Source of the DNA: Streptomyces sp. Tue 6430
GTDB lineage: Bacteria; Actinomycetota; Actinomycetes; Streptomycetales; Streptomycetaceae
NCBI GenBank assembly: GCA_021568835.1
Contig: JAKGSH010000010.1
Span: forward strand, 4,216,001-4,280,000
DNA length: 64,000 nt
Reading direction: 5' to 3'
Position numbers and translations under genes: made by a program
The notes under the pieces: model-generated
What the model was told of the DNA's origin: nothing
What the model saw: only the letters and a program-made list of their open reading frames with translations
Databases searched by the model: none
In this document: positions 1 through 64,000 of the stretch, piece by piece
How the letters are laid out: every line of letters begins with the position of its first letter
Numbering within the stretch: the first letter of the stretch is position 1

Positions 1-2141
1 ATCGTCCTCTACATGACGACACCGATCCCGGACACCGCGAACGCCGAGGCCCGGCTCCAGAGCAACGTCTACAAGTACGGCGACGGCACCCTGCTGGCCC
101 GCGACGGCAAGCTCAACCGCGAGAACGTCGACCTCGCCGACGTCCCCAAGGAAGTCCAGCACGCCTTCGTCGCCGCCGAGAACAAGAGCTTCTACGACGA
201 CGCCGGCGTCGACCTGAAGGGCACCGCGCGCGGTGTCCTCAACACGGTCATGGGCAAGGGCGCCCAGGGCGGTTCGACGATCACGCAGCAGTACGTCAAG
301 AACTACTACCTGACCCAGGAACAGACGGTCACCCGCAAGCTCAAGGAACTGGTCATCTCCCTCAAGCTGGACCGGGAGAAGTCCAAGGACTACATCCTGG
401 CCGGCTACATCAACTCCAGCTACTACGGCCGCGGCGCCTACGGCATCCAGGCGGCGGCCCAGTCCTACTACCGCGTCGACGCCGACAAGCTCACCGTCCC
501 CCAGGGCGCCTACCTCGCGGCCCTGCTCCAGGCCCCCAGCCAGTACGACTGGACCGCCGCCTCCGACACCGGCAGGAGACTGGTCAAGCAGCGCTGGAAC
601 TACGTCCTCGACAACATGGTCGAGGAGGACTGGCTGGACAAGGCCGAGCGCGACGCCATGGAGTTCCCGGTCCCCGAGGAGCCCAAGCCCGCCCCGGCCA
701 GGAGGGCCAGGTCGGCTACCTGGTGAAGGCCGCCAACAGCGAGCTGGAGAGGCAGCTCCTCGCCCAGGGCGTCGCCGACAGCAGCCAGGAGGCCGAGGCG
801 ATGGTCAGCGCCGGCGGCTGGAACATCACCCTCAACGTCGAGAAGAAGAAGCAGAAGGCGCTGGAGAAGTCCGTCAAGGAGCAGCTGACCAGCAAGCTGG
901 ACGCGAAGAAGCGCCCGGTCGACGGCGACATCCAGGCGGGCGCCGTCTCCGTGAACCCGAAGACGGGCGCGGTCGTGGCGATGTACGGCGGTGTGGACTA
1001 CGTCAAGCACTACACCAACAACGCCACCCGCACCGACTACCAGCCCGCCTCCACCTTCAAGCCGGTGATCCTGGCCGCCGCCCTGGACCAGGGCGCGGTG
1101 ACCCAGGACGACCAGAAGATCAGCGTGAACACGGTCTACGACGGCACCAGCAAGCGCCCCGTCGTCGGCAGCGACATCGGCTTCGCCCCGGAGAACGAGG
1201 ACGACGTCGACTACGGGGACGTCACCGTCCAGACCGCGATGAACAAGTCCGTCAACTCCGTCTTCGCCCAGCTGGGCGTCGACGTCGGCATGGACAAGGT
1301 CCTCAAGACCGCCTCCGACCTCGGCATGGACACCACGGACCTGAAGGCCGTGCCCGCCCAGACCCTCGGCACCATGGGCGCGAGCCCGCTGCAGATGGCC
1401 GGCGTCTACGCGACCCTCGACAACCACGGCAGGAAGGTCACCCCGACGCTCATCAAGTCGGCGGAGAACAGCGTCCACGCGGTGCAGCCGGCCGACCCGA
1501 TCGGCGACCAGGTCATCAGCCGCGAGGCCGCCGACACGGTCACCTCGGTGCTCACCGGCGTGGTCGACGACGGCACGGCCCAGAAGTCCGTGCGGGACAA
1601 CCCCCTGCGCAACGGCCAGAAGGTCGCGGGCAAGACGGGCACCTCCGACGACAACAAGTCGGCCTGGTTCACCGCCTACACGCCCGACCTGGTCACCTCG
1701 GTCGGCCTGTTCGGCGAGTCCGCCAAGCCGCCGCACCCCCAGGTCACCATGACCGGCGCGACCGGCCTGCTCCCCGGCAAGGGCCGCGTCAACGGCGGCG
1801 GCTACCCGGCGCAGATCTGGGCGGCGTACACCTTCGGCGTCTCCCACAAGGTCAGCAGGTTCGACCTGGAGACCGACCAGGGCGCGGCGGTCCAGCCGAG
1901 CATCACGGCGAGCCCCTCGCCGTCGCCTTCGGAGGAGCCGTCGGAGGAACCGGCCACGGAGTCCCCGTCGAGCGAGCCGTCGAAGACGCAGACCCCGTCG
2001 GCGACGCCCACCACGCAGACCCCGTCGGCGACACCGACCACGCAGACCCCGTCGGCGACACCGACCACGACGGCGCCGACGACCGGCGCACCCCAGAACC
2101 CGCTGGACCCGCAGTTCGGCAGCGGCACCGGCAGCCAGTAG
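1..2141 (+). CDS. Bifunctional penicillin-binding protein (GT51 transglycosylase + transpeptidase), 5' end outside window, frameshifted
   Basis: This is a class A penicillin-binding protein that polymerises and cross-links peptidoglycan outside the membrane. The window opens inside the transglycosylase domain. The lipid-II polymerase motifs AAENKSFY (the Glu is catalytic) and GGSTITQQYVKN are visible. The transpeptidase part has ASTFK (nucleophile Ser), KSVNS and KTGTS, the three canonical active-site boxes. It ends in a Ser/Thr/Pro-rich tail with three 9-residue repeats. The frame breaks near 694: the first frame runs to a stop at 726 and the second carries on from about 697 (GQEGQVGYLVK). 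One extra G in the run at about 694-697 joins them cleanly, so the break looks like a sequence error. The real start, cytoplasmic tail and membrane anchor lie upstream of base 1. It ends just before a strong hairpin and faces the PP2C gene tail to tail. Confidence 0.93.
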   Translation, partial: RPLHDDTDPGHRERRGPAPEQRLQVRRRHPAGPRRQAQPRERRPRRRPQGSPARLRRRREQELLRRRRRRPEGHRARCPQHGHGQGRPGRFDDHAAVRQELLPDPGTDGHPQAQGTGHLPQAGPGEVQGLHPGRLHQLQLLRPRRLRHPGGGPVLLPRRRRQAHRPPGRLPRGPAPGPQPVRLDRRLRHRQETGQAALELRPRQHGRGGLAGQGRARRHGVPGPRGAQARPGQEGQVGYLVKAANSELERQLLAQGVADSSQEAEAMVSAGGWNITLNVEKKKQKALEKSVKEQLTSKLDAKKRPVDGDIQAGAVSVNPKTGAVVAMYGGVDYVKHYTNNATRTDYQPASTFKPVILAAALDQGAVTQDDQKISVNTVYDGTSKRPVVGSDIGFAPENEDDVDYGDVTVQTAMNKSVNSVFAQLGVDVGMDKVLKTASDLGMDTTDLKAVPAQTLGTMGASPLQMAGVYATLDNHGRKVTPTLIKSAENSVHAVQPADPIGDQVISREAADTVTSVLTGVVDDGTAQKSVRDNPLRNGQKVAGKTGTSDDNKSAWFTAYTPDLVTSVGLFGESAKPPHPQVTMTGATGLLPGKGRVNGGGYPAQIWAAYTFGVSHKVSRFDLETDQGAAVQPSITASPSPSPSEEPSEEPATESPSSEPSKTQTPSATPTTQTPSATPTTQTPSATPTTTAPTTGAPQNPLDPQFGSGTGSQ
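1986..2066 (+). repeat. Three 27-bp tandem repeats encoding a Thr/Pro/Ser tail
   Basis: Three copies of a 27-bp unit begin at 1986, 2013 and 2040. Copies two and three look identical, and copy one differs by two bases. The unit stays in frame and encodes the 9-residue peptide TQTPSATPT. It lies in the extracellular tail of the penicillin-binding protein. Such tails are flexible wall-spanning linkers and vary in copy number by slippage. Confidence 0.9.
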
Positions 2142-2150
2142 CGGGGCGGG

Positions 2151-2199
2151 TACGACGGAGGGGGCGCCCGGCATCATGCCGGGCGCCCCCTCCGTCGTA
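2151..2199. terminator. Bidirectional terminator, 23-bp perfect stem
   Basis: Bases 2151-2173 pair perfectly with 2177-2199 around a 3-base loop. The hairpin lies between the stops of two convergent genes, the penicillin-binding protein (+) and the PP2C gene (-). It has no T tract, as is usual for Streptomyces hairpin terminators. Confidence 0.85.
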
Positions 2200-2243
2200 C
2201 CGCCGCCTGCCGCGGGGACGCCGCCACCTGCCGCCGGGACGGT

Positions 2244-4337
2244 CTACGTGCCCTGGTTCAACTCGAACCAGACCACCTTCCCCGTGCTCAGCCGGGTCGC
2301 CCCCCACCGCCGGGCCAGCCGGTTCACCAGGTACAGCCCGCGGCCGCCCTCGTCGGTGGCCCGGGCCTGCCGCAGCCGGGGCAGCTGCGGCACGTCGTCG
2401 CCGACCTCGCAGCGCAGCACGTCGGTGCGCAGCAGCCGCAGCGACACCGGCCGGGTGGCGTACCGCACCGCGTTGGTGACCACCTCGCTCACCAGCAGCT
2501 CGACGGAGTCCGTCATCTCCTCCATGCCCCAGCGGGACAGCGCCTGCCGGGCGAGGCGCCGGGCCCGCCCCGGAGCCGCGTCCTCCGGCTCCAGGAACCA
2601 GTACGCGACGTCACTGGGCGCGATCCCGTCGAAGCGGGCGGCGAGCAGCGCGATGTCGTCGTCCCGGTCGCCGGGACCGAGCATGTCGAGGACCTCGTCG
2701 CACAGGGCCTCCAGCGGCGGCGGATGGTCGGGGCCGGTCAGCTGCGCGGTCGCGGCGAGCTTCTCGCGCAGCTGCTCTATGCCGGTCGCCACGTCCCGCA
2801 GCCGGGACTCCACCAGACCGTCCGTGTACAGCAGCAGGGTGGCACCGGCGGGCGCGTCCAGCTCGACGGCCTCGAAGTCGACGCCGCCCACCCCGATCGG
2901 GGCGCCCGGCGGCACCCGCAGCACCTCGGCCCGGCCGCCCAGGTGCAGCAGGATGGGCGGGGGATGGCCGGCGTTGGCGATGGTGATGCGGTGCGCCACC
3001 GGGTCGTAGACGGCGTAGAGGCAGGTCGCCATGCGGTCGGTGCCCAGGCGCTGGGCCTGCTCGTCCAGGTGGTGCAGGACCTCCTGCGGGGGCAGGTCCA
3101 GCCCGGCCAGCGTCTGGGCCGTGGTGCGGAGCTGGCCCATGATGGCGGCGCTGGTCATGGAGTGCCCCATGACGTCACCGACCACCAGCGCGACGCGGCT
3201 GCCCGGCAGCGGGATCGCGTCGTACCAGTCGCCGCCCACCCGCGCCGTCTCCGCCGCGGGCAGGTAGCGGGAGGCCAGCCGCACGCCCGTGGGCCGCGGC
3301 AGGGTCTCCGGCAGCATCGTGCGCTGGAGCTCGTCGGCGATGTACGCCTCACGGTCGTACAGCACCGCCTTGTCGATGCCCAGGGCACTGTGCGTGGCGA
3401 GCTGCGCGGCCACCAGCAGGTCGTCCGCGTCGAACGGGATGCGCTCGGGACGGCGGATGAAGACCGCGGCGCCGATCACCCGGCGCCGGCCGCGCAACGG
3501 CGCGAGGATCGCCCGCCGGCCGCCCGGAATGTCCAGCCTGTTCTCCGGGCCGAGGAGTTCGGGCAGCGCGACGGTCGCCGCCGGGGTGTCCGCGAACACC
3601 GGACGCACCCCCCGCAGCACCTCCGCGAGGGCCCCGCCCGGACGCACCTCGCACAGTTCCGCTATCGCCGACGACAGCTCGGACAGCTCCGGCGCCTCGG
3701 GGGGCGGCAGACCGAGCTGCGCGAACCCGGGCTCGGGCTCGCGCTCCTCGGGGATCCGGTCGGTGCGCCGCAACCGCAGCACGACCCGGTCGGCGACCGG
3801 CCGCTCGTCACCGACCGGCAGTGGATCACGCAGGTAGACCAGGATCGCGTCGGAAAAGGTCGGCACGGTGGCCCGGCACAGCCCCATCACGATCTCGTCC
3901 AGGTCCAGACCACGGGCGATCCGCCGGGTCGCCGCGCCCACGAAACGCAGCCGGTCGCCGTCCCGCCGCATCGGCGTGGGCTGCCGGCCGGCCGGGGGCG
4001 CCTGGCCGGTCCGCCGGTCCCGGCCGTCCGGGCGCGCCTCGGCGCCCGGCTGGAGCGGTATGGCCTCGGGTACGGGGCGCGGCCGGTGGGCGTCCGGCTC
4101 GGCGCCCGCCGCGGGCTGTGAGTGCTCGGCGTCGGAAACGGCCTGATCCTTCCCCTGGGGACGGGGCGCCGGGCCGCCCGGCGCGGTGGTGCCCGGGGCG
4201 CCGTCGGTACGGGCCCGGTCGGCGGGCGGTAAGGGGGTCGCGCCGGGCGCGGACTCCTGGGCACGCAGGAGCGCCCCGCGGTCGTCCGCGGGGTCCACGC
4301 CCTGAGGGCGTCCGTAGGAGGTGGGCTGCTCCGTCAC
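2244..4337 (-). CDS. GAF-PP2C (SpoIIE/RsbU-type) phosphatase fused to an HATPase (RsbW-type) domain
   Basis: An intact 697-residue regulator. The first 130 residues are Pro/Ala/Arg-rich and probably disordered. A GAF-like sensor domain covers about 140-325. A SpoIIE-type PP2C phosphatase covers about 345-545, with metal and active-site motifs GGDWYDA, VGDVMGHS, NAGHPPP, YTDGLVES and DDDIALL. The last 130 residues are an anti-sigma-factor-like ATPase domain with the N box SEVVTNAVRYA and the G box ATDEGGRGLYLVNR. In the RsbU/RsbW family the phosphatase dephosphorylates an anti-anti-sigma factor and the kinase phosphorylates it or binds a sigma factor. Having both in one chain is common in Streptomyces. 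No antagonist or sigma gene is adjacent, so the partner is unknown. The start is GTG, and the 296-base leader upstream (4338-4633) should hold the promoter. Confidence 0.9.
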   Translation of the reverse strand: MTEQPTSYGRPQGVDPADDRGALLRAQESAPGATPLPPADRARTDGAPGTTAPGGPAPRPQGKDQAVSDAEHSQPAAGAEPDAHRPRPVPEAIPLQPGAEARPDGRDRRTGQAPPAGRQPTPMRRDGDRLRFVGAATRRIARGLDLDEIVMGLCRATVPTFSDAILVYLRDPLPVGDERPVADRVVLRLRRTDRIPEEREPEPGFAQLGLPPPEAPELSELSSAIAELCEVRPGGALAEVLRGVRPVFADTPAATVALPELLGPENRLDIPGGRRAILAPLRGRRRVIGAAVFIRRPERIPFDADDLLVAAQLATHSALGIDKAVLYDREAYIADELQRTMLPETLPRPTGVRLASRYLPAAETARVGGDWYDAIPLPGSRVALVVGDVMGHSMTSAAIMGQLRTTAQTLAGLDLPPQEVLHHLDEQAQRLGTDRMATCLYAVYDPVAHRITIANAGHPPPILLHLGGRAEVLRVPPGAPIGVGGVDFEAVELDAPAGATLLLYTDGLVESRLRDVATGIEQLREKLAATAQLTGPDHPPPLEALCDEVLDMLGPGDRDDDIALLAARFDGIAPSDVAYWFLEPEDAAPGRARRLARQALSRWGMEEMTDSVELLVSEVVTNAVRYATRPVSLRLLRTDVLRCEVGDDVPQLPRLRQARATDEGGRGLYLVNRLARRWGATRLSTGKVVWFELNQGT

Positions 4338-4633
4338 GCGTGTCGAATCCGTCCGTCCGGGGCTGCGCGCCGCGCGTGCAGTCGGTCCCGCAGAGAACCC
4401 GATACCCGGAATACATGTCCCCGGAACGGATTCCCCGCGTGGTCAGAGGCTGTTCCTGTGCCACCGGCGGGCCCACCGCGGCCCCGGCCGGTACTGCCCT
4501 CGTACCCCTCGCTCACGTCCTGCCGCCCCTCGGTGACGTTCGGTCAGACCTGGCGCCCCCTCCGGGAGTTACGGTGGGAGCGCCCTTGCGGAGGACGATC
4601 CTACGTTTGCCGCCCGGGGGCACATCAAGGGTC

Positions 4634-5326
4634 TCACGTGGACAGGCGCGCGGGCGTTCGGTGCCAGTCCCGCGGCAGCGCCGGCACGGTCCACGACGGA
4701 TCCGGACGCCAGTCCTCCCAGCCGTCGGCGAACGGCGCGCCCCAGGCACGGACCACCTCCACCGCCGACCGGCCCGCCTCCCGGACCCGCTCGGCCACCG
4801 ACCCGTCCATCAGCCCGTCCTCCTGGGCCTGCGCGAACTCGTCCTCGTCGCGCCAGCCCCAGGAGCGGTCGGGATAGACGCACAGGTCCAGGAAGTGGTC
4901 CTCGGAGTCCACCCCGCCGTCCCAGCGGGCCAGCGGCTCCTCGAAGTTGACGTACCAGTTCTTGAACCGCCAGCCCGGCTCCCAGAACAGCCACACCGAC
5001 CACGGCTCACCGGGCCGGGCCAGCTTCAGCACGCCGGTGCCGAACCAGCGGCCCGGCGCCACGGTCCGCGGCTTGGTGTAGCGCGTGCGCAGCGGCTCCT
5101 GGTGCGGGGGAGTGCCGTCGGCGAGCACGGGTCTGACGCACTGGGTGCCGGGGGCCAGCCACACCGCCAGCAGCTCCTCGTCGTCCCGCACGACGGTGAC
5201 GGGACGGGCGATGTGGACACCCGCGCCGCCGTTCTCCCGGTACCGCCACAGGATCTGGTCCCCGGGCCGCCAGCAGCCCGCCGCCCCGTCCGTTCCCACG
5301 CGCCTCACCGCTCCACCGTCCGCCAT
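4634..5326 (-). CDS. DUF402 domain protein (FomD-like)
   Basis: A 230-residue cytosolic protein of the DUF402 family. The family core is visible at about 95-185: RYTKPRTVAPGRW, then WEPGWRFKNWYVNFEEPL, then SEDHFLDLCVYPDRSWGW and DEDEFAQAQEDGL. The acidic residues in the last two segments correspond to metal ligands in characterised relatives. FomD, a DUF402 enzyme, hydrolyses a cytidylyl-phosphonate in fosfomycin synthesis, and other members act on nucleoside di- or triphosphates. The substrate here cannot be told from sequence. It lies between the PP2C gene and fumC on the same strand. There are 72 bases between its start and the fumC stop, so read-through from fumC is possible. Confidence 0.8.
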   Translation of the reverse strand: MADGGAVRRVGTDGAAGCWRPGDQILWRYRENGGAGVHIARPVTVVRDDEELLAVWLAPGTQCVRPVLADGTPPHQEPLRTRYTKPRTVAPGRWFGTGVLKLARPGEPWSVWLFWEPGWRFKNWYVNFEEPLARWDGGVDSEDHFLDLCVYPDRSWGWRDEDEFAQAQEDGLMDGSVAERVREAGRSAVEVVRAWGAPFADGWEDWRPDPSWTVPALPRDWHRTPARLST

Positions 5327-5398
5327 GCACAGATATTAGGTGCCATGGGCATACGACGCCGCGGCACGCGTCACGGTTCTCGCGCTGGGCGCGAAAGG

Positions 5399-6784
5399 TT
5401 ACGGCCGTGTCATCCGCAGGACATCGAGCGCCTCGTCGAGCTGCTCGAGCGTGAGGTCACCGCGCTCCACGTACCCGCCGTCGAGCACCGTCTCGCGGAT
5501 CGTCCGGCGCTGCGCCAACGCCCTCTTGGCGACCTTCGCGGCCTCCTCGTACCCGATGTACTTGTTCAGCGGGGTGACGACGGACGGCGACGACTCGGCG
5601 TACTCGCGGGCGCGTTCGCGGTGGGCGACGATCCCGTCCACGGTCCGGTCCGCGAGCAGCCGCGACACGTTGGCGAGCAGCCGGACCGACTCCAGCACGT
5701 TCTTGGCGATGACCGGCAGCATCACGTTCAGCTCGAAGTTGCCGGCCGCGCCCGCCGTCGCCACGGTGGCGTCGTTCCCGACGACCTGCGCGGCGACCAT
5801 CAGCACCGCCTCCGGGACCACCGGGTTGACCTTGCCCGGCATGATCGAGGACCCCGGCTGGAGGTCGGGCAGCGAGATCTCCGCCAGCCCGGTCCGCGGC
5901 CCCGAAGCCATCCACCGCAGATCGTTGGCGATCTTCGTCAGCCCCACGGCGATCGTCCGGAGCTGCCCGCTGGTCTCCACGATGCCGTCGCGCGCGCCCT
6001 GCGCCTCGAAGTGGTCGCGCGCCTCCGTCAGCGGCAGCCCGGTGACCCGGGCGACCTCCGCGATGACGGCCGCGGAGAAACCGGGCGGCGTGTTGATGCC
6101 CGTCCCCACCGCCGTTCCGCCCAGCGGCAGTTCGGCGAGCCGGGGGAGGGAGGCCGTCAGCCGCTCGACGCCGTACCGCACCTGCGCGGCGTACCCGCCG
6201 AACTCCTGCCCCAGGGTCACGGGCGTGGCGTCCATGAGGTGGGTGCGCCCCGACTTCACCACGTCGGAGAACTCCGCCGCCTTGCGCTCCAGGGCGTCGG
6301 CCAGGTGCTCCAGGGCGGGGATCAGGTCACGGGTGACGGCGGCGGTGGCGGCGATGTGGATCGATGAGGGGAAGACGTCGTTGGACGACTGCGAGGCGTT
6401 CACGTGGTCGTTGGGGTGGACGTCCCGGCCGAGCCGCTCGGTCGCCAGGGTGGCGATCACCTCGTTGGCGTTCATGTTCGACGACGTCCCGGAACCCGTC
6501 TGGAACACGTCCACCGGGAAGTGCGCGTCCCACGTCCCCTCGGCCACCTCGGCGGCCGCCTCCCGGATCGCCCCGGCGATCTTCTCGTCGAGCACGCCCA
6601 GCTCGGCGTTCACCTGCGCGGCGGCACCCTTGATCCGGGCCAGCGCCTCGATGTGGGCGCGCTCGATGCGCTGCCCCGAGACGGGGAAGTTCTCGACGGC
6701 CCGCTGGGTCTGGGCCCGCCACTTGGCGTCCGCCGGGACGCGGACCTCGCCCATGGAGTCGTGCTCGATGCGGTATTCGGTCAT
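5399..6784 (-). CDS. fumC: Fumarate hydratase, class II
   Basis: This 461-residue enzyme interconverts fumarate and L-malate in the TCA cycle as an iron-independent homotetramer. The superfamily signature [11 protein letters not shown] is present at about 318-328. Upstream are the substrate-binding segments [31 protein letters not shown] and [16 protein letters not shown]. Length matches the family (about 460-470). In S. coelicolor a class I fumarase gene lies next to it in the same direction. Here the two are separated by a 3.7-kb integrative element that entered the 3' end of fumB. The promoter is expected between 6785 and 6940, which also holds the hairpin that once ended fumB. Confidence 0.96.
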
Positions 6785-6862
6785 ACGGGGTACAGCGAAC
6801 GGGGCGGCGGGGTTGTTCCGGGCCGGCTGATCCAGCCCCTCCGGCGTCCGAGGAGCGGGGGT

Positions 6863-6928
6863 CCGGGGGCGGAGCCCCCGGGGACGGGTCGGGAAGGGGC
6901 GGCGGGGGCGAGAACACCCCGCCGCCCC
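6863..6928. terminator. Two hairpins downstream of the displaced fumB 3' end
   Basis: An 8-bp G-rich stem (6863-6881, loop of 3) is followed by a 12-bp perfect stem (6896-6907 with 6917-6928). Both lie between the fumC start and the displaced fumB stop at 6938. Their position fits the original terminator of fumB, read on the minus strand. The first hairpin is of a type scattered through many Streptomyces genomes. Confidence 0.65.
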
Positions 6929-6937
6929 CCCGCGGCC

Positions 6938-7012
6938 CTACGCCAGCCCCGGCCCCCGCACCGGAATGCTCGTGAACGTCGGCGCCGGAGTAGGATCCTA
7001 GAAGAAGTCATT
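6938..7012 (-). pseudogene. Displaced 3' end of class I fumarase gene; left attachment junction (attL)
   Basis: Read on the minus strand, 6994-6938 encodes [18 protein letters not shown] followed by TAG. That closely resembles the C-terminus of the intact fumB product 3.7 kb away ([13 protein letters not shown]). Upstream in the same frame is NDFF (7001-7012), also matching fumB, then an in-frame TAG. Bases 6958-7012 align with 10690-10747 at roughly 80 percent identity by eye. The simplest reading is that an integrative element crossed over inside the fumB 3' end and left the native last codons stranded beside fumC. The exact crossover dinucleotide cannot be fixed; it probably lies within 6983-7012. 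Confidence 0.8.
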
Positions 7013-7053
7013 CGGCTTATTCAGCTCACGGGAACTGGCCGTACCATGATGGC

Positions 7054-8622
7054 ATGGTCAAGCACCCGAGGGTTCTGGGAACCGTCCGTCTCTCTATCCT
7101 CAAGGACGACACCACCAGTCCCGAGAAGCAGAAGCATGCGGTCGAGCACTGGGCCGCTGGGCCGGCAGTGGACGGCCGCATAGTCGGGTTCGCTGAAGAC
7201 CTGGACGTGTCCGGCGCCATGCATCCGTTCAAGCGGCCCGGCCTCGGACCGTGGTTCTCGGAGCGGGCAGACGACTGGGACGTGCTGGCCGTGTGGAAGC
7301 TGGACCGGCTGAGCCGCAAGGCCGGTCACTTTGCCGAGGTCTTCGAGTGGTGCCAGGAGCAGGGGAAGACGATCGTGTCGGTGACCGAGGGCATCGACAT
7401 GAGCACCCCCATGGGCAAGATGTTCGCGCAGATCATCGCGGCCTTCGCCGAGGGGGAGCTGGACACCATCCGAGCCCGCGCGCTCTCGGGCTCTCAGGCT
7501 CGCAAGGCAAAGGGTGTGTGGGTCGGGGGAGTCGAGCCGTTCGGGTACCGCTTCGAGCGGCAGGACGGTGGCGGGAAGAAGCTTGCCCAAGACCCCACCT
7601 ACGCGGCTCTGTTCCAAGAGATCGTCGAGCGCCTGAAGGGCGATTGGTCGAGCTACAAGATCGCGGTGGATCTGAACAAGCGGGGCGTACCCACCTGGAG
7701 GGATCACCTGCGCATCGTGAAGGGTGAAGAGCCGCGGGGCATCGACTGGACGAGCAACGCTGTGCGGGTCATCGTCATGAACCCCACGGTGGCCGGCATC
7801 TATACGTACAAGGGCGAGAACGTCGTCGACGAGAACGGCGAGCACGTCCGCATCACGGACCGGCCGCTCATGGAGTACGCCGAGTGGGCTGAGCTGGTCG
7901 CATCACTCAAGAGTGACCGGCCTGTCCGGCGGGCCACGCCTTCGCGCTCGATGCTCGGGGGTGTTGCCGTATGCCTGGGGTGTGGTTCTCGTATGTCGTC
8001 CAACAAGAAGACGAAGCCGACCGGCCGAGTGCACCACTACTACGGGTGCAACGCGGTCAACACGGGGACCTGCCCGGACCCTGGCCGCATTCGTAGGGAC
8101 GACCTCGACCAAGCGGTGAGCACCTTCGTGCAGACCGTGCTCGGTCCGTTGCCCGTCATGGAACGTGCGGGCAACGTGATCTCCCAGACGAAGCTAGAAC
8201 TCGCCGAGGCCGAAGCGACCCTTGACCGTCTGGAAGCCGACTACCTCGCAGGCCGCCTCAAAACTGACGTTCAGGTTGAGCGGTACTGGGGGCAGCATGA
8301 GTTCCAGTCCACGAAGGTCGAGAGGTTGCGGGCGGATATCAAGGCCGCCGAGGACGCGCCCGCATGGACGGCCACGGGACGTACCTACGCCGAGGAATGG
8401 GCTGTGAAGGACGACGAGCAGAAGCGGGTATTCCTACAGCGTCACGGGATCACCGTTCACGTCGGCTTCACGGAGGACGGCAACCGCCGTGCGGTCGTGA
8501 AGATGCCGGAATTGGCAGAGATCGCCGAGGAGATCGGCCTTCACGTTCCCGAGGGGTACCTATGGGCGGAGCCAGAGGTGGAATACATTCTGCCTCGCCG
8601 GATGGCTTACAAGCGGAAATAG
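7054..8622 (+). CDS. Large serine recombinase (site-specific integrase)
   Basis: A 522-residue integrase that joins attP and attB by a double-strand cut with a 5' phosphoserine link. The catalytic domain (about 1-145) has Arg12 and Ser14 in VRLSIL as the likely nucleophile site, then TTSPEKQ and the conserved WKLDRLSRK. The recombinase domain follows at about 160-280. A zinc ribbon at about 300-345 has the ligands CLGCG and the later pair in YYGCNAVNTGTC. A coiled coil (about 365-435, ELAEAEATLDRLEADYL) mediates synapsis. Length fits the phiC31/TG1 class. A short inverted repeat (ACCATG-atgg-CATGGT, 7043-7058) overlaps the ATG and could serve self-repression. It is the only integrase in the element and so the likely cause of the fumB insertion. 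Confidence 0.93.
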   Translation: MVKHPRVLGTVRLSILKDDTTSPEKQKHAVEHWAAGPAVDGRIVGFAEDLDVSGAMHPFKRPGLGPWFSERADDWDVLAVWKLDRLSRKAGHFAEVFEWCQEQGKTIVSVTEGIDMSTPMGKMFAQIIAAFAEGELDTIRARALSGSQARKAKGVWVGGVEPFGYRFERQDGGGKKLAQDPTYAALFQEIVERLKGDWSSYKIAVDLNKRGVPTWRDHLRIVKGEEPRGIDWTSNAVRVIVMNPTVAGIYTYKGENVVDENGEHVRITDRPLMEYAEWAELVASLKSDRPVRRATPSRSMLGGVAVCLGCGSRMSSNKKTKPTGRVHHYYGCNAVNTGTCPDPGRIRRDDLDQAVSTFVQTVLGPLPVMERAGNVISQTKLELAEAEATLDRLEADYLAGRLKTDVQVERYWGQHEFQSTKVERLRADIKAAEDAPAWTATGRTYAEEWAVKDDEQKRVFLQRHGITVHVGFTEDGNRRAVVKMPELAEIAEEIGLHVPEGYLWAEPEVEYILPRRMAYKRK

Positions 8623-8646
8623 CGCCTCTCTGGTCTGGCCCCCGTC

Positions 8647-8705
8647 GCGTTTAAACGCTTCGGGGGTATTTTCGTGCTGCGAGTCAACGGCAGCCCGTTT
8701 AAACG
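8647..8705. repeat. Two GTTTAAAC palindromes 49 bp apart
   Basis: The perfect palindrome GCGTTTAAACGC (8647-8658) is followed by CGTTTAAACG at 8696-8705. They lie in the 211-base gap between the integrase stop and the HTH gene start. An AT-centred 8-mer occurring twice so close together is improbable in DNA of this composition. They may be binding sites for an element-encoded protein. The rest of the gap shows no gene. Confidence 0.55.
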
Positions 8706-8833
8706 CCCTTCCTTGAAACCGCCAGGGGTGCGGCTGTAGACAAGACTGCATCTCGCAACAGCGACACTGCCCTACCGAGAGACCCCGACACTGTCGGAGT
8801 CTTCCTTGTTCCCATGACCGATCGGAAGCCCCC

Positions 8834-9398
8834 GTGGCAGAGTTTCTCCGAGTCGACCACGACATGTGGCGACAGTGCATATCCCGCGATCCTCGCGTGA
8901 AGCAGAACACCTTCGCTGTCGCCATGGCATTCGCCATGTTCGGCGACTACCGGGACGGGACCGACGTGTTTCCGTCCATGGCGACCATTGCTGAAATGGT
9001 CGGCCTGTCCAGTGCAACGAAGGTTCACCCGCACCGGAGAAGGCTGGTCGAGTACGGCTACTTGGCCGATACGGGCCGGCGCTCGGCCGCCGATACGGTT
9101 GTCTACAGCCTCACTGCCCCGGCTGAGTTTGTTGCAGCCGTCAAGGACGGACGGGAAGCATGTACGCGCAGGAAGTCGCAGAAGGGCTCTTCGAAGGCCT
9201 CTACGGCAACCCTTGCCCCTCGCCCCCTCGGGGGGAGATCAGCCTTCTGCGGCCCCTGTGGGGCCGATTGAACTTTCCCTAGAGCAGAAGGCTTGGTTCC
9301 TCGGCGGGAACGATCCGCGGTCCTGGTCGTGGGCAGAGATTCCTTACTCCCTGGCCGAGGATGCGTACATGGCCTACACCGGGCAGGAAGCCGCCTAG
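8834..9398 (+). pseudogene. Helix-turn-helix protein of the integrative element, reading frame broken
   Basis: A GTG at 8834 opens a frame whose first 100 residues look genuine: MAEFLRVDHDMWRQC, then FPSMATIAEMVGLSSATKVHPHRRRLVEYGYLADTGRR. This resembles the winged-helix N-terminal domain of phage and plasmid replication or regulatory proteins. From about 9160 the frame turns Arg/Ser-rich and stops at 9271. A second frame from 9160 (MYAQEVAEGLFEGLYGNP) and a third frame from about 9271 to 9398 (SLEQKAWFLGGNDPRSWSW) both look protein-like. So one gene seems to have been split by two frame changes, from decay or sequencing error. The IS630 copy begins a few bases after the last stop. Function is not established. 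Confidence 0.5.
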
Positions 9399-9404
9399 TA
9401 CCGC

Positions 9405-10516
9405 TATTGATCAGAAACTTATGGGGTTCACTCGTCGGTGACGTAGCGGACGTGCCGGCCGTCGAAGTATCCACGCACGATGTGAGGTTGGCGTTGTCGG
9501 CGGTGGAAGAACCTCCGGGTTTCGGCAGCGAGTTCGGCCTGGTTCCTGGCCCGGTGGGTGTGGGGCAGGCTGCGTTTGAGGTCGGCGTTGACCAGCTCGT
9601 CCGGGTTTAGCTCGGGTGAGTACGACGGCAGGAAGTGCAGCTCGACCTGGTCCTTGTGGTCGGTGAGCCAGGCCCGAACCGTCTTCGAGCGGTGGGCCGA
9701 GTGCCGGTCGACGACCAGGTGGACCTTGCGGTCGAAGTGCCCGACGAGCCGGTCCAGGAACCGGCACATGACCTTCGCGTCGAACGACTCGGTGAAGACC
9801 ATGAAGTGCATGCGCCCCTTGGTGCTGATCGCGGACATCGCGTTCACGGAGAACCGGTTCCCGGTGCGGTGCACGACCGGCGTCGTGCCTTTGACGCCCC
9901 AGCTGCGGCCGGTGACCTGATCCGATCGGATCCCGACCTGGTCGGCGAAGAGCACCTCCCCGTTCTCCGCCTTCGCTCTGGCCCGGATCGCCGGCCACGT
10001 CTCCTCGCGCCAGATCCGGACCGCCTCCGGATCCTGCTCGATGGCCCGCTTGTCCGGCCGCTGGAACGTCAGCCCCCACCGCTTGAGGTACTTGCCCACT
10101 CCCGGCCCGGTGAAGCGGACCCGGTACAGCTTGAAGATCAGCTCGCCTATCAGCCCCCGCGTCCACAGCCGACCGGAAAGCCCCAGATCGGAGGGGGCGT
10201 GGTCGAGGACGGCCTGACGGACAGCGGCCTGCTCGGCCTCGGACAGAACCTGATGCTCACCCGCGCGTCGGCCCCGCGGGCGGGACAACAGCGCGTCCCG
10301 GCCACCGGCCTGCCACCTTGCCCACCAGTTGTCCACGGCCCTGACCGACACCCTGAACAGGGCCGCAACCTCTCCCCGGTCCCGGCCCTCCACCAGCGCG
10401 GACACGGCCAGCAGACGCACAGCCTCCTGCGCGTCCGGCGACCAGCTCCGCGCGTCCCCCACCAGATCACTCACGCACGGTCAACGAGCGTGAACCCAAA
10501 GCGTTTCTGATCAATA
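9405..10516 (-). mobile_element. IS630-family insertion sequence with inverted repeats and TA duplication
   Basis: The ends are near-perfect inverted repeats. The left end begins TTGATCAGAAAC at 9407 and the right end finishes GTTTCTGATCAA at 10514. Similarity continues inwards for about 25 bases. Each end abuts a TA (9405-9406 and 10515-10516), the target duplication typical of the IS630/Tc1/mariner superfamily. The copy is about 1.1 kb with one intact transposase gene on the minus strand, so it may still be active. It sits inside the integrative element, between the HTH gene and fumB. Confidence 0.92.
9428..10474 (-). CDS. IS630-family transposase (DDE)
   Basis: A 348-residue transposase in one uninterrupted frame. 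The N-terminal third is a paired helix-turn-helix DNA-binding region (EVAALFRVSVRAVDNWWARW, then a second HTH with WTRGLIGELI). The catalytic core has the DDE triad: Asp in VLFADQVG, Asp in HLVVDRHSAHRSK and Glu in SYSPELNPDELVNADLK. It fills almost the whole insertion sequence. It starts with GTG about 40 bases inside the right inverted repeat and stops about 20 bases from the left one. Confidence 0.95.
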   Translation of the reverse strand: MSDLVGDARSWSPDAQEAVRLLAVSALVEGRDRGEVAALFRVSVRAVDNWWARWQAGGRDALLSRPRGRRAGEHQVLSEAEQAAVRQAVLDHAPSDLGLSGRLWTRGLIGELIFKLYRVRFTGPGVGKYLKRWGLTFQRPDKRAIEQDPEAVRIWREETWPAIRARAKAENGEVLFADQVGIRSDQVTGRSWGVKGTTPVVHRTGNRFSVNAMSAISTKGRMHFMVFTESFDAKVMCRFLDRLVGHFDRKVHLVVDRHSAHRSKTVRAWLTDHKDQVELHFLPSYSPELNPDELVNADLKRSLPHTHRARNQAELAAETRRFFHRRQRQPHIVRGYFDGRHVRYVTDE

Positions 10517-10626
10517 GAGACTGAACCTCTTCGGTGTCAGATCCCCGGACGTTGGCGCGTCGCGGGGATCACTGCTGTGAGCACTCGGTGGCCAGGGCGG
10601 GCCGTTGTCGAGTGACAGCACGACAA

Positions 10627-10655
10627 CGCCCCCGCCGGTCGGACCGGCGGGGGCG
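10627..10655. terminator. Hairpin terminator after fumB
   Basis: A 13-bp perfect G/C stem (10627-10639 with 10643-10655, loop of 3) lies 24 bases past the fumB stop on the minus strand. It separates fumB from the IS630 copy. Confidence 0.8.
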
Positions 10656-10678
10656 TGAGAAGTGCCTAGAGGCTCAGG

Positions 10679-12349
10679 TCACGCCTGACGCACCGGGATG
10701 CTTGTGAACGTGGGCTTGGAGAGTTCCTGCGGGCTGAAGAAGTCGTTGCCCTTGTCGTCCACGACGATGAACGCCGGGAAGTCCTCGACCTCGATCTTCC
10801 AGACCGCCTCCATGCCGAGTTCCTCGTACTCGACGACCTCGACCTTCTTGATGCAGTCCTGGGCGAGCCGGGCGGCCGGGCCGCCGATGGAGCCGAGGTA
10901 GAAGCCGCCGTGGGTGCCGCACGCGTCGGTGACCTGCTTGCTGCGGTTGCCCTTGGCGAGCATGATCTTCGAGCCGCCGGCGGCCTGGAACTGCTCGACG
11001 TAGGAGTCCATGCGGCCGGCCGTCGTCGGGCCGAAGGAGCCGGACGCGTAGCCCTCGGGCGTCTTGGCCGGACCGGCGTAGTACACCGGGTGGTCCTTCA
11101 GGTACTGCGGCATCTCCTCGCCGGCGTCGAGGCGTTCCTTGATCTTGGCGTGCGCGATGTCGCGGGCCACGACGAGCGGCCCGGACAGGGACAGCCGGGT
11201 CTTCACGGGGTACTTCGTCAGCTCGGCGAGGATGTCGTCCATCGGCTGGTTGAGGTCGATGCGCACGACGTCGCCGTCGGACTCGAGGTGCTCGTCCGTC
11301 GTGTCCGGCAGGAACCGTGCCGGGTCGGTCTCGAGCTGCTCCAGGAAGACGCCCTCGGCGGTGATCTTCGCGACGGCCTGCCGGTCGGCGGAGCAGGAGA
11401 CGGCGATGGCGACGGGGCACGAGGCGCCGTGCCGGGGGAGGCGCACGACCCGTACGTCGTGGCAGAAGTACTTGCCGCCGAACTGCGCGCCGATGCCGAT
11501 CTTCTGCGTCAGCTCGAAGACCTTCTCCTCCAGCTCCTTGTCCCGGAAGCCGTGCCCGAGCGGCGAGCCCTCGGCGGGGATCTCGTCGAGGTAGTGCGCG
11601 GAGGCGTACTTGGCGGTCTTGAGCGCGTACTCGGCGGAGGTGCCGCCGACCACGATCGCCAGGTGGTACGGCGGGCAGGCGGCCGTGCCGAGGGAGCGGA
11701 TCTTCTCCTCCAGGAACTTCATCATGGAGGCCTCGTTCAGGACGGCCTTCGTCTCCTGGTAGAGGAAGGACTTGTTGGCGCTGCCGCCGCCCTTCGCCAT
11801 GAAGAGGAACTTGTAGGCGCCGCCGTCGGTGGCGTACAGCTCGATCTGGGCCGGCAGGTTGGAGCCAGTGTTCTTCTCCTCCCACATGGTGAGGGGGGCC
11901 ATCTGCGAGTAGCGCAGGTTGAGGTTGAGGTAGGCGTCGTAGACGCCGCGGGAGAGGGCCTCCTCGTCGCGGCCCTCGGTGAGCACGTTCTGCCCGCGCT
12001 TGCCCATGACGATGGCGGTGCCGGTGTCCTGGCACATGGGGAGCACGCCGGCGGCCGCGATGTTCGCGTTCTTCAGCAGGTCCAGGGCGACGAACTTGTC
12101 GTTGCCCGACGCCTCGGGGTCGTCGATGATGCGGCGCAGCTGCGCGAGGTGGGCCGGGCGCAGGTAGTGCTGGATGTCGTGGATCGCCTCCTCGGCGAGC
12201 TTGCGCAGCGCCTCCGGCTCCACCTTGAGGAACGTCCGCCCGTCGGCCTCGAAGGTGGAGACACCCTCGGAGGTCACCAGCCGGTAGGGGGTGGTGTCCT
12301 CTCCCATGGGGAGCAGATCGGTGTACGCGAACTCAGGCATGTCGCCCAT
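10679..12349 (-). CDS. fumB: Fumarate hydratase, class I ([4Fe-4S])
   Basis: A 556-residue iron-sulfur fumarase for the TCA cycle, unrelated in sequence to fumC. Likely cluster-ligand cysteines are in [19 protein letters not shown] and [10 protein letters not shown]. The N-terminal domain runs to about 340 and the swivelling C-terminal domain follows ([21 protein letters not shown]). Length is normal. The last 18 residues after NDFF lie in the duplicated att region. They differ from the displaced copy ([18 protein letters not shown] here, [19 protein letters not shown] there). The gene therefore appears to be a chimera repaired by the incoming element. Its own hairpin follows. It begins with ATG at 12349; GTG or ATG starts just inside are possible (MPEFAYTD). 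Confidence 0.95.
10690..10747. other. Right attachment junction (attR) inside the fumB coding end
   Basis: This stretch encodes the C-terminal residues of the intact fumB product on the minus strand. It aligns with the displaced copy at 6958-7012, including the identical GAAGAAGTC block (10736-10744 and 7001-7009). It marks the right edge of the integrative element. Everything left of about 10735 would have come with the element, including the last codons of fumB and its terminator. Confidence 0.7.
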
Positions 12350-12507
12350 TCCTCACTCGACAGACAGCGCGGCCGGCCTCCGTTGGCGGCGCCCACCAGC
12401 GTAGAACCTGCCGACCGCGGCGGGCCTGTGAGGTAAGGCTCAGTCCGGTGCGGGCCGGCCGCCGTGGAGGGCTATCGCGATCTATCGTGTTTCGGTACGC
12501 TGCTGTC

Positions 12508-13197
12508 GTGGACCTTGAGAAGCAGACCCCGCCGCGCGCCGCGGTGAGCGAGTTGCGCGCCTCGGACGCCGACCGTGACCGCATCGCCGACATCCTGCGC
12601 GAGGCTCTCGCCGAGGGGCGCCTCACCGCCGACGAGCACGCCGAGCGCGTCGAGGGCGTGCTGGCCGCGAAGACGGTCGGCGAACTGGACACGTTCATCC
12701 GGGACCTGCCCGCCGCGCACCGGCGGCCCGCCTCGCCCCCGGTCCCGGCCCCCAACCGCCCGACGGTCGGAGCCGTCCCGGCCGACCCGGACGACACCCT
12801 GGTCGCGGTCTTCAGTGCCGCCGTCCGCAGGGGCCGCCGGCGCGCGGGCCGCCGTATCCACGCGTACGCGGTCTTCGGCAGCGTCGAGATCGACCTGAGC
12901 GAGGCGATCTTCGAGTACCAGCAGGTCGTCATCAAGGCGTTCTCGGTCTTCGGCAGCGTCGACATCCGAGTCCCGGAGAACGTGTCGCTGCGCGGCACCG
13001 GCGGCGGCGTCCTCGGCAGCTTCGAGGTGCACACCCTCGACTCGCCCGACCCCGACGCCCCCGTCGTCTACGTCGACGGCTGGGCCGTCCTCGGCAGCGT
13101 GGAGGCGCGGCCCCGGCGCGGCAAGATCGTCGCGGACATCCTCGACCGGGTCCACCGCAAGGTCGACCGGGGGCTGCGCAAGCACCTGGGCCACTGA
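12508..13197 (+). CDS. DUF1707 (SHOCT-like) domain protein with LiaF-like C-terminal half
   Basis: About 229 residues from the GTG at 12508 (VDLEKQTPPRAAV); an upstream start at 12448 would add 20 Arg-rich residues with no family support. The N-terminal DUF1707 domain is clear: LRASDADRDRIADILREALAEGRLTADEHAERV. The C-terminal half has three similar blocks, AVFGSVEIDLS, SVFGSVDIRVPENV and AVLGSVEARP, which resemble the beta-repeats of the cell-wall-active antibiotic response (LiaF) domain. No membrane segment is evident. Such proteins are common in actinobacteria and their role is largely unknown. It is transcribed away from fumB, so 12350-12507 is a divergent promoter region. Confidence 0.85.
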   Translation: MDLEKQTPPRAAVSELRASDADRDRIADILREALAEGRLTADEHAERVEGVLAAKTVGELDTFIRDLPAAHRRPASPPVPAPNRPTVGAVPADPDDTLVAVFSAAVRRGRRRAGRRIHAYAVFGSVEIDLSEAIFEYQQVVIKAFSVFGSVDIRVPENVSLRGTGGGVLGSFEVHTLDSPDPDAPVVYVDGWAVLGSVEARPRRGKIVADILDRVHRKVDRGLRKHLGH

Positions 13198-13321
13198 CGG
13201 CCGTGGCGGCGGTGACCGGCGGCGGTGACCGCGGCCGTCAACTCAGTGCATAGGCGCACGCACAGCGGGTAGGCCTTGCTGCATCGTCTCTCGCTCGCGA
13301 AGCCGTCGTCAGGAGTAGACC

Positions 13322-13696
13322 GTGCTGCAATCGCCGCATTCGTCCCAGGTCGCTGCCGTGCCGGCCCAGCTGCTGCCGGCGCGGGACAGGGACCAGGACG
13401 CGCCATGGCACACCGAAGCGGTGTGCCGGCGCGACGAGGCAGGCCTGTTCTTCGCCCCCTCCAAGGAGCCCACCGCGGCCCGCCTGTCCCGCGAGGAGGC
13501 GGCCAAGCGGGTCTGCGCACGCTGTCCGGTCATGGTGGAGTGCCGGGAGCACGCCCTGCTGCAACCGGAGCCCTACGGCGTCTGGGGCGGCCTGACCGCG
13601 GCGGAACGCCGGGTGGTCCTGGCCCGTCGCCGTCGCCGGGACGTGGAGCTGAAGAAGGCGGCCAGACCGGCGGACCGCATAGCGGCAGCCGGCTAG
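13322..13696 (+). CDS. wblI: WhiB-family iron-sulfur regulator (Wbl)
   Basis: A 124-residue Wbl protein starting at GTG. Four Cys ligands for the [4Fe-4S] cluster are present: one in EAVCRRD, two in RVCARCPVM and one in VECREHA. The family turn motif GVWGG follows, then the basic tail ERRVVLARRRRRDVELKKAA for DNA contact. Wbl proteins bind the main sigma factor and change promoter choice in development, redox and resistance responses. The position next to fumB and glpX and the sequence fit WblI (SCO5046) of S. coelicolor, as I recall it. Its own phenotype is not well defined. Confidence 0.9.
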   Translation: MLQSPHSSQVAAVPAQLLPARDRDQDAPWHTEAVCRRDEAGLFFAPSKEPTAARLSREEAAKRVCARCPVMVECREHALLQPEPYGVWGGLTAAERRVVLARRRRRDVELKKAARPADRIAAAG

Positions 13697-13880
13697 CCCC
13701 TCGGGCTCCGGCCCGCCAGGTTCCCGGACACCGTGCTCGCAGCCTCTCGGCCTTCGGCGCCCCGGCCCCTCGGGCTCCGGGCCCGCCAGGGGTGGTCCCG
13801 GACGCTGTGCTCGCAGGCCTTGGATGCCACGCTCGCAGCCCCTCGGGCTCCGGGGCCGTCAGGGTCCCGGACGCCGCGCC
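13697..13880. repeat. Three degenerate ~70-bp direct repeats between wblI and glpX
   Basis: Copies begin at 13697, 13766 and 13839 with CCCCTCGGGCTCCGG. Each continues with a CCCGCCAGG-like block and TCCCGGAC, and the first two end in TGCTCGCAG. The copies differ by small indels. They occupy the first half of the 370-base gap after wblI. Nothing protein-like is seen here. Confidence 0.7.
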
Positions 13881-13896
13881 AAGAAGCCTCGCCCGT

Positions 13897-13938
13897 GGGA
13901 AGAGGGCGCCCCCACCGCACCGGGGGCGCCCTCTTCCC
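13897..13938. terminator. 17-bp hairpin in the wblI-glpX gap
   Basis: Bases 13897-13913 pair perfectly with 13922-13938 around an 8-base loop. The gap lies between two convergent genes, wblI (+) and glpX (-), so this is probably a bidirectional terminator. The remaining 130 bases up to the glpX stop are GC-rich and show no gene. Confidence 0.8.
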
Positions 13939-14066
13939 GCGAGGTGGCCGCCGCGCCCCGAGGGGCGCGGGGCCGGGTCGGCGCGCGGCTCCGCCGCACG
14001 GCCGCGGCCGGCCGCAGTGGGCTCGCACGCGCCCACTGCCCGCGGCCCCGTCCGGCGGGGGCGGAG

Positions 14067-15101
14067 CTACTTCGCCCGGTCGAAGTCGATCGCGCTGTAG
14101 GCCCGCAGCTTGCTCAGCCGGTGCTCGGAGTCGATCCTGCGCACCGTCCCCGACTTCGACCGCATCACGATCGAGTCGGTGACCGCCGTCTCGGACCGGT
14201 ACCGCACGCCCCGCAGCAACTCGCCGTCCGTGATGCCGGTGGCGACGAAGAACACGTTCTCCCCGGTCACCAGGTCCTCGGTGGTCAGCACGCGGTCGAG
14301 GTCGTGTCCGGCGTCGATCGCCCGCTGCCGCTCCTCGTCGTCCTTCGGCCACAGCTTGCCCTGGATGGTGCCGCCCAGGCACTTCACGGCGCAGGCCGAG
14401 ATGATGCCCTCCGGGGTGCCGCCGATGCCGAGGAGCAGGTCGACGCCGGTGCCCTCGCGCAGCGCCAGGATGGAACCGGCGACGTCACCGTCGGAGATGA
14501 GCTTGATGCGGGCCCCGGTCCGGCGGATCTCGTCGATGATCCCCTCGTGCCGCGGCCGGTCCAGGATGACGACGGTGACGTCCTCCGGGGTGGCCCGCTT
14601 GGCCTTGGCGACCCGGCGGATGTTCACCGACACGGGGGCGTCGATGTCGACGAAGTCGGCGGCCTCGGGGCCGGTGACCAGCTTGTCCATGTAGAACACG
14701 GCGGACGGGTCGAACATGGCGCCGCGCTCGGTGGCCGCGAGGACGGCGATCGCGTTCGGCATGCCCTTGGCCGTCAGCGTGGTGCCGTCGATGGGGTCGA
14801 CGGCGATGTCGACCTCGGGTCCGGTGCCGTCACCGACGCGTTCGCCGTTGAAGAGCATCGGCGCTTCGTCCTTCTCACCCTCGCCGATGACGACGACGCC
14901 GTTCATCGAGACGGTGGAGACGAGGGTCCGCATCGCGCGCACCGCGGCGCCGTCGGCGCCGTTCTTGTCGCCGCGTCCCACCCAGCGGCCCGCGGCCATG
15001 GCGGCGGCTTCGGTCACCCGGACCAGTTCCAGGGCGAGGTTGCGGTCCGGGGCCTCGGAGGGGACATCGAGTTCGGACGGCAGATGATGATGCTCGGTCA
15101 T
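14067..15101 (-). CDS. glpX: Fructose-1,6-bisphosphatase, class II
   Basis: A 344-residue cytosolic enzyme that removes the 1-phosphate of fructose 1,6-bisphosphate in gluconeogenesis, using a divalent metal. Family motifs: the metal-binding [14 protein letters not shown], the inositol-phosphatase-like [19 protein letters not shown], and [18 protein letters not shown]. The start at 15101 ([13 protein letters not shown]) follows AAAGGTGCGCTCCG, a usable ribosome site; a GTG 36 codons upstream adds residues unlike the family. Length is normal (about 340). It is divergent from the DUF4245 gene, with 125 bases between the starts. Confidence 0.95.
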
Positions 15102-15226
15102 CGGAGCGCACCTTTCTGATACGACGACGGCCGGATGAGGGTTCGGCTCGACTCTATCGCCAGTACGACAAGATGAGCAGGGGACCCCACGGATGAGCGC
15201 TTCCGGCACCTGCGACGATAGGGGGC

Positions 15227-15754
15227 GTGGCAGGTTCGAAAGGCAAGACGCAGACGGTCCGGGACATGGTGCTCTCGCTGGGCCTGATCATGGTCGCCGG
15301 TCTGGTGATGTACTTCTTCATCCCGCACGACGACAGTGCCGCTCCCGACGTGAAGCGGGTCGACTACCGCGTGGAGCTGCTGACGGCGCGCCGCGCGGCC
15401 TCGTACCCGGTGGCCGCGCCCGAGGGGCTGTCCTCGGCCTGGAAGGCGACCTCGGTGCGCTTCGACGGCGCGGAGTTCGACTCCTGGCACCTCGGCTTCC
15501 AGGCTCCCGACGGGGAGTACGTGGCGGTGGAGCAGTCGACCCAGGCGCGTGCGCCGTTCGTCGACGAGGCGAGCCAGGGTGCCCGGGAGACGAAGGCGAC
15601 CGAGGAGATCGGCGGCCGCACCTGGACCCGCTGGACCGGTGGCCGCTACGACGCCCTGGTGCTGGAGGGCACCGACGGTGCCACCACGGTCGTCGCCGGT
15701 ACGGCGCCGTTCGCCCGGCTGGCCGAGATGGCGGGCGCGCTGAAGCCGGCGTGA
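15227..15754 (+). CDS. DUF4245 membrane-anchored protein
   Basis: A 175-residue protein with one N-terminal membrane helix (about 14-32, [20 protein letters not shown]) and an outward-facing globular domain. The domain segments [32 protein letters not shown] and [18 protein letters not shown] are typical of DUF4245, an actinobacterial family of unknown function often found beside glpX. It starts at GTG with no strong ribosome site, so a leaderless transcript is possible. It ends at a 29-bp hairpin shared with the nitroreductase gene. Confidence 0.88.
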
Positions 15755-15777
15755 GCCCTGCGGTCGCACCCCGATCG

Positions 15778-15841
15778 CACCCCCGAGCACGACGAAGGCA
15801 CCCGGCCGATCCGCCGGGTGCCTTCGTCGTGCTCGGGGGTG
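15778..15841. terminator. Bidirectional terminator, 29-bp perfect stem
   Basis: Bases 15778-15806 pair perfectly with 15813-15841 around a 6-base loop. It lies between the convergent DUF4245 (+) and nitroreductase (-) genes. It is the longest perfect hairpin found in the window. Confidence 0.9.
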
Positions 15842-15900
15842 CCGTGTCCGGGACGGCCGGCCTCGCGTCCCGACGGTTCCGGGACGGCGGGCCTCGTGTC

Positions 15901-16491
15901 TCAGACGGTGGTGAAGACCTGCTCGTACGGCAGGCGCGGGGAGCGCGGGTAGGAGGCGCCCTCGCCCGGCCTGCCGATGTTGACGACGATCAGCGGGGTG
16001 TGGTCGTCGTCCAGGAACTCCTTGCGGATGCCCTCGGCGTCGAAGCCGGTCATCGGGCCGGCGGCGAGACCGGCGGCGCGGATGCCGACGATGAAGTAGG
16101 CGGCCTGGAGGGCCGCGTTCAGCGCGGCGGAGCCCTCACGGACCGGGCGCTCGGCGAAGAAGGCGTCCTTGGCCTGCGGGAACGCCGGGAACAGGGCCGG
16201 CAGTTCCTCGTGGAACTCGTTGTCCGCGGCGAGGATCGCGACCAGCGGGGCGGTGGCGGTCTTGGCCCGGTTGCCCTCGGCCATGTGCGGCACGAGGCGC
16301 TCGCGGGCCTCGGCGGAGCGGACCAGGGTGACGCGCAGCGGGTTCTGGTTGAAGGCGGTGGGGCCGAACTTGACCAGGTCGTAGATCGCCTGGACCTGCT
16401 CCTCCGTCACCGGCTCGTCGGTGAAGGTGTTGGCGGTGTGGGCCTCGCGGAACAGCAGGTCCTGGGCGGCGGGGTCAAGCGCGAGAGACAT
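15901..16491 (-). CDS. Nitroreductase-family flavoprotein (malonic semialdehyde reductase RutE-like)
   Basis: A 196-residue FMN-dependent oxidoreductase of the HadB/RutE subfamily. Typical segments: ANTFTDEPVTEEQVQAIYDL, KFGPTAFNQNPLRV (flavin contact), ALNAALQAAYFIVGIRAAGL, AGPMTGFDAEGI and VNIGRPGEGASYPRSPRL. Length equals RutE (196), which reduces malonic semialdehyde to 3-hydroxypropionate in pyrimidine catabolism. No other rut genes are nearby, so the physiological substrate is open and it may act in general quinone or nitro reduction. The start at 16491 follows GAGGAAGATCCCCC. The longer frame to 16563 adds an Arg/Pro stretch foreign to the family. Confidence 0.88.
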   Translation of the reverse strand: MSLALDPAAQDLLFREAHTANTFTDEPVTEEQVQAIYDLVKFGPTAFNQNPLRVTLVRSAEARERLVPHMAEGNRAKTATAPLVAILAADNEFHEELPALFPAFPQAKDAFFAERPVREGSAALNAALQAAYFIVGIRAAGLAAGPMTGFDAEGIRKEFLDDDHTPLIVVNIGRPGEGASYPRSPRLPYEQVFTTV

Positions 16492-16681
16492 GGGGGATCT
16501 TCCTCGGGGTGGGCGTCGGTGGCCCGGGTGCCGGGCCGGTTGACGGGCTCGACAGTACGCCAAAGAGATTCAACATTCAACAAAACTCCGGGCGTCGGTG
16601 ACCCGCCTCACACCCTGCGTCACCGTCCGGCTCCGCCCCGCCGCGTCCCGGCCCGCCCGCCCGGCCGCTCCTCGCCGCCGT

Positions 16682-16924
16682 CTACTCCTCCTCCACGGCC
16701 CCTTCCTGCTCTCCCTCCCCCTCCTCTTCGGCGAGCGCCGCGTCGAGCCGGGCCCGCGCGCCCTCCAGCCGGCGCCGGCACACCTTGGCCAGCTCCTCCC
16801 CGCGCTCCCACAGGGCGAGGGACTCCTCCAGCGTCGTGCCCCCCGTCTCCAGGCGGCGTACCACCTCGATCAGCTCGTCGCGCGCCTGCTCGTACCCCAG
16901 CGCCTCGTCCGTCCTGCCCGTCAT
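16682..16924 (-). CDS. xseB: Exodeoxyribonuclease VII small subunit
   Basis: An 80-residue helical protein with the family pattern [20 protein letters not shown], then [18 protein letters not shown] and a C-terminal Glu-rich tail. Several copies bind each XseA and are needed for processive single-strand DNA degradation. It overlaps the xseA stop by four bases (ATGA), so the two are translationally coupled. About 190 bases of unassigned GC-rich sequence separate it from the nitroreductase start. Confidence 0.93.
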
Positions 16925-18143
16925 GCACCCATTCCCTGATCGTCGACTCGAACCGTGAACTCACCCGCGGCGACCCGCGCCCGGAGCGTTTCGTCCGCCG
17001 TCACCTCGCCCGGATCCCGGACCACGTGCCCGTCGGCCCTCTGCAGCACCGCGTACCCCCGCTTCAGCGTCGCCGCCGGGGAGAGGCCCACCACGCGCGC
17101 GTGCGTGTGCGACAGCTCGGAGTCGGCGCGGTCGAGGAGGTGCCCGAGCGTCCGCCGCGAGCGGTCGACCAGCGAGGAGACGTGCTCCGCGCGCTCGTCG
17201 ACCATCCTGTGCGGCTCCCGCAGCACCGGCCGGCCGAGCGCGTGGTCCAGCCCGCGCTCCTCGCGCTCCACGAACGCCTCCACGCACCTCCTCGCCCGGC
17301 CGCGCAGCATCCGCACCCGCTCCAGCTCCTCGCCGACGTCCGGCACCACCTTCTTCGCCGCGTCGGTCGGCGTGGAGGCCCGCAGGTCGGCCACGTGGTC
17401 CAGGAGCGGGTTGTCGGGCTCGTGCCCGATCGCCGACACGACCGGCGTACGGCAGGCCGCCACCGCCCGCACCAGCCGCTCGTCGGAGAACGGCAGCAGA
17501 TCCTCCACGCTGCCGCCCCGCGCGCGACGACGATCACGTCCACGTCCTCGTGGGCGTCCAGCTCCTGCACGGCCCCGACGACCTGGGTCACCGCGTGCAC
17601 GCCCTGCACCGCGACGTTGCGCACCTCGAAGCGGACGGCGGGCCAGCGGTGCCGGGCGTTCTCCAGCACGTCCCGCTCCGCGGCCGAGGCCCGCCCGCAC
17701 ACCAGCCCGACGAGCCGCGGCAGGAAGGGCAGCGGCTTCTTCCGCTCGGCGGCGAACAACCCCTCGGCCGCCAGCGACCTCTTCAGCTGCTCCAGCCGGG
17801 CCAGCAGCTCCCCGACCCCCACGGGCCGTATCTCGAGGGCCCGCAGCGACAACTGCCCGCGCGGCGCGTACCACTCCGGCTTGGCGTGCACGACGACGCG
17901 GGCGCCCTCGCCGACGACGTCCGCGACCGCGTCGAAGACCTGCCGGAAACAGGTCACGCTCACGGAGACGTCGCGCGACGGGTCGCGCAGCGTCAGGAAC
18001 ACGACACCCGCGCCGGGACGCCGCGACAACTGGGTGATCTGGCCCTCGACCCACACCGCGCCGAGCCGCTCGATCCACCCGCCGATGAGCCGCGAGACCT
18101 CGCCGACCGGCAGCGGGGCCTCGGCGGACGTATTGACAGCCAT
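16921..18143 (-). CDS. xseA: Exodeoxyribonuclease VII large subunit (frameshifted)
   Basis: The catalytic subunit of the single-strand exonuclease, about 407 residues once repaired. The N-terminal OB fold is visible: [37 protein letters not shown] and [18 protein letters not shown]. The catalytic domain follows with [36 protein letters not shown] and [20 protein letters not shown]. The frame breaks at the C run 17516-17519, between VIVVARG and GGSVEDLL. One extra base in that run joins the halves exactly. The start at 18143 ([10 protein letters not shown]) was preferred over one 13 codons upstream because it matches the family. It is divergent from ispH. Confidence 0.93.
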
Positions 18144-18244
18144 GCCGCGAGGGTAGTGGCCGCCACCGACAACACCCCGCACGCGGCGGCCCGGGACCCG
18201 TACGCGATCTCCGCGCCGCCGTACCCGGCCTTACGATGGGACGC

Positions 18245-19261
18245 ATGACCGCTTCGTCTGGCCGCCGTGTCCTGCTCGCCGCCCCCCGGGGCTACTGCGC
18301 GGGAGTGGACCGCGCCGTGATCGCCGTCGAGAAAGCCCTGGAGCAGTACGGCGCTCCCGTCTACGTCCGCCACGAGATCGTCCACAACAAGTACGTCGTG
18401 CAGACCCTGGAGAAGAAGGGCGCGATCTTCGTCGAACGGACGGAGGAGGTCCCGCCGGGCAACATCGTCATGTTCTCGGCGCACGGCGTCGCCCCGGTCG
18501 TCCACGAGGAGGCCGAGCGCGGCCGGCTGGCCACCATCGACGCGACCTGCCCGCTCGTCACGAAGGTCCACAAGGAAGCCGTCCGGTTCGCCTCCGAGGA
18601 CTACGACATCCTGCTGATCGGTCACGAGGGCCACGAGGAGGTCATCGGCACCTCCGGCGAGGCCCCCGACCACATCCAGCTCGTCGACGGCCCCGAGGAC
18701 GTCGCCAAGGTCGAGGTCCGCGACCCCTCCCGGGTCGTCTGGCTGTCGCAGACCACCCTCTCCGTCGACGAGACGATGGAGACCGTCGACGCCCTCAAGG
18801 AGAAGTTCCCGCAGCTCGTCTCCCCGCCCAGCGACGACATCTGCTACGCCACGCAGAACCGTCAGCTCGCGGTGAAGCAGATGGGCGCCGAGGCGGAGCT
18901 GGTGATCGTCGTCGGCTCGCGCAACTCCTCGAACTCCAAGCGGCTCGTCGAGGTCGCCAAGCTCGCCGGCGCCCGCGAGGCGTACCTGGTGGACTTCGCG
19001 AGCGAGATCGACGAGGCGTGGCTGGAAGGGGTGACGACGGTCGGCGTCACCTCCGGCGCCTCCGTCCCCGAGGTCCTCGTCGAGGAGGTCCTCGCCCTGC
19101 TCGCCGAGCGCGGCTACGGCGATGTGGAACTGGTGAAGGCCGCCGACGAGCACATCGTCTTCTCGCTGCCCAAGGAGCTCCGCCGCGACCTGCGCGAGGA
19201 GGCCGCCGCGCTGGCGGCCGGGCGGGGCGGCAGCGGCCCGGCGGCGACCTCGGGCGAGTGA
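18245..19261 (+). CDS. ispH: 4-hydroxy-3-methylbut-2-enyl diphosphate reductase
   Basis: The last enzyme of the MEP isoprenoid pathway, which makes IPP and DMAPP with a [4Fe-4S] cluster. The three cluster cysteines are in [26 protein letters not shown] and [11 protein letters not shown]. The catalytic Glu and the surrounding [20 protein letters not shown] and [12 protein letters not shown] segments are present. About 338 residues from ATG 18245. An ATG three codons upstream (18236) is equally close to a TACGAT -10-like box, so the transcript may be almost leaderless. The C-terminal 30 residues are Ala/Gly-rich. ppgK follows after 29 bases and is probably co-transcribed. Confidence 0.95.
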
Positions 19262-19290
19262 CGGTCCGTCCGCCGTCGTACCGTGGGGCC

Positions 19291-20040
19291 ATGCAGATCT
19301 TCGGCGTGGACATCGGTGGATCCGGGATCAAGGGCGCCCCTGTGGACCTGGACAGGGGCGACCTCGCCCAGGAGCGCTTCAAGGTGCTCACCCCGCAGCC
19401 GGCGACGCCCGACGGCGTGGCCGACGGCGTGCGGCAGGTGATCGACAACTTCGGCTGGACGGGCCCGGTCGGCCTGACCTTCCCGGGCGTGGTCACCGGC
19501 GGCTCCACGATCCGTACGGCGGCCAACGTCGACAAGAGCTGGGTCGACACGGACGCGCGCGCCCTGTTCGGCGAGCGGCTGGGCGGGCTGCCGGTGACGG
19601 TGGTCAACGACGCCGACGCGGCGGGCGTCGCCGAGGTCGCCTTCGGCGCCGGCCGCGACCGCCGGGGCACGGTCATCCTCCTCACCTTCGGCACCGGCAT
19701 CGGCAGTGCCGTCTTCGTGGACGGGGTCCTCGTCCCCAACACCGAGCTGGGCCACCTCGAACTGCACGGCCACGACGCGGAGAAGCGCGCCTCCAGCAAG
19801 GCCCGGGAGGACGAGGAGCTGACCTGGGAGCACTGGGCGCACCGCGTCCAGAAGTACCTCGCGCACGTCGAGATGCTCTTCTCGCCCGAGCTGTTCATCA
19901 TCGGCGGCGGCGTCAGCCGCAAGTCCGAGAAGTTCCTGCACCACATCGACGGCATCAAGGCCGAGATCGTCCCGGCGCAGCTCCAGAACAACGCGGGGAT
20001 CGTCGGCGCGGCGATGCGGGCGGCGAAGGACGGCCGGTAG
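19291..20040 (+). CDS. ppgK: Polyphosphate glucokinase
   Basis: A 249-residue ROK-family kinase that phosphorylates glucose with inorganic polyphosphate or ATP. The phosphate-binding loop [16 protein letters not shown], the catalytic [13 protein letters not shown] and the ROK motif [13 protein letters not shown] are present, followed by [15 protein letters not shown]. The segment [15 protein letters not shown] replaces the CxCGxxGC zinc site of other ROK kinases, as expected for PpgK. The ATG at 19291 is preceded by GTGGGGCC. It lies 29 bases after ispH in the same direction. Confidence 0.94.
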
Positions 20041-20485
20041 CGGTTTCGCCCGGCCCCGTACACCGGGGCCGGCCCCGCCCACCGGGACACGGGGGGTCGG
20101 GCCCTGCACACCGGGACACCGGGGACCGGGCCTCGCGCACCGGGGGCCGGGCCTTGCGCACCGGGGGCCGGAGCCGCCGACGGGTGGTCCCGAGCCGCCG
20201 ACGGGGGTCCGGGGCCGGCTGCGGGCGGCCGGGGCCGACGCTGCGGGTGGTGGGTCCTGAGCCGGCGGCGGACGGTGCCGGCTCCTGAGTCATGGCCTGT
20301 CCGGCGGATCATGCCGGAGACACGGGGTCCGGCACGCCCTCTCCCGGAGGGGATGCCCCCGGCGGCGTGGTCGTCGGTTGCCGACCCCCTCACGCTCGGC
20401 TGCGCCGGCGCGGGGGACACCCTCATCGCGTCGGCGCCCTCCTCCGCCGTGCGGCCGGACGCATCGAACCCCGCTCACCCGGGCA
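20041..20485. other. Gene-free 445-bp GC-rich gap with degenerate short repeats
   Basis: Between ppgK (+) and the DUF6542 gene (-) there is no credible gene. From 20060 to 20220 the sequence repeats variants of GCACCGGGGGCCGGGCC and ACACCGGGACACCGGGG, then GAGCCGCCGACGGG twice. It can fold into many G/C hairpins and probably acts as the transcription boundary for both convergent genes. No AT-rich promoter-like patch was seen. Confidence 0.6.
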
Positions 20486-21247
20486 TCAAGAGGCCCTCGC
20501 CTTCCCCCGGCCCGGTCCGCCGGACAGGCCCTCGCGGCGGGCGGCGGCTTGTCGCCGGGCCACCAGGACCACCCGGCGCACCAGCACGGTCAGCGCGGCC
20601 AGGAGCGTGCCGCCGTACAGCCAGCCCACCTGGGTGGCCAGGGCGGTGGCCAGCCCCATCAGCCGGGCGCCGGGTCCGTCCCCGTCCTTCGCCAGCGGCA
20701 GGACGCCCACGGCGAAGGCGATCGGCACCACGACGGGCGCGGCGAGCAGTTCGGCCCGGCGCACCCACAGCCCGCACAGCACGCACACCGGCAGGAACAG
20801 CACGCCGTACGCCGTCTGCGAGGCGCCCAGCAGGCGGTCGAGCCAGCCGAGCGCCAGCATCAGCAGCACGCCGATCAGGCCGGTGCCGAGGCCGGTGAGC
20901 CGGGGATTCGGCAGCCGCCGGGCCGCCGGGGGCGAGAGCGAGGGCGAGGGCGACGTGGGCGCGCGGGCCGCCTTCGGCAGCCGCGGCGCGCCGCCGGCCC
21001 GGGGCGGCGCACCGGATCCGGGCCCGCGGGGCGTACCGGATCCGGAGCCGCGGGGCGTACTGGATCCGGAGCCGCGGGGCGCACCGGATCCGGAGCCGCG
21101 GGGCGCGTCCGCCCGGCCGCCGCCCCCCGGCCTTCCTCCGCTCCCGCGGCGGGCGTCACCGGCCCCGCCGCGGCCGGTCTGCGGCGGCAGGGGCGGGCCG
21201 CCGCGTCGCGTTCCGTTCTGCGGGGGTCGCGTCCTGTGTTGCTCCAC
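20486..21247 (-). CDS. DUF6542 membrane protein with repetitive N-terminal tail
   Basis: A 253-residue protein. The first 115 residues are Pro/Arg/Gly/Ser-rich, with an 8-residue unit (GSGSGAPR-like) repeated about five times. The rest has four predicted membrane helices: LTGLGTGLIGVLLMLALGWL, TAYGVLFLPVCVLCGLWV, LAAPVVVPIAFAVGVLPL and VGWLYGGTLLAALTVLVRRV. That matches the actinobacterial DUF6542 family, function unknown. It starts at ATG 21247 and is divergent from ychF, so 21248-21416 should carry both promoters. Confidence 0.82.
   Translation of the reverse strand: MEQHRTRPPQNGTRRGGPPLPPQTGRGGAGDARRGSGGRPGGGGRADAPRGSGSGAPRGSGSSTPRGSGSGTPRGPGSGAPPRAGGAPRLPKAARAPTSPSPSLSPPAARRLPNPRLTGLGTGLIGVLLMLALGWLDRLLGASQTAYGVLFLPVCVLCGLWVRRAELLAAPVVVPIAFAVGVLPLAKDGDGPGARLMGLATALATQVGWLYGGTLLAALTVLVRRVVLVARRQAAARREGLSGGPGRGKARAS
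21011..21106. repeat. Four 24-bp tandem repeats inside the DUF6542 gene
   Basis: Units start at 21011, 21035, 21059 and 21083, each beginning ACCGGATCC or ACTGGATCC. They differ at a few positions and stay in frame, adding 8 residues per copy to the cytoplasmic tail. Copy number should vary between strains. Confidence 0.88.
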
Positions 21248-21416
21248 CGGTCCAACCTAGGTCTGTTCATATGCCGAATCGGGCGCGGGACACGCCGGAG
21301 GGACGACCTTGGCCAAGCGTTCGACAGGTCCGCCGGGGCGGGCGCGGGCACGCCGTAAACTGGTGGATCGGCCAGCCCCCTGGCCCCCTGGCCCTCTCAC
21401 TACGGGAAGTCGCAAC

Positions 21417-22505
<1,089 letters not shown>

Positions 22506-22621
22506 GGCGATTTCCCTGCTCCGTAGGCGGCGCGTCGTCCATGTCCGCCACGCCACACCCTCCGGCCACACCGGTGGCCATGAGGCCCGGAGAGCGCGGT
22601 CGGCGCCGCTGCCCCCGGTCG

Positions 22622-22654
22622 GATGCCCCCGCCACGCGTCGTGGCGGGGGCATC
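22622..22654. terminator. Bidirectional hairpin terminator after ychF
   Basis: A 14-bp perfect stem (22622-22635 with 22641-22654, loop of 5) lies between the convergent ychF (+) and the 22737 gene (-). The rest of this 231-base gap shows nothing else. Confidence 0.85.
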
Positions 22655-22736
22655 TGCCCTTCTGCTGACGGGAATCTCCGGACCTGGTTCTGTCCGTGTC
22701 TTCGTGAATACGGAGGTCACGTCGTGCGGTGGTTCG

Positions 22737-24323
22737 CTATTGGCGGCTGATCGCCCGTGAGACGCCGGTGGCGACGGTCGTGGCCAGGATCCACCCGGCA
22801 GCGGTCAGCCCGTAGGCGAGCCATTGCCCCGTGTCTCGTGGTGCGAAGGCGGCGTCCTGCCCGAAGGCGGTGATCGGGACGAGCAGGTCGAGTGTGTAGA
22901 AGACGGCGTTGAACGGTGGTGCTTTCTCCGCTTCGAGGGGCGCGGGGGGATGCGCTCCGAAGAAGAGTGCGCCGCAGGCGAGCAGGGCCATGAGCCAGAG
23001 TCCGGCGCGGAGTGGCCGGTAGCCGTAGCCGACGGTTGCGTCCTGGACGTAGCCCCAGACGCGGGTATGCAGGGGGAGCATGGCACGGCGATGCCGTTGC
23101 TTGGCGAGGAGCACCGTGCGTGCTTCATCCTCGTGTCCGAGCCGTCGGTAGGCGGTTGCGAGCTGCTCGTACGGCTGCGGGAGGTAGCCCGCGGTGCTGC
23201 GCCGGAGCCAGCCGAGCCGTTCGGCGGCCGGCAGGGGGAGAGCGAGGGCGTCGTAGGTGGTCTCGGCCAGCCGGAGGTCGGCGGGCCAGGCGTCCGGGGT
23301 GTCGTACAGGGTGCCCAGCTGGGCGTTGCTCGCATCGACGGTGCCGTCGATCGGCTGCCGGGAGCGTAGATCGGTCTCGCGCGCCTGGGCCAGCCGCAGG
23401 GACAGGGCGATGCCGCCGGGGTTCGTCAGCGTGGCGTCGTGGAAGCTGAGCTGCGTACCGATGCGGCTGCCGTCGAGTGTGATGCCGCCGTCGACGGTGA
23501 GGCCCTGGCCGAGGTCGAAGTTGCGGGCGACGCTGACGTCGATGGCCTCCAGCGCGACGTCGCCGGCGTTGCTCAGCCGGGCGCCGCAGAAGCCGATCGC
23601 CGCCGCGACCGTGGCACCGGAGAGAATGATTCGCCCCTCGGCGCTGAAACCCGGGTGGAAAGTGAAGTCCTCGGTGATCTGGACGTGGTAGGCGTCCAGG
23701 GCGTGGCCGCCCGGGTTGCTCAGCGAGGCGCCCTCCAAGGCGAACTCGCCGGAGACAGCGGCGCCGGAGAGGCGGAAGGCTCCCTGGACGGCCAGGTTGG
23801 TGCACAGTACGTCGCCGCCCGTGATGAGGCGGACCGCGGATATCGCCTCGGCTCCGGGCGTAGTGATGACGGTGTCGCGGAGGTCCAGGTCGCTGCGGAC
23901 CTGGGCGCAGGTGAGTACGAGGGGTCCGGTCAGGTGGCAGCGGGACAGGGCCAGCCGGCCGTCGATCTGGGCCGTGTCGGCGGCGAGACCTGGCAGTGCG
24001 CATCCGGTGAGGGCCAACTCGCGAATCCTGGCGCCGCCGAGCAAGGGCGTGTCGTCGAAGCGGCACTCGTCCAGGACGACCGGCGCGGCAATCTCGCCGA
24101 ATCGCAGATCCAGCACGCCCGTGATGCGGGCACCGGTCAGGCGCAGTGCCGGGCGGTCGCCCGGGGCGGCATCGGCACCGGCACCCAGCAGCAGTGCCGC
24201 AATGACCTCGGCCCGTACTGCGGGTTCCGCCGCTGACGAGCCGTCGCGGACATCGACGGCAGCGCCCTGGGCGAAGGAGTTCCACAACTGACTTTCAAGA
24301 GCATTGAGTTCGTCGATACGCAC
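22737..24323 (-). CDS. Repeat-rich protein with C-terminal membrane helices (pentapeptide/beta-helix-like)
   Basis: About 528 residues from GTG 24323, which is preceded by AGGAAG at good spacing; the longer frame to 24431 is not supported. After a helical start (IDELNALESQLWNSFAQG) come about 15 imperfect repeats of roughly 20-25 residues, such as LRLTGARITGVLDLRFGEI, VLDECRFDDTPLLGGARI and LSGAAVSGEFALEGASLSN. Their pattern suggests a stacked beta-solenoid. A linker with TPR-like text (PYEQLATAYRRLGHEDEAR) leads to two to three membrane helices (LWLMALLACGALFFGAH, WLAYGLTAAGWILATTVATG). Databases often label such Streptomyces proteins membrane-associated oxidoreductase, but I see no cofactor-binding motif. 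The function is unknown; a membrane-tethered binding scaffold is one guess. Confidence 0.7.
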   Translation of the reverse strand: MRIDELNALESQLWNSFAQGAAVDVRDGSSAAEPAVRAEVIAALLLGAGADAAPGDRPALRLTGARITGVLDLRFGEIAAPVVLDECRFDDTPLLGGARIRELALTGCALPGLAADTAQIDGRLALSRCHLTGPLVLTCAQVRSDLDLRDTVITTPGAEAISAVRLITGGDVLCTNLAVQGAFRLSGAAVSGEFALEGASLSNPGGHALDAYHVQITEDFTFHPGFSAEGRIILSGATVAAAIGFCGARLSNAGDVALEAIDVSVARNFDLGQGLTVDGGITLDGSRIGTQLSFHDATLTNPGGIALSLRLAQARETDLRSRQPIDGTVDASNAQLGTLYDTPDAWPADLRLAETTYDALALPLPAAERLGWLRRSTAGYLPQPYEQLATAYRRLGHEDEARTVLLAKQRHRRAMLPLHTRVWGYVQDATVGYGYRPLRAGLWLMALLACGALFFGAHPPAPLEAEKAPPFNAVFYTLDLLVPITAFGQDAAFAPRDTGQWLAYGLTAAGWILATTVATGVSRAISRQ

Positions 24324-24615
24324 GATCGACGATCTTCCTGGTGCGGGCCCGCCCAGGACAACACCCGAGGAAGCCAGGACCCCACGGGCGAGGCAGCCAG
24401 GGGCATGCCGGTGCGGGGCGCAGTCCTTCACGGAACTCCGGTCAGATCCATTCTCACATCCTCATCATCTGCGCCGGATTCGCGTCGGACTGCTTCGGTT
24501 TCGCTCGGAGCAGCGGGTGCAGCAGTCCGCACAGTGAGCAGCCGCGCGGCGAACGCCGGTCGGGACCCGGTGCGGGCGGTGGGAAGATGCCGGGGGGCGG
24601 AGAAGGGCGGGGAGC

Positions 24616-26796
24616 GTGGGGCGTGGCGAGCGGGACACGGTCGCGAGGGGAGCGCGACTGTACGAGGCGGCGCAGGCAGTGGTCGGTGACCACGGAAGGG
24701 CGGTGGAGGCGGTCCGGGCGGCACTGAAACCGCTCCACGACGCGGCGGTGAAGCGGGAGCTCGATGCTGTTCCCGTCGCCCGGCTGCAGGACGTCACCGA
24801 AGGGCGGCTGCGGCTGGGGAGCGTCGAGAAGAGCGGACTGCGCACCCTGGGCAGTGTGCTCGAAGCGGGCCCCTACCGGCTGCGTCAGATTCCCGGTGTC
24901 GGGCAGCGCACCGTCGACCAGATGCTCGCCGCCGCCCGCAGGCTCTCCGAGGCCGTGCACGAGACCGTGGCCGTCCACATCGACGTGGACCGGCCGGAAC
25001 CGCGCACCACCGCGCTCGTCATGGCCCTGCATGTCCTGGTGGAGGCCGGCCCGGACACCCGGCGTGCGGTCGACAAGGCCACCGCCCTGGCGGAGCGCCT
25101 CGGTCCGTTGCTGGCCGACGCGAGGCCCGCCGCCGGAAGGGTCCGGATGCTTCTGGCCGGCCGGGAGAAGAAGGCCCGCGCAGGGGCGGCGGTCGCCGAG
25201 ACCCGGTCGCTGGTGGACGAGGCGGAGCGTGCCGGCCTGCCCGAGCTGCTCGCCCAGGCGTCGGTGGACCTGCTCCGGGGGCTCTCGTCCGACGTCGCGG
25301 CCTGGGTGGACTTCGAACTCCGCTCCGCCGAGTACTACAGCCTGCTCGCCGAGATCTCCGGGCGGCTGCCGGACACGGCTGCCGCAGAGGGCTTTCTGCC
25401 CGACGAGATCGCGGAGCGGGTACGCACCCAGCACCTCGACGACACGCACCGGCGGGTCTCCCTGCGCGGTTACCAGGCGTTCGGCGCACGGTTCGCGCTC
25501 GCGCAGCGCAAGGTGATGCTCGGCGACGAGATGGGCCTCGGGAAGACGATCCAGGCGATCGCCGTCCTCGCCCACCTGGCCGCCGAGGGACAGAGTCACT
25601 TCATGGTCGTCTGCCCGGCGAGCGTCCTCGTGAACTGGACACGGGAGATCGAGGCCCGCAGTGCCCTGCGCGTCATGGTGCTCCACGGTCCCGACCGGCA
25701 CTACGCGTTCGCCGACTGGAAGGGGCGGGGCGGCGTCGGGGTGACCACGTTCGACGCGCTGCGCGGCTTTCCCGCACCGGGCGGCGGGGAGGTCGGGCTG
25801 CTGGTGGTCGACGAGGCGCACTCCGTGAAGAACCCGAAGGCCAAGCGGTCCCAAGCGGTCGGCCTATGGGCGGAGCGTTGCGAGCGCGCCCTTTTCATGA
25901 CCGGAACCCCGATGGAGAACAGGGTCGTGGAGTTCCGCAACCTGGTCCGGATGCTCGACGGCGACGTCGCGGACTCCCTCGGTGAACGGGACGCGTTGGC
26001 CGGATCGGTCGCCTTCCGCAAGGCCGTGGCCCCGGTCTACCTGCGGCGCAACCAGGAGGACGTGCTGACGGAACTCCCGAGCCTTCAGCAGACCGACGAG
26101 TGGGAGGAGCTGAGCGCTTCGGACGAGGAGGCGTACCGCGAAGCCGTGCGCGCGGGCAACTTCATGGCCATGCGCAGGGCCGCTTACCTGCGCCCCGAGA
26201 AGTCGGCCAAGCTGGACCGGCTCCGGGAGATCGTTCAGGAGGCCGGCGAGAACGGGCAGAAGACGGTGGTCTTCTCCAACTTCAAGGACGTACTGGGCGT
26301 GGTGAAGGAGACCCTCGCGGCCGGAACCGCCGGAGACACCCCGGTGTTCGGTCCACTGACCGGCGCCGTCCCGGCCCAGCGTCGACAGGAGATCGTCGAC
26401 GACTTCGCCGGTGTCCAGGGCCCGGCGGTGCTCCTGGGGCAGATCCAGGCAGCGGGCGTCGGCCTCAACATGCAGGCCGCCTCCGTCGTCGTCATCTGCG
26501 AACCCCAGATCAAGCCGACCATCGAACATCAGGCGGTGGCCCGGGCCCACCGTATGGGCCAGGTCAGGCCGGTTCGCGTGCACCGTCTCCTCGCCACCGG
26601 AGGCGTGGACGAACGCATGGTGAAGATGCTGGAGACCAAGACGCGCCTGTTCGACGCCTATGCCCGCCGCAGCGCCGTGGCCGAAGCCACCCCGGACGCG
26701 GTCGACGTGTCGGACACCGAGCTGGCACGTCGGATCATCGAGGAGGAACAGGCACGTCTGGGTATGACGGACGAGAGGCCCAGGTCATCCGAGTGA
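24616..26796 (+). CDS. SNF2-family DEAD/DEAH helicase-translocase with N-terminal HhH domain
   Basis: A 726-residue enzyme from a GTG start. A helix-hairpin-helix DNA-binding motif lies at about 88-110 (LRQIPGVGQRTVDQMLAAA). A helical region of unknown type fills 110-280. The SNF2 ATPase core follows: Walker A GDEMGLGKTIQ at about 303-315, Walker B VVDEAHSVKNPKAKR at about 397, and motif III FMTGTPMENR. The C-terminal lobe has KTVVFSNFKDV and motif VI QAVARAHRMGQVRPVRVHRL. No nuclease or methyltransferase domain is visible. It is divergent from the repeat-rich membrane protein and convergent with the Fic gene, so it appears to be a single transcription unit. Relatives act in DNA repair or in phage defence; context does not decide. 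Confidence 0.85.
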   Translation: MGRGERDTVARGARLYEAAQAVVGDHGRAVEAVRAALKPLHDAAVKRELDAVPVARLQDVTEGRLRLGSVEKSGLRTLGSVLEAGPYRLRQIPGVGQRTVDQMLAAARRLSEAVHETVAVHIDVDRPEPRTTALVMALHVLVEAGPDTRRAVDKATALAERLGPLLADARPAAGRVRMLLAGREKKARAGAAVAETRSLVDEAERAGLPELLAQASVDLLRGLSSDVAAWVDFELRSAEYYSLLAEISGRLPDTAAAEGFLPDEIAERVRTQHLDDTHRRVSLRGYQAFGARFALAQRKVMLGDEMGLGKTIQAIAVLAHLAAEGQSHFMVVCPASVLVNWTREIEARSALRVMVLHGPDRHYAFADWKGRGGVGVTTFDALRGFPAPGGGEVGLLVVDEAHSVKNPKAKRSQAVGLWAERCERALFMTGTPMENRVVEFRNLVRMLDGDVADSLGERDALAGSVAFRKAVAPVYLRRNQEDVLTELPSLQQTDEWEELSASDEEAYREAVRAGNFMAMRRAAYLRPEKSAKLDRLREIVQEAGENGQKTVVFSNFKDVLGVVKETLAAGTAGDTPVFGPLTGAVPAQRRQEIVDDFAGVQGPAVLLGQIQAAGVGLNMQAASVVVICEPQIKPTIEHQAVARAHRMGQVRPVRVHRLLATGGVDERMVKMLETKTRLFDAYARRSAVAEATPDAVDVSDTELARRIIEEEQARLGMTDERPRSSE

Positions 26797-27118
26797 GGGT
26801 GTCCTCCGGTCCGCAGCCGGTCCGCGGGACACCCGTGATCGGCCGTCGGGAGCCAACGTATGCCGGCAGGGAAATCCCAGATTAGGGCCCTGGAGGGGGC
26901 TTCGCCGTAGGTCAGGATCGGGCTTCAGGCATTCCGCCTCAACGTGTAGCGGGCGACATGGCGCCACGTTGCTGATCCGGCAGACATGCAGGTCAAATGG
27001 GGTCTGACTCCTCGGGGTCGGACCCTGAATCTTTACCGTGCTAGGTCGGTGCTGGATGAGAGTGCACATGCCGGCGTGTGATCTGTCCAGACCTGGCGGC
27101 GATGGGAAGCGTCGTGGG
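26797..27118. other. 322-bp gap between helicase and Fic genes; degenerate repeat patch
   Basis: No credible gene is seen between these convergent genes. A patch at about 26990-27030 contains GGGGTCTGACTCC followed by GGGGTCGGACCCTGAAT. It looks like a decayed insertion-sequence end or extragenic repeat and is less GC-rich than its surroundings. No clean terminator hairpin was found. Confidence 0.45.
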
Positions 27119-28261
27119 TCAGCGTTCCCGCCGGTACGGGTCCACGTACGGCTCCATCGACTGGCGGACTTCTTCGCGGACCGGGTCCATGAGTGGCCCC
27201 GGGGCGTAGTAGCGGGCGCGGGCCTTCCCGTGGGGGACGAGCCAGCCGCGGGCGACGAGTTCCCGGATGTCACGGATGGCTTGCTGGTCGCTGAGGTCGG
27301 CGTCCTGCTGGTAGACGGTGCGGCGGACCTTCGCGTCAGAGAACGCGGGTAGCAGGGCGTAGACGACCCGCTCGTCCAAGCCGGTTGCCTCGACGCCTTC
27401 GACCAGGCGGGTCCAGGCCCGCGACATGACATCGAAGCGGCGCTGGGCCTGCTGGGCCTGCCGGTGGTGCGCGGTCAGGCAGAACCGGATCCAGGGCCGG
27501 GTGTCCCGCTCGGGGCTCCAGTGCGGGCCGCCCACGTCCTCCAGGACCTGGTAGTAGGCGTAAGTGTTCTGCCCTCGTCCAAGCCACTCCTCGATGGAGG
27601 AGAACTCGGGTGGCATCAGGGCCTCGCGGGAGAACACGAGAGTGGACAGGGCGCGGGACATGCGTCCGTTGCCGTCCTTCCAGGGGTGGATCTTGACGAG
27701 GTTGAGGTGGGCCATGGAGGCACGGATGTGGACGGGGGCGTCGAGGTCGCCCTCGTTGAGCCAGTCGATGAACTCCGACATCAGAGCGGGAACGTCCGCC
27801 TGGTCCGGTGCGGTGTAGGCGGGGACCAGGGGGTCGTCGGGGCTGGTGACGTAGACGGGGCCGTCGCGCCAGCGGCCAGGGCGCTTGTCGAGGTGGTGGC
27901 CCTGCAGCATGAAGTGCAGGCTGTTGAGGAGGCCGGCGTCGTACCGGAAGTCGTCACCGGCGTCGGCGAGGGCCTGGATGTAGGTCATACCGCGCTGGTA
28001 GCCCTCCAGCTCGACACGCGTCTTCTCCCCGGTCTCCAGCGGTTCCTCGCCGGACATGAGGGCTTCCACGTCATCGACTGTTGCGGCGTATCCCTCGATG
28101 GTGTTCGATCCGGCGATCGCGCGAGCGGTGAGGTTGCGGCGCAGCTGGCGGGTCCAGCGAGGGGTGGCTCGGAGCATGTGGCGCAGGGAGCGACGCATGC
28201 TCTCGATCTCGTCGAGGGCACGCTGGTCGTCGGCGCCCAGAGAGGGAGTGGCGTACAGCAT
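27119..28261 (-). CDS. Fic-family AMP-transferase with N-terminal inhibitory helix and C-terminal winged helix
   Basis: About 380 residues from ATG 28261 (MLYATPSLGADD). The catalytic Fic loop HPWKDGNGRMSR lies at about 192-203, with the His and Gly-rich anion site needed to transfer AMP from ATP to a protein hydroxyl. An inhibitory motif of the (S/T)xxxE(G/N) type, SNTIEG, lies at 52-57, before the Fic core. That makes it a class II Fic whose Glu blocks ATP binding until released. The flap region reads GPVYVTSPDDPLVPAYTAP. The C-terminal 90 residues (QQAIRDIRELVARGWLVPHGKARARYY) form a winged helix that could bind DNA. A perfect 14-bp palindrome abuts the start codon, suggesting autoregulation. 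No antitoxin gene is adjacent. The target protein is unknown. Confidence 0.88.
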   Translation of the reverse strand: MLYATPSLGADDQRALDEIESMRRSLRHMLRATPRWTRQLRRNLTARAIAGSNTIEGYAATVDDVEALMSGEEPLETGEKTRVELEGYQRGMTYIQALADAGDDFRYDAGLLNSLHFMLQGHHLDKRPGRWRDGPVYVTSPDDPLVPAYTAPDQADVPALMSEFIDWLNEGDLDAPVHIRASMAHLNLVKIHPWKDGNGRMSRALSTLVFSREALMPPEFSSIEEWLGRGQNTYAYYQVLEDVGGPHWSPERDTRPWIRFCLTAHHRQAQQAQRRFDVMSRAWTRLVEGVEATGLDERVVYALLPAFSDAKVRRTVYQQDADLSDQQAIRDIRELVARGWLVPHGKARARYYAPGPLMDPVREEVRQSMEPYVDPYRRER

Positions 28262-28295
28262 GACTTCATGACACAATAATGGTGTCATGAAGTCA
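28261..28295. promoter_or_regulatory. Perfect 14-bp inverted repeat at the fic start (probable operator)
   Basis: TGACTTCATGACAC (28261-28274) is mirrored exactly by GTGTCATGAAGTCA (28282-28295), with a 7-base A/T-rich spacer. It begins at the first base of the fic start codon and runs upstream over the leader or promoter. It is AT-rich in a very GC-rich genome and has the size and symmetry of a dimeric repressor site. The winged helix of the Fic protein itself is the natural candidate ligand. Confidence 0.75.
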
Positions 28296-28713
28296 AGCGT
28301 GTACGCCTGGATCATCTCCTCCTCCTGCCGGCTCTCGTGTGGTCGTCAGGCTTTCGCGGCGAGCGGTGCGACCTCCCGCTCGTCCGGTCCGGTTGCGGAA
28401 CGGGGGCGGTGGTGTCGAAGCCGAGGGGGAGGTCTCCAGCGCGGTTGGTTTGCCCAGGATGCGCAGCACCGTGTCGCGAAGTGTCTTCCACGGTCGGGCC
28501 CGCACTCCCGTTCGGAAGGCGGTCCGGTACTCACCCACCGCGCGCCGGCGCCTCCCTCGGCGCGGAGCCGCCCGCTTCTCCCCGGCCGGGTGGACGTGGC
28601 GGCGCAGGTGCCGGGATACGGCCTGGTCTTGGTCGGAAACGGTCCCTCGGGAGAGCCGCCCCGTTCTCCGAGGGAACGGGGCCTTCCGTTCAGTTCCTGA
28701 CGGGCGGACCCGA
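28296..28713. other. 418-bp gap upstream of fic; one hairpin, no gene
   Basis: Open frames here on both strands have Arg/Pro/Ser-rich products and no family features. They are taken as composition artefacts. An 8-bp stem (28659-28666 with 28674-28681) lies about 35 bases past the stop of the 28714 gene on the minus strand and may end it. The fic promoter should lie close to 28296-28340. Confidence 0.5.
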
Positions 28714-29412
28714 TCAGCCGGGGTGCCGCGCGGCTGCCCGGAGGTGTTCACGGAGGAAGGGCTCGTCGAGACGTGCGTCGGCGACACGGTCGCGCACATC
28801 GGTGAGAAGCCAGCCCAGCAGTTCGACGGTGGCGTCGTACTCACCGTAGAAGCCCATGCGCAAGTCGGTGATCTCGAACTCGAACATCACGTCGTCGACG
28901 AGGTCTGCCAAGTGCGCGTCGGCGGCCGGGGCACGGGTGGCGGTCCATGCGTCCAGCCAGGGACGCAGGCTGCCGGTGACCACGGCGATGAAGCTGAGGG
29001 ATCTCCTGACGGACACGGGGCCGGGGTGGGTGAGCAGCGTGCTCTGCCACCAGGCGGACCAGACCTCGCGCAGGGCCTCGGTCAAGTGCACGTCCCAGGT
29101 GGTCCAGCCCGCCCGAACCAGGCGCGAGGCGATGAGTTCCTCGTCGACGTGGAGCCGGCCGGTGACAAGGGAGCGGATGACGCGCGGGACGAGGCGGCGG
29201 TAGAGACGCGGGAGGTCGTCCCAATGGTCAGGCACTTTGGCGGCGACCGAGGACACCAGATCGTCGGCTATGAGGTGCGGTGGTCCGGAGAGTTCGGTGA
29301 AGTCCTGCTCGCCGTAGCAGTACGTGCATCCCGTGACGGGGAAGGACTCTTCCGAGGCGAAGGCCTGATCCAGGGCATCGAGAGCCGCCATGAGCTGCTC
29401 GGAGCAAGACAT
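28714..29412 (-). CDS. Hypothetical protein with N-terminal CxxC motif
   Basis: About 232 residues from ATG 29412 (MSCSEQLMAALDALDQAF), which follows CGGCAGGTACGC. I do not recognise a named family. An N-terminal VTGCTYCYGEQDFTELSGPP segment carries a CxxC pair that may bind a metal or form a disulfide. The remainder looks alpha-helical and acidic, with Trp-rich stretches (WDDLPRLYRRLVPRVIRSL, EVWSAWWQSTLLTHPGP) and MFEFEITDLRMGFYGEYDA near the end. There is no signal peptide or membrane helix. It is on the same strand as the P-loop gene upstream, about 210 bases away, so it may be read separately. It probably belongs to the accessory block. Confidence 0.65.
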   Translation of the reverse strand: MSCSEQLMAALDALDQAFASEESFPVTGCTYCYGEQDFTELSGPPHLIADDLVSSVAAKVPDHWDDLPRLYRRLVPRVIRSLVTGRLHVDEELIASRLVRAGWTTWDVHLTEALREVWSAWWQSTLLTHPGPVSVRRSLSFIAVVTGSLRPWLDAWTATRAPAADAHLADLVDDVMFEFEITDLRMGFYGEYDATVELLGWLLTDVRDRVADARLDEPFLREHLRAAARHPG

Positions 29413-29624
29413 GCGTACCTGCCGGGAGGGCTCCGTCCGGGGAACCGGCGAAGATCGCACGTTATCAGGCCGTGCCCTGCCTCAGGCTCGATGCCCTGAC
29501 GCGACTTTCCGAGACGGATGACACGGCGATGACGGACCGGTCCCGGACCTCCGGACGCTCCGCTCGGCACCGGAAGGTCGTTTTCCGCCGCCCCCTGCGG
29601 CTGCTTTCGCGTGGCGGGCGAACC

Positions 29625-30185
29625 TCAGTTCTTGACGGCCTCCGCGATCCGCAGGGCGGCCTGGGCGGGCGTGAGGTGCGTGGTGTCGACGACCTCGGCC
29701 TCGTCGTGCAGCCACGTGCGGGCCGCTTCGGCGTAGGGCTCGAGGTACCGGAGGCGGAACGGGGAGGGGCCAAGAACCGTGTCCCCCTCGATGCGCCCGC
29801 GGAGCGTGTCCTGGTCGGCGTGGAGAACGAAGTGCCGTACCGGAACGGCGTGTCGGGCGAGGCCTGTGCTGATCTCGCGCCAGTACTGCTCGACGAGGAC
29901 GGTCATGGGCATCACCAGAGTGCCGCCGGTGTAGTCGAGAACGCGGCGGGCGGTCTCGACGACCAGCGGCCGCCACGGAGGCCAGTGCTGGAAGTTGTCC
30001 GTCTCGGGCAGTCCCGGCGTGATGTCCATGAGTGTCTCGCCGACTTTCTCGGCGTCGAACACGCGTGAATCCGGGATCAGTCGCTGCACGAGTGCACCGG
30101 TCGTCGTCTTGCCCGCGCCGTGGGTGCCGTTGAGCCATACGATCACGGGACCCGACGCTAGCGCCCCGCGCGAGGCCTCGGCCAC
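29625..30185 (-). CDS. P-loop ATP-binding protein (TmrB-like kinase family)
   Basis: A 186-residue P-loop protein. Walker A is VIVWLNGTHGAGKTTTGAL near the N-terminus. Later segments LVVETARRVLDYTGGTLVMP, RHFVLHADQDTLRGRI and AEVVDTTHLTPAQAALRIAE match small nucleoside-kinase-like proteins such as TmrB, the Bacillus tunicamycin-resistance protein. The substrate cannot be read from sequence. The start is uncertain: ATG 30185 gives an Ala/Ser leader, while GTG 30146 would begin right at VIVWLNG. It is divergent from the 30635 gene across a 449-base gap. Confidence 0.75.
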   Translation of the reverse strand: MAEASRGALASGPVIVWLNGTHGAGKTTTGALVQRLIPDSRVFDAEKVGETLMDITPGLPETDNFQHWPPWRPLVVETARRVLDYTGGTLVMPMTVLVEQYWREISTGLARHAVPVRHFVLHADQDTLRGRIEGDTVLGPSPFRLRYLEPYAEAARTWLHDEAEVVDTTHLTPAQAALRIAEAVKN

Positions 30186-30634
30186 ATCGCCCGCCCCCCC
30201 GACCGGCCTCGCCGTTCACGTCGGCGCCGGGACGCCCTCACCCGCTTCGCCACGCAGGACCGCTCGGGAACAGGAGCTCGTACGGCAGGCCAGGCGTGCC
30301 CGCCCCGGTGCCCGAGGTTCCGTCATGTACTCGCCGACGAGCGGCAGATGGACGGCGTGCCGGTGCAGGCGGGCGTCTTCGGCCCGGTGGCGTGCCCTGT
30401 CGGGGAGGCCGGGCGGTCTCCGGACGCTCCGCCCGCCGGGTGGTGGGCCGTCGGACGGCGGGCCGTCGGGCGGTGAGCGTCCTCGTCGCCCGGATCGTCG
30501 TGTTCGCGACCCCCGTACCGCCCCCGCTCGCAGCGCGCTTACCATGCGCGCAGTCGTACGTCAGTTCCGCATCGCCGTGTGCGGTCCGTGCGGCGCGCCC
30601 CGCCCGACCCGTCTGATCCAGGAGCACGGTACTC
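30186..30634. other. 449-bp divergent intergenic region
   Basis: It separates the P-loop gene (-) from the DUF4190/septum-formation gene (+), so it should hold promoters for both. The stretch at 30440-30475 repeats GGGCCGTCGG units. Open frames here encode only Arg/Pro/Ala-rich text and no gene is supported. No clear -10/-35 pair was recognised. Confidence 0.5.
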
Positions 30635-31861
30635 GTGTCCATACCCCCGCCACCCCCGCCCTCCGGGCCCCAGCAGCCTCAGGACCCGTACGGGCCTCCG
30701 CAGCCGCAGGGGCCGGGCCCGTATCCGCAGCAGCCGCACGGACCGCAGGCGCCCCAGGGGCCGTACGCGGGGGCGCCGTACGCGGTCTGGGGGCAGGGGT
30801 ACCTGCCCCTCAACCGGCCCGCACCGGTCAACGGGGTCGCGATCGCCGCGCTCGTCCTCGGCGTGCTGTGCTTCCTGCCGGCCGTCGGGCTGGTGCTCGG
30901 GGTCGTCGCGCTGATGCAGATCAAGAAGCGCGGGGAGCGCGGCGCGGGCATGGCGATCGGCGGGGCCGTGCTCTCCGCGCTCGGGCTCGCGCTGTGGGTG
31001 CTGGCGCTCGCCACGGGGGGCGCCTCCGCGTTCTGGGAGGGCTTCAAGGAGGGCGCGCGGGGCAACTCCAGCCTCTCCCTGGTCAAGGGCGACTGCTTCG
31101 ACGTGCCGGGCGACTCCATCGACGGGGACGTCTACGACGTCGACACGGTGGACTGTGCCGGCGAGCACGAGGGCGAGGTGTTCGGCGTCGTCACGCTGTC
31201 CGGCGGGAGCTACCCGGGCGACGCCTCCGTGGCGGACGAGGCCGAGGAGAAGTGCTACACCCTCGAGACCGAGTACGCGATGGACACCTGGGCGCTGACC
31301 GAGGAGGTCGACGTCTACCACCTCACGCCCACCCGTGAGAGCTGGGAGTGGGGCGACCGCCAGATCGTCTGCGTCTTCACCCACATCGACGGAGAGTCCC
31401 CGCTGACCGGCTCGCTGCGCTCCGACGCCACGACGCTGACCGCCGACCAACTGGCCTTCCTCGAGGCGATGAACGACCTCGACGACACCCTCTACGAGGA
31501 GCCCGAGGAATACGCCGAGGAGGACCTGGACGCCAACAAGGCCTGGGCCGGCGACGTCGCGGACGCGACCGCCCGGCAGGCCGGCGCGCTGAACGGGCAC
31601 ACCTGGCAGGCCGGTGTCCGCGAGCCGGTCGCCGCCCTGGTCAAGGACATGGGCAGGGCGGGCAAGGAGTGGACGGCGGCGGCGACCGCCGCGGACGTGG
31701 ACACCTTCTACGAGCACTACGACACCGCCTACGCGCACGTCGACGGCGCCGCGACCGTCACCGCCCGCAAGGCTCTGGGGCTGGCCGACAGCCCGCCCGT
31801 GTACGAGGAGGACGGCGAGGGCGGTGGTACCGGGGGAAGTGACGGCGGCCTGGACGTGTGA
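30635..31861 (+). CDS. DUF4190 / septum-formation domain membrane protein
   Basis: A 408-residue membrane protein starting at GTG 30635. The first 60 residues are Pro/Gln/Gly-rich and cytoplasmic. Two membrane helices follow (NGVAIAALVLGVLCFLPAVG, GMAIGGAVLSALGLALWVLA), the DUF4190 signature. The outer domain begins LVKGDCFDVPGDS and contains VDTVDCAGEHEGEVFGVVTL, CYTLETEYAMDTW and ESWEWGDRQIVCVF. Its four Cys probably form disulfides, as in the septum-formation family. An acidic region and a Gly-rich tail end the protein. Relatives are linked to division or envelope assembly in actinobacteria but are poorly studied. Confidence 0.82.
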   Translation: MSIPPPPPPSGPQQPQDPYGPPQPQGPGPYPQQPHGPQAPQGPYAGAPYAVWGQGYLPLNRPAPVNGVAIAALVLGVLCFLPAVGLVLGVVALMQIKKRGERGAGMAIGGAVLSALGLALWVLALATGGASAFWEGFKEGARGNSSLSLVKGDCFDVPGDSIDGDVYDVDTVDCAGEHEGEVFGVVTLSGGSYPGDASVADEAEEKCYTLETEYAMDTWALTEEVDVYHLTPTRESWEWGDRQIVCVFTHIDGESPLTGSLRSDATTLTADQLAFLEAMNDLDDTLYEEPEEYAEEDLDANKAWAGDVADATARQAGALNGHTWQAGVREPVAALVKDMGRAGKEWTAAATAADVDTFYEHYDTAYAHVDGAATVTARKALGLADSPPVYEEDGEGGGTGGSDGGLDV

Positions 31862-32007
31862 TCGCGTCCATACGGGGAGAAACTGCCTGCGTAAAGCCCT
31901 TCCCCGGGATAAGTCATCACATCGAGTGATTCTCTGGCCTTTGCTTGCACGGGACAACTCGTGGTTGCCACGCTGTTGCTGTCTGTACAACCTGATGGGA
32001 GCGGCCA

Positions 32008-32760
32008 GTGACATTCGGTGAGCAGCCTGCGTACCTGCGGGTCGCGGGCGATCTCCGCAAGCAGATCGTCGACGGCTCGCTGCCACCGCACACCCGTCTC
32101 CCCTCCCAGGCCCGCATCCGCGAGGAGTACGGCGTCTCCGACACCGTCGCGCTGGAGGCGCGCAAGGTGCTGATGGCGGAAGGGCTGGTCGAGGGCCGCT
32201 CCGGTTCGGGGACGTACGTGCGCGAGCGGCCGGTGCCGCGCCGGATCGCCCGCTCCGGATACCGCCCGGAGTCCGGCGCGACCCCGTTCCGGCAGGAGCA
32301 GGCGGACACCGGGGCGCGCGGCACCTGGGAGTCCGGCAGCGAGCAGGTGGAGGCCGGCCGGGCCGTGGCGGAGCGGCTCGGCATCAAGCCCGGCGACCGC
32401 GTGATGCGCACCAGGTACGTGTTCCGGGAGGCCGGCGAGGCGATGATGCTCTCCACCTCCTGGGAGCCCCTCGCGGTCACCGGCCGCACGCCCGTCATGC
32501 TGCCCGAGGAGGGGCCGCTCGGCGGCATGGGCGTGGTCGAGCGCATGCGCGCCATCGACGTCGTCGTGGACAACGTCACCGAGGACGTCGGCGCCCGCCC
32601 CGGCCTCGCGGAGGAGCTCCTCACCCTGGGCGGCGTGCCCGGGCACGTCGTCCTGGTCGTCCGGCGCACCTACTACGCCTCCGGCCGCCCGGTCGAGACG
32701 GCGGACGTGGTCATCCCCGCCGACCGCTACCAGGTCTCCTACCACCTGCCCGTGAGATAG
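32008..32760 (+). CDS. GntR/HutC-family transcriptional regulator with UTRA domain
   Basis: A 250-residue repressor-type regulator. The N-terminal winged helix is canonical: YLRVAGDLRKQIVDGSLPPH, LPSQARIREEYGVSDTVALEARKVL and EGRSGSGTYVRER. The UTRA ligand domain follows from about 105 (GRAVAERLGIKPGDRVMRTRYVF to RRTYYASGRPVETADVVI), which in relatives binds sugars or other small effectors. It starts at GTG 32008. The leader (31862-32007) contains the inverted repeat CGTGG-ttg-CCACG at 31960-31972, a possible self-operator. No neighbouring target gene is obvious. Confidence 0.9.
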   Translation: MTFGEQPAYLRVAGDLRKQIVDGSLPPHTRLPSQARIREEYGVSDTVALEARKVLMAEGLVEGRSGSGTYVRERPVPRRIARSGYRPESGATPFRQEQADTGARGTWESGSEQVEAGRAVAERLGIKPGDRVMRTRYVFREAGEAMMLSTSWEPLAVTGRTPVMLPEEGPLGGMGVVERMRAIDVVVDNVTEDVGARPGLAEELLTLGGVPGHVVLVVRRTYYASGRPVETADVVIPADRYQVSYHLPVR

Positions 32761-33156
32761 CCGCCGCCCCCTCGGCGGGGGCGGGGTGAAGTGGCGCACA
32801 CCTTTGCGGTGACAGCGCACACCCCCTTGGCAGTTGCCCCCGGAAACGGCCCGCCCCGAGGCCGTCCGCAGGCCGTCGGAATCCGGTCGTTCTCCTGCGT
32901 TCCCGCAGGTCGCCCGCCCGGTGTCCGGCAGCGCGCCGACCGGAGACATCGCGGTGCGCGGGCGGCGCGTTCGGCTCCGTGCGCCCCCTGCGGGTTGGCT
33001 GGTTGCGTACCTGTTTGTGAAAAGCCGTATTCGCTCCGTAAAGGTTGGGCGTACGCTCGGGCATATGCGGATTGCGGTTTCCTCACAGGGCGGGACGCGG
33101 GTCGCGCCACGGACGGCATCCGACCCGGCCGGGGCGAGAAGGGGGCGTGCGGCGCG
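32761..33156. other. 396-bp gap after the GntR gene
   Basis: A short G/C hairpin just after the GntR stop (about 32764-32786) may terminate it. No gene is supported. An A/T-richer patch at 33010-33060 contains TTGTGA and TAAAGG separated by 18 bases, a weak promoter candidate for the SPOR gene at 33157. Confidence 0.45.
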
Positions 33157-33348
33157 ATGAACGACAGCACGGTCTCTCTGCCCTGGCTCGTCATACGCCA
33201 GGACGACAACGGCAATCGCTACCGCGTCGGCCGGTACGCGACCCGCGCCGAGGCCCAGAAGATCGCGGACAGCCTCGACAGCCGCGGCCACAAGCAGCTC
33301 TACTGGGTCGAACGCATCGCCCAGCACGGCGACGGCGCGCTCGACTGA
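33157..33348 (+). CDS. Small SPOR-like domain protein
   Basis: A 63-residue protein in one short domain: LPWLVIRQDDNGNRYRVGRY, ATRAEAQKIADSLDSRGH and KQLYWVERIAQHG. The pattern fits a minimal SPOR-like fold, which binds denuded peptidoglycan glycans in other proteins. There is no signal peptide or membrane helix, so a cytosolic role is likely. The ATG at 33157 was chosen because the longer upstream frame is low-complexity. The NUDIX gene follows after 30 bases. Confidence 0.75.
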   Translation: MNDSTVSLPWLVIRQDDNGNRYRVGRYATRAEAQKIADSLDSRGHKQLYWVERIAQHGDGALD

Positions 33349-33378
33349 CGACCCGATCGCTCCCGTAGGCTCCCGCGC

Positions 33379-33818
33379 ATGACGGAACGGATCGTGGTGG
33401 TCGGAGCCGCCCTCCTCGACGGCGGCCGGCTGCTCGCCGCACGCCGCAGCGCGCCCCCCGAACTCGCCGGACGCTGGGAACTGCCCGGGGGCAAGGTGGA
33501 GCCGGGTGAACGGCCCGAGGAGGCCCTCGTCCGCGAGCTGCGCGAGGAACTCGGCGTCGACGCAAGGGCCCTGGAGCGCGTCCCGGGGGAGTGGCCGCTG
33601 CGGCCGCCCTACGCCCTGCAGGTGTGGACCGCACGTCTGGAGCCCGCCTCCGCCCCTCCCGCCCCCTCCAGGACCACGACGGCCTGCGCTGGCTCACGCC
33701 GCGGGAGATCTGGGACGTCGACTGGCTCGACCAGGACGTCCCGGCGGTACGGGAGGTGGCCGCGCGACTGGCCGACGGGTCCGGGGAGCCGCCGGGGGCG
33801 GCGGCCGACGCGCACTGA
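33379..33818 (+). CDS. NUDIX hydrolase, MutT/8-oxo-dGTPase-like (frameshifted)
   Basis: About 146 residues after joining. The first frame (ATG 33379) gives VVGAALLDGGRLLAARRSAP, ELAGRWELPGG and the complete NUDIX box GGKVEPGERPEEALVRELRE followed by ELGV. The family end, QDHDGLRWLTPREIWDVDWL and DVPAVREVAARLADG, is in another frame. The jump lies in the C-rich stretch 33650-33666, where one missing base accounts for it. The architecture and ELPGG motif match MutT-type enzymes that sanitise oxidised nucleotides; the exact substrate is not provable from sequence. Confidence 0.85.
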
Positions 33819-34005
33819 TCGCCGCCCCCCGTCGTCGCCGCCCCGACGTCACCGCCCCCGTCATTGCGTCGTCACCGTCCCGCCGTCGTTCCGTCCTCAC
33901 CCTGCGCCGTCCCGGGCGGTACTTCATGCCGCGTACCGGGTATGTCACCATCAAATACGTTTAGTCGGACATCAGTGTGCTTCGCTGACCCGGGAAGTGA
34001 TCGGC

Positions 34006-34404
34006 GTGATCGACACCGAAGGCGACTGCGCCGGGTGGACGTTCCCCGCTGAGGCCGGTGCGGTGCGCGCCGCCCGGGCCGCGGTACGGGGGCAGTTGTG
34101 CCGTTGGGGTCTCGACAGCCTCGGCGACGTCGCCGCCCTGCTCGTCAGTGAACTCGTCACGAACGCCCTGCGGCACGCCACCGGTCCCATCGGGGTCCGC
34201 CTGGTGCGGCCCGCCGGTCTGCCCGAGGTGCTGCTCGTGGAGGTCTCCGACCCGGTGCCGGACCCGCCCCGCGAGCGCGCCGCCCGGCCCGACGACGAGA
34301 GCGGCCGCGGACTGCAACTGGTCGCCTCCTCCTCCCGCCGCTGGGGGAGCAGGCCCGGCGGCACGGGCAAGACGGTGTGGTTCGAACTGGCGCTCCCCGG
34401 GTGA
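34006..34404 (+). CDS. Stand-alone HATPase (RsbW-like anti-sigma-type ATP-binding protein)
   Basis: A 132-residue single-domain protein of the histidine-kinase-like ATPase fold. The N box VSELVTNALRHATG and the G-rich lid PDDESGRGLQLVASSSRRWG are intact, and GKTVWFEL closes the fold. These small proteins are abundant in Streptomyces and act as serine kinases on anti-anti-sigma factors or as sigma-binding proteins. The GTG at 34006 follows GGGAAG with 8-base spacing; a GTG at 33997 is inside that ribosome site. The next gene contains the same domain fused to a phosphatase, so the two may share a regulatory circuit. Confidence 0.85.
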   Translation: MIDTEGDCAGWTFPAEAGAVRAARAAVRGQLCRWGLDSLGDVAALLVSELVTNALRHATGPIGVRLVRPAGLPEVLLVEVSDPVPDPPRERAARPDDESGRGLQLVASSSRRWGSRPGGTGKTVWFELALPG

Positions 34405-34756
34405 CGTACGCATCCGCACCGATCCGGAGACCGGAACCGAAGCCCGGACCGAGGACGGAACCGAGGACGGAATCGAAGCCGGAACCGGAGGCGGAATCGG
34501 GCCGGGAGTCCGGGCTTTCGCGCTCACGCCGGAGGCGGCCCGGACACCGGTCCGGCGAACCGTGCCGTCCGGGGTGGTTCGACGACGTGTCCGCTGGTTA
34601 GAAGACGGGGAGTGTTGTCGCGGGACGGTCCGAAAAAAGCCTGGACCGTGCTGTGATCGTGAACACCGTGTCGTGCGGCGCCGTAGTGCTGGATACTGCG
34701 GGCAGCCGCAACCGGTGACCGGTGCCGGGCGCGGTGAGCTGGAGGGGACGGTTCGC
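34405..34756. promoter_or_regulatory. 352-bp leader of the PAS-PP2C gene with short repeats and an inverted repeat
   Basis: From 34418 to about 34500 the sequence repeats variants of CCGGAACCGAAG and GGACGGAACCGAGG. Further on, ACGGTCC (34625-34631) is mirrored by GGACCGT (34643-34649) around an A-rich 11-base spacer, a possible operator. GATACT near 34695 could be a -10 box but no matching -35 was found. No gene is supported here. Confidence 0.5.
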
Positions 34757-37395
34757 GTGAGCGAGATACCAGCGAAGGCCACGGAGTCCGAGGACCCGTC
34801 GGACGGCGCGAGGGCGGAGGCCGCGGGTGCGCTCGCGGGCGACGCCGGAGGCGCCCTTGCCGGCGGCGAGGGCGAGACGCCCGTCGGTGACGCGCTGTGG
34901 CAGAGCAGTCCGCCCGGCTCCATCTACGACTACATCAAGGTCGCCTCCTTCTCGATCGGCCCCGACGGACTCGTCGACCAGTGGAGTCTGCGCGCCGAGC
35001 AGATCTTCGGCATCCCGCCGACCGGGCCGTCGGCATGGACCCGATCGACGCGTTCGTTGACGCCGGTCAGCGCGAGCGCGGCCAGCGCAAGATGGCCGAG
35101 ATCCTCGACGGCCGCGAGTGGACCGGCGTCGTCCCCTTCCGGCTGCCCGCCGACGGAAACGCGACGCGCCGGGAGCAGGGCCTCGCCGAGGTGTACGTCA
35201 TGCCGACGCGCACCCAGGAGGGCGAGAAGGCCGCCGTCTGCATCGTCGTCGACGTCCGCACCCTGCGCAGCATCGAGACCGACCTGGCCGCCTCGCAGGC
35301 CATATTCGGTCAATCCCCGTTCGGCTTCCTGCTGATCGACCCCGAACTGCGGGTCCGCCGGGCCAACCAGCGGTTCGCGTCCATCTTCGGCGGCACCCCC
35401 GACGACCACCGCGGCAAGGGCGTCCAGGACTATCTGCCGAGGCCCGAGGCCGAGCGGGTCAGCGCGGTGCTGCGCCGGGTGCTGGAGACCGGCGACTCCA
35501 TCACGGACATGCACGTCACGGGCTTCGTGCCGGGCTCCGAGGAACGCCGGCACTGGTCCGTCAACCTGTACCGCGTGCACAGCGGTTCCGGCCGGCCGAT
35601 CGGCGTCGCCTGGCTCGGCATCGACATCACCGCCCGCCGCGCGGCCGCCCGCGAGGCCGCCGCCGCACGGCGCAACCTCGCCCTGCTGAACGAGGCGGGG
35701 CCCGCATAGGGAACTCCCTCGACCTCGAGACGACCGCGCGCGAACTCCTCGACGTCGTCGTGCCCGGGTTCTGCGACCTGGCCACCGTCGACCTCTACCA
35801 GGGGCTCCTCGCCGGCGACGAGACCCCGCCCGGCCTCGCCGACGGCAGCGCCGAACTGCGCCGCGTCGCCTTCTCGTCCGCCGTGTCCGACGCGCCGTTC
35901 CCCGGCAGCGGCGCGGCCGTCACGGTCGGTGCCGTCCACCACTTCCCGTTCAACTCGCCCTGCGCGGACGCCCTGCGCACCGCCCGCCCGGTGGCCGTCC
36001 CCGGCGAGGAGGGCGGCCTCGTGCAGTCCACCCTCGCCGTTCCGATGGTCGCGCACGACACGGTCGTGGGCCTCGCGCAGTTCTCGCGGACCAAGGGCAG
36101 CGAGCCCTTCGGGGACCGGGACCGGGACCTCGCGGTGGAACTGGCGGCGCGGGCGGCGGTCTGCATCGACAACGCGCGGCTGTACCGGCGCGAGCACGAG
36201 CGGGCGCTGATGCTCCAGCGGTCCCTGCTGCCGCCGGGCGACCCGATCGCCTCGGGCCTGGACATCGCCTGCCGCTACCTGCCGGGCAGCGTCGCCTCGG
36301 GCCGCCCCAGCGAGGTCGGCGGCGACTGGTTCGACGTCATCGAACTCCCCGGCCACCGCACGGCGCTGGTCGTCGGGGACGTGATGGGGCGCGGACTGCG
36401 GGCGGCGGTCGCGATGGGCGAACTCCGCACCGCCGTACGGACCCTCGCCCTCCTCGACCTCGAACCGGCCGAGGTGCTCTCCGCGTTGGACGAGATCGCG
36501 CGCGGCCTCGGCGCCCCGGCGGCGTCCAGCAGGCCACCCGCGCCGCCCGCCGGCCCCGCGAGGCCGACCTGTCCGAGGTGTACCTCGCGACCTGCGTGTA
36601 CGCCGTGTACGACTCGGTGACCCGCAGGTGCACCTTCGCCAACGCGGGCCACCTGCCGCCCGTGCTGGTCGAACCCGGCGAGGCCGCGCTGATGCTCGAC
36701 GTGCCGCCCGGCATGCCGCTCGGCGTCGGCGGGGAGCCCTTCGAGGAGGTCGAGGTCGAACTCCCCGAGGGCGCGCTGCTCGCCCTCTACACGGACGGAC
36801 TCGTCGAATCCCGCGACCACCCCCTCGACGAGGGCCTCCAGGCCTTCGTGGGCGCCCTGACGGATCCCGCGAGCCCCCTGGAGGACGTCTGCGACCACGT
36901 CCTCAACACCCTCGACACCCACCACGGCGAGGACGACATCGCGCTGCTGATGGCCCGCGTCCAGGGCCTGCCCGCCGAGTCCGTCGGCGACTGGACCCTG
37001 CCGCGCGAGCCGCGCAGCGTGGGCCGGGCCCGCGAGTACGCCCGCGACCGGCTGATCGGCTGGGACATGGAACCCCTGGTCGACACCGCGGAACTCCTCG
37101 TCAGCGAACTGGTGACGAACGCGCTCCGGTACGGCGAGGGCGAGATCAGACTGCGGCTGCTGCTGGACCGCACGCTGGTCTGCGAGGTGTGGGACGCGGG
37201 TCTCGTCCAGCCGCGCCGCCGCCGCGCCCGCGACACCGACGAGGGCGGCCGGGGCCTCCAGCTCGTCGGCCTGCTCTCCGCGGCCTGGGGCTCCCGCCGT
37301 ACCCCCGCGGCAAGACGGTCTGGTTCGAACTCCCGCTCCCCGACGGCGAGACGGGCCTCGCGGACCCGGCGGAGGCGCTGCTGAGCCTGTTCTGA
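34757..37395 (+). CDS. PAS-PAS-GAF-PP2C phosphatase fused to HATPase (four frameshifts)
   Basis: A regulator of about 880 residues once four frame jumps are repaired. The order is: acidic N-terminal tail; PAS 1 (IYDYIKVASFSIGPDGLVDQ); PAS 2 (FGQSPFGFLLIDPELRVRRA to WLGIDITARRAA); GAF (LDLETTARELLDVVVPGFCD onwards); PP2C with VGGDWFDVIEL, VGDVMGRGL, NAGHLPPV, YTDGLVES and EDDIALL; HATPase with SELVTNALRYGEGE and DTDEGGRGLQLVGL. Jumps lie near 35028, 35698, 36517 and 37306. At each, one G or C added to a run restores family sequence, for example IPPTG-AVGMDPIDAF and NEAG-ARIGNSLDLE. In RsbU-like proteins PAS/GAF sensing controls phosphatase action on an anti-anti-sigma factor. The start is GTG 34757. 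Confidence 0.85.
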
Positions 37396-37401
37396 CGGGC
37401 G

Positions 37402-37440
37402 GCCCCGCCGGACCGCCCCGCCGGACCGCCCCGCCGGACC
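37402..37440. repeat. Three 13-bp tandem repeats after the PP2C gene
   Basis: GCCCCGCCGGACC is repeated exactly three times, at 37402, 37415 and 37428. The array lies just past the PP2C stop, between two convergent genes. Confidence 0.85.
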
Positions 37441-37457
37441 GCCTCGGCCCGTCGCCC

Positions 37458-39108
37458 CTATCCGGGGGCGTCCCGGGCGGTGTCTCGAGGGGCCGTCCCG
37501 CGAAGCCCGCCGGATCGGCGTTCTCCGGGTCGTCGGCGGGGAGGATGCCGCCCAGGACGGCACCGGCCGTGCCGGCTGTGCCGGCCGTGGTCACCGGACG
37601 GGACGCGTCGGGGGCGGACGGCGGCGCGGCGTACGGGTTGCCCCGGACCCGCACGTCCTGCTCGGCCAGGGCGCGGGCCTCCAGGGCCAGGGCCTCGGCC
37701 CCGGGGCCGTCGCCGGCGGTCAGCAGACGGCGGGCCTCCACGAGGCGGGTGCGAGGGGTGGCGCCGACCGCCCCCGGTGCGTCGCGACGAAGTCGTCCGC
37801 CGCGGCGGTGGCGCTGCGCGCGGTGAGCCGGCCGGCGGCCGCGGTCACACCGGCCCGCTCCGGGGCCGGTACCGGGCCCGCAGCGGCGTCGGTCCGGTCC
37901 GAGGTCGCCTGCGAGACGGCGGCCGTGATGCGGCGGAGCATGCCGAGGGGGTCGTACGGGCGGCCCGAGGTCAGTTCCCGGCGTACGGAGGACAGGACCG
38001 CGTCGGCGTGCAGCAGGTGGGTGAGGGCCTCGTCGCCGGGGCCGGCGGTGCCCCGCAGCGGGGCCAGCCGAGCCTCCGCGCCCGTCAGCGCGGCCGGGAC
38101 CAGGCCGGCGGCCTCCCGCAGTTCGGCTGCCGTCCGTTCCACCGCCCGACGAGGACGGCGGCCTGGGCGATGGCGCCCTCGGCGGCGCGCAGGTGCCGGG
38201 CCGCCTCCGCGGGACGGTCCGAGTCGTCCGCCTGACGGGCCAGGTTGAGCCGGAGGGTGGCGAACACCAGCCGGTCCTTGGCCTGTTCGGCGTACCCGAC
38301 GACGGACGCGCTCGCCGTGGCCGCGTAAGCCGCCCGCATGTCGGCCAGGACCGTCTCCGCAGCCGCCGTCCGACCGGTCAGCTCCCGGAACCGTGCCTCC
38401 GCGACTCCCAGCGCCCCGCCCACCCCCCGCTCCAGCCCCGCAGCCGCCGGAAGCCGTCGGCCGCCGCGTCCAGCCGCCGCACCGCCTCCGCGCACCGCCC
38501 GGTGATCCCGGCCTGCGCCTGCCGCCGGGCGGCGGCGTCCCGCGGTACGCCGTCGTCGTAGCGCTGCCGCATCCGGAAGGCCGCCGCCAGTTCCGTCTCG
38601 GCCTCCCGCAGGGCGCCGGCGAAGGGCGCCACCGCCTCCGGGCCGGACAGCTCGCGCACGAAGCCGAGTTCGTCGCGGGCGGCGCGGACGCGGTCGTCGG
38701 CCGCGACGAGGGCCGCGCGGACCCGTTCGTCGGGCACGCCGGTCTCCGCGTGCGGGGAGGGGGTGGCGCCGCCCGGTGTCGTCCGGGTGCGGGAGCGGCG
38801 GACGCGGCGCAGGTAGCCGTACCCCGCGAGGGCCCGGCCGCGCCGGCCACGACGAGCGGCAGGACCAGGTCGACGGCGGACGTCCCCTCCTCCGCTGGCG
38901 CGGCGGGCGCGGCGGTCGGCGCGGTCGGCGCGGAGACCGCGGACGCGGGAGGACGGGTGATCGCAACCGGAACGTCCGTTCGCGTCGTCATCCCCGGCAA
39001 CACCAGCCACACGATGCCCGTGGCTCCGCCCAGCACGGCGTGCAGCACCCGCACGGACACCTGCGGACCGGACCGCCGCGGTCGGCCCCGGAGCTTGGAC
39101 GACGTCAC
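37458..39108 (-). CDS. TPM-family protein lacking the TPM domain, coiled-coil rich (about five frameshifts)
   Basis: About 550 residues after repair. The GTG at 39108 starts MTSSKLRGRPRRSG. A first membrane segment follows (VLHAVLGGATGIVWLVLPG), then a short Ala/Pro linker, a second helix (VDLVLPLVVAGAAGALAGYG) and a basic stop (YLRRVRRSRTR). A long helical region has repeated heptad-like text (ERVRAALVAADDRVRAARDELGF; AKDRLVFATLRLNLARQADD). It matches the cytoplasmic half of Streptomyces TPM-domain proteins, but the extracellular TPM phosphatase-like domain expected between the two helices is missing. Frame jumps are near 38834, 38437, 38146 and 37773, each cured by one G/C. A fifth near 37475 would give the stop at 37458, but that end is a guess. 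Confidence 0.65.
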
Positions 39109-39198
39109 ATTCGGGAGCGTATGGCCGCCCATGCGGCCACGCGACCGGGATGCACCCGGGACGGGGCACGTGCGGCGGGCGACACGGAGGGGGAACAG

Positions 39199-40693
39199 GT
39201 GACGGATCACTCGACCGGTACGGACGCGGAGGCCAGGCCCGGCGCGACCGACCAGGCCGCCGGGGCCGCCACGACCGCAGAGGCCGACCAGGTCACCGGG
39301 ACCGGCACGACCGCCGGGACCGGTACGACCGCCGGGACCGGTACGGCCGCCGAAGCCGGTACGACCGACCAGGCCGCCGGGGCCGCCACGACCGCAGAGG
39401 CCGACCAGGTCACCGGGACCGGCACGACCGCCGGGACCGGTACGACCGCCGGGACCGGTACGACCGCCGGGACCGGTACGGCCGCCGGGACCGGTACGAC
39501 CGCCGGGACCGGTACGGCCGCCGAAGCCGGTACGACCGACCAGGTCACCGGGGCCGCCACGACCGCCGAGACCGACCAGGCCGCCGGGGCCGCCACGACC
39601 GCCGGGCGGAGGAGGCGACCGACGCCTCCGAGGCCATCGACGTCACCGACGCCTCCGAGGCCCCCGACGCGGCGGCCCTCCGTCGGCGGCGGCGGCGTCG
39701 GCGGACGGTGCGCATCGCCCTGGCCGTCCCGCTCCTCCCCGTGCTCGCGGTCCTCGTCGCCCTCACCGGCCTGCGCGTCAACTACCTGGGCGACCCGGCC
39801 GACGGCACGTACACCCGCGGCAAGGACGCCCTCTGGCTCGGCCACGCCTGGGTGGACGGCCGCAAGAAGGACGCCGACGTCACCGCCCTGGCAGCCCGTC
39901 TGAAGGCCACCGGCATCCGCGACCTGTACGTCCACTCCGGGCCCCTGGAGCACGACGGCACGCTTCCCGGCTCGTCGTACCCGAACGCCCGCTGGTTCAT
40001 CGCCGCCGTCCACCGGGAGATGCCGCAGGTCCGGGTCCAGGCCTGGCTCGGTGACGTGCTCGCCAGCGAGAGCCCGCACGGCATGCGGCTGGAACGCGCG
40101 GCGACGCGTGCGGCGGTCGTACGGTCCACGCGCGAGATCCTCGCCACCGGCTTCGACGGGGTCCACTTCGACCTGGAGCCCCTGCACTCCGGCGACCGCG
40201 ACTACCTGACCCTCCTCGACTCCCTGCACCGCGTCACCGCCGCCCAGGACGCGCCCCTGTCCGTCGCCGCCCACCAGATCGACCCGGTGCCCGGCTTCCA
40301 CTCCTTCTGGGGCACGACCACGGGCCACCCGAAGTGGTGGTCGCAGAAGTTCTTCGGCGAGGTGGCCCGCCGCGTCGACCAGATCGCCGTCATGTCCTAC
40401 GACACCATCCAGCCGCTGGAGAGCACCTACGGCGGCTACGTCGCCCAGCAGACCTCCCTCGCGCTGGAGGTCACCCGCCCACCACCGACCTGCTGATGGG
40501 CCTGCCCTTCTACCACGAGAACCGGTTCGGCCACTGGAACCATGCCGAGACCGTCCCCGCCGGGGTCCGGGGCGTCCGCCTGGGCCTGTCCCGCACGGAC
40601 GCCGACCGCCCGAACTTCGGGGTCGCGCTGTACGTCGACTTCGCGGCCGAGGAGGCGGACTGGACGGCGTACCGCGACGGCTGGGTGCGCTGA
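39199..40693 (+). CDS. Membrane-anchored GH18-like TIM-barrel protein with repetitive N-terminus (two frameshifts)
   Basis: About 498 residues after repair, from GTG 39199. The first 140 residues are a Thr/Gly/Ala repeat tract. A basic stretch and one membrane helix follow (VRIALAVPLLPVLAVLVALTG), then an outer catalytic-type domain. It contains LKATGIRDLYVHSGPLEHDG, VRVQAWLGDVLASESPHG, GFDGVHFDLEPLHSGDRDYL and VDQIAVMSYDTIQPLEST. The pattern DGVHFDLEP resembles the DxxDxDxE catalytic strand of family 18 glycoside hydrolases, and MSYD also fits. Frame jumps near 39606 and 40470 are each cured by one G or C. The substrate is unknown; a wall or extracellular glycan is plausible. Confidence 0.68.
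39241..39600. repeat. 18-bp minisatellite with higher-order duplication (GTGTTA repeats)
   Basis: The unit GGGACCGGTACGACCGCC (GTGTTA) and a GGCC variant (GTGTAA) occur in runs of two to six. The runs are separated by copies of a longer block encoding TDQAAGAATTAEADQVTG. That block plus its run appears twice in full and once in part. It fills the cytoplasmic tail of the GH18-like protein. Confidence 0.88.
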
Positions 40694-40842
40694 CACCGAG
40701 GGCCCGTCCGACGCCGGGAACCGAGCCGCCGTGCCGTGCCGTGCCGTGTCGTGGGGCGCGGCCGTCGCCGCGTCACCTGCGACGCCATCGCGGCGTCGCC
40801 CGGACGTCATGCGGCCTTCGCCTCCGGGGCCACTCGAGTTGG

Positions 40843-40871
40843 TTGTGCGGGGACTGTACGCGTCCTAGCGT
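40843..40871 (+). promoter_or_regulatory. Candidate principal-sigma promoter before the methyltransferase gene
   Basis: TTGTGC (40843-40848) and TAGCGT (40866-40871) are separated by exactly 17 bases, a good match to the Streptomyces HrdB consensus. Transcription would begin near 40878, leaving a leader of about 29 bases with TAAGGG as ribosome site before the ATG at 40907. Confidence 0.5.
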
Positions 40872-40906
40872 CCACCATCTCCCATCCCTGTAAGGGTCAC
40901 ACTCTG

Positions 40907-41838
40907 ATGCGATCGCTCCTCACCCGTAAGGCCGTCCGCCGAGCCCTGCGTCCGGTGGCCGAACTCATCGACCAGCGCATCGAGCGTCAGGTGCGCCGAG
41001 CCGTCCGCGCCGACGTCCGCGCCGACGCCTCCCTCGACGCGATGCGGCAGGAACTGCAGACGCTCCGCGACCGGCAGCGCACCCTGGAATTCTTCTTCGA
41101 CGGCACCGGGCGCGGCATGGCGCGCCTGCCGTCCGCCACCCACCTGAGCCGGCTGGTCGACGAGCTGGCCGCGGTGACCGGCGACCGGGACGAGGCCGAG
41201 CGCAGCGCGGCCCAGGCGTTCCGGCTGCTCCTCGCCCTGGAGGCGCTCGGCGTGGGCCGGATCGCCGGCGGCACGATGAACATCGTCGGCAAGTTGTCCG
41301 CCGTACCGCTGCTCGATCCGCCGAACGACGACGTGCTGGAGATCGGCACCCTGTACGGGATGTTCGGCGCGGCCCTCATCCGCATGATGGAGCGCGCCGG
41401 CCGCGACCCCCGGCTGACGATCGTCGACCCGCTCGCCGGCACGCAGTTGCAGCCCGGCACCACCATGTCGGACGACGCCTCGGGCACCCCGTGCGGGAGG
41501 CCGCCGTGCGCACCAACCTCTCCCTGGCGGGCGCGGCCGGCGCCGCGACCAGGATCCGGCAGGGCTTCTCCGAGGACCCCGAGGTCCGCGCCCTGGTCTC
41601 CGACCGCTCCTACGGCGTGATCGTCGTCGACGGCGACCACTCCGCCGCCGGCGTCGCGGCGGACCTGGAATGGGCCGAGCGCATCGTCGCGCCGGGCGGC
41701 ATCGTCGTGCTGGACGACTTCGGACACCCCAAGTGGCCCGGCATCAAGGAGGCGTTCGACAAGCACATGGCCGGCGACACCCGGTTCACGTTCCTCGGGA
41801 GCGTGGCGCACTCGGGGTACCTGCGGGCCTCCTCCTGA
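40907..41838 (+). CDS. Class I SAM-dependent methyltransferase (Methyltransf_24-like, frameshifted)
   Basis: About 310 residues after joining. The N-terminal 100 residues are helical and basic (ELIDQRIERQVRRAVRADVR, then a coiled-coil-like MRQELQTLRDRQRTLEFFF). The methyltransferase core follows: motif I DDVLEIGTLYGMFGAALI, acidic strand 2 PRLTIVDPLAG, then in the second frame VIVVDGDHSAAGVAADLEWA and APGGIVVLDDFGHPKWPGI. The jump at about 41480 lies in a C run (GTP-VREAAVRTNL) and needs one extra C. This fold is common in glycan- and surface-modifying methyltransferases, but the substrate is not evident. Confidence 0.8.
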
Positions 41839-42472
41839 GGCCCGCGGCCACAGCTCCCCGCGCGCCCGCTCCCCCCGCTCCCGCACTCCGGGCCGCCCCG
41901 GTGGGTTCCGCCGCCTGATCCTGCCGCCGGGCCGGCAGGGCGGGCCGTACGCGCGGTCCACGGCCCGCTCCTCCGAACGGCCCGCTCCCTCAGGGAGGTC
42001 GACGCCCGGCCCGTCTCTCCGGTGAAGCCGGTGAAGCCGGTGAAGCCGGTGAAGTACGGGACGCGGGCCGGGCGCCCGCGCCGCAAGAGCCGGAGGACCC
42101 CGCGCGTCGGCCGGGTACACCCGCGGCGCCTTCACGTGGCGCGAGGAGCGAGGCCCGCCTCCCCCGTCCCGAGCCGACGGCGCGGGCGGCCTCGGCACGG
42201 GGAGCGGCCCGGGGCCGCCGGTCGTCGGCGAAGTCCCCCGTACCGGGGGCCGCCCGCGGCCGCACGCCTCGCCTCCGCCGGCCGGGCCGCAGCGGGCGGC
42301 GACGGTCGCGAGCCTGCGGGTGTTGCGCCGCACGAGTGGGCTTCCCGGTCGCCGCCGTCGTGTCGCCGACCGTTGCCGAATCCTTTCCTCTTCAGTGGCC
42401 GGATAGATGTGATCAGCTTCATATACCGCCAAAAGTGATCACCGCGTCCGCGGCTCCCGGAGGTAAGCAGAG
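41839..42472. other. 634-bp gap with a 9-bp tandem repeat; leader of the lipoprotein gene
   Basis: No gene is supported. CCGGTGAAG is repeated four times at 42019-42054. Near the right end an A/T-richer patch carries GTGATCA (42409-42415) and GTGATCAC (42435-42442), two copies of a palindromic TGATCA site 26 bases apart. They may mark the promoter region of the lipoprotein gene that starts at 42473. Confidence 0.5.
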
Positions 42473-44625
42473 ATGTCCCACGACGGCCTCGGTCCCCGCG
42501 CGGTCATGCGCTCGGTCGCCTTCCTCACCGCGGGCGCGCTCGCGGTGCCCCTGCTGTCCGGCTGCTCCTCCGAGGACGAGGCGGCCGCTCCGGCGGCCGC
42601 CCAGGACATCGCCCCCGCCGCCCGCGCCCAGGTCGCCGACGGCGGCACCCTGCGCTGGGCCGTGGACGCCGTGCCGGAGACCTTCAACACCTTCCAGGCG
42701 GACGCCGACGCCACCACCACCCGGGTCGCCCAGGCCGTCCTGCCGTCGATGTACCGGCTCGACGCGACCGGGCGGCCCCGCCCGCACCCGGACTTCCTGG
42801 AAGCCGCCAAGGTCGTCGACACCGAGCCCAAGCAGGTCGTCCTGTACCGGCTGAACCAGCAGGCCGTGTGGAGCGACGGCCGCGAGATCGGCGCCGCCGA
42901 CTTCGCCGCCCAGTGGCGCGCCCTGTCCGGCAAGGACAGCGCCTACTGGACCGCCCGCAACGCCGGCTACGACCGCATCGAGAAGATCGAGCGGGGCGAC
43001 GACGACCTGGAGGTCCGGGTCACCTTCGCCCGCCCCTACGCCGACTGGCGGTCGCTGTTCTCCCCGCTGTACCCGAAGGACGTCATGGGCACCCCCGACG
43101 CCTTCAACGACGGGGCGCGGCGCAAGCTGAAGGTCACCGCCGGGCCGTTCGCCGTGGAGCAGGTCGACCGCGAGAACGACCGGATCCGGCTCACCCGCAA
43201 CCCGCGCTGGTGGGGCCGGCCCGCCAAGCTCACCGAGATCGAGCTGACCGCCGTACCGCGCGACGAGCGGGCCGACCGGCTCGCCGACGGCGACCTCGAC
43301 CTGGCCGAGATCGACCCGGCCGCCGCCCGGGACATCGACAGTGCCGCGGGCGCCGCCGGACCGCTCCCGGGACCCGGCGGCGGCCGTACCGCGGCGAAGG
43401 CGCCGCGCGGCTACGAGGTGCGCAGGTCGCTGGAGCCCGCCTACACGCAGCTGGCCCTCAACGGCGCCGACGGGCCCCTGGCCGACGAGCGGGTGCGCCG
43501 GGCGGTGGCCAGGGCGCTCGACCGCGAGGAGCTGGCGAAGGCGGTGCTGACGCCGCTCGGCCTGCCCGCCGAGCCGGTCGGCAGCCACCTGGCGCTCGCC
43601 GGGCAGGCCGCGTACGCCGACAACAGCGGCTCCCTCGGCGGCCAGGACACCGAGGAGGCGCAGGCGCTGCTCGCGGACGCCGGCTGGGTGCCCGGCGGCC
43701 CGGTGGACAAGAGCGGGAAGGGCGAGAAGGGCGAGAAGGCCGCCGGATCCGAGGGCGAGAAGCAGTCGGAGGACGGGAAGCAGTCGGCGAGCGGGAAGAA
43801 GTCCGAGGACGGGAAGAAGTCCGACCGCGACGGCAGGTCCGAGGACGGCGACAAGTCCGACGGCGGCGACGACGGCACGTACATCGTCGGTCAGGACGGC
43901 AAGGCACCCGCGGACCACGGCCGCGACCACGAGGACCAGGGCAGGCAGCTCGCCCAGGAGGGCAAGCCGTACCTCGACCGGAACAGCGCGCCCGGCGCCT
44001 ACGCCCCCCTGGGCACCGCCGCCCCGGCCGTCGCCGCGGGCAAGGTGCTGGCCAAGGACGGCAAGGCGCTCACCCTGCGGTTCGTGCTGCCGACCGGCCC
44101 CGGCTCGCAGTCCCTGCACCTGGTGGCCGGGCGGATCACGCGGATGCTGGAGAAGGTGGGCATCCGCACCGAGACCACCAAGGTCTCCGACGAGAGCTAC
44201 TTCAAGGACCACATCGCCTCCGGCGAGTACGACCTGGCCCTGTACTCCTGGCCCGCCTCCGCCTTCCCGGCCACCGACGCCCGCCCGATCTACGCCAAGC
44301 CGGTGCCGGGCGCCGACGGGTCGCTGAGCGTCGAGCAGAACTACACCAGGGTCGGCACCGACCAGATCGACCAATTGTTCGATCGAGCGGTCTCGACCCT
44401 GGACGAGGCGGAGGACGGTCCCTGATCCGCAAGGCCGACGCCCGCATCTGGGCGGCCGCCGGATCGATCCCCCTCTACCAGCGCCCCCAGCTCACGGCCG
44501 TACGGAAGACCCTGGTCAACGCCGGTGCCTTCGGCTTCCAGACCCCCGTCTACGAGGACATGGGCTTCCTGGAGAAGGGCGCGAAGATCCCCGCGAAGGT
44601 CTCCGCGAGCCCCTCGGAGAAGTGA
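42473..44625 (+). CDS. Peptide-type ABC transporter solute-binding lipoprotein with charged insert (frameshifted)
   Basis: About 717 residues after repair. The N-terminal signal has a lipobox, AVPLLSGCSSEDE, for lipidation at Cys31. The SBP_bac_5 fold follows: GGTLRWAVDAVPETFNTFQA, QQAVWSDGREIGAADFAAQW and KVTAGPFAVEQVDRENDRI. A Lys/Asp/Glu/Ser/Gly-rich insert of about 100 residues (near 415-515) interrupts the fold before the C-terminal lobe resumes at LTLRFVLPTGPGSQSLHLVA. The frame jumps near 44412; one extra G gives DEAE-GRSLIRKADARIW. No permease or ATPase genes flank it, so it may feed another importer. Relatives include LpqW-like proteins with envelope roles. Its neighbour downstream is typA. 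Confidence 0.82.
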
Positions 44626-44787
44626 GCGCGCGGTGGCCGCCGGATGAACCGTTCCGCCCTGCGGAGGCCGTCCCCCGCCGGGCCACGTACGATGGGGTGA
44701 GGCCGTGGCGTGTCAAGCCCGGCAGGGCCCGCGTAACACAGACGTACGCAGCAGGGCCGCCCTCACACTCCGGGAGATCGCCGCTTT

Positions 44788-46693
44788 ATGGCCACGCGCC
44801 ACGACATCCGCAACGTAGCCATCGTCGCCCACGTCGACCACGGCAAGACGACTCTGGTCGACGCCATGCTCAAGCAGGCCGGCGCCTTCGCCGCGCACGC
44901 CGCCGAGTCGCTCGACGACCGCATGATGGACTCGAACGACCTGGAGCGTGAGAAGGGCATCACGATCCTCGCCAAGAACACGGCGGTGAAGTACCACCCC
45001 AAGGACGGGGGGACGTCGTGACCATCAACATCATCGACACCCCCGGTCACGCCGACTTCGGCGGTGAGGTCGAGCGCGGCCTGTCGATGGTCGACGCCGT
45101 CGTCCTGCTGGTGGACGCCTCCGAGGGTCCGCTGCCGCAGACCCGCTTCGTGCTCCGCAAGGCGCTCCAGGCCCGCCTGCCCGTCATCCTGTGCATCAAC
45201 AAGACGGACCGCCCGACTCGCGCATCGACGAGGTCGTCAACGAGGCCTACGACCTCTTCCTCGACCTCGACGCCGACGAGGACCAGATCGAGTTCCCGAT
45301 CGTCTACGCCTGCGCGCGGGACGGCGTCGCCTCGCTGACCAAGCCGGAGGACGGCACGGTCCCGAAGGACAGCGACAGCCTGGAGCCGTTCTTCTCCACG
45401 ATCCTGTCGCACGTCCCGGCCCCGGAGTACGACGAGGAGGCCCCGCTCCAGGCGCACGTCACCAACCTGGACGCCGACAACTTCCTCGGCCGCATCGCGC
45501 TGCTGCGCGTCGAGCAGGGCGAGCTGCGCAAGGGCCAGACCGTCACCTGGATCAAGCGCGACGGCACGATGGCCAACGTGCGCATCACCGAGCTGCTGAT
45601 GACCGAGGCGCTCACCCGCAAGCCCGCCGAGAAGGCCGGCCCCGGTGACATCTGCGCCGTCGCCGGTATCGCGGACATCATGATCGGTGAGACCCTCGCC
45701 GACCCCGAGAACCCGGTCGCGCTGCCGCTCATCACGGTCGACGAGCCCGCCATCTCGATGACCATCGGCACCAACACCTCGCCGCTGGTCGGCCGTGGCG
45801 GCACCGGCAAGGGCGCCGACAACAAGGCCGCGGTCAAGGACCGCAAGGTGACCGCCCGCCAGGTCAAGGACCGCCTCGACCGCGAGCTGATCGGTAACGT
45901 CAGCCTCCGTGTCCTGGACACCGAGCGCCCCGACGCCTGGGAGGTGCAGGGCCGCGGCGAGCTGGCGCTGGCCATCCTGGTCGAGCAGATGCGCCGCGAG
46001 GGCTTCGAGCTGACCATCGGCAAGCCGCAGGTCGTCACCAAGCTCGTCGACGGCAAGGTCCACGAGCCGGTCGAGCGCATGACGGTCGACGTGCCCGAGG
46101 AGCACATGGGCGCCGTCACGCAGCTCATGGGCGTCCGCAAGGGCCGGATGGACAACATGTCCAACCACGGCTCCGGCTGGGTCCGCATGGAGTTCGTGGT
46201 CCCCTCCCGCGGCCTCATCGGCTTCCGCACCGAGTTCCTGACGGGCACGCGCGGCACGGGCATCGCCCACTCCATCCACGAGGGCCACGAGCCGTGGTTC
46301 GGCACGCTGACGACCCGTAACAACGGCTCGCTCGTCGCCGACCGCGCCGGTGCCGTCACCGCGTTCGCGATGACGAACCTCCAGGAGCGCGGCGTGCTGT
46401 TCACCGACCCCGGCACCGAGGTGTACGAGGGCATGATCGTCGGCGAGAACTCGCGCGCCGACGACATGGACGTGAACATCACGAAGGAGAAGAAGCTCAC
46501 GAACATGCGGTCCTCCTCGGCCGACTCGTTCGAGGCGATCGTGCCGCCGCGCAAGCTGTCGCTCGAGCAGTCGTTGGAGTTCTGCCGCGACGACGAGTGC
46601 GTCGAGGTGACCCCGGAGGCGGTTCGCATCCGCAAGGTCGTGCTCGACCAGCGTGACCGCGCCCGCACCGCGAGCCGCGCCAAGCACGCCTGA
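44788..46693 (+). CDS. typA: Translational GTPase TypA/BipA (two frameshifts)
   Basis: A 635-residue ribosome-binding GTPase once repaired. G1 is [20 protein letters not shown], switch I includes [16 protein letters not shown]3 is [17 protein letters not shown] and G4 is [16 protein letters not shown]. The EF-G-like domains II, III and V and the TypA-specific C-terminal domain follow ([15 protein letters not shown]-like text near the end, [14 protein letters not shown]). Frame jumps occur at the G run 45007-45012 ([16 protein letters not shown]) and at about 45210 ([12 protein letters not shown]), each needing one base. An intact typA is expected, so these look like errors. TypA supports ribosome assembly and stress growth. 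Confidence 0.96.
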
Positions 46694-46703
46694 CGCTCAC
46701 CCG

Positions 46704-46744
46704 CCGAAGTCCCGGCCCTCCGCCGAGGAGGGCCGGGACTTCGG
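46704..46744. terminator. Hairpin terminator after typA
   Basis: A 17-bp perfect stem (46704-46720 with 46728-46744, loop of 7) begins 11 bases after the typA stop. It isolates typA from the bldK operon. Confidence 0.9.
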
Positions 46745-46964
46745 CGTGTTCGGGCGGGCGACCGCGGGCGGACCGGGGAGCGCCGGTGCGGCGGCTGCGC
46801 TGGGGTGAGGTGGAGACGCCGGACGACCGGGGCCGGGAGGCCGCTGAGGGCGGCCGGGCGGGCCCGGGCGCCGGCTCCGGCCGTGGGCGCCGGGTGGTGC
46901 CGCGGTGCCGGGTGGGAAGCCTGTGAGCCCGCTGTCCGCGCCACGGAAGCAGCCGTCCGTTTAT

Positions 46965-47113
46965 CGGTCGATCAGTCAACGCGTTTCGGACAAGTAAACA
47001 AAAAATAGTCAACGTATGTCCGAAATGACGGATCATTGTCTCACTTGTCAAGCGCGCGCAGGTGTCGATCGTTGCAATTTTTCCTCAAAATATCGGCGGT
47101 AGGGAGATCCCTA
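46965..47113 (+). promoter_or_regulatory. AT-rich bldK regulatory region with paired repeats
   Basis: The 533-base gap between typA and bldKA becomes strikingly A/T-rich from about 46960. It contains the direct repeat AGTCAACG (46974-46981 and 47007-47014). The inverted pair TTTCGGACA (46984-46992) and TGTCCGAAA (47017-47025) interleaves with it. A near-perfect palindrome TAGGGA-ga-TCCCTA follows at 47100-47113. These are likely protein-binding sites controlling bldK. No convincing -35/-10 pair could be fixed. Confidence 0.6.
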
Positions 47114-47139
47114 TGTCATTCGCCCTTGACGCGCGTTGA
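47113..47139 (+). CDS. Possible leader mini-ORF upstream of bldKA (8 codons)
   Basis: ATG at 47113 opens MSFALDAR and stops at 47139. It is preceded by AGGGAG at ribosome-site spacing (47101-47106). It lies 87 bases before bldKA and overlaps the TAGGGA-ga-TCCCTA palindrome. It may be translated as a leader or may be chance; eight codons are too few for a statistical case. Confidence 0.25.
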   Translation: MSFALDAR

Positions 47140-47226
47140 ACACTTTGGCGAAAGTTCCCCCAAACCACAGAACCTGCCGGTATCTGTGCTGCGCTCAACT
47201 CTCCAACCCCCCGGGGAAGTACACAC

Positions 47227-48267
47227 ATGACCAGTCCAGCCAAGGCTGAAGGCTCCGGGCCCGCGATCGCCTTGGACCCCCAGCTCGAGTCGACACCTGA
47301 GCCCGACAAGGGTGAGGCGAAGCTGGAGGGTCGTTCTCCCGGCCAGTTGATGTGGCAGCGCTTCAAGCGCGACCGTACCGGTGTCGTCTCCGCGTGCGTA
47401 GTGATTTTCTTCTTCGCCGTGTCCGCGCTCGCCCCGGTCATCTCCAAGCTGTACGGCAAGGACCCGTACACGCTGTACGCGCAGGAGCCGGACTACCCCT
47501 TCCTGCTGGACGACTTCGCCATGCCGACCGGTTCCTTCGGCGGCATGTCGGGCGACTTCTGGTTCGGTGTCGAACCCCGGCTCGGCCGTGACGTGATGAC
47601 CATGCTGCTGTACGGCATGCGCACCTCGCTGTACATGGCGGTGATCGTGACGGTGGCCAGCGTCGGCACCGGCGTGCTGATCGGCATGGTGGGCGGCTAC
47701 TTCGGCGGCAGGGTCGACTACTGGACGGGCCGGATCACCGACTTCTTCCTCGCGTTCCCGAGCCAGCTGTTCTTCATCGCCTTCATGCCCGTCGTCACGG
47801 CGATGTTCGTGTCCCCGCGGGACGAGACCCCCACCTACCTGCGGGCCGTGGCCATCATCCTGGTGATGTGGTTCCTCGGCTGGATGGGCATGGCCCGTCT
47901 GGTGCGCAGCTCCGTGCTCTCCCTGCGGGAGCGGGAGTTCGTCGAGGCCGCCAAGGTGTCGGGCGCCTCTCCCTGGCGCATCGTGCGCAAGGAGATCCTG
48001 CCCAACATCGTCACGCCGATCCTGGTGCAGGGCACCTACCTCCTGCCGAGCACGATCCTCTCCATCGCCTTCCTCTCGTACGTCGGTGTCGGCTTCGTCG
48101 AGCCGACACCGGACTGGGGCCGCATGTTCGCCATCGGTTCCAAGGTCTACGAGCAGGACCCCATGTTCATGGTCTTCCCGGGCGTGGCGATGGTGGTCTT
48201 CGTGCTGGCGTTCAACCTTCTCGGAGACTCCGTCCGGGACGCATTCGACCCCAAGACCGGACGCTGA
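47227..48267 (+). CDS. bldKA: Oligopeptide ABC transporter permease BldKA (OppC-type)
   Basis: A 346-residue inner-membrane permease. A 45-residue charged cytoplasmic tail leads to an OppC-type N-terminal helix (GVVSACVVIFFFAVSALAPV) and an extracellular loop. Five more helices follow with the ATPase-contact EAA motif EFVEAAKVSGASPWRIVRKEILP. The start ATG follows GGGGAAG. It opens the operon order permease, binding protein, permease, ATPase, ATPase, the bldKABCDE order in S. coelicolor (SCO5112-5116 as I recall). There the importer takes up an extracellular peptide signal needed for aerial hyphae. Confidence 0.93.
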   Translation: MTSPAKAEGSGPAIALDPQLESTPEPDKGEAKLEGRSPGQLMWQRFKRDRTGVVSACVVIFFFAVSALAPVISKLYGKDPYTLYAQEPDYPFLLDDFAMPTGSFGGMSGDFWFGVEPRLGRDVMTMLLYGMRTSLYMAVIVTVASVGTGVLIGMVGGYFGGRVDYWTGRITDFFLAFPSQLFFIAFMPVVTAMFVSPRDETPTYLRAVAIILVMWFLGWMGMARLVRSSVLSLREREFVEAAKVSGASPWRIVRKEILPNIVTPILVQGTYLLPSTILSIAFLSYVGVGFVEPTPDWGRMFAIGSKVYEQDPMFMVFPGVAMVVFVLAFNLLGDSVRDAFDPKTGR

Positions 48268-48366
48268 TTCGTCCTTTGGTGGTGGGGGGACTGCCACCCC
48301 CGATCCGGGCCTCCCGGACCGTCAGGCAGTACTCGTGGAAAACTATCGACAGGCAGGTGCATCGGG

Positions 48367-50166
48367 ATGATGACGCCCATCAGAACGCGCCAGGCGCGCG
48401 CCATAGCCGTGGCCATCGTGGCCGGATCGCTGGCGCTGACCGGCTGCTCCGACAACAACAAGAGCGACGCCAAGGACTCGTCCAAGTCCAAGAACGACGC
48501 CGCCGCCCAGTCGAAGCCCGTCGCCTACGGCGATGTGAAGGCTTCCACCGGCCCGGCCGAGGAAGTGGCGGGGGCGAAGCCCGGCGGCACGATCAACGTG
48601 TACATGCAGTCGGACCTGAGCCACATGGACCCGGGGCAGATCTACGTCAGCGACGCCGGCCAGTTCGCCAACCTGATCCACCGCGGCCTGACGAACTACC
48701 AGGAGGACGACCAGGGCAACCTGACGGTCGTCGGTGACATCGCCACCGACTCCGGCAAGTCCACCGACGGCGGCAAGACCTGGACGTACACGCTCAAGGA
48801 CGGCGTCAAGGACGACCAGGGCAACGTCATCACGTCCGCCGACATCCGCCACACCGTCGAGCGGCTGTACTCGAAGGTCATCTTCGACGGCCCGACCTAC
48901 CTGCAGAACTGGCTGTCGGGTTCGGACTACCGCAAGGCGCTGCCGGACGGCCCGTACAAGGGCAAGCACCTGCCGGACACCGTCCTGGAGACCCCGGACG
49001 CGAAGACGGTCGTCTTCCACTTCGACAAGCCGCGCCCGGACCTTCCGCAGGCCCTGGCCATGGCCGGTTACGGCATCGTGCCGGCGAAGCGGGACACGAA
49101 GGAGGGCTACGACAAGGCCCCCGCCTCGCTCGGCCCGTACAAGATCTCCGACTACAAGTCGGGCAAGTCGCTGACCCTGGTCAAGAACGACCAGTGGGAC
49201 CCGAAGACGGACTCGGTGCGCCACCAGTACGTCAACGGCTACAACTTCTCCACCACGATCGACCAGGCGAGCCAGACCAAGCGTCTGATCTCCGACCAGG
49301 GCGACGCCAAGAACGCCATCCAGTTCACGGACTCGGTGGACCCGGCCCAGCTCTCCACGGTCATCGGCAACGCCGCCGCCAAGAAGCGCACGATCCAGGG
49401 CTACCAGCCCTACGTGTGGCAGATGTCCTTCAACCTGGACCGGATGAAGGACAAGAAGGTCCGCGACGCGATCGCCTACGCTCTCCCGAGCCAGGCCATG
49501 GTCCAGGCGGACGGTGGCCGCTACGGCGGCGAGGTCGCCGGCGGTCTGATGGCCCCGACCCTGCCCGGCTTCGACCCGAAGTACGACCCGTTCGGCAAGC
49601 TGAAGAAGCCGAACGGCGACCCGGCGAAGGCGAAGGAGCTCCTGAAGGAGGCGGGTGTCAAGGAGGGCACGAAGCTCACCTACGCCTACTCCAACAGCCC
49701 GCGCGGCCAGGCCCAGATGGTCATCGTCAAGGACGCCCTGAGCAAGATCGGCTTCAGCGTCCAGGCCAAGGAGATCGACCGCGCCTCGTTCTACGAGCAG
49801 ATCGGCAAGCTGGCCAACCCGTACGACCTGTACATGACCGGCTGGGGCCAGGACTGGTCCTCCCCGTCCACCGTCATCACCCCGGTCTACGACGGCACCC
49901 AGGTCGCCGACGGCGCCTCGAACTACTCGCACATCAAGGACCCCGAGGTCGACGCCCTCATCCAGAAGGCGCTGACCCAGCAGCCGACCGAGGCCGCCAA
50001 GACCTGGGAGAAGGCCCACCACCTCATCGTGGAGAAGGTCAACCCGGCCGCCCCGGTGTACTACTCCAAGCAGATCCAGCTCTACGGTTCGAACATCGGC
50101 GGTGCCCGGTACAGCACCGAGTCGAGCTACATCGACATCAACGACCTGTTCCTGAAGCAGCCGTAA
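48367..50166 (+). CDS. bldKB: Oligopeptide-binding lipoprotein BldKB
   Basis: A 599-residue solute-binding protein. The signal peptide ends in the lipobox SLALTGCSDN, with lipidation at Cys27. After a Lys/Ser/Asp linker the SBP_bac_5 domain runs from GGTINVYMQSDLSHMDPGQI to the end, with KTWTYTLKDGVKDDQGN, GYNFSTTIDQASQTKRLISD and GWGQDWSSPSTVITPVYDG. It captures the peptide outside the membrane for BldKA/BldKC. It lies 99 bases after bldKA. A hairpin directly downstream separates it from bldKC and may raise its dose relative to the membrane genes. Confidence 0.94.
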   Translation: MMTPIRTRQARAIAVAIVAGSLALTGCSDNNKSDAKDSSKSKNDAAAQSKPVAYGDVKASTGPAEEVAGAKPGGTINVYMQSDLSHMDPGQIYVSDAGQFANLIHRGLTNYQEDDQGNLTVVGDIATDSGKSTDGGKTWTYTLKDGVKDDQGNVITSADIRHTVERLYSKVIFDGPTYLQNWLSGSDYRKALPDGPYKGKHLPDTVLETPDAKTVVFHFDKPRPDLPQALAMAGYGIVPAKRDTKEGYDKAPASLGPYKISDYKSGKSLTLVKNDQWDPKTDSVRHQYVNGYNFSTTIDQASQTKRLISDQGDAKNAIQFTDSVDPAQLSTVIGNAAAKKRTIQGYQPYVWQMSFNLDRMKDKKVRDAIAYALPSQAMVQADGGRYGGEVAGGLMAPTLPGFDPKYDPFGKLKKPNGDPAKAKELLKEAGVKEGTKLTYAYSNSPRGQAQMVIVKDALSKIGFSVQAKEIDRASFYEQIGKLANPYDLYMTGWGQDWSSPSTVITPVYDGTQVADGASNYSHIKDPEVDALIQKALTQQPTEAAKTWEKAHHLIVEKVNPAAPVYYSKQIQLYGSNIGGARYSTESSYIDINDLFLKQP

Positions 50167-50186
50167 CCGGTCAGTTCTGCTGACCC

Positions 50187-50220
50187 GCGGGGGTGCGCGC
50201 CAGGCGGAGCGCACCCCCGC
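50187..50220. terminator. Hairpin between bldKB and bldKC (attenuator or RNA stabiliser)
   Basis: A 12-bp perfect stem (50187-50198 with 50209-50220, loop of 10) lies 20 bases after the bldKB stop and 50 bases before bldKC. Hairpins after the binding-protein gene are common in ABC operons. They act as partial terminators or protect the upstream mRNA, giving excess binding protein. Confidence 0.75.
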
Positions 50221-50269
50221 GGTCGGTACCCCTCACACCGCCGCTTTTCGAAGAGAGCATCTACCCGCC

Positions 50270-51247
50270 ATGCTTCAGTTCCTTCTCCGCAGGCTGACCG
50301 GCGCCGTCGTGATCCTGTTCCTGATCGGCGCCTTCACCTTCTTCCTGTTCTACACAATCCCCCAGGACTTCGCCGAACTGTCCTGCGGCAAGAACTGCAC
50401 CCCCGAGAACATCGCGGTGATCCGCGAGAACCTCGGTCTCGACAAGCCCATCACCGCGCAGTTCTGGGACTTCATGGTGGGCATCGTGACCGGCCGGGAA
50501 TTCCCGCAGGGGCACTGCCCCGCGCCGTGCCTGGGTGTCTCCTTCAGCAGCGGCGACTTCGTCTGGGACTCCATCATGGACCGCTTCCCGCTGACGCTGT
50601 CGCTGACCGTCGGCGGCCTGGTGATCTTCCTGCTGTTCGGTCTCGGCACGGGTCTGCTCGCCGCCTGGAAGCGCGGCACGGTCGTCGACAAGATCGTCAG
50701 CGGCGCCTCCATGGTGCTGAGCTCGTTCCAGATCTACTTCCTCGGCCCGATCGTCCTCGGGTTCCTCGTCTACAGCACGGGCTGGATGGACAACCCCAAG
50801 TACGTGCCGTTCACGGACAACCCGGCCAGCTGGTTCCTGGGCATGCTGATCCCCTGGCTCGTGATGTCCACGATCTTCACGGCGCAGTACACGCGTATGG
50901 CGCGCTCGACGATGATCGAGCAGCTGCAGGAGGAGCACGTCCGCACCGCACGCGCGAAGGGCATGAAGCGCGGATACGTCTTCTTCCGCTACGCCTGGCG
51001 CGGGTCGCTGATCCCGATCGTCACCATCATCGGCATGGACCTCAGCGGGCTCCTCGCGGGCGCCGTGGTCACCGAGTTCACCTTCGACCTGGCCGGCATC
51101 GGCCGTCTCGCGGTCGAGTCCTCGCTGACCAAGGACCTGCCCCTCACGATGGGCGTCATGCTGTTCGGGGCGTTCTTCATCCTCGTCCTGAACATCATCG
51201 TGGACCTCGCCTACGCCTACATCGACCCGCGCGTGCGCCTCGCCTAG
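50270..51247 (+). CDS. bldKC: Oligopeptide ABC transporter permease BldKC (OppB-type)
   Basis: A 325-residue OppB-type permease. The N-terminal helix and DPP-type start are typical (LLRRLTGAVVILFLIGAFTF), followed by a Cys-containing outer loop (LSCGKNCTPENIAVIRENLG) and further helices. The EAA motif reads EEHVRTARAKGMKRGYVFFR, and the family ending VDLAYAYIDPRVRLA is present. It pairs with BldKA to form the channel. bldKD begins 10 bases after its stop, with AGGAGAAATACC as ribosome site, so the genes are tightly coupled. Confidence 0.94.
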   Translation: MLQFLLRRLTGAVVILFLIGAFTFFLFYTIPQDFAELSCGKNCTPENIAVIRENLGLDKPITAQFWDFMVGIVTGREFPQGHCPAPCLGVSFSSGDFVWDSIMDRFPLTLSLTVGGLVIFLLFGLGTGLLAAWKRGTVVDKIVSGASMVLSSFQIYFLGPIVLGFLVYSTGWMDNPKYVPFTDNPASWFLGMLIPWLVMSTIFTAQYTRMARSTMIEQLQEEHVRTARAKGMKRGYVFFRYAWRGSLIPIVTIIGMDLSGLLAGAVVTEFTFDLAGIGRLAVESSLTKDLPLTMGVMLFGAFFILVLNIIVDLAYAYIDPRVRLA

Positions 51248-51257
51248 GAGAAATACC

Positions 51258-52319
51258 GTGACCACACTGACCAAGTCCGAAGGCGCCCAGGCCCCGACCG
51301 GGCCCGAGGCCTTCCTGTCGGTCCGTGATCTGCGGGTGCGGTTCTCCACCGAGGACGGCATCGTCAAGGCGGTCGACGGACTCTCCTTCGACGTCGAGCG
51401 GGGGAAGACCCTCGGCATCGTGGGCGAGTCCGGCTCGGGCAAGTCCGTGACCAACCTGACCGTCCTCGGTCTGCACAACCCCATGACCTCCACCGTCGAG
51501 GGCGAGATCGTCCTGGACGGCAAGGAGCTGGTGACGGCGACCGAGCGGGAGATGGAGAAGCTGCGCGGCAACAAGGTCGCGATGATCTTCCAGGACCCGC
51601 TCACCGCGCTCTCGCCGTACTACACGGTGGGCCGGCAGATCGCCGAGCCGTTCATGAAGCACACCGGGGCGTCCAAGAAGGAGGCGAGGGACCGGGCCGT
51701 GGAGATGCTGACCAAGGTCGGCATCCCGCAGCCCAAGACGCGCGTCGACGACTATCCGCACCAGTTCTCCGGCGGTATGCGCCAGCGCGCGATGATCGCC
51801 ATGGCGCTGGTCTGCAACCCCGACCTGCTGATCGCCGACGAGCCGACCACCGCCCTGGACGTCACCGTGCAGGCGCAGATCCTCGACCTGCTCAAGGACC
51901 TCCAGCAGGAGTTCGGTTCGGCGATCATCTTCATCACCCACGACCTCGGCGTCATCTCGCACATGGCCGACGACCTGCTGGTGATGTACTCGGGCCGGGC
52001 GGTCGAGCGCGGCAGCGTCCGCGAGGTGCTGCGCAACCCGCAGCACCCGTACACCTGGGGGCTGCTCAGCTCGATGCCGCGACTGGGCGGTGACACCTCC
52101 GAGGCGCTCATGCCGATCCCCGGCAACCCGCCCAGCCTGCTCAACCCGCCCTCGGGCTGCCCCTTCCACCCGCGCTGCGCCTTCCGGTCCGAGGTGCCCG
52201 GCACCGCGTGCTCGGACGAGCGTCCGCCGCTGGGCGAAGGACGCGCGGCCGCCTGTCACCTGACGGCCGAGCAGAAGCAGTCCATCTTCATCGACAAGAT
52301 CCAGCCCCGGCTGCGCTAG
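51258..52319 (+). CDS. bldKD: Oligopeptide ABC transporter ATPase BldKD (OppD-type)
   Basis: A 353-residue ABC ATPase from GTG 51258. Walker [16 protein letters not shown] loop [15 protein letters not shown], signature [15 protein letters not shown], Walker [15 protein letters not shown] and the switch His in [11 protein letters not shown] are all intact. The C-terminal oligopeptide-transporter extension carries a Cys-rich site ([20 protein letters not shown]), which holds an iron-sulfur cluster in some relatives. It energises peptide import together with BldKE, which starts 13 bases downstream. Confidence 0.95.
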
Positions 52320-52332
52320 GGAGAACCGAGAC

Positions 52333-53469
<1,137 letters not shown>

Positions 53470-53483
53470 CCCCTTCTCCCGCT

Positions 53484-53525
53484 CGGCCGGCCGTGCGGCG
53501 GTGACAGTCCGCCGCAGGCCGGCCG
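53484..53525. terminator. Hairpin terminator after bldKE
   Basis: Bases 53484-53501 pair with 53509-53525 with one bulged base, around a 7-base loop. It lies directly after the bldK operon and before the convergent methyltransferase gene. Confidence 0.8.
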
Positions 53526-53582
53526 TTCGGCTGCCACGGCCCGTTCCCGGCCGGCCGGACGTCCGGCGCGGACGCCGACGGT

Positions 53583-53681
53583 CGGTCGGGTCGCCGGGGC
53601 GGTGCCGGTGGCGACCGGTCGGGTCGCCGGGGGCGTGCCGGTGCCGATCGGCCGGATCGCCGGGGCGGTACCGGCGGCGCC
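53583..53681. repeat. Three 33-bp tandem repeats
   Basis: Units start at 53583, 53616 and 53649 (CGGTCGGGTCGCCGG and variants), and a partial fourth follows. The 33-bp period keeps any frame open, which creates spurious ORFs on both strands. The array lies in the gap between two convergent genes and no translated product is supported. Confidence 0.85.
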
Positions 53682-53715
53682 CGGTCGCCCCGGCGTGTCG
53701 CCGCTCACCCGCCCT

Positions 53716-54459
53716 TCACCCCCCGCTGCGCTCCGCGACGGTGATGATCTCGGGGGAGGCGGGGGTCAGCGGCCCCCGCCGCCAGTCGCCGTAGCGCCGC
53801 CGTACGGTGAGGCCGGCCTCCGCGAGGAACCGGTCGAGCCCGTCCGCGCCGAGGAACCTGAGGGTGTTACGGGTCACCCTGGGCCGCGGCAGGAGCGGGC
53901 TCTCGAAGGTCCCGGTGAAGGTCACCCGGTCCCCGACGACCGGGTGGACCACCTCGTGCCACAGCCGGACCGGGGTGCCGTCCGCCGCGGTCGTCTCGTG
54001 GATCCGGTCCGGTGTCCACCGTTCCCAGGCCCGCGCCGCCGGATTGCGGGTCTCGAACACGAACCGCCCGCCGGGGACGAGGGCCGCCCGTACGGCGGCG
54101 AGGGCGCGGCGCAGCGTCTCGTCGGCCACCAGCTCCTGGAACGCGTGCCCCGTCATCACGACGAGGTCGAACTCCTCCCGCCGGCGCGTGGAGTCGAGGT
54201 CCCCGAGCACCCACTCCACGTCCACGGCCCGCCGCCGGGCCTGCACGAGCATCGCGGCCGCCGGGTCGAGCCCGGTGAGCCGTCCCCGGTGTCCGGTCTC
54301 CCGCGCCCGGGCGAGCAACCGCCCCGTGCCGCAGCCCACGTCGAGGACGGCTCCGGCCCCTCGCACCAGTTCCAGGTAGAAGTCGTCGTCCGGCCCCCAG
54401 GGGTTGAGGCCGTCGTACAGCGCGGCGAGTTCGAGATCGCCGAAAGAGGGATCGACCAT
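53716..54459 (-). CDS. Class I SAM-dependent methyltransferase
   Basis: A 247-residue cytosolic methyltransferase. Motif I VLDVGCGTGRLLARARETG, strand 2 GLDPAAAMLVQARRRA, strand 4 FDLVVMTGHAFQELVAD and GGRFVFETRNPAARAWERW are all present. The last third is a beta-rich substrate cap (VVHPVVGDRVTFTGTFESPL). The start at ATG 54459 (MVDPSFGDLELAALYDG) fits the family; the longer upstream frame is Arg-rich and unsupported. It sits between the two peptide-transporter operons on the opposite strand. Its substrate is unknown. Confidence 0.88.
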   Translation of the reverse strand: MVDPSFGDLELAALYDGLNPWGPDDDFYLELVRGAGAVLDVGCGTGRLLARARETGHRGRLTGLDPAAAMLVQARRRAVDVEWVLGDLDSTRRREEFDLVVMTGHAFQELVADETLRRALAAVRAALVPGGRFVFETRNPAARAWERWTPDRIHETTAADGTPVRLWHEVVHPVVGDRVTFTGTFESPLLPRPRVTRNTLRFLGADGLDRFLAEAGLTVRRRYGDWRRGPLTPASPEIITVAERSGG

Positions 54460-54606
54460 GCGGAGAGTCTGCCCGCTGGAGGGGGCGGGGCACGTAACCG
54501 CGAACCGCGGCGGGCCGGTGCGGCTCCGAGCGCCCGCCCGCCGCCCGCGGTTCCCGGGGGTCCGGCACCCGGACGGGTGGCGCGCATGTGCGACATGCAC
54601 CTTTTG

Positions 54607-54643
54607 CGTCGATATTGACTGATAAAGAATCAGTACGTCGATA
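54607..54643 (+). promoter_or_regulatory. Candidate promoter/operator of the second oligopeptide operon
   Basis: An A/T-rich island in GC-rich DNA. ACTGAT-aaaga-ATCAGT (54618-54634) is a perfect inverted repeat flanked by the direct repeats CGTCGATA (54607-54614 and 54636-54643). TTGACT (54615-54620) and TCGATA (54638-54643), 17 bases apart, could be -35 and -10 boxes with the operator between them. The first gene starts at 54702. Confidence 0.45.
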
Positions 54644-54701
54644 CGGACGTCGACACCGACGGCACAGCGCTCAGGTGAGGCGCGGTCAAGAGGAGGCATC
54701 C

Positions 54702-56336
54702 ATGCGTGGAGCCACGCACGCCAGGTGGGCCGCATGTGCGGCGGCCGTAGCCCTCACGGCGACGGCCTGCGGGGGCGGGGGCGGGGGCGACAGCGGGGGC
54801 GACAGCGGCGCGGTGCTCAGCTCCTCGTGGGGCGACCCGCAGAACCCCCTGGAGCCGGCCAACACCAACGAGGTGCAGGGCGGCAAGGTCCTCGACATGA
54901 TCTTCCGGGGCCTGAAGAAGTACAACCCGGAGACCGGCAAGGCCGAGGACATGCTCGCCGAGAAGATCGAGACCTCGGACTCGCAGAACTTCACCGTCAC
55001 GATCAAGGACGGCTGGACCTTCAGCAACGGCGAGAAGGTCACCGCCAAGTCCTTCGTCGACGCCTGGAACTACGGCGCCGGCCTGAAGAACAACCAGAAG
55101 AACGCCTACTTCTTCGGTTACATCGAGGGCTACGACAAGACGCACCCCGAGGACGGGAGCAAGCAGACCGCCGACACCCTCTCGGGGCTGAAGGTCGTCG
55201 ACGACAAGACCTTCACCGTCAAGCTCAGCCAGAAGTTCTCGACCTTCCCCGACACCCTCGGCTACCCCGCCTACGCCCCGCTGCCCCAGGCCTTCTTCAC
55301 CGACCACACCGGCTGGCTGGCCAAGCCGGTCGGCAACGGTCCCTACGCCGTCGACTCCTACACCAAGGGCTCCCAGATGAGCCTGCGCAAGTGGGCGGAC
55401 TACCCCGGCGACGACGCGGCGCAGAACGGCGGCGTGGACCTGAAGGTCTACACCGACAACAACACCGCCTACACCGACCTGCTGGCCGGCAACCTCGACC
55501 TGGTCGACGACGTGCCCGCGGCCCAGCTCAAGAACGTCAAGAACGACCTGGGCGACCGCTACCTCAACACCCCCGCCGGCATCCTCCAGACCCTCGCCTT
55601 CCCGTTCTACGACCCCCAGTGGAACAGGAGCGGCTCGGACAAGGTCCGCACCGGCCTGTCCCGGGCCATCGACCGCGAGCAGATCACCGAGACGATCTTC
55701 CAGAAGACCCGCACCCCCGCCACCGACTGGACCTCCCCGGTGCTCGGCGAGGACGGCGGCTTCAAGAAGGGCCTGTGCGGGGACGCCTGCGACTACGACC
55801 CGGCCGAGGCCAAGAAGCTCATCCAGGAGGGCGGCGGCCTCCCCGGCGGCCAGGTCAAGATCACGTACAACGCGGACACCGGCTCCCACAAGCAGTGGGT
55901 CGACGCCGTCTGCAACTCCATCAACAACGCCCTCGGCAACGACAAGGCCTGCGTCGGCAACCCCGTCGGCACCTTCGCCGACTTCCGCAGCCAGATCGGC
56001 GACCGGAAGATGACCGGCCCGTTCCGGGCGGGGTGGCAGATGGACTACCCGCTCATCCAGAACTTCCTCCAGCCGCTCTACTACACCAACGCCTCCTCCA
56101 ACGACGGCAAGTGGTCGAACAAGGAGTTCGACGACCTCGTGAACAAGGCCAACGCCGAGACCGACACCGCCAAGGCCGTCGAGACGTTCCAGCAGGCCGA
56201 GGAGGTCGTCCGGGACAACATGGCCGCCATCCCGCTCTGGTACCAGAACGGCAGCGCCGGCTACTCGGAGCGCCTCTCGGGCGTCAAGCTCAACCCGTTC
56301 TCCGTCCCGGTCTACGACGAGATCAAGGTCAGCTGA
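54702..56336 (+). CDS. Oligopeptide-binding lipoprotein of second transporter (OppA-type)
   Basis: A 544-residue solute-binding lipoprotein. The lipobox is ALTATACGGG with Cys23, followed by a Gly/Asp/Ser linker. The SBP_bac_5 domain shows NTNEVQGGKVLDMIFRGLKK, FTVTIKDGWTFSNGEKVTAK, KPVGNGPYAVDSYTKGSQ and RAGWQMDYPLIQNFLQPLYY. A disulfide is possible between the Cys in KGLCGDACDYDPAE and those near VCNSINNALGNDKACVG. The latter text resembles Gram-positive OppA more than BldKB, so ligand preference probably differs. GAGGAGG gives a strong ribosome site. The first permease gene starts 6 bases later. Confidence 0.93.
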   Translation: MRGATHARWAACAAAVALTATACGGGGGGDSGGDSGAVLSSSWGDPQNPLEPANTNEVQGGKVLDMIFRGLKKYNPETGKAEDMLAEKIETSDSQNFTVTIKDGWTFSNGEKVTAKSFVDAWNYGAGLKNNQKNAYFFGYIEGYDKTHPEDGSKQTADTLSGLKVVDDKTFTVKLSQKFSTFPDTLGYPAYAPLPQAFFTDHTGWLAKPVGNGPYAVDSYTKGSQMSLRKWADYPGDDAAQNGGVDLKVYTDNNTAYTDLLAGNLDLVDDVPAAQLKNVKNDLGDRYLNTPAGILQTLAFPFYDPQWNRSGSDKVRTGLSRAIDREQITETIFQKTRTPATDWTSPVLGEDGGFKKGLCGDACDYDPAEAKKLIQEGGGLPGGQVKITYNADTGSHKQWVDAVCNSINNALGNDKACVGNPVGTFADFRSQIGDRKMTGPFRAGWQMDYPLIQNFLQPLYYTNASSNDGKWSNKEFDDLVNKANAETDTAKAVETFQQAEEVVRDNMAAIPLWYQNGSAGYSERLSGVKLNPFSVPVYDEIKVS

Positions 56337-56342
56337 CCCGCC

Positions 56343-57266
56343 ATGGGGCGGTACGTGATCCGGCGCCTCCTCCAGATGATCCCGGTGTTCATCGGGGCCA
56401 CGCTGCTGATCTTCCTGATGGTCAACGTGATGGGCGACCCCATCGCGGGCCTCTGCGGCGACCGGCAGTGCGACCCCGCCACCGCCGCCCAGCTGAAGAG
56501 GGAGTTCGGCCTCGACAAGCCGGTCTGGCAGCAGTACCTGACCTACATGGGGAACGTCTTCACCGGCGACTTCGGGACGGCGTTCAACGGCCAGCCGGTC
56601 ACCGAGCTGATGGCCTCGGCGTTCCCCGTCACCATCCGGCTGACGATCGTGGCGATCCTCTTCGAGATCGTCATCGGCATCACCCTCGGAGTCGTCACCG
56701 GCCTGCGCCGCGGCCGCCCCGTCGACACCGGCGTCCTGCTCGTCACCCTCGTCGTGATCTCCGTCCCCACCTTCGTCACCGGCCTGCTGCTCCAGCTGCT
56801 GCTCGGCGTCGAATGGGGCTGGATCAAACCGTCGGTGTCGCCGGACGCCACGTTCGACGAGCTGATCGTGCCGGGCCTGGTCCTGGCGAGCGTCTCCCTG
56901 GCCTACGTCACCCGCCTGACCCGCACCTCCATCGCGGAGAACAGACGGTCCGACTACGTCCGCACGGCCGTCGCCAAGGGCCTGCCGAGGCGCCGCGTCG
57001 TCACCCGCCACCTGCTGCGCAACTCGCTCATCCCCGTCGTCACCTTCATCGGCACCGACATCGGCGCCCTGATGGGCGGCGCGATCGTCACCGAGCGCAT
57101 CTTCAACATCCACGGCGTCGGCTTCCAGCTCTACCAGGGCATCCTCCGCCAGAACACCCAGACCGTCGTCGGCTTCGTGACCGTCCTCGTCCTGGTCTTC
57201 CTGGTGGCCAACCTGCTCGTCGACCTCCTGTACGCCGTACTCGACCCGAGGATCCGCTATGCCTGA
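56343..57266 (+). CDS. Oligopeptide ABC transporter permease (OppB-type)
   Basis: A 307-residue permease with six predicted helices. It opens MGRYVIRRLLQMIPVFIGAT, has a Cys-containing outer loop (LCGDRQCDPATAAQLKREFG) and the EAA motif SDYVRTAVAKGLPRRRVVTR. It ends LLVDLLYAVLDPRIRYA, the standard OppB ending. It lies 6 bases after the binding protein and overlaps the next permease by 8 bases, so translation is coupled. Confidence 0.94.
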   Translation: MGRYVIRRLLQMIPVFIGATLLIFLMVNVMGDPIAGLCGDRQCDPATAAQLKREFGLDKPVWQQYLTYMGNVFTGDFGTAFNGQPVTELMASAFPVTIRLTIVAILFEIVIGITLGVVTGLRRGRPVDTGVLLVTLVVISVPTFVTGLLLQLLLGVEWGWIKPSVSPDATFDELIVPGLVLASVSLAYVTRLTRTSIAENRRSDYVRTAVAKGLPRRRVVTRHLLRNSLIPVVTFIGTDIGALMGGAIVTERIFNIHGVGFQLYQGILRQNTQTVVGFVTVLVLVFLVANLLVDLLYAVLDPRIRYA

Positions 57267-58274
57267 ACCGATGCCGCCGGAGCCCCGCCCGCCCTCCGGC
57301 GGGGGCCACGCCCCGGAGGAGGACGGCGCCGTCGCCGCGACGGGCATGGGCGGCGCGATGGACCTCGCCACCTCCGAGGGCGAGACCCTGGAGAAGGCGC
57401 CCGGCCCGGACGGCACCGACCCCGGCGAGAAGGCGCGTTCTCTGTGGTCCGACGCCTGGCGCGACCTGCGCCGCAACCCGGTCTTCATCATCTCCGCCCT
57501 GGTCATCCTCTTCCTGGTCTTCATCTCCCTGTGGCCCTCGGCGATCGCCTCCGGCTCCCCCTCACGTGCGACCTCGCCAAGGCCCAGGAGGGCTCCCAGC
57601 AGGGCGCCCCGTTCGGCTACGACGGCCAGGGCTGCAACGTGTACACCCGCACCGTCTACGGCGCCCGTACGTCCGTCACGGTCGGCGTCCTGGCCACGCT
57701 CGGCGTCGCCCTGTTCGGCAGCGTCCTCGGTGGGCTCGCCGGCTTCTTCGGCGGGACGTGGGACTCCGTCCTGTCCCGGATCACCGACATCTTCTTCGCC
57801 ATCCCGGTCGTCCTCGGCGGCCTGGTCCTGCTCTCCGTGGTGACCAGCAACACCGTCTGGCCCGTCATCGGGTTCATGGTGCTGCTCGGCTGGCCGCAGA
57901 TCTCCCGCATCGCCCGCGGCTCGGTCATCACCGCCAAGCAGAACGACTACGTCCAGGCCGCGCGGGCCCTCGGCGCCTCCAACTCCCGCATGCTGCTGCG
58001 GCACATCACGCCCAACGCCGTCGCCCCCGTGATCGTCGTGGCGACCATCGCGCTCGGCACGTACATCGCCCTGGAGGCGACCCTGTCCTACCTCGGCGTC
58101 GGCCTGAAGCCGCCGACCGTCTCCTGGGGCATCGACATCTCCGCCGCCTCGCCGTACATCCGCAACGCGCCGCACGCGCTGCTGTGGCCCTCCGGCGCCC
58201 TGGCGCTCACCGTGCTGGCGTTCATCATGCTCGGCGACGCGGTGCGCGACGCCCTCGACCCCAAGCTGAGGTGA
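57259..58274 (+). CDS. Oligopeptide ABC transporter permease (OppC-type, frameshifted)
   Basis: About 338 residues after repair. A 70-residue Pro/Glu-rich cytoplasmic tail leads to the OppC N-terminal helix (FIISALVILFLVFISLWPSA). The outer loop (LTCDLAKAQEGSQQGAPFGY) and the permease domain follow in a second frame. The EAA motif is NDYVQAARALGASNSRMLLR and the end is VRDALDPKLR. The jump is in the C run near 57560 (IASGSP-LTCDLAKAQ) and needs one more C. It starts inside the end of the previous permease, and the ATPase gene follows after 7 bases. Confidence 0.92.
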
Positions 58275-58281
58275 GAACCGC

Positions 58282-59268
58282 ATGCTGCTCGAAGTGCGCG
58301 ACCTGCACGTGGAGTTCCGCACCCGCGACGGGATCGCCAAGGCCGTCAACGGCGTCACCTACGGCGTCGACGCGGGCGAGACCCTCGCCGTGCTGGGGGA
58401 GTCCGGCTCCGGCAAGTCCGTCACCGCCCAGGCCGTCATGGGCATCCTGGACGTCCCGCCCGGCCGGATCACCGGCGGGCAGATCCTCTTCCAGGACCGG
58501 GACCTGCTGACCCTCAAGGAGGACGAGCGCCGCAAGGTCCGGGGCGCCGGAATGGCGATGATCTTCCAGGACGCGCTGTCCTCGCTCAACCCCGTCCTCT
58601 CCGTGGGCGACCAGCTCGGCGAGATGTTCGTCGTGCACCGCGGCATGTCGAAGAAGGACGCCCGCGCCCGGGCCGTCGAGCTGATGGACCGGGTCCGCAT
58701 CCCGGCGGCGAAGGAGCGGGTCCGGCAGTACCCGCACCAGTTCTCCGGCGGCATGCGCCAGCGCATCATGATCGCGATGGCGATGGCCCTGGAACCCGCG
58801 CTGATCATCGCGGACGAGCCGACCACCGCCCTCGACGTCACCGTCCAGGCCCAGGTCATGGACCTGCTCGCGGAGCTGCAGCGCGAACTGCGCATGGGGC
58901 TCATCCTGATCACCCACGACCTCGGCGTGGTCGCCGACGTCGCCGACCGCATCGCCGTGATGTACGCGGGCCGGATCGTGGAGTCGGCGCCCGTCCACGA
59001 CATCTACAAGGCGCCCGCCCACCCCTACACCCGCGGCCTGCTCGACTCCATCCCGCGCCTGGACCAGAAGGGCCAGGAGCTGTACGCCATCAAGGGACTG
59101 CCGCCCAACCTCATGCACATCCCGCCGGGCTGCGCCTTCCACCCGCGCTGCCCGATGGCCCGGGACGTCTGCCGCACCGACGAGCCGCCGCTGTACGAGG
59201 TGGACGAGGAGCGGGGCAGCGCCTGCCACTTCTGGAGGGAGTGCCTGCATGGCCAGTACCCCGGCTGA
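58282..59268 (+). CDS. Oligopeptide ABC transporter ATPase (OppD-type)
   Basis: A 328-residue ABC ATPase. Walker [16 protein letters not shown] loop [15 protein letters not shown], signature [15 protein letters not shown], Walker [15 protein letters not shown] and switch His [11 protein letters not shown] are intact. The C-terminal Cys site [15 protein letters not shown] marks the oligopeptide class. It overlaps the next ATPase gene by 20 bases. Confidence 0.95.
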
Positions 59269-60376
59269 CACAGCCGCCCCGGCCGTCACGTCGGCCGAGC
59301 CGATCCTCGAGGTGACCGGGCTCGTCAAGCACTACCCGCTCACCCGGGGCGTCCTCTTCAAGAAGCAGGTCGGCGCGGTCAAGGCCGTCGACGGCGTCGA
59401 CTTCACCCTCCGCCGCGGCGAGACCCTCGGCATCGTCGGGGAGTCCGGCTGCGGCAAGTCCACGGTCGCCAAGATGCTGGTCAACCTGGAGAGACCGACG
59501 GCCGGGACGATCCGCTACAAGGGCGACGACATCACCCGGCTGTCGGGGAAGGCCCTGCGGGCCGTGCGCCGCAACATCCAGATGGTCTTCCAGGACCCGT
59601 ACACCTCCCTCAACCCCCGCATGACGGTGGGCGACATCATCGGGGAGCCGTACGAGATCCACCCCGAGGTGGCACCCAAGGGCGACCGGCGCCGGAAGGT
59701 CCAGGACCTGCTGGACGTGGTCGGCCTCAACCCCGAGTACATCAACCGCTACCCGCACCAGTTCTCCGGCGGCCAGCGCCAGCGCATCGGCATCGCGCGG
59801 GGACTCGCCCTGCGCCCCGAGGTGATCGTCGCCGACGAGCCGGTGTCCGCGCTCGACGTGTCCGTGCAGGCGCAGGTCATCAACCTGATGGCGAGCCTCC
59901 AGAGCGAGTTCGACCTCTCGTACGTCTTCATCGCGCACGACCTGTCGATCGTCCGGCACATCTCCGACCGGGTCGGGGTGATGTACCTCGGACGGATCGT
60001 GGAGACCGGCCGGGACGCCGAGATCTACGACCACCCCACCCACCCGTACACCCAGGCGCTGCTCTCCGCGGTGCCCGTGCCGGACCCGGAGGCGCGCGAG
60101 CACCGGGAGCGGATCATCCTCTCCGGGGACGTGCCCTCGCCGACGGACATCCCCTCCGGCTGCCGCTTCCGCACCCGCTGCTGGAAGGCGCGGGAGCGGT
60201 GCGCCCGGGAGGTGCCGGCCCTGGCAGTCCCGGCGGAGTTCCGCCACACGGGCGGCCCCGCGGCCCACGACTCCGCCTGCCACTTCGCGGAGGAGAAGCG
60301 GGTGGTGCCGCCCGAGGAGACCCGGCCCGAGGAGACCCGGGAGACCCCGGAGGATCGGGGGAACGAGGGGGCATAG
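59249..60376 (+). CDS. Oligopeptide ABC transporter ATPase (OppF-type)
   Basis: A 375-residue ABC ATPase that ends the second operon. Walker [16 protein letters not shown] loop [15 protein letters not shown], signature [15 protein letters not shown], Walker [15 protein letters not shown] and the switch His in [11 protein letters not shown] are intact. The Cys site [15 protein letters not shown] is followed by a tail with repeated ETRPEETRE text. ATG 59249 lies within the upstream gene, preceded by GGAGGGAGTG. It is closely similar to BldKE, suggesting the two operons share ancestry. Confidence 0.95.
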
Positions 60377-60483
60377 GCGCGCATATGGGCCGCAACCGCG
60401 TTAACACGTAGGCAACTTGACCGACGCGATTCCGATATACGGACGCGTCAGGCTGAACAGCGTACGGCCGTGCGGGTGCCGTG

Positions 60484-60521
60484 AACGGGCCGGGAGCGCC
60501 ATGTCTCCCGGCCCGTTTTTT
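60484..60521 (+). terminator. Intrinsic terminator with T tract
   Basis: AACGGGCCGGGA (60484-60495) pairs with TCCCGGCCCGTT (60506-60517) and a run of T follows. It is the only classical stem plus T-tract terminator noticed in the window. It lies about 107 bases after the second operon. The leader before it (60385-60483) has A/T-richer DNA with two GACGCG repeats and no gene. Confidence 0.9.
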
Positions 60522-60613
60522 GCGCCTGAGCCGGCGCCGCTCTCGCGGAGGTGGCCGGTGTCTCGTCGTGGTTCCTCAATCGTTGGTTGCGGTGCTCTCC
60601 GGAGGGCTGCCGC

Positions 60614-62771
60614 TCACCCGAGTTTGAGGGAGCGCCGCAGGAAATCCAGTTGGAGGCGGAGCAGGTTCTCGGCGACCGTCTCCTGGGGGGTCATGTGCGT
60701 GACGCCGGCCAGCGGCAGGACCTCGTGCGGGCGGCCTGCGGCGAGCAGGGCCGAGGACAGCCGCAGGGAGTGGGCGACCACCACGTTGTCGTCGGCGAGG
60801 CCGTGGATGATCATCATCGGGCGGGCCGGTTCGGCGGCGTCGACCAGTCCCGCGTCGTCCACCAGGGAGTTCCGGCGGTAGACCTCCGGCCGCTGCGCGG
60901 GGTGCCCGAGGTAGCGCTCCTGGTAGTGGGTGTCGTACAGGCGCAGGTCGGTGACCGGGGCGCCGACCACCGCCGCGTGGAACACGTCCGGGCGGCGCAG
61001 CACCGCGAGCGCCGCCAGGTAACCGCCGAAGGACCAGCCGCGGATGGCGACCCGGCTCAGGTCGAGCGGGAAGTCGGCGGCGAGCGCCTGGAGGGCGTCG
61101 ACCTGGTCCTGGAGCACGACGGCCGCCAGATCGTCCCTGATCGCCTTCTCCCAGGCCGGTGAGCGCCCCGGCGTGCCCCGCCCGTCGGCGACGACCACCG
61201 CGAACCCCTGGTCGGCGAACCACTGCGAGGTGAGGTGGGCGTTGTGCGCGGCGAGCACGCGGGACCCGTGCGGGCCGCCGTAGGGGTCCAGCAGGACCGG
61301 GAGCGAGGTGTCACCGGGGTAGTCCGTAGGCATAAGCACGGCGCACGGGATGCGCCGTGCGCCCCCCTGGGTGAGTCTCACGCGGGGGAGAGGCCGGGAT
61401 CCTCCGCGTACGACCGGACGGTGCCCGTCGTCCCCCGGCCTCCGCGCGGGGCCGCCCCCGCCTCCCTGCGGCCGCCCTCCCGCAGCACCCGCACCCGGCT
61501 CCCGGGCCGGTCCGGGGTCGCCGAGACCAGGACGGTCACGCCCCCGGCCCGCACCGCCGAGTGCACGCCCGGCTCGTCGGACACGCGCTCCACGCCGAGT
61601 TCGTTGACGCGGTAGACGTGCACCTCGCCGGTCTCGGGGCGCTCCGCCGACTCCCCGGCCGAGGCCGCGACCAGCACGTCGTCGGCCGTCACGTCCAGCA
61701 CCGCGCGGACGTGCAACGCGGCTCCGGTCAGCGGGCGTTCGCCGACCGCGAGGACCCGGGCGCCGCCCTCGTCGGCGATGCGCACCAGCTGCCCGGAGGG
61801 GCTCCAGCAGGGCACCCCGGGGAAAAGATCAAGCCAAATCGGATCCTCGTCGGCGTGCACCATCTGGGTCGCCCCGGAGGCGGTGTCGACCGCCAGGTAC
61901 AGCTGACTGCGCTGGTCGCGCGCCTGGACGAGCAGCAGGGGAGCACCCGCCGCTGACCAGTGCACTCGCGCCAGGTACGGGTAACGCGCCCGGTCCCAGA
62001 CGACCTCCGTGCGCACCCCGTCGAGACCGAGCACGAACAGCCGCACGTCGGCGTTGGCCGTCCCGGCAGCCGGATACGGGACGTGTTGTGGGTCACGTTT
62101 CGGCTGGGACGGATCGGAGATCCACCACCGCTCCACCGGCGTGTCGTCCACCCGCGCCACCAGCAGCCGGTCGGACTCCGGAGCCCACCAGAACCCCCGC
62201 GAACGGCCCATTTCCTCCGCCGCGACGAACTCGGCCAATCCGTACGAAACCCCCTCCGACTCCGGCTCGGCGAGCGCCACGTCGCCCTCGCCCCCGGCGC
62301 CCACGACCCGCAGGGCACCCCGCGCGACGTACGCGACGAACCGTCCGTCGGGGAGGGCCGGGGGTCGATCACCGGTCCGGGGACGCGGATCGCGCGCGCC
62401 GCACCGGCCCGCAGCTCCGCCGTGAAAAGCCGCCCCGACAAGGTGAAAGACGCCAGCTCGACGGCCGCGTCGGTGGCGTACCCGACGATCCCGGCGCCCC
62501 CTTCCCGGCTGCGCTCGCGGCGCGCCCGCTCCTCGGGCGAGAGGTCCTCCGGGCCGCCGCCGAGGAGGACGCGCGGATCCGCGGCCAGGTGTTCCCGGCC
62601 GTCCGCCGGATCGAGGACCCACAGCGCGTTGCTGCGGTCGTCACCGGCCGAGGAGCGCAGGAAGGCCACCCGGGAGCCGTCGGGCGCCACCGTGAACGAA
62701 CGCGGCGCGCCGAGCGTGAAGCGCTGGGTCCGGGCGTGCCGGCGGGGGAAGGAGTCGGACTCGGTCGTCAT
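60614..62771 (-). CDS. S9-family peptidase (prolyl oligopeptidase / DPP IV-like, two frameshifts)
   Basis: About 719 residues after repair, from ATG 62771 (MTTESDSFPRR). The N-terminal half is a DPP IV-type beta-propeller (SFTVAPDGSRVAFLRSSAG, GFWWAPESDRLLVARVDD, VPCWSPSGQLVRIADEGG). The C-terminal alpha/beta-hydrolase has the nucleophile GWSFGGYLAAL, the Asp in IHGLADDNVVVAH and the His in GVTHMTPQE. Frame jumps near 62360 (DPR-ALPDGRFVAYV) and 61390 (GLSP-RVRLTQGG) are each cured by one G/C. No signal peptide is seen, so it should act in the cytoplasm on short peptides, possibly those imported by the adjacent transporters. Confidence 0.9.
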
Positions 62772-62949
62772 GCCCCGACCATATTGGCCATGCGCCCCCT
62801 TGTGCGGCTGTGCGCCGAGAGATGCGCACGCACCGACAGTTATGATCACTAGCGCTGTGTGGGTATGAACCTGCTGGCTGTTGTACGGATTTACAGGTTC
62901 CCCAGTTCAGTCGTCCCCCACGTACCCGGGTTCTTGGAGGTGAGCCGCC

Positions 62950-63144
62950 GTGGCACTCTCGATTTCGGCGGTGGTGCTGCTGGCGATCATCGTCTTCTTG
63001 TTGATCAAGAAGTCAGGACTGAAGGGCGGTCACGCGGTTGTCTGCATGCTTCTCGGCTTCTACCTCGCCTCTTCCACGATGGCGGGGACGATCAACGACC
63101 TGACGACGAGCGTCGCGAGCATGATCGGCAGCATCAAGTTCTGA
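62950..63144 (+). CDS. Small conserved-type membrane protein (64 aa)
   Basis: A 64-residue protein from GTG 62950, with TTGGAGGTGAGC as ribosome site. One strong membrane helix (about 2-19, ISAVVLLAIIVFLLI) is followed by KKSGLKGGHAVVCMLLGFYL and a weaker helix, ending TTSVASMIGSIKF. I recognise the general type as common in Streptomyces but know no function. A TATGAT box at about 62836-62841 may be its -10. mshB follows 75 bases later. Confidence 0.78.
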   Translation: MALSISAVVLLAIIVFLLIKKSGLKGGHAVVCMLLGFYLASSTMAGTINDLTTSVASMIGSIKF

Positions 63145-63218
63145 CCGGCGCGACCCCGCGTCCGTGTGTGCGTCTGCCCCCGAGGCGCGGATGCATGCCC
63201 GCCTCGTAGGGTTGCCCC

Positions 63219-64000
63219 ATGACGGAACTGCCAGCCCGGCGTCTGCTGCTGGTGCACGCGCACCCGGACGACGAGTCGATCAACAACGGCGCGACCATGG
63301 CCAGGTACGCGGCCGAGGGCGCCCAGGTGGCTCTGGTCACCTGCACCCTCGGCGAGCGTGGCGAGGTCATCCCGCCGCAGCTGCGGCACCTCACCGGTGC
63401 CGCCCTGGGCGAGTGGCGCCTGCGCGAACTCACCGCCGCCATGGGCGAACTGGGCGTCGGTGACTTCCGGCTGCTCGGCGGCGCCGGGCGGTACGCCGAC
63501 TCCGGGATGATGGGCCTGCCCGACAACGACGAGCCCGCCTCCTTCTGGCAGGCCGACGTCGACGCCGCCGCCGGGGAGCTCGCCGGGACGATCCTCGCCC
63601 TGCGCCCCCAGGTCCTCGTCACCTACGACGACCACGGCGGCTACGGCCACCCCGACCACATCCAGGCCCACCGCGTCGCCACGCGGGCCGTCGAGCTGGC
63701 CGACCGGGCCGGCTGGAGCGTGCCCAAGGTGTACTGGAACCGCCTCCCGCGTTCCGTCGTCGAGGCCGCCTTCGCCCGGCTCGCGCGGGAGCTGCCCGGC
63801 CTGCCCTTCGACCGGAGCGCCGCCGTGGCGGACGTACCCGGCGTCGTCGACGACGAGCGGATCACCACCGAGATCGACGGCCGCGCGTACGCCGCCGCCA
63901 AGGCCGCCGCGATGCGCGCGCACGCCACCCAGATCGAGGTCGCCCCCGACGGCAGGTCCTTCGCGCTCTCCAACGAGCTGGCCCAGCCCCTGTTCACCAC
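63219..64000 (+). CDS. mshB: Mycothiol biosynthesis deacetylase MshB, 3' end outside window
   Basis: The first 260 residues of N-acetyl-1-D-myo-inositol-2-amino-2-deoxy-alpha-D-glucopyranoside deacetylase, which frees the amino group of GlcNAc-inositol in mycothiol synthesis. The zinc site is intact: His and Asp in [16 protein letters not shown] and the distant His in [13 protein letters not shown]. Family segments [29 protein letters not shown] and [12 protein letters not shown] confirm it against other LmbE-fold enzymes. The ATG at 63219 fits the family start. The frame is open to the window end. Position after the peptide-transporter block agrees with SCO5126 in S. coelicolor as I recall. 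Confidence 0.95.

What the first reader, a model, noticed from the sequence alone, without database searches (positions are those of the whole stretch)
27119..28295. Class II Fic enzyme with winged helix and a perfect palindrome at its start codon
The protein combines an N-terminal inhibitory SNTIEG motif, the HPWKDGNGRMSR loop and a C-terminal winged helix. A perfect 14-bp inverted repeat with 7-bp spacer begins exactly at the start codon. This suggests a single-gene, self-inhibited and self-repressed AMPylation switch, possibly defensive, without a separate antitoxin.
Basis: partly seen in the sequence, partly recalled or inferred. Interest (0 to 1): 0.55.

Follow-up and report, generated by a model that had tools for sequence, protein, structure and literature searches.

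The report
Self-repressing Fic AMPylation gene in Streptomyces
A one-gene bacterial enzyme module in Streptomyces carries, right over its own promoter, a mirror-symmetric DNA site that its relatives preserve, which suggests that the enzyme switches off its own gene; the principle has been shown before for a distant relative.

Summary
Window 27119-28261 (-) encodes a 380-aa class II Fic protein (SNTIEG, HPWKDGNGRMSR) with a C-terminal winged helix. A perfect 14-7-14 inverted repeat at 28261-28295 ends on the A of its ATG. In 72 distinct Streptomyces homologues (48-100% identity) a dyad centred at exactly -17 is the strongest of 301 axes (clade average 8.1 SD), is kept by paired changes (0 of 500 within-clade shuffles reach it), and is again first in 26 held-out homologues. 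It overlies a leaderless-type promoter. In 27 carrier genomes the exact core pattern is present in 18, once each and at fic. Two genomes with a D-type and an E-type fic have different upstream sequences at each. No neighbour gene is common to most clades. Best reading: a Fic dimer represses its own promoter through the winged helix, as shown experimentally for CccR of Yersinia pseudotuberculosis. Binding is inferred here; a residue-level coevolution test was negative. Defence is plausible (PADLOC SoFic match, mobile-element context) but untested. New variant of a known kind.

The parts
27119..28261 (-). Fic gene, 380 aa, class II, Fic domain plus C-terminal winged helix
   Evidence: Pfam PF02661 E 2.2e-13; PADLOC SoFic E 3.3e-40 over residues 11-361; profile of A2 matches CccR 7xux at positions 39-358, SoFic 3eqx 147-355, CbFic2 8cil 143-347
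28261..28295 (.). inverted repeat 14-7-14, proposed operator, dyad centre at -17 from the A of the ATG
   Evidence: none in 100 shuffles; axis -17 conserved in 72 homologues and first in 26 held-out homologues
28269..28287 (.). inner operator core TGACNNNATNATNNNGTCA
   Evidence: only exact match in the 8.18-Mb own genome
28291..28296 (-). -35-like hexamer TTGACT, start of the conserved block in clade A
   Evidence: conservation in clade A begins at -35; 17 nt before the -10-like hexamer; promoter activity inferred. The promoter scan reported no site: it asks for A at position 2 of the second hexamer
28268..28273 (-). -10-like hexamer TGTCAT, 6 nt before the ATG (leaderless-type)
   Evidence: T at -12 in 70 of 72 and T at -7 in 70 of 72; Shine-Dalgarno-like motif in 1 of 72; held-out set 21 and 22 of 26; transcription start not measured
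28091..28108 (-). inhibitory motif SNTIEG (residues 52-57)
   Evidence: S52, I55, E56, G57 invariant in the 22 rows of A2
27653..27688 (-). catalytic loop HPWKDGNGRMSR (residues 192-203)
   Evidence: H192, P193, W194, D196, G197, N198, G199, R200, R203 invariant
27197..27379 (-). C-terminal winged helix (residues 295-355)
   Evidence: model m66ca1fca8a40: helices 297-307, 314-321, 325-337, strands 341-344 and 351-354; block means of pLDDT 81-92 except 67 for 341-350; Foldseek hits CbFic2, CccR, SoFic, further down MarR and TubR winged helices at E above 0.05

Best explanation
A single-gene, self-repressing class II Fic module. The Fic protein (by homology a dimer) binds, through its C-terminal winged helix, a symmetric operator that spans its own core promoter from the -35-like hexamer to the start codon, and so keeps its expression low. 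The SNTIEG glutamate is a second brake, on catalysis. Shown here: gene, motifs, winged helix by homology and model, a conserved and covarying dyad, absence of further exact sites in carrier genomes, conservation limited to the operator and the gene. Inferred: binding by the Fic protein itself, repression, leaderless start, dimerisation, AMPylation. Trigger and target are unknown.
For: Dyad axis -17 is first of 301 axes in clades A, Ap, C1, C2 and E (tied with -21 in E), second in D and third in B, where -25 leads; clade average 0.619 paired against 0.264 (8.1 SD). With 3' letters dealt anew within each clade, share paired 0.602 +- 0.006 against 0.629 observed, and covariation 0.077 +- 0.004 against 0.097, 0 of 500 shuffles reaching either; 7 of 17 pairs have different majority Watson-Crick pairs in different clades (for example -23/-11 C-G in A, T-A in C, D and E), against a mean of 0.39 and a maximum of 3 at 138 other axes. 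Held-out set of 26: -17 first (5.1 SD), -25 second (3.6 SD). Exact core TGACNNNATNATNNNGTCA: 18 of 27 carrier genomes have one site each, at fic, and no other; 2 of 20 genomes without fic have one. Clade C pattern: 12 of 22 carriers, once each at fic; 0 of 20 without fic. Own genome: one exact site, one fic. G079 and G323 each hold a D-type and an E-type fic with different upstream sequences. No neighbour common to most clades. Conservation ends at the stop codon in all seven clades. Precedent: CccR represses itself through palindromes near -35 and -10 (PMC9755527, passages seen).
Against: No binding or expression data. A residue-by-base association test did not single out the recognition helix (circular-shift fraction 0.38) or the winged helix (0.29) over the rest of the protein (effective number of sequences 21). 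Taken singly the dyads are weaker: 35 of 72 lie in the top 5% of windows of their own locus, 40 of 72 in the top 5% of shuffles, and six (L043, L044, L051, L074, L085, L086) score 4 or less, below the mean of other windows (4.6). A count of recurrent pair types is not raised at -17 (37, against a mean of 38 elsewhere). Clades B and D use a second axis at -25. Of 18 relatives under 50% identity outside the set of 72, 4 have a dyad in the top 5% and 7 have a Shine-Dalgarno-like motif, so the arrangement is not general to all relatives.
Confidence: 0.78

Rival explanations
1. The dyad is an operator, but for another regulator of the host, not for the Fic protein.
For: Binding by Fic not shown; residue-level coevolution test negative; 2 of 20 genomes without fic have an exact core site.
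Against: In 27 and 22 carrier genomes no exact site other than the one at fic was found; G079 and G323 have different upstream sequences at their two fic genes; the operator type follows the gene across species, and the D type into other families (f3, f5); no neighbour gene common to most clades.
Confidence: 0.12
2. The repeat acts at RNA level (hairpin in a leader) or is part of the coding sequence from an upstream start (28315).
For: An upstream in-frame ATG exists at 28315; a palindrome can fold as RNA.
Against: 30 of 72 homologues have an in-frame stop in -36..-1; the -10-like hexamer sits 6 nt before the ATG and 71 of 72 lack a Shine-Dalgarno-like motif; annotated starts agree.
Confidence: 0.04
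3. The repeat is a recombination or mobility site of a small mobile unit rather than an operator.
For: DNA homology to the window often starts at -35 (8 of 19 clade A rows in the best segment start at exactly -35, others between -36 and -95); clade A genes are often beside an integrase-like gene and a tRNA-Arg repeat.
Against: Attachment-like repeats where seen are the tRNA-Arg 3' end, away from the dyad; the dyad overlies promoter hexamers and covaries; conservation starts at the promoter in clades that differ in flanks.
Confidence: 0.04

Closest known systems
CccR (Yersinia pseudotuberculosis, PMC9755527, PDB 7XUX)
   Same: Class II Fic with N-terminal inhibitory motif and C-terminal HTH; autorepression through inverted repeats near -35 and -10 shown there (passages); profile match here over positions 39-358.
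   Different: CccR's site is two 10-bp repeats 26 bp apart (46 nt); here a compact dyad (35 bp, or a 19-bp core) reaching the start codon of a leaderless-type gene. CccR is a T6SS effector that AMPylates FtsZ; here the gene is solitary and its target unknown; 19% identity in the structural match.
CbFic2 (Coxiella burnetii, PMC10628234, PDB 8CIL)
   Same: Class II Fic with wHTH; best Foldseek match of the model; DNA binding changes its activity according to that paper.
   Different: Its DNA binding was tested with random sequences; no promoter site is reported in the passages seen.
SoFic / Sofic (Shewanella, E. coli; PMC12249575)
   Same: Fic plus C-terminal domain; PADLOC SoFic model matches residues 11-361; single-protein anti-phage system in that paper's account (passages).
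   Different: NCBIfam SoFic equivalog far below its cut-off (33.8 of 550 bits); E. coli Sofic has a 47-aa antitoxin gene downstream; no promoter operator described in the passages seen.

Membership tests
Class II Fic AMP transferases | (S/T)xxxE(G/N) inhibitory motif N-terminal to the Fic motif | tested here: met
   SNTIEG residues 52-57; S52, E56, G57 invariant in 22 rows
Class II Fic AMP transferases | HPFx(D/E)GNGRxxR catalytic motif | tested here: met
   HPWKDGNGRMSR, with W for F (W194 invariant in A2); H192, N198, R203 invariant; Pfam Fic 51.3 bits, cut-off 24. Consensus motif recalled
Class II Fic AMP transferases | AMPylation activity | not testable with these tools
   no assay
Autorepressing Fic-HTH proteins (CccR-like) | C-terminal HTH domain | tested here: met
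Autorepressing Fic-HTH proteins (CccR-like) | inverted repeat over the own promoter, conserved in relatives | tested here: met
   six of 72 without a clear dyad
Autorepressing Fic-HTH proteins (CccR-like) | direct binding and repression | not testable with these tools
   needs EMSA, footprint, reporter
Autorepressing Fic-HTH proteins (CccR-like) | secretion as T6SS effector | not tested
   no secretion genes were looked for
SoFic anti-phage system | matches PADLOC SoFic model | tested here: met
   E 3.3e-40, residues 11-361
SoFic anti-phage system | NCBIfam SoFic equivalog cut-off | tested here: not met
   33.8 bits against 550
SoFic anti-phage system | phage protection | not testable with these tools
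   no assay

The most novel reading that the evidence does not exclude
The operator DNA itself acts as the antitoxin: bound as a dimer to its own promoter the Fic enzyme is both repressor and catalytically held (or deAMPylating, as DNA binding makes CbFic2 according to PMC10628234), and loss of the DNA-bound state, for instance during phage takeover or on entry of the mobile element into a cell without the protein, releases expression and AMPylation together. That would be a one-gene toxin-antitoxin system whose antidote is its promoter.
Probability: 0.1. Interest if true: 0.75.

Novelty: new variant of a known kind. Interest (0 to 1): 0.46.

Why it matters
Class II proteins are most of the Fic family (80% according to the CccR paper, passage) and little is known of how they are kept silent. 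This family gives a natural series of operators (types A to E) paired with enzymes of about 380 residues in Streptomyces, so it can be tested directly whether self-repression is the general brake of Fic-winged-helix proteins and whether operator DNA also controls catalysis. It also gives a simple genomic criterion, a dyad centred at -17 of a leaderless-type start, for finding such modules.

Tried and rejected
Residue-level coevolution between the recognition helix and the operator: tested in 98 sequences, negative. Two suggestive coincidences remain as anecdotes only: clade E and L046 have the most changed recognition helices and differing upstream sequences.

First structure model, from 19 close relatives (A1), was useless (mean pLDDT 42.4); the second, from 10 more diverse ones (A3), is moderate (62.5), with the winged helix as one of its better parts, so whole-protein TM-scores (about 0.4-0.6 for the top hits) carry little weight.

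The promoter scan found nothing, since its rule does not allow G at the second position of the -10 hexamer; the promoter claim rests on conservation and geometry.

The covariation score was not corrected for the higher share of pairs at -17, and a second measure there (recurrent pair types) was not raised; one search was therefore run with shuffles inside clades, and supports the dyad at -17. At -25 the same control is weaker (13 and 46 of 500 shuffles reach the observed values), at -21 it is 4 and 1 of 500; at -40, -60 and -80 there is no signal.

Conserved neighbour or small antitoxin gene: ORFs of at least 40 aa in flanks of about 1.5-3 kb were clustered; families in 5 or more loci were confined to clade A or to C1, except one GTPase-like gene with its antisense frame in 3 D and 2 A loci.

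tRNA or attachment repeat at the window copy: none found.

Papers: searches listed no paper on Fic operators in Streptomyces; only the held open library was searched and long lists were cut. Of PMC9755527, PMC10628234 and PMC12249575 I saw passages, not whole texts; other papers only as search listings.

Full report
What is there. The frame 27119-28261 on the minus strand encodes 380 residues. Pfam gives Fic (PF02661, 51.3 bits, cut-off 24). A profile of A2 aligns to CccR (7xux, positions 39-358), SoFic (3eqx, 147-355) and CbFic2 (8cil, 143-347) among solved structures, so the C-terminal winged helix is supported by homology; the model shows helix-helix-helix-strand-strand at 297-354, and Foldseek ranks CbFic2, CccR and SoFic first, with MarR and TubR winged helices later at weak E-values.

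The palindrome. TGACTTCATGACAC-AATAATG-GTGTCATGAAGTCA at 28261-28295 is exact; 100 shuffles of the window gave none. On the coding strand it runs from -34 to 0, where 0 is the A of the ATG, with its centre at -17. A TTGACT hexamer at -35..-30 and a TGTCAT hexamer at -12..-7, 17 nt apart, with 6 nt to the ATG, fit a leaderless promoter; promoter and start point are inferred.

Homologues. The search for related loci gave 31 loci, 30 titled Streptomyces and one 'Actinobacteria bacterium'. Of 392 genus genomes 54 have a match at E 1e-20 or better, some only fragments, which were not fetched. After orienting, dropping three partial loci (L029-L031), leaving out four own-genome loci (L032, L033, L063, L064) and removing identical upstreams, 72 distinct rows remained. 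A tree splits them into groups A (20, with the window), Ap (3), B (11), C1 (7), C2 (15), D (11) and E (5); the names are mine, and the split of C1 from C2 has weaker support.

The dyad is conserved as a dyad. Over 301 possible axes -17.0 is best in A, Ap, C1, C2 and E (tied with -21 in E); in B and D the best is -25, with -17 third and second. Averaged over clades -17 stands 8.1 SD above the mean. At -17, 62.9% of cells pair; with 3' letters dealt anew inside each clade the share is 60.2 +- 0.6% and covariation 0.077 +- 0.004 against 0.097 observed, 0 of 500 shuffles reaching either; 7 of 17 pairs have different majority Watson-Crick pairs in different clades, against a mean of 0.39 and a maximum of 3 at 138 other axes. 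An earlier uncorrected score agreed (0.097 against a maximum of 0.064 elsewhere), but a count of pair types was not raised. One by one the dyads are weaker: 54 of 72 have their best axis at -17, -21 or -25, ties counted, 35 of 72 lie in the top 5% of windows of their own locus, and six (L043, L044, L051, L074, L085, L086) score 4 or less. In 26 held-out distinct homologues, some from other genera and families, -17 is again first (5.1 SD) and -25 second (3.6 SD). Examples: A TGACACAATTATCRTGTCA; B TGACAGGATSATCCTGTCA, TGACTGAATCATTCAGTCA, TGACTAGATAATCTAGTCA; C2 AATGATA-N9-TATCATT; D TGACGYAATGWTTRCGTCA; E around CGACCCTACG and GTCGTAG.

It is dedicated to fic. The exact core TGACNNNATNATNNNGTCA occurs once in the 8.18-Mb own genome; with one mismatch two more sites appear. 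Of 27 carriers of A, Ap, B or D genes 18 have exactly one site, at fic, and none has another; of 20 genomes without fic 2 have one. For clade C a pattern was found in 12 of 22 carriers, once each at fic, and in 0 of 20 others. These patterns were drawn from the same sites, so presence at fic is by construction; the informative result is the absence elsewhere. G079 and G323 each carry a D and an E gene with different upstream sequences, which argues against one host regulator reading both; the E-type upstream in G323 (L086) is one of those without a clear dyad.

It is a one-gene cassette. Pairwise identity rises at about -35 in A, Ap, B, C1 and D and at about -30 in C2 and E, and falls to background after the stop codon in all seven groups. 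No neighbour family is common to most clades; one GTPase-like gene occurs near fic in 3 D and 2 A loci. 30 of 72 have an in-frame stop in -36..-1, 70 of 72 have T at -12 and 70 of 72 at -7, 1 of 72 has a Shine-Dalgarno-like motif.

Mobility. In 11 of 20 clade A loci a convergent ORF family follows fic; one member was scanned and matches Phage_integrase just under the curated cut-off (26.0 of 27.1 bits, E 8.8e-6). A tRNA-Arg 3'-end repeat (up to 9 substitutions) was found in 17 of 149 loci, some of them the same contig twice. In L009 fic is the only evident gene between two identical 46-nt repeats 1915 bp apart. Homologues lie on 13 plasmid records and one Mycobacterium prophage record. No such repeat or tRNA was found in the window.

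Mechanism. Best reading: the Fic dimer, through its winged helix, blocks its own promoter, as CccR does (footprint, EMSA and reporter in PMC9755527, passages). The SNTIEG glutamate is the catalytic brake. CbFic2's activity changes on DNA binding (PMC10628234, passages), which suggests, without evidence here, that the operator could also gate activity. A test whether recognition-helix residues track operator bases more than other residues was negative, so that Fic itself reads the site rests on dedication, paralogue difference, homology and precedent.

Defence. PADLOC calls the protein SoFic (E 3.3e-40); NCBIfam's SoFic equivalog does not. Patchy occurrence (54 of 392) and mobile context fit defence or addiction; nothing here tests it.

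Verdict. Real, conserved, and well explained as a compact, leaderless-type, self-repressing class II Fic module: a new variant of a known kind.

Noticed in passing
L009 2258-4218 (same contig as L037): Fic is the only evident gene between two identical 46-nt copies of a tRNA-Arg(TCT) 3' end, 1915 bp apart: a minimal attachment-flanked unit without an integrase. L008 has a 2.6-kb arrangement with 93% identical repeats.
   Followed up: partly
L001 4162-5553 (-), and similar ORFs in 11 of 20 clade A loci: Tyrosine-integrase-like gene convergent to fic, in several loci with a tRNA-Arg 3' repeat further downstream: fic as cargo of a small integrative element.
   Followed up: partly
window 21309-22505, and L071 upstream of fic: A GTPase gene that looks like YchF (name recalled) lies about 4.6 kb beyond the fic stop in the window; a homologue lies beside fic in 5 other loci (3 D, 2 A). 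Possibly a preferred insertion neighbourhood.
   Followed up: no
window 24616-26796: SNF2-type helicase that matches PADLOC DrmD over nearly its full length (E 1.4e-162) and DpdE; partner genes of such systems were not looked for.
   Followed up: no
L145 4001-5179: A Fic relative (44% identity) in a Mycobacterium abscessus prophage record, in a region with annotated polymorphic toxin, metallopeptidase and lysis genes.
   Followed up: no
L146 2020-5146 and L149 3001-6092: On Streptomyces plasmids fic lies near an AbiEii-type nucleotidyl transferase gene (pSGZL) and a zeta toxin family gene (pPZG101).
   Followed up: no
L119, L141, L142 upstream of the gene: More distant relatives have other dyads with an AATCATT- or AATCTTT-like centre, within -48 to -14.
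   Followed up: no
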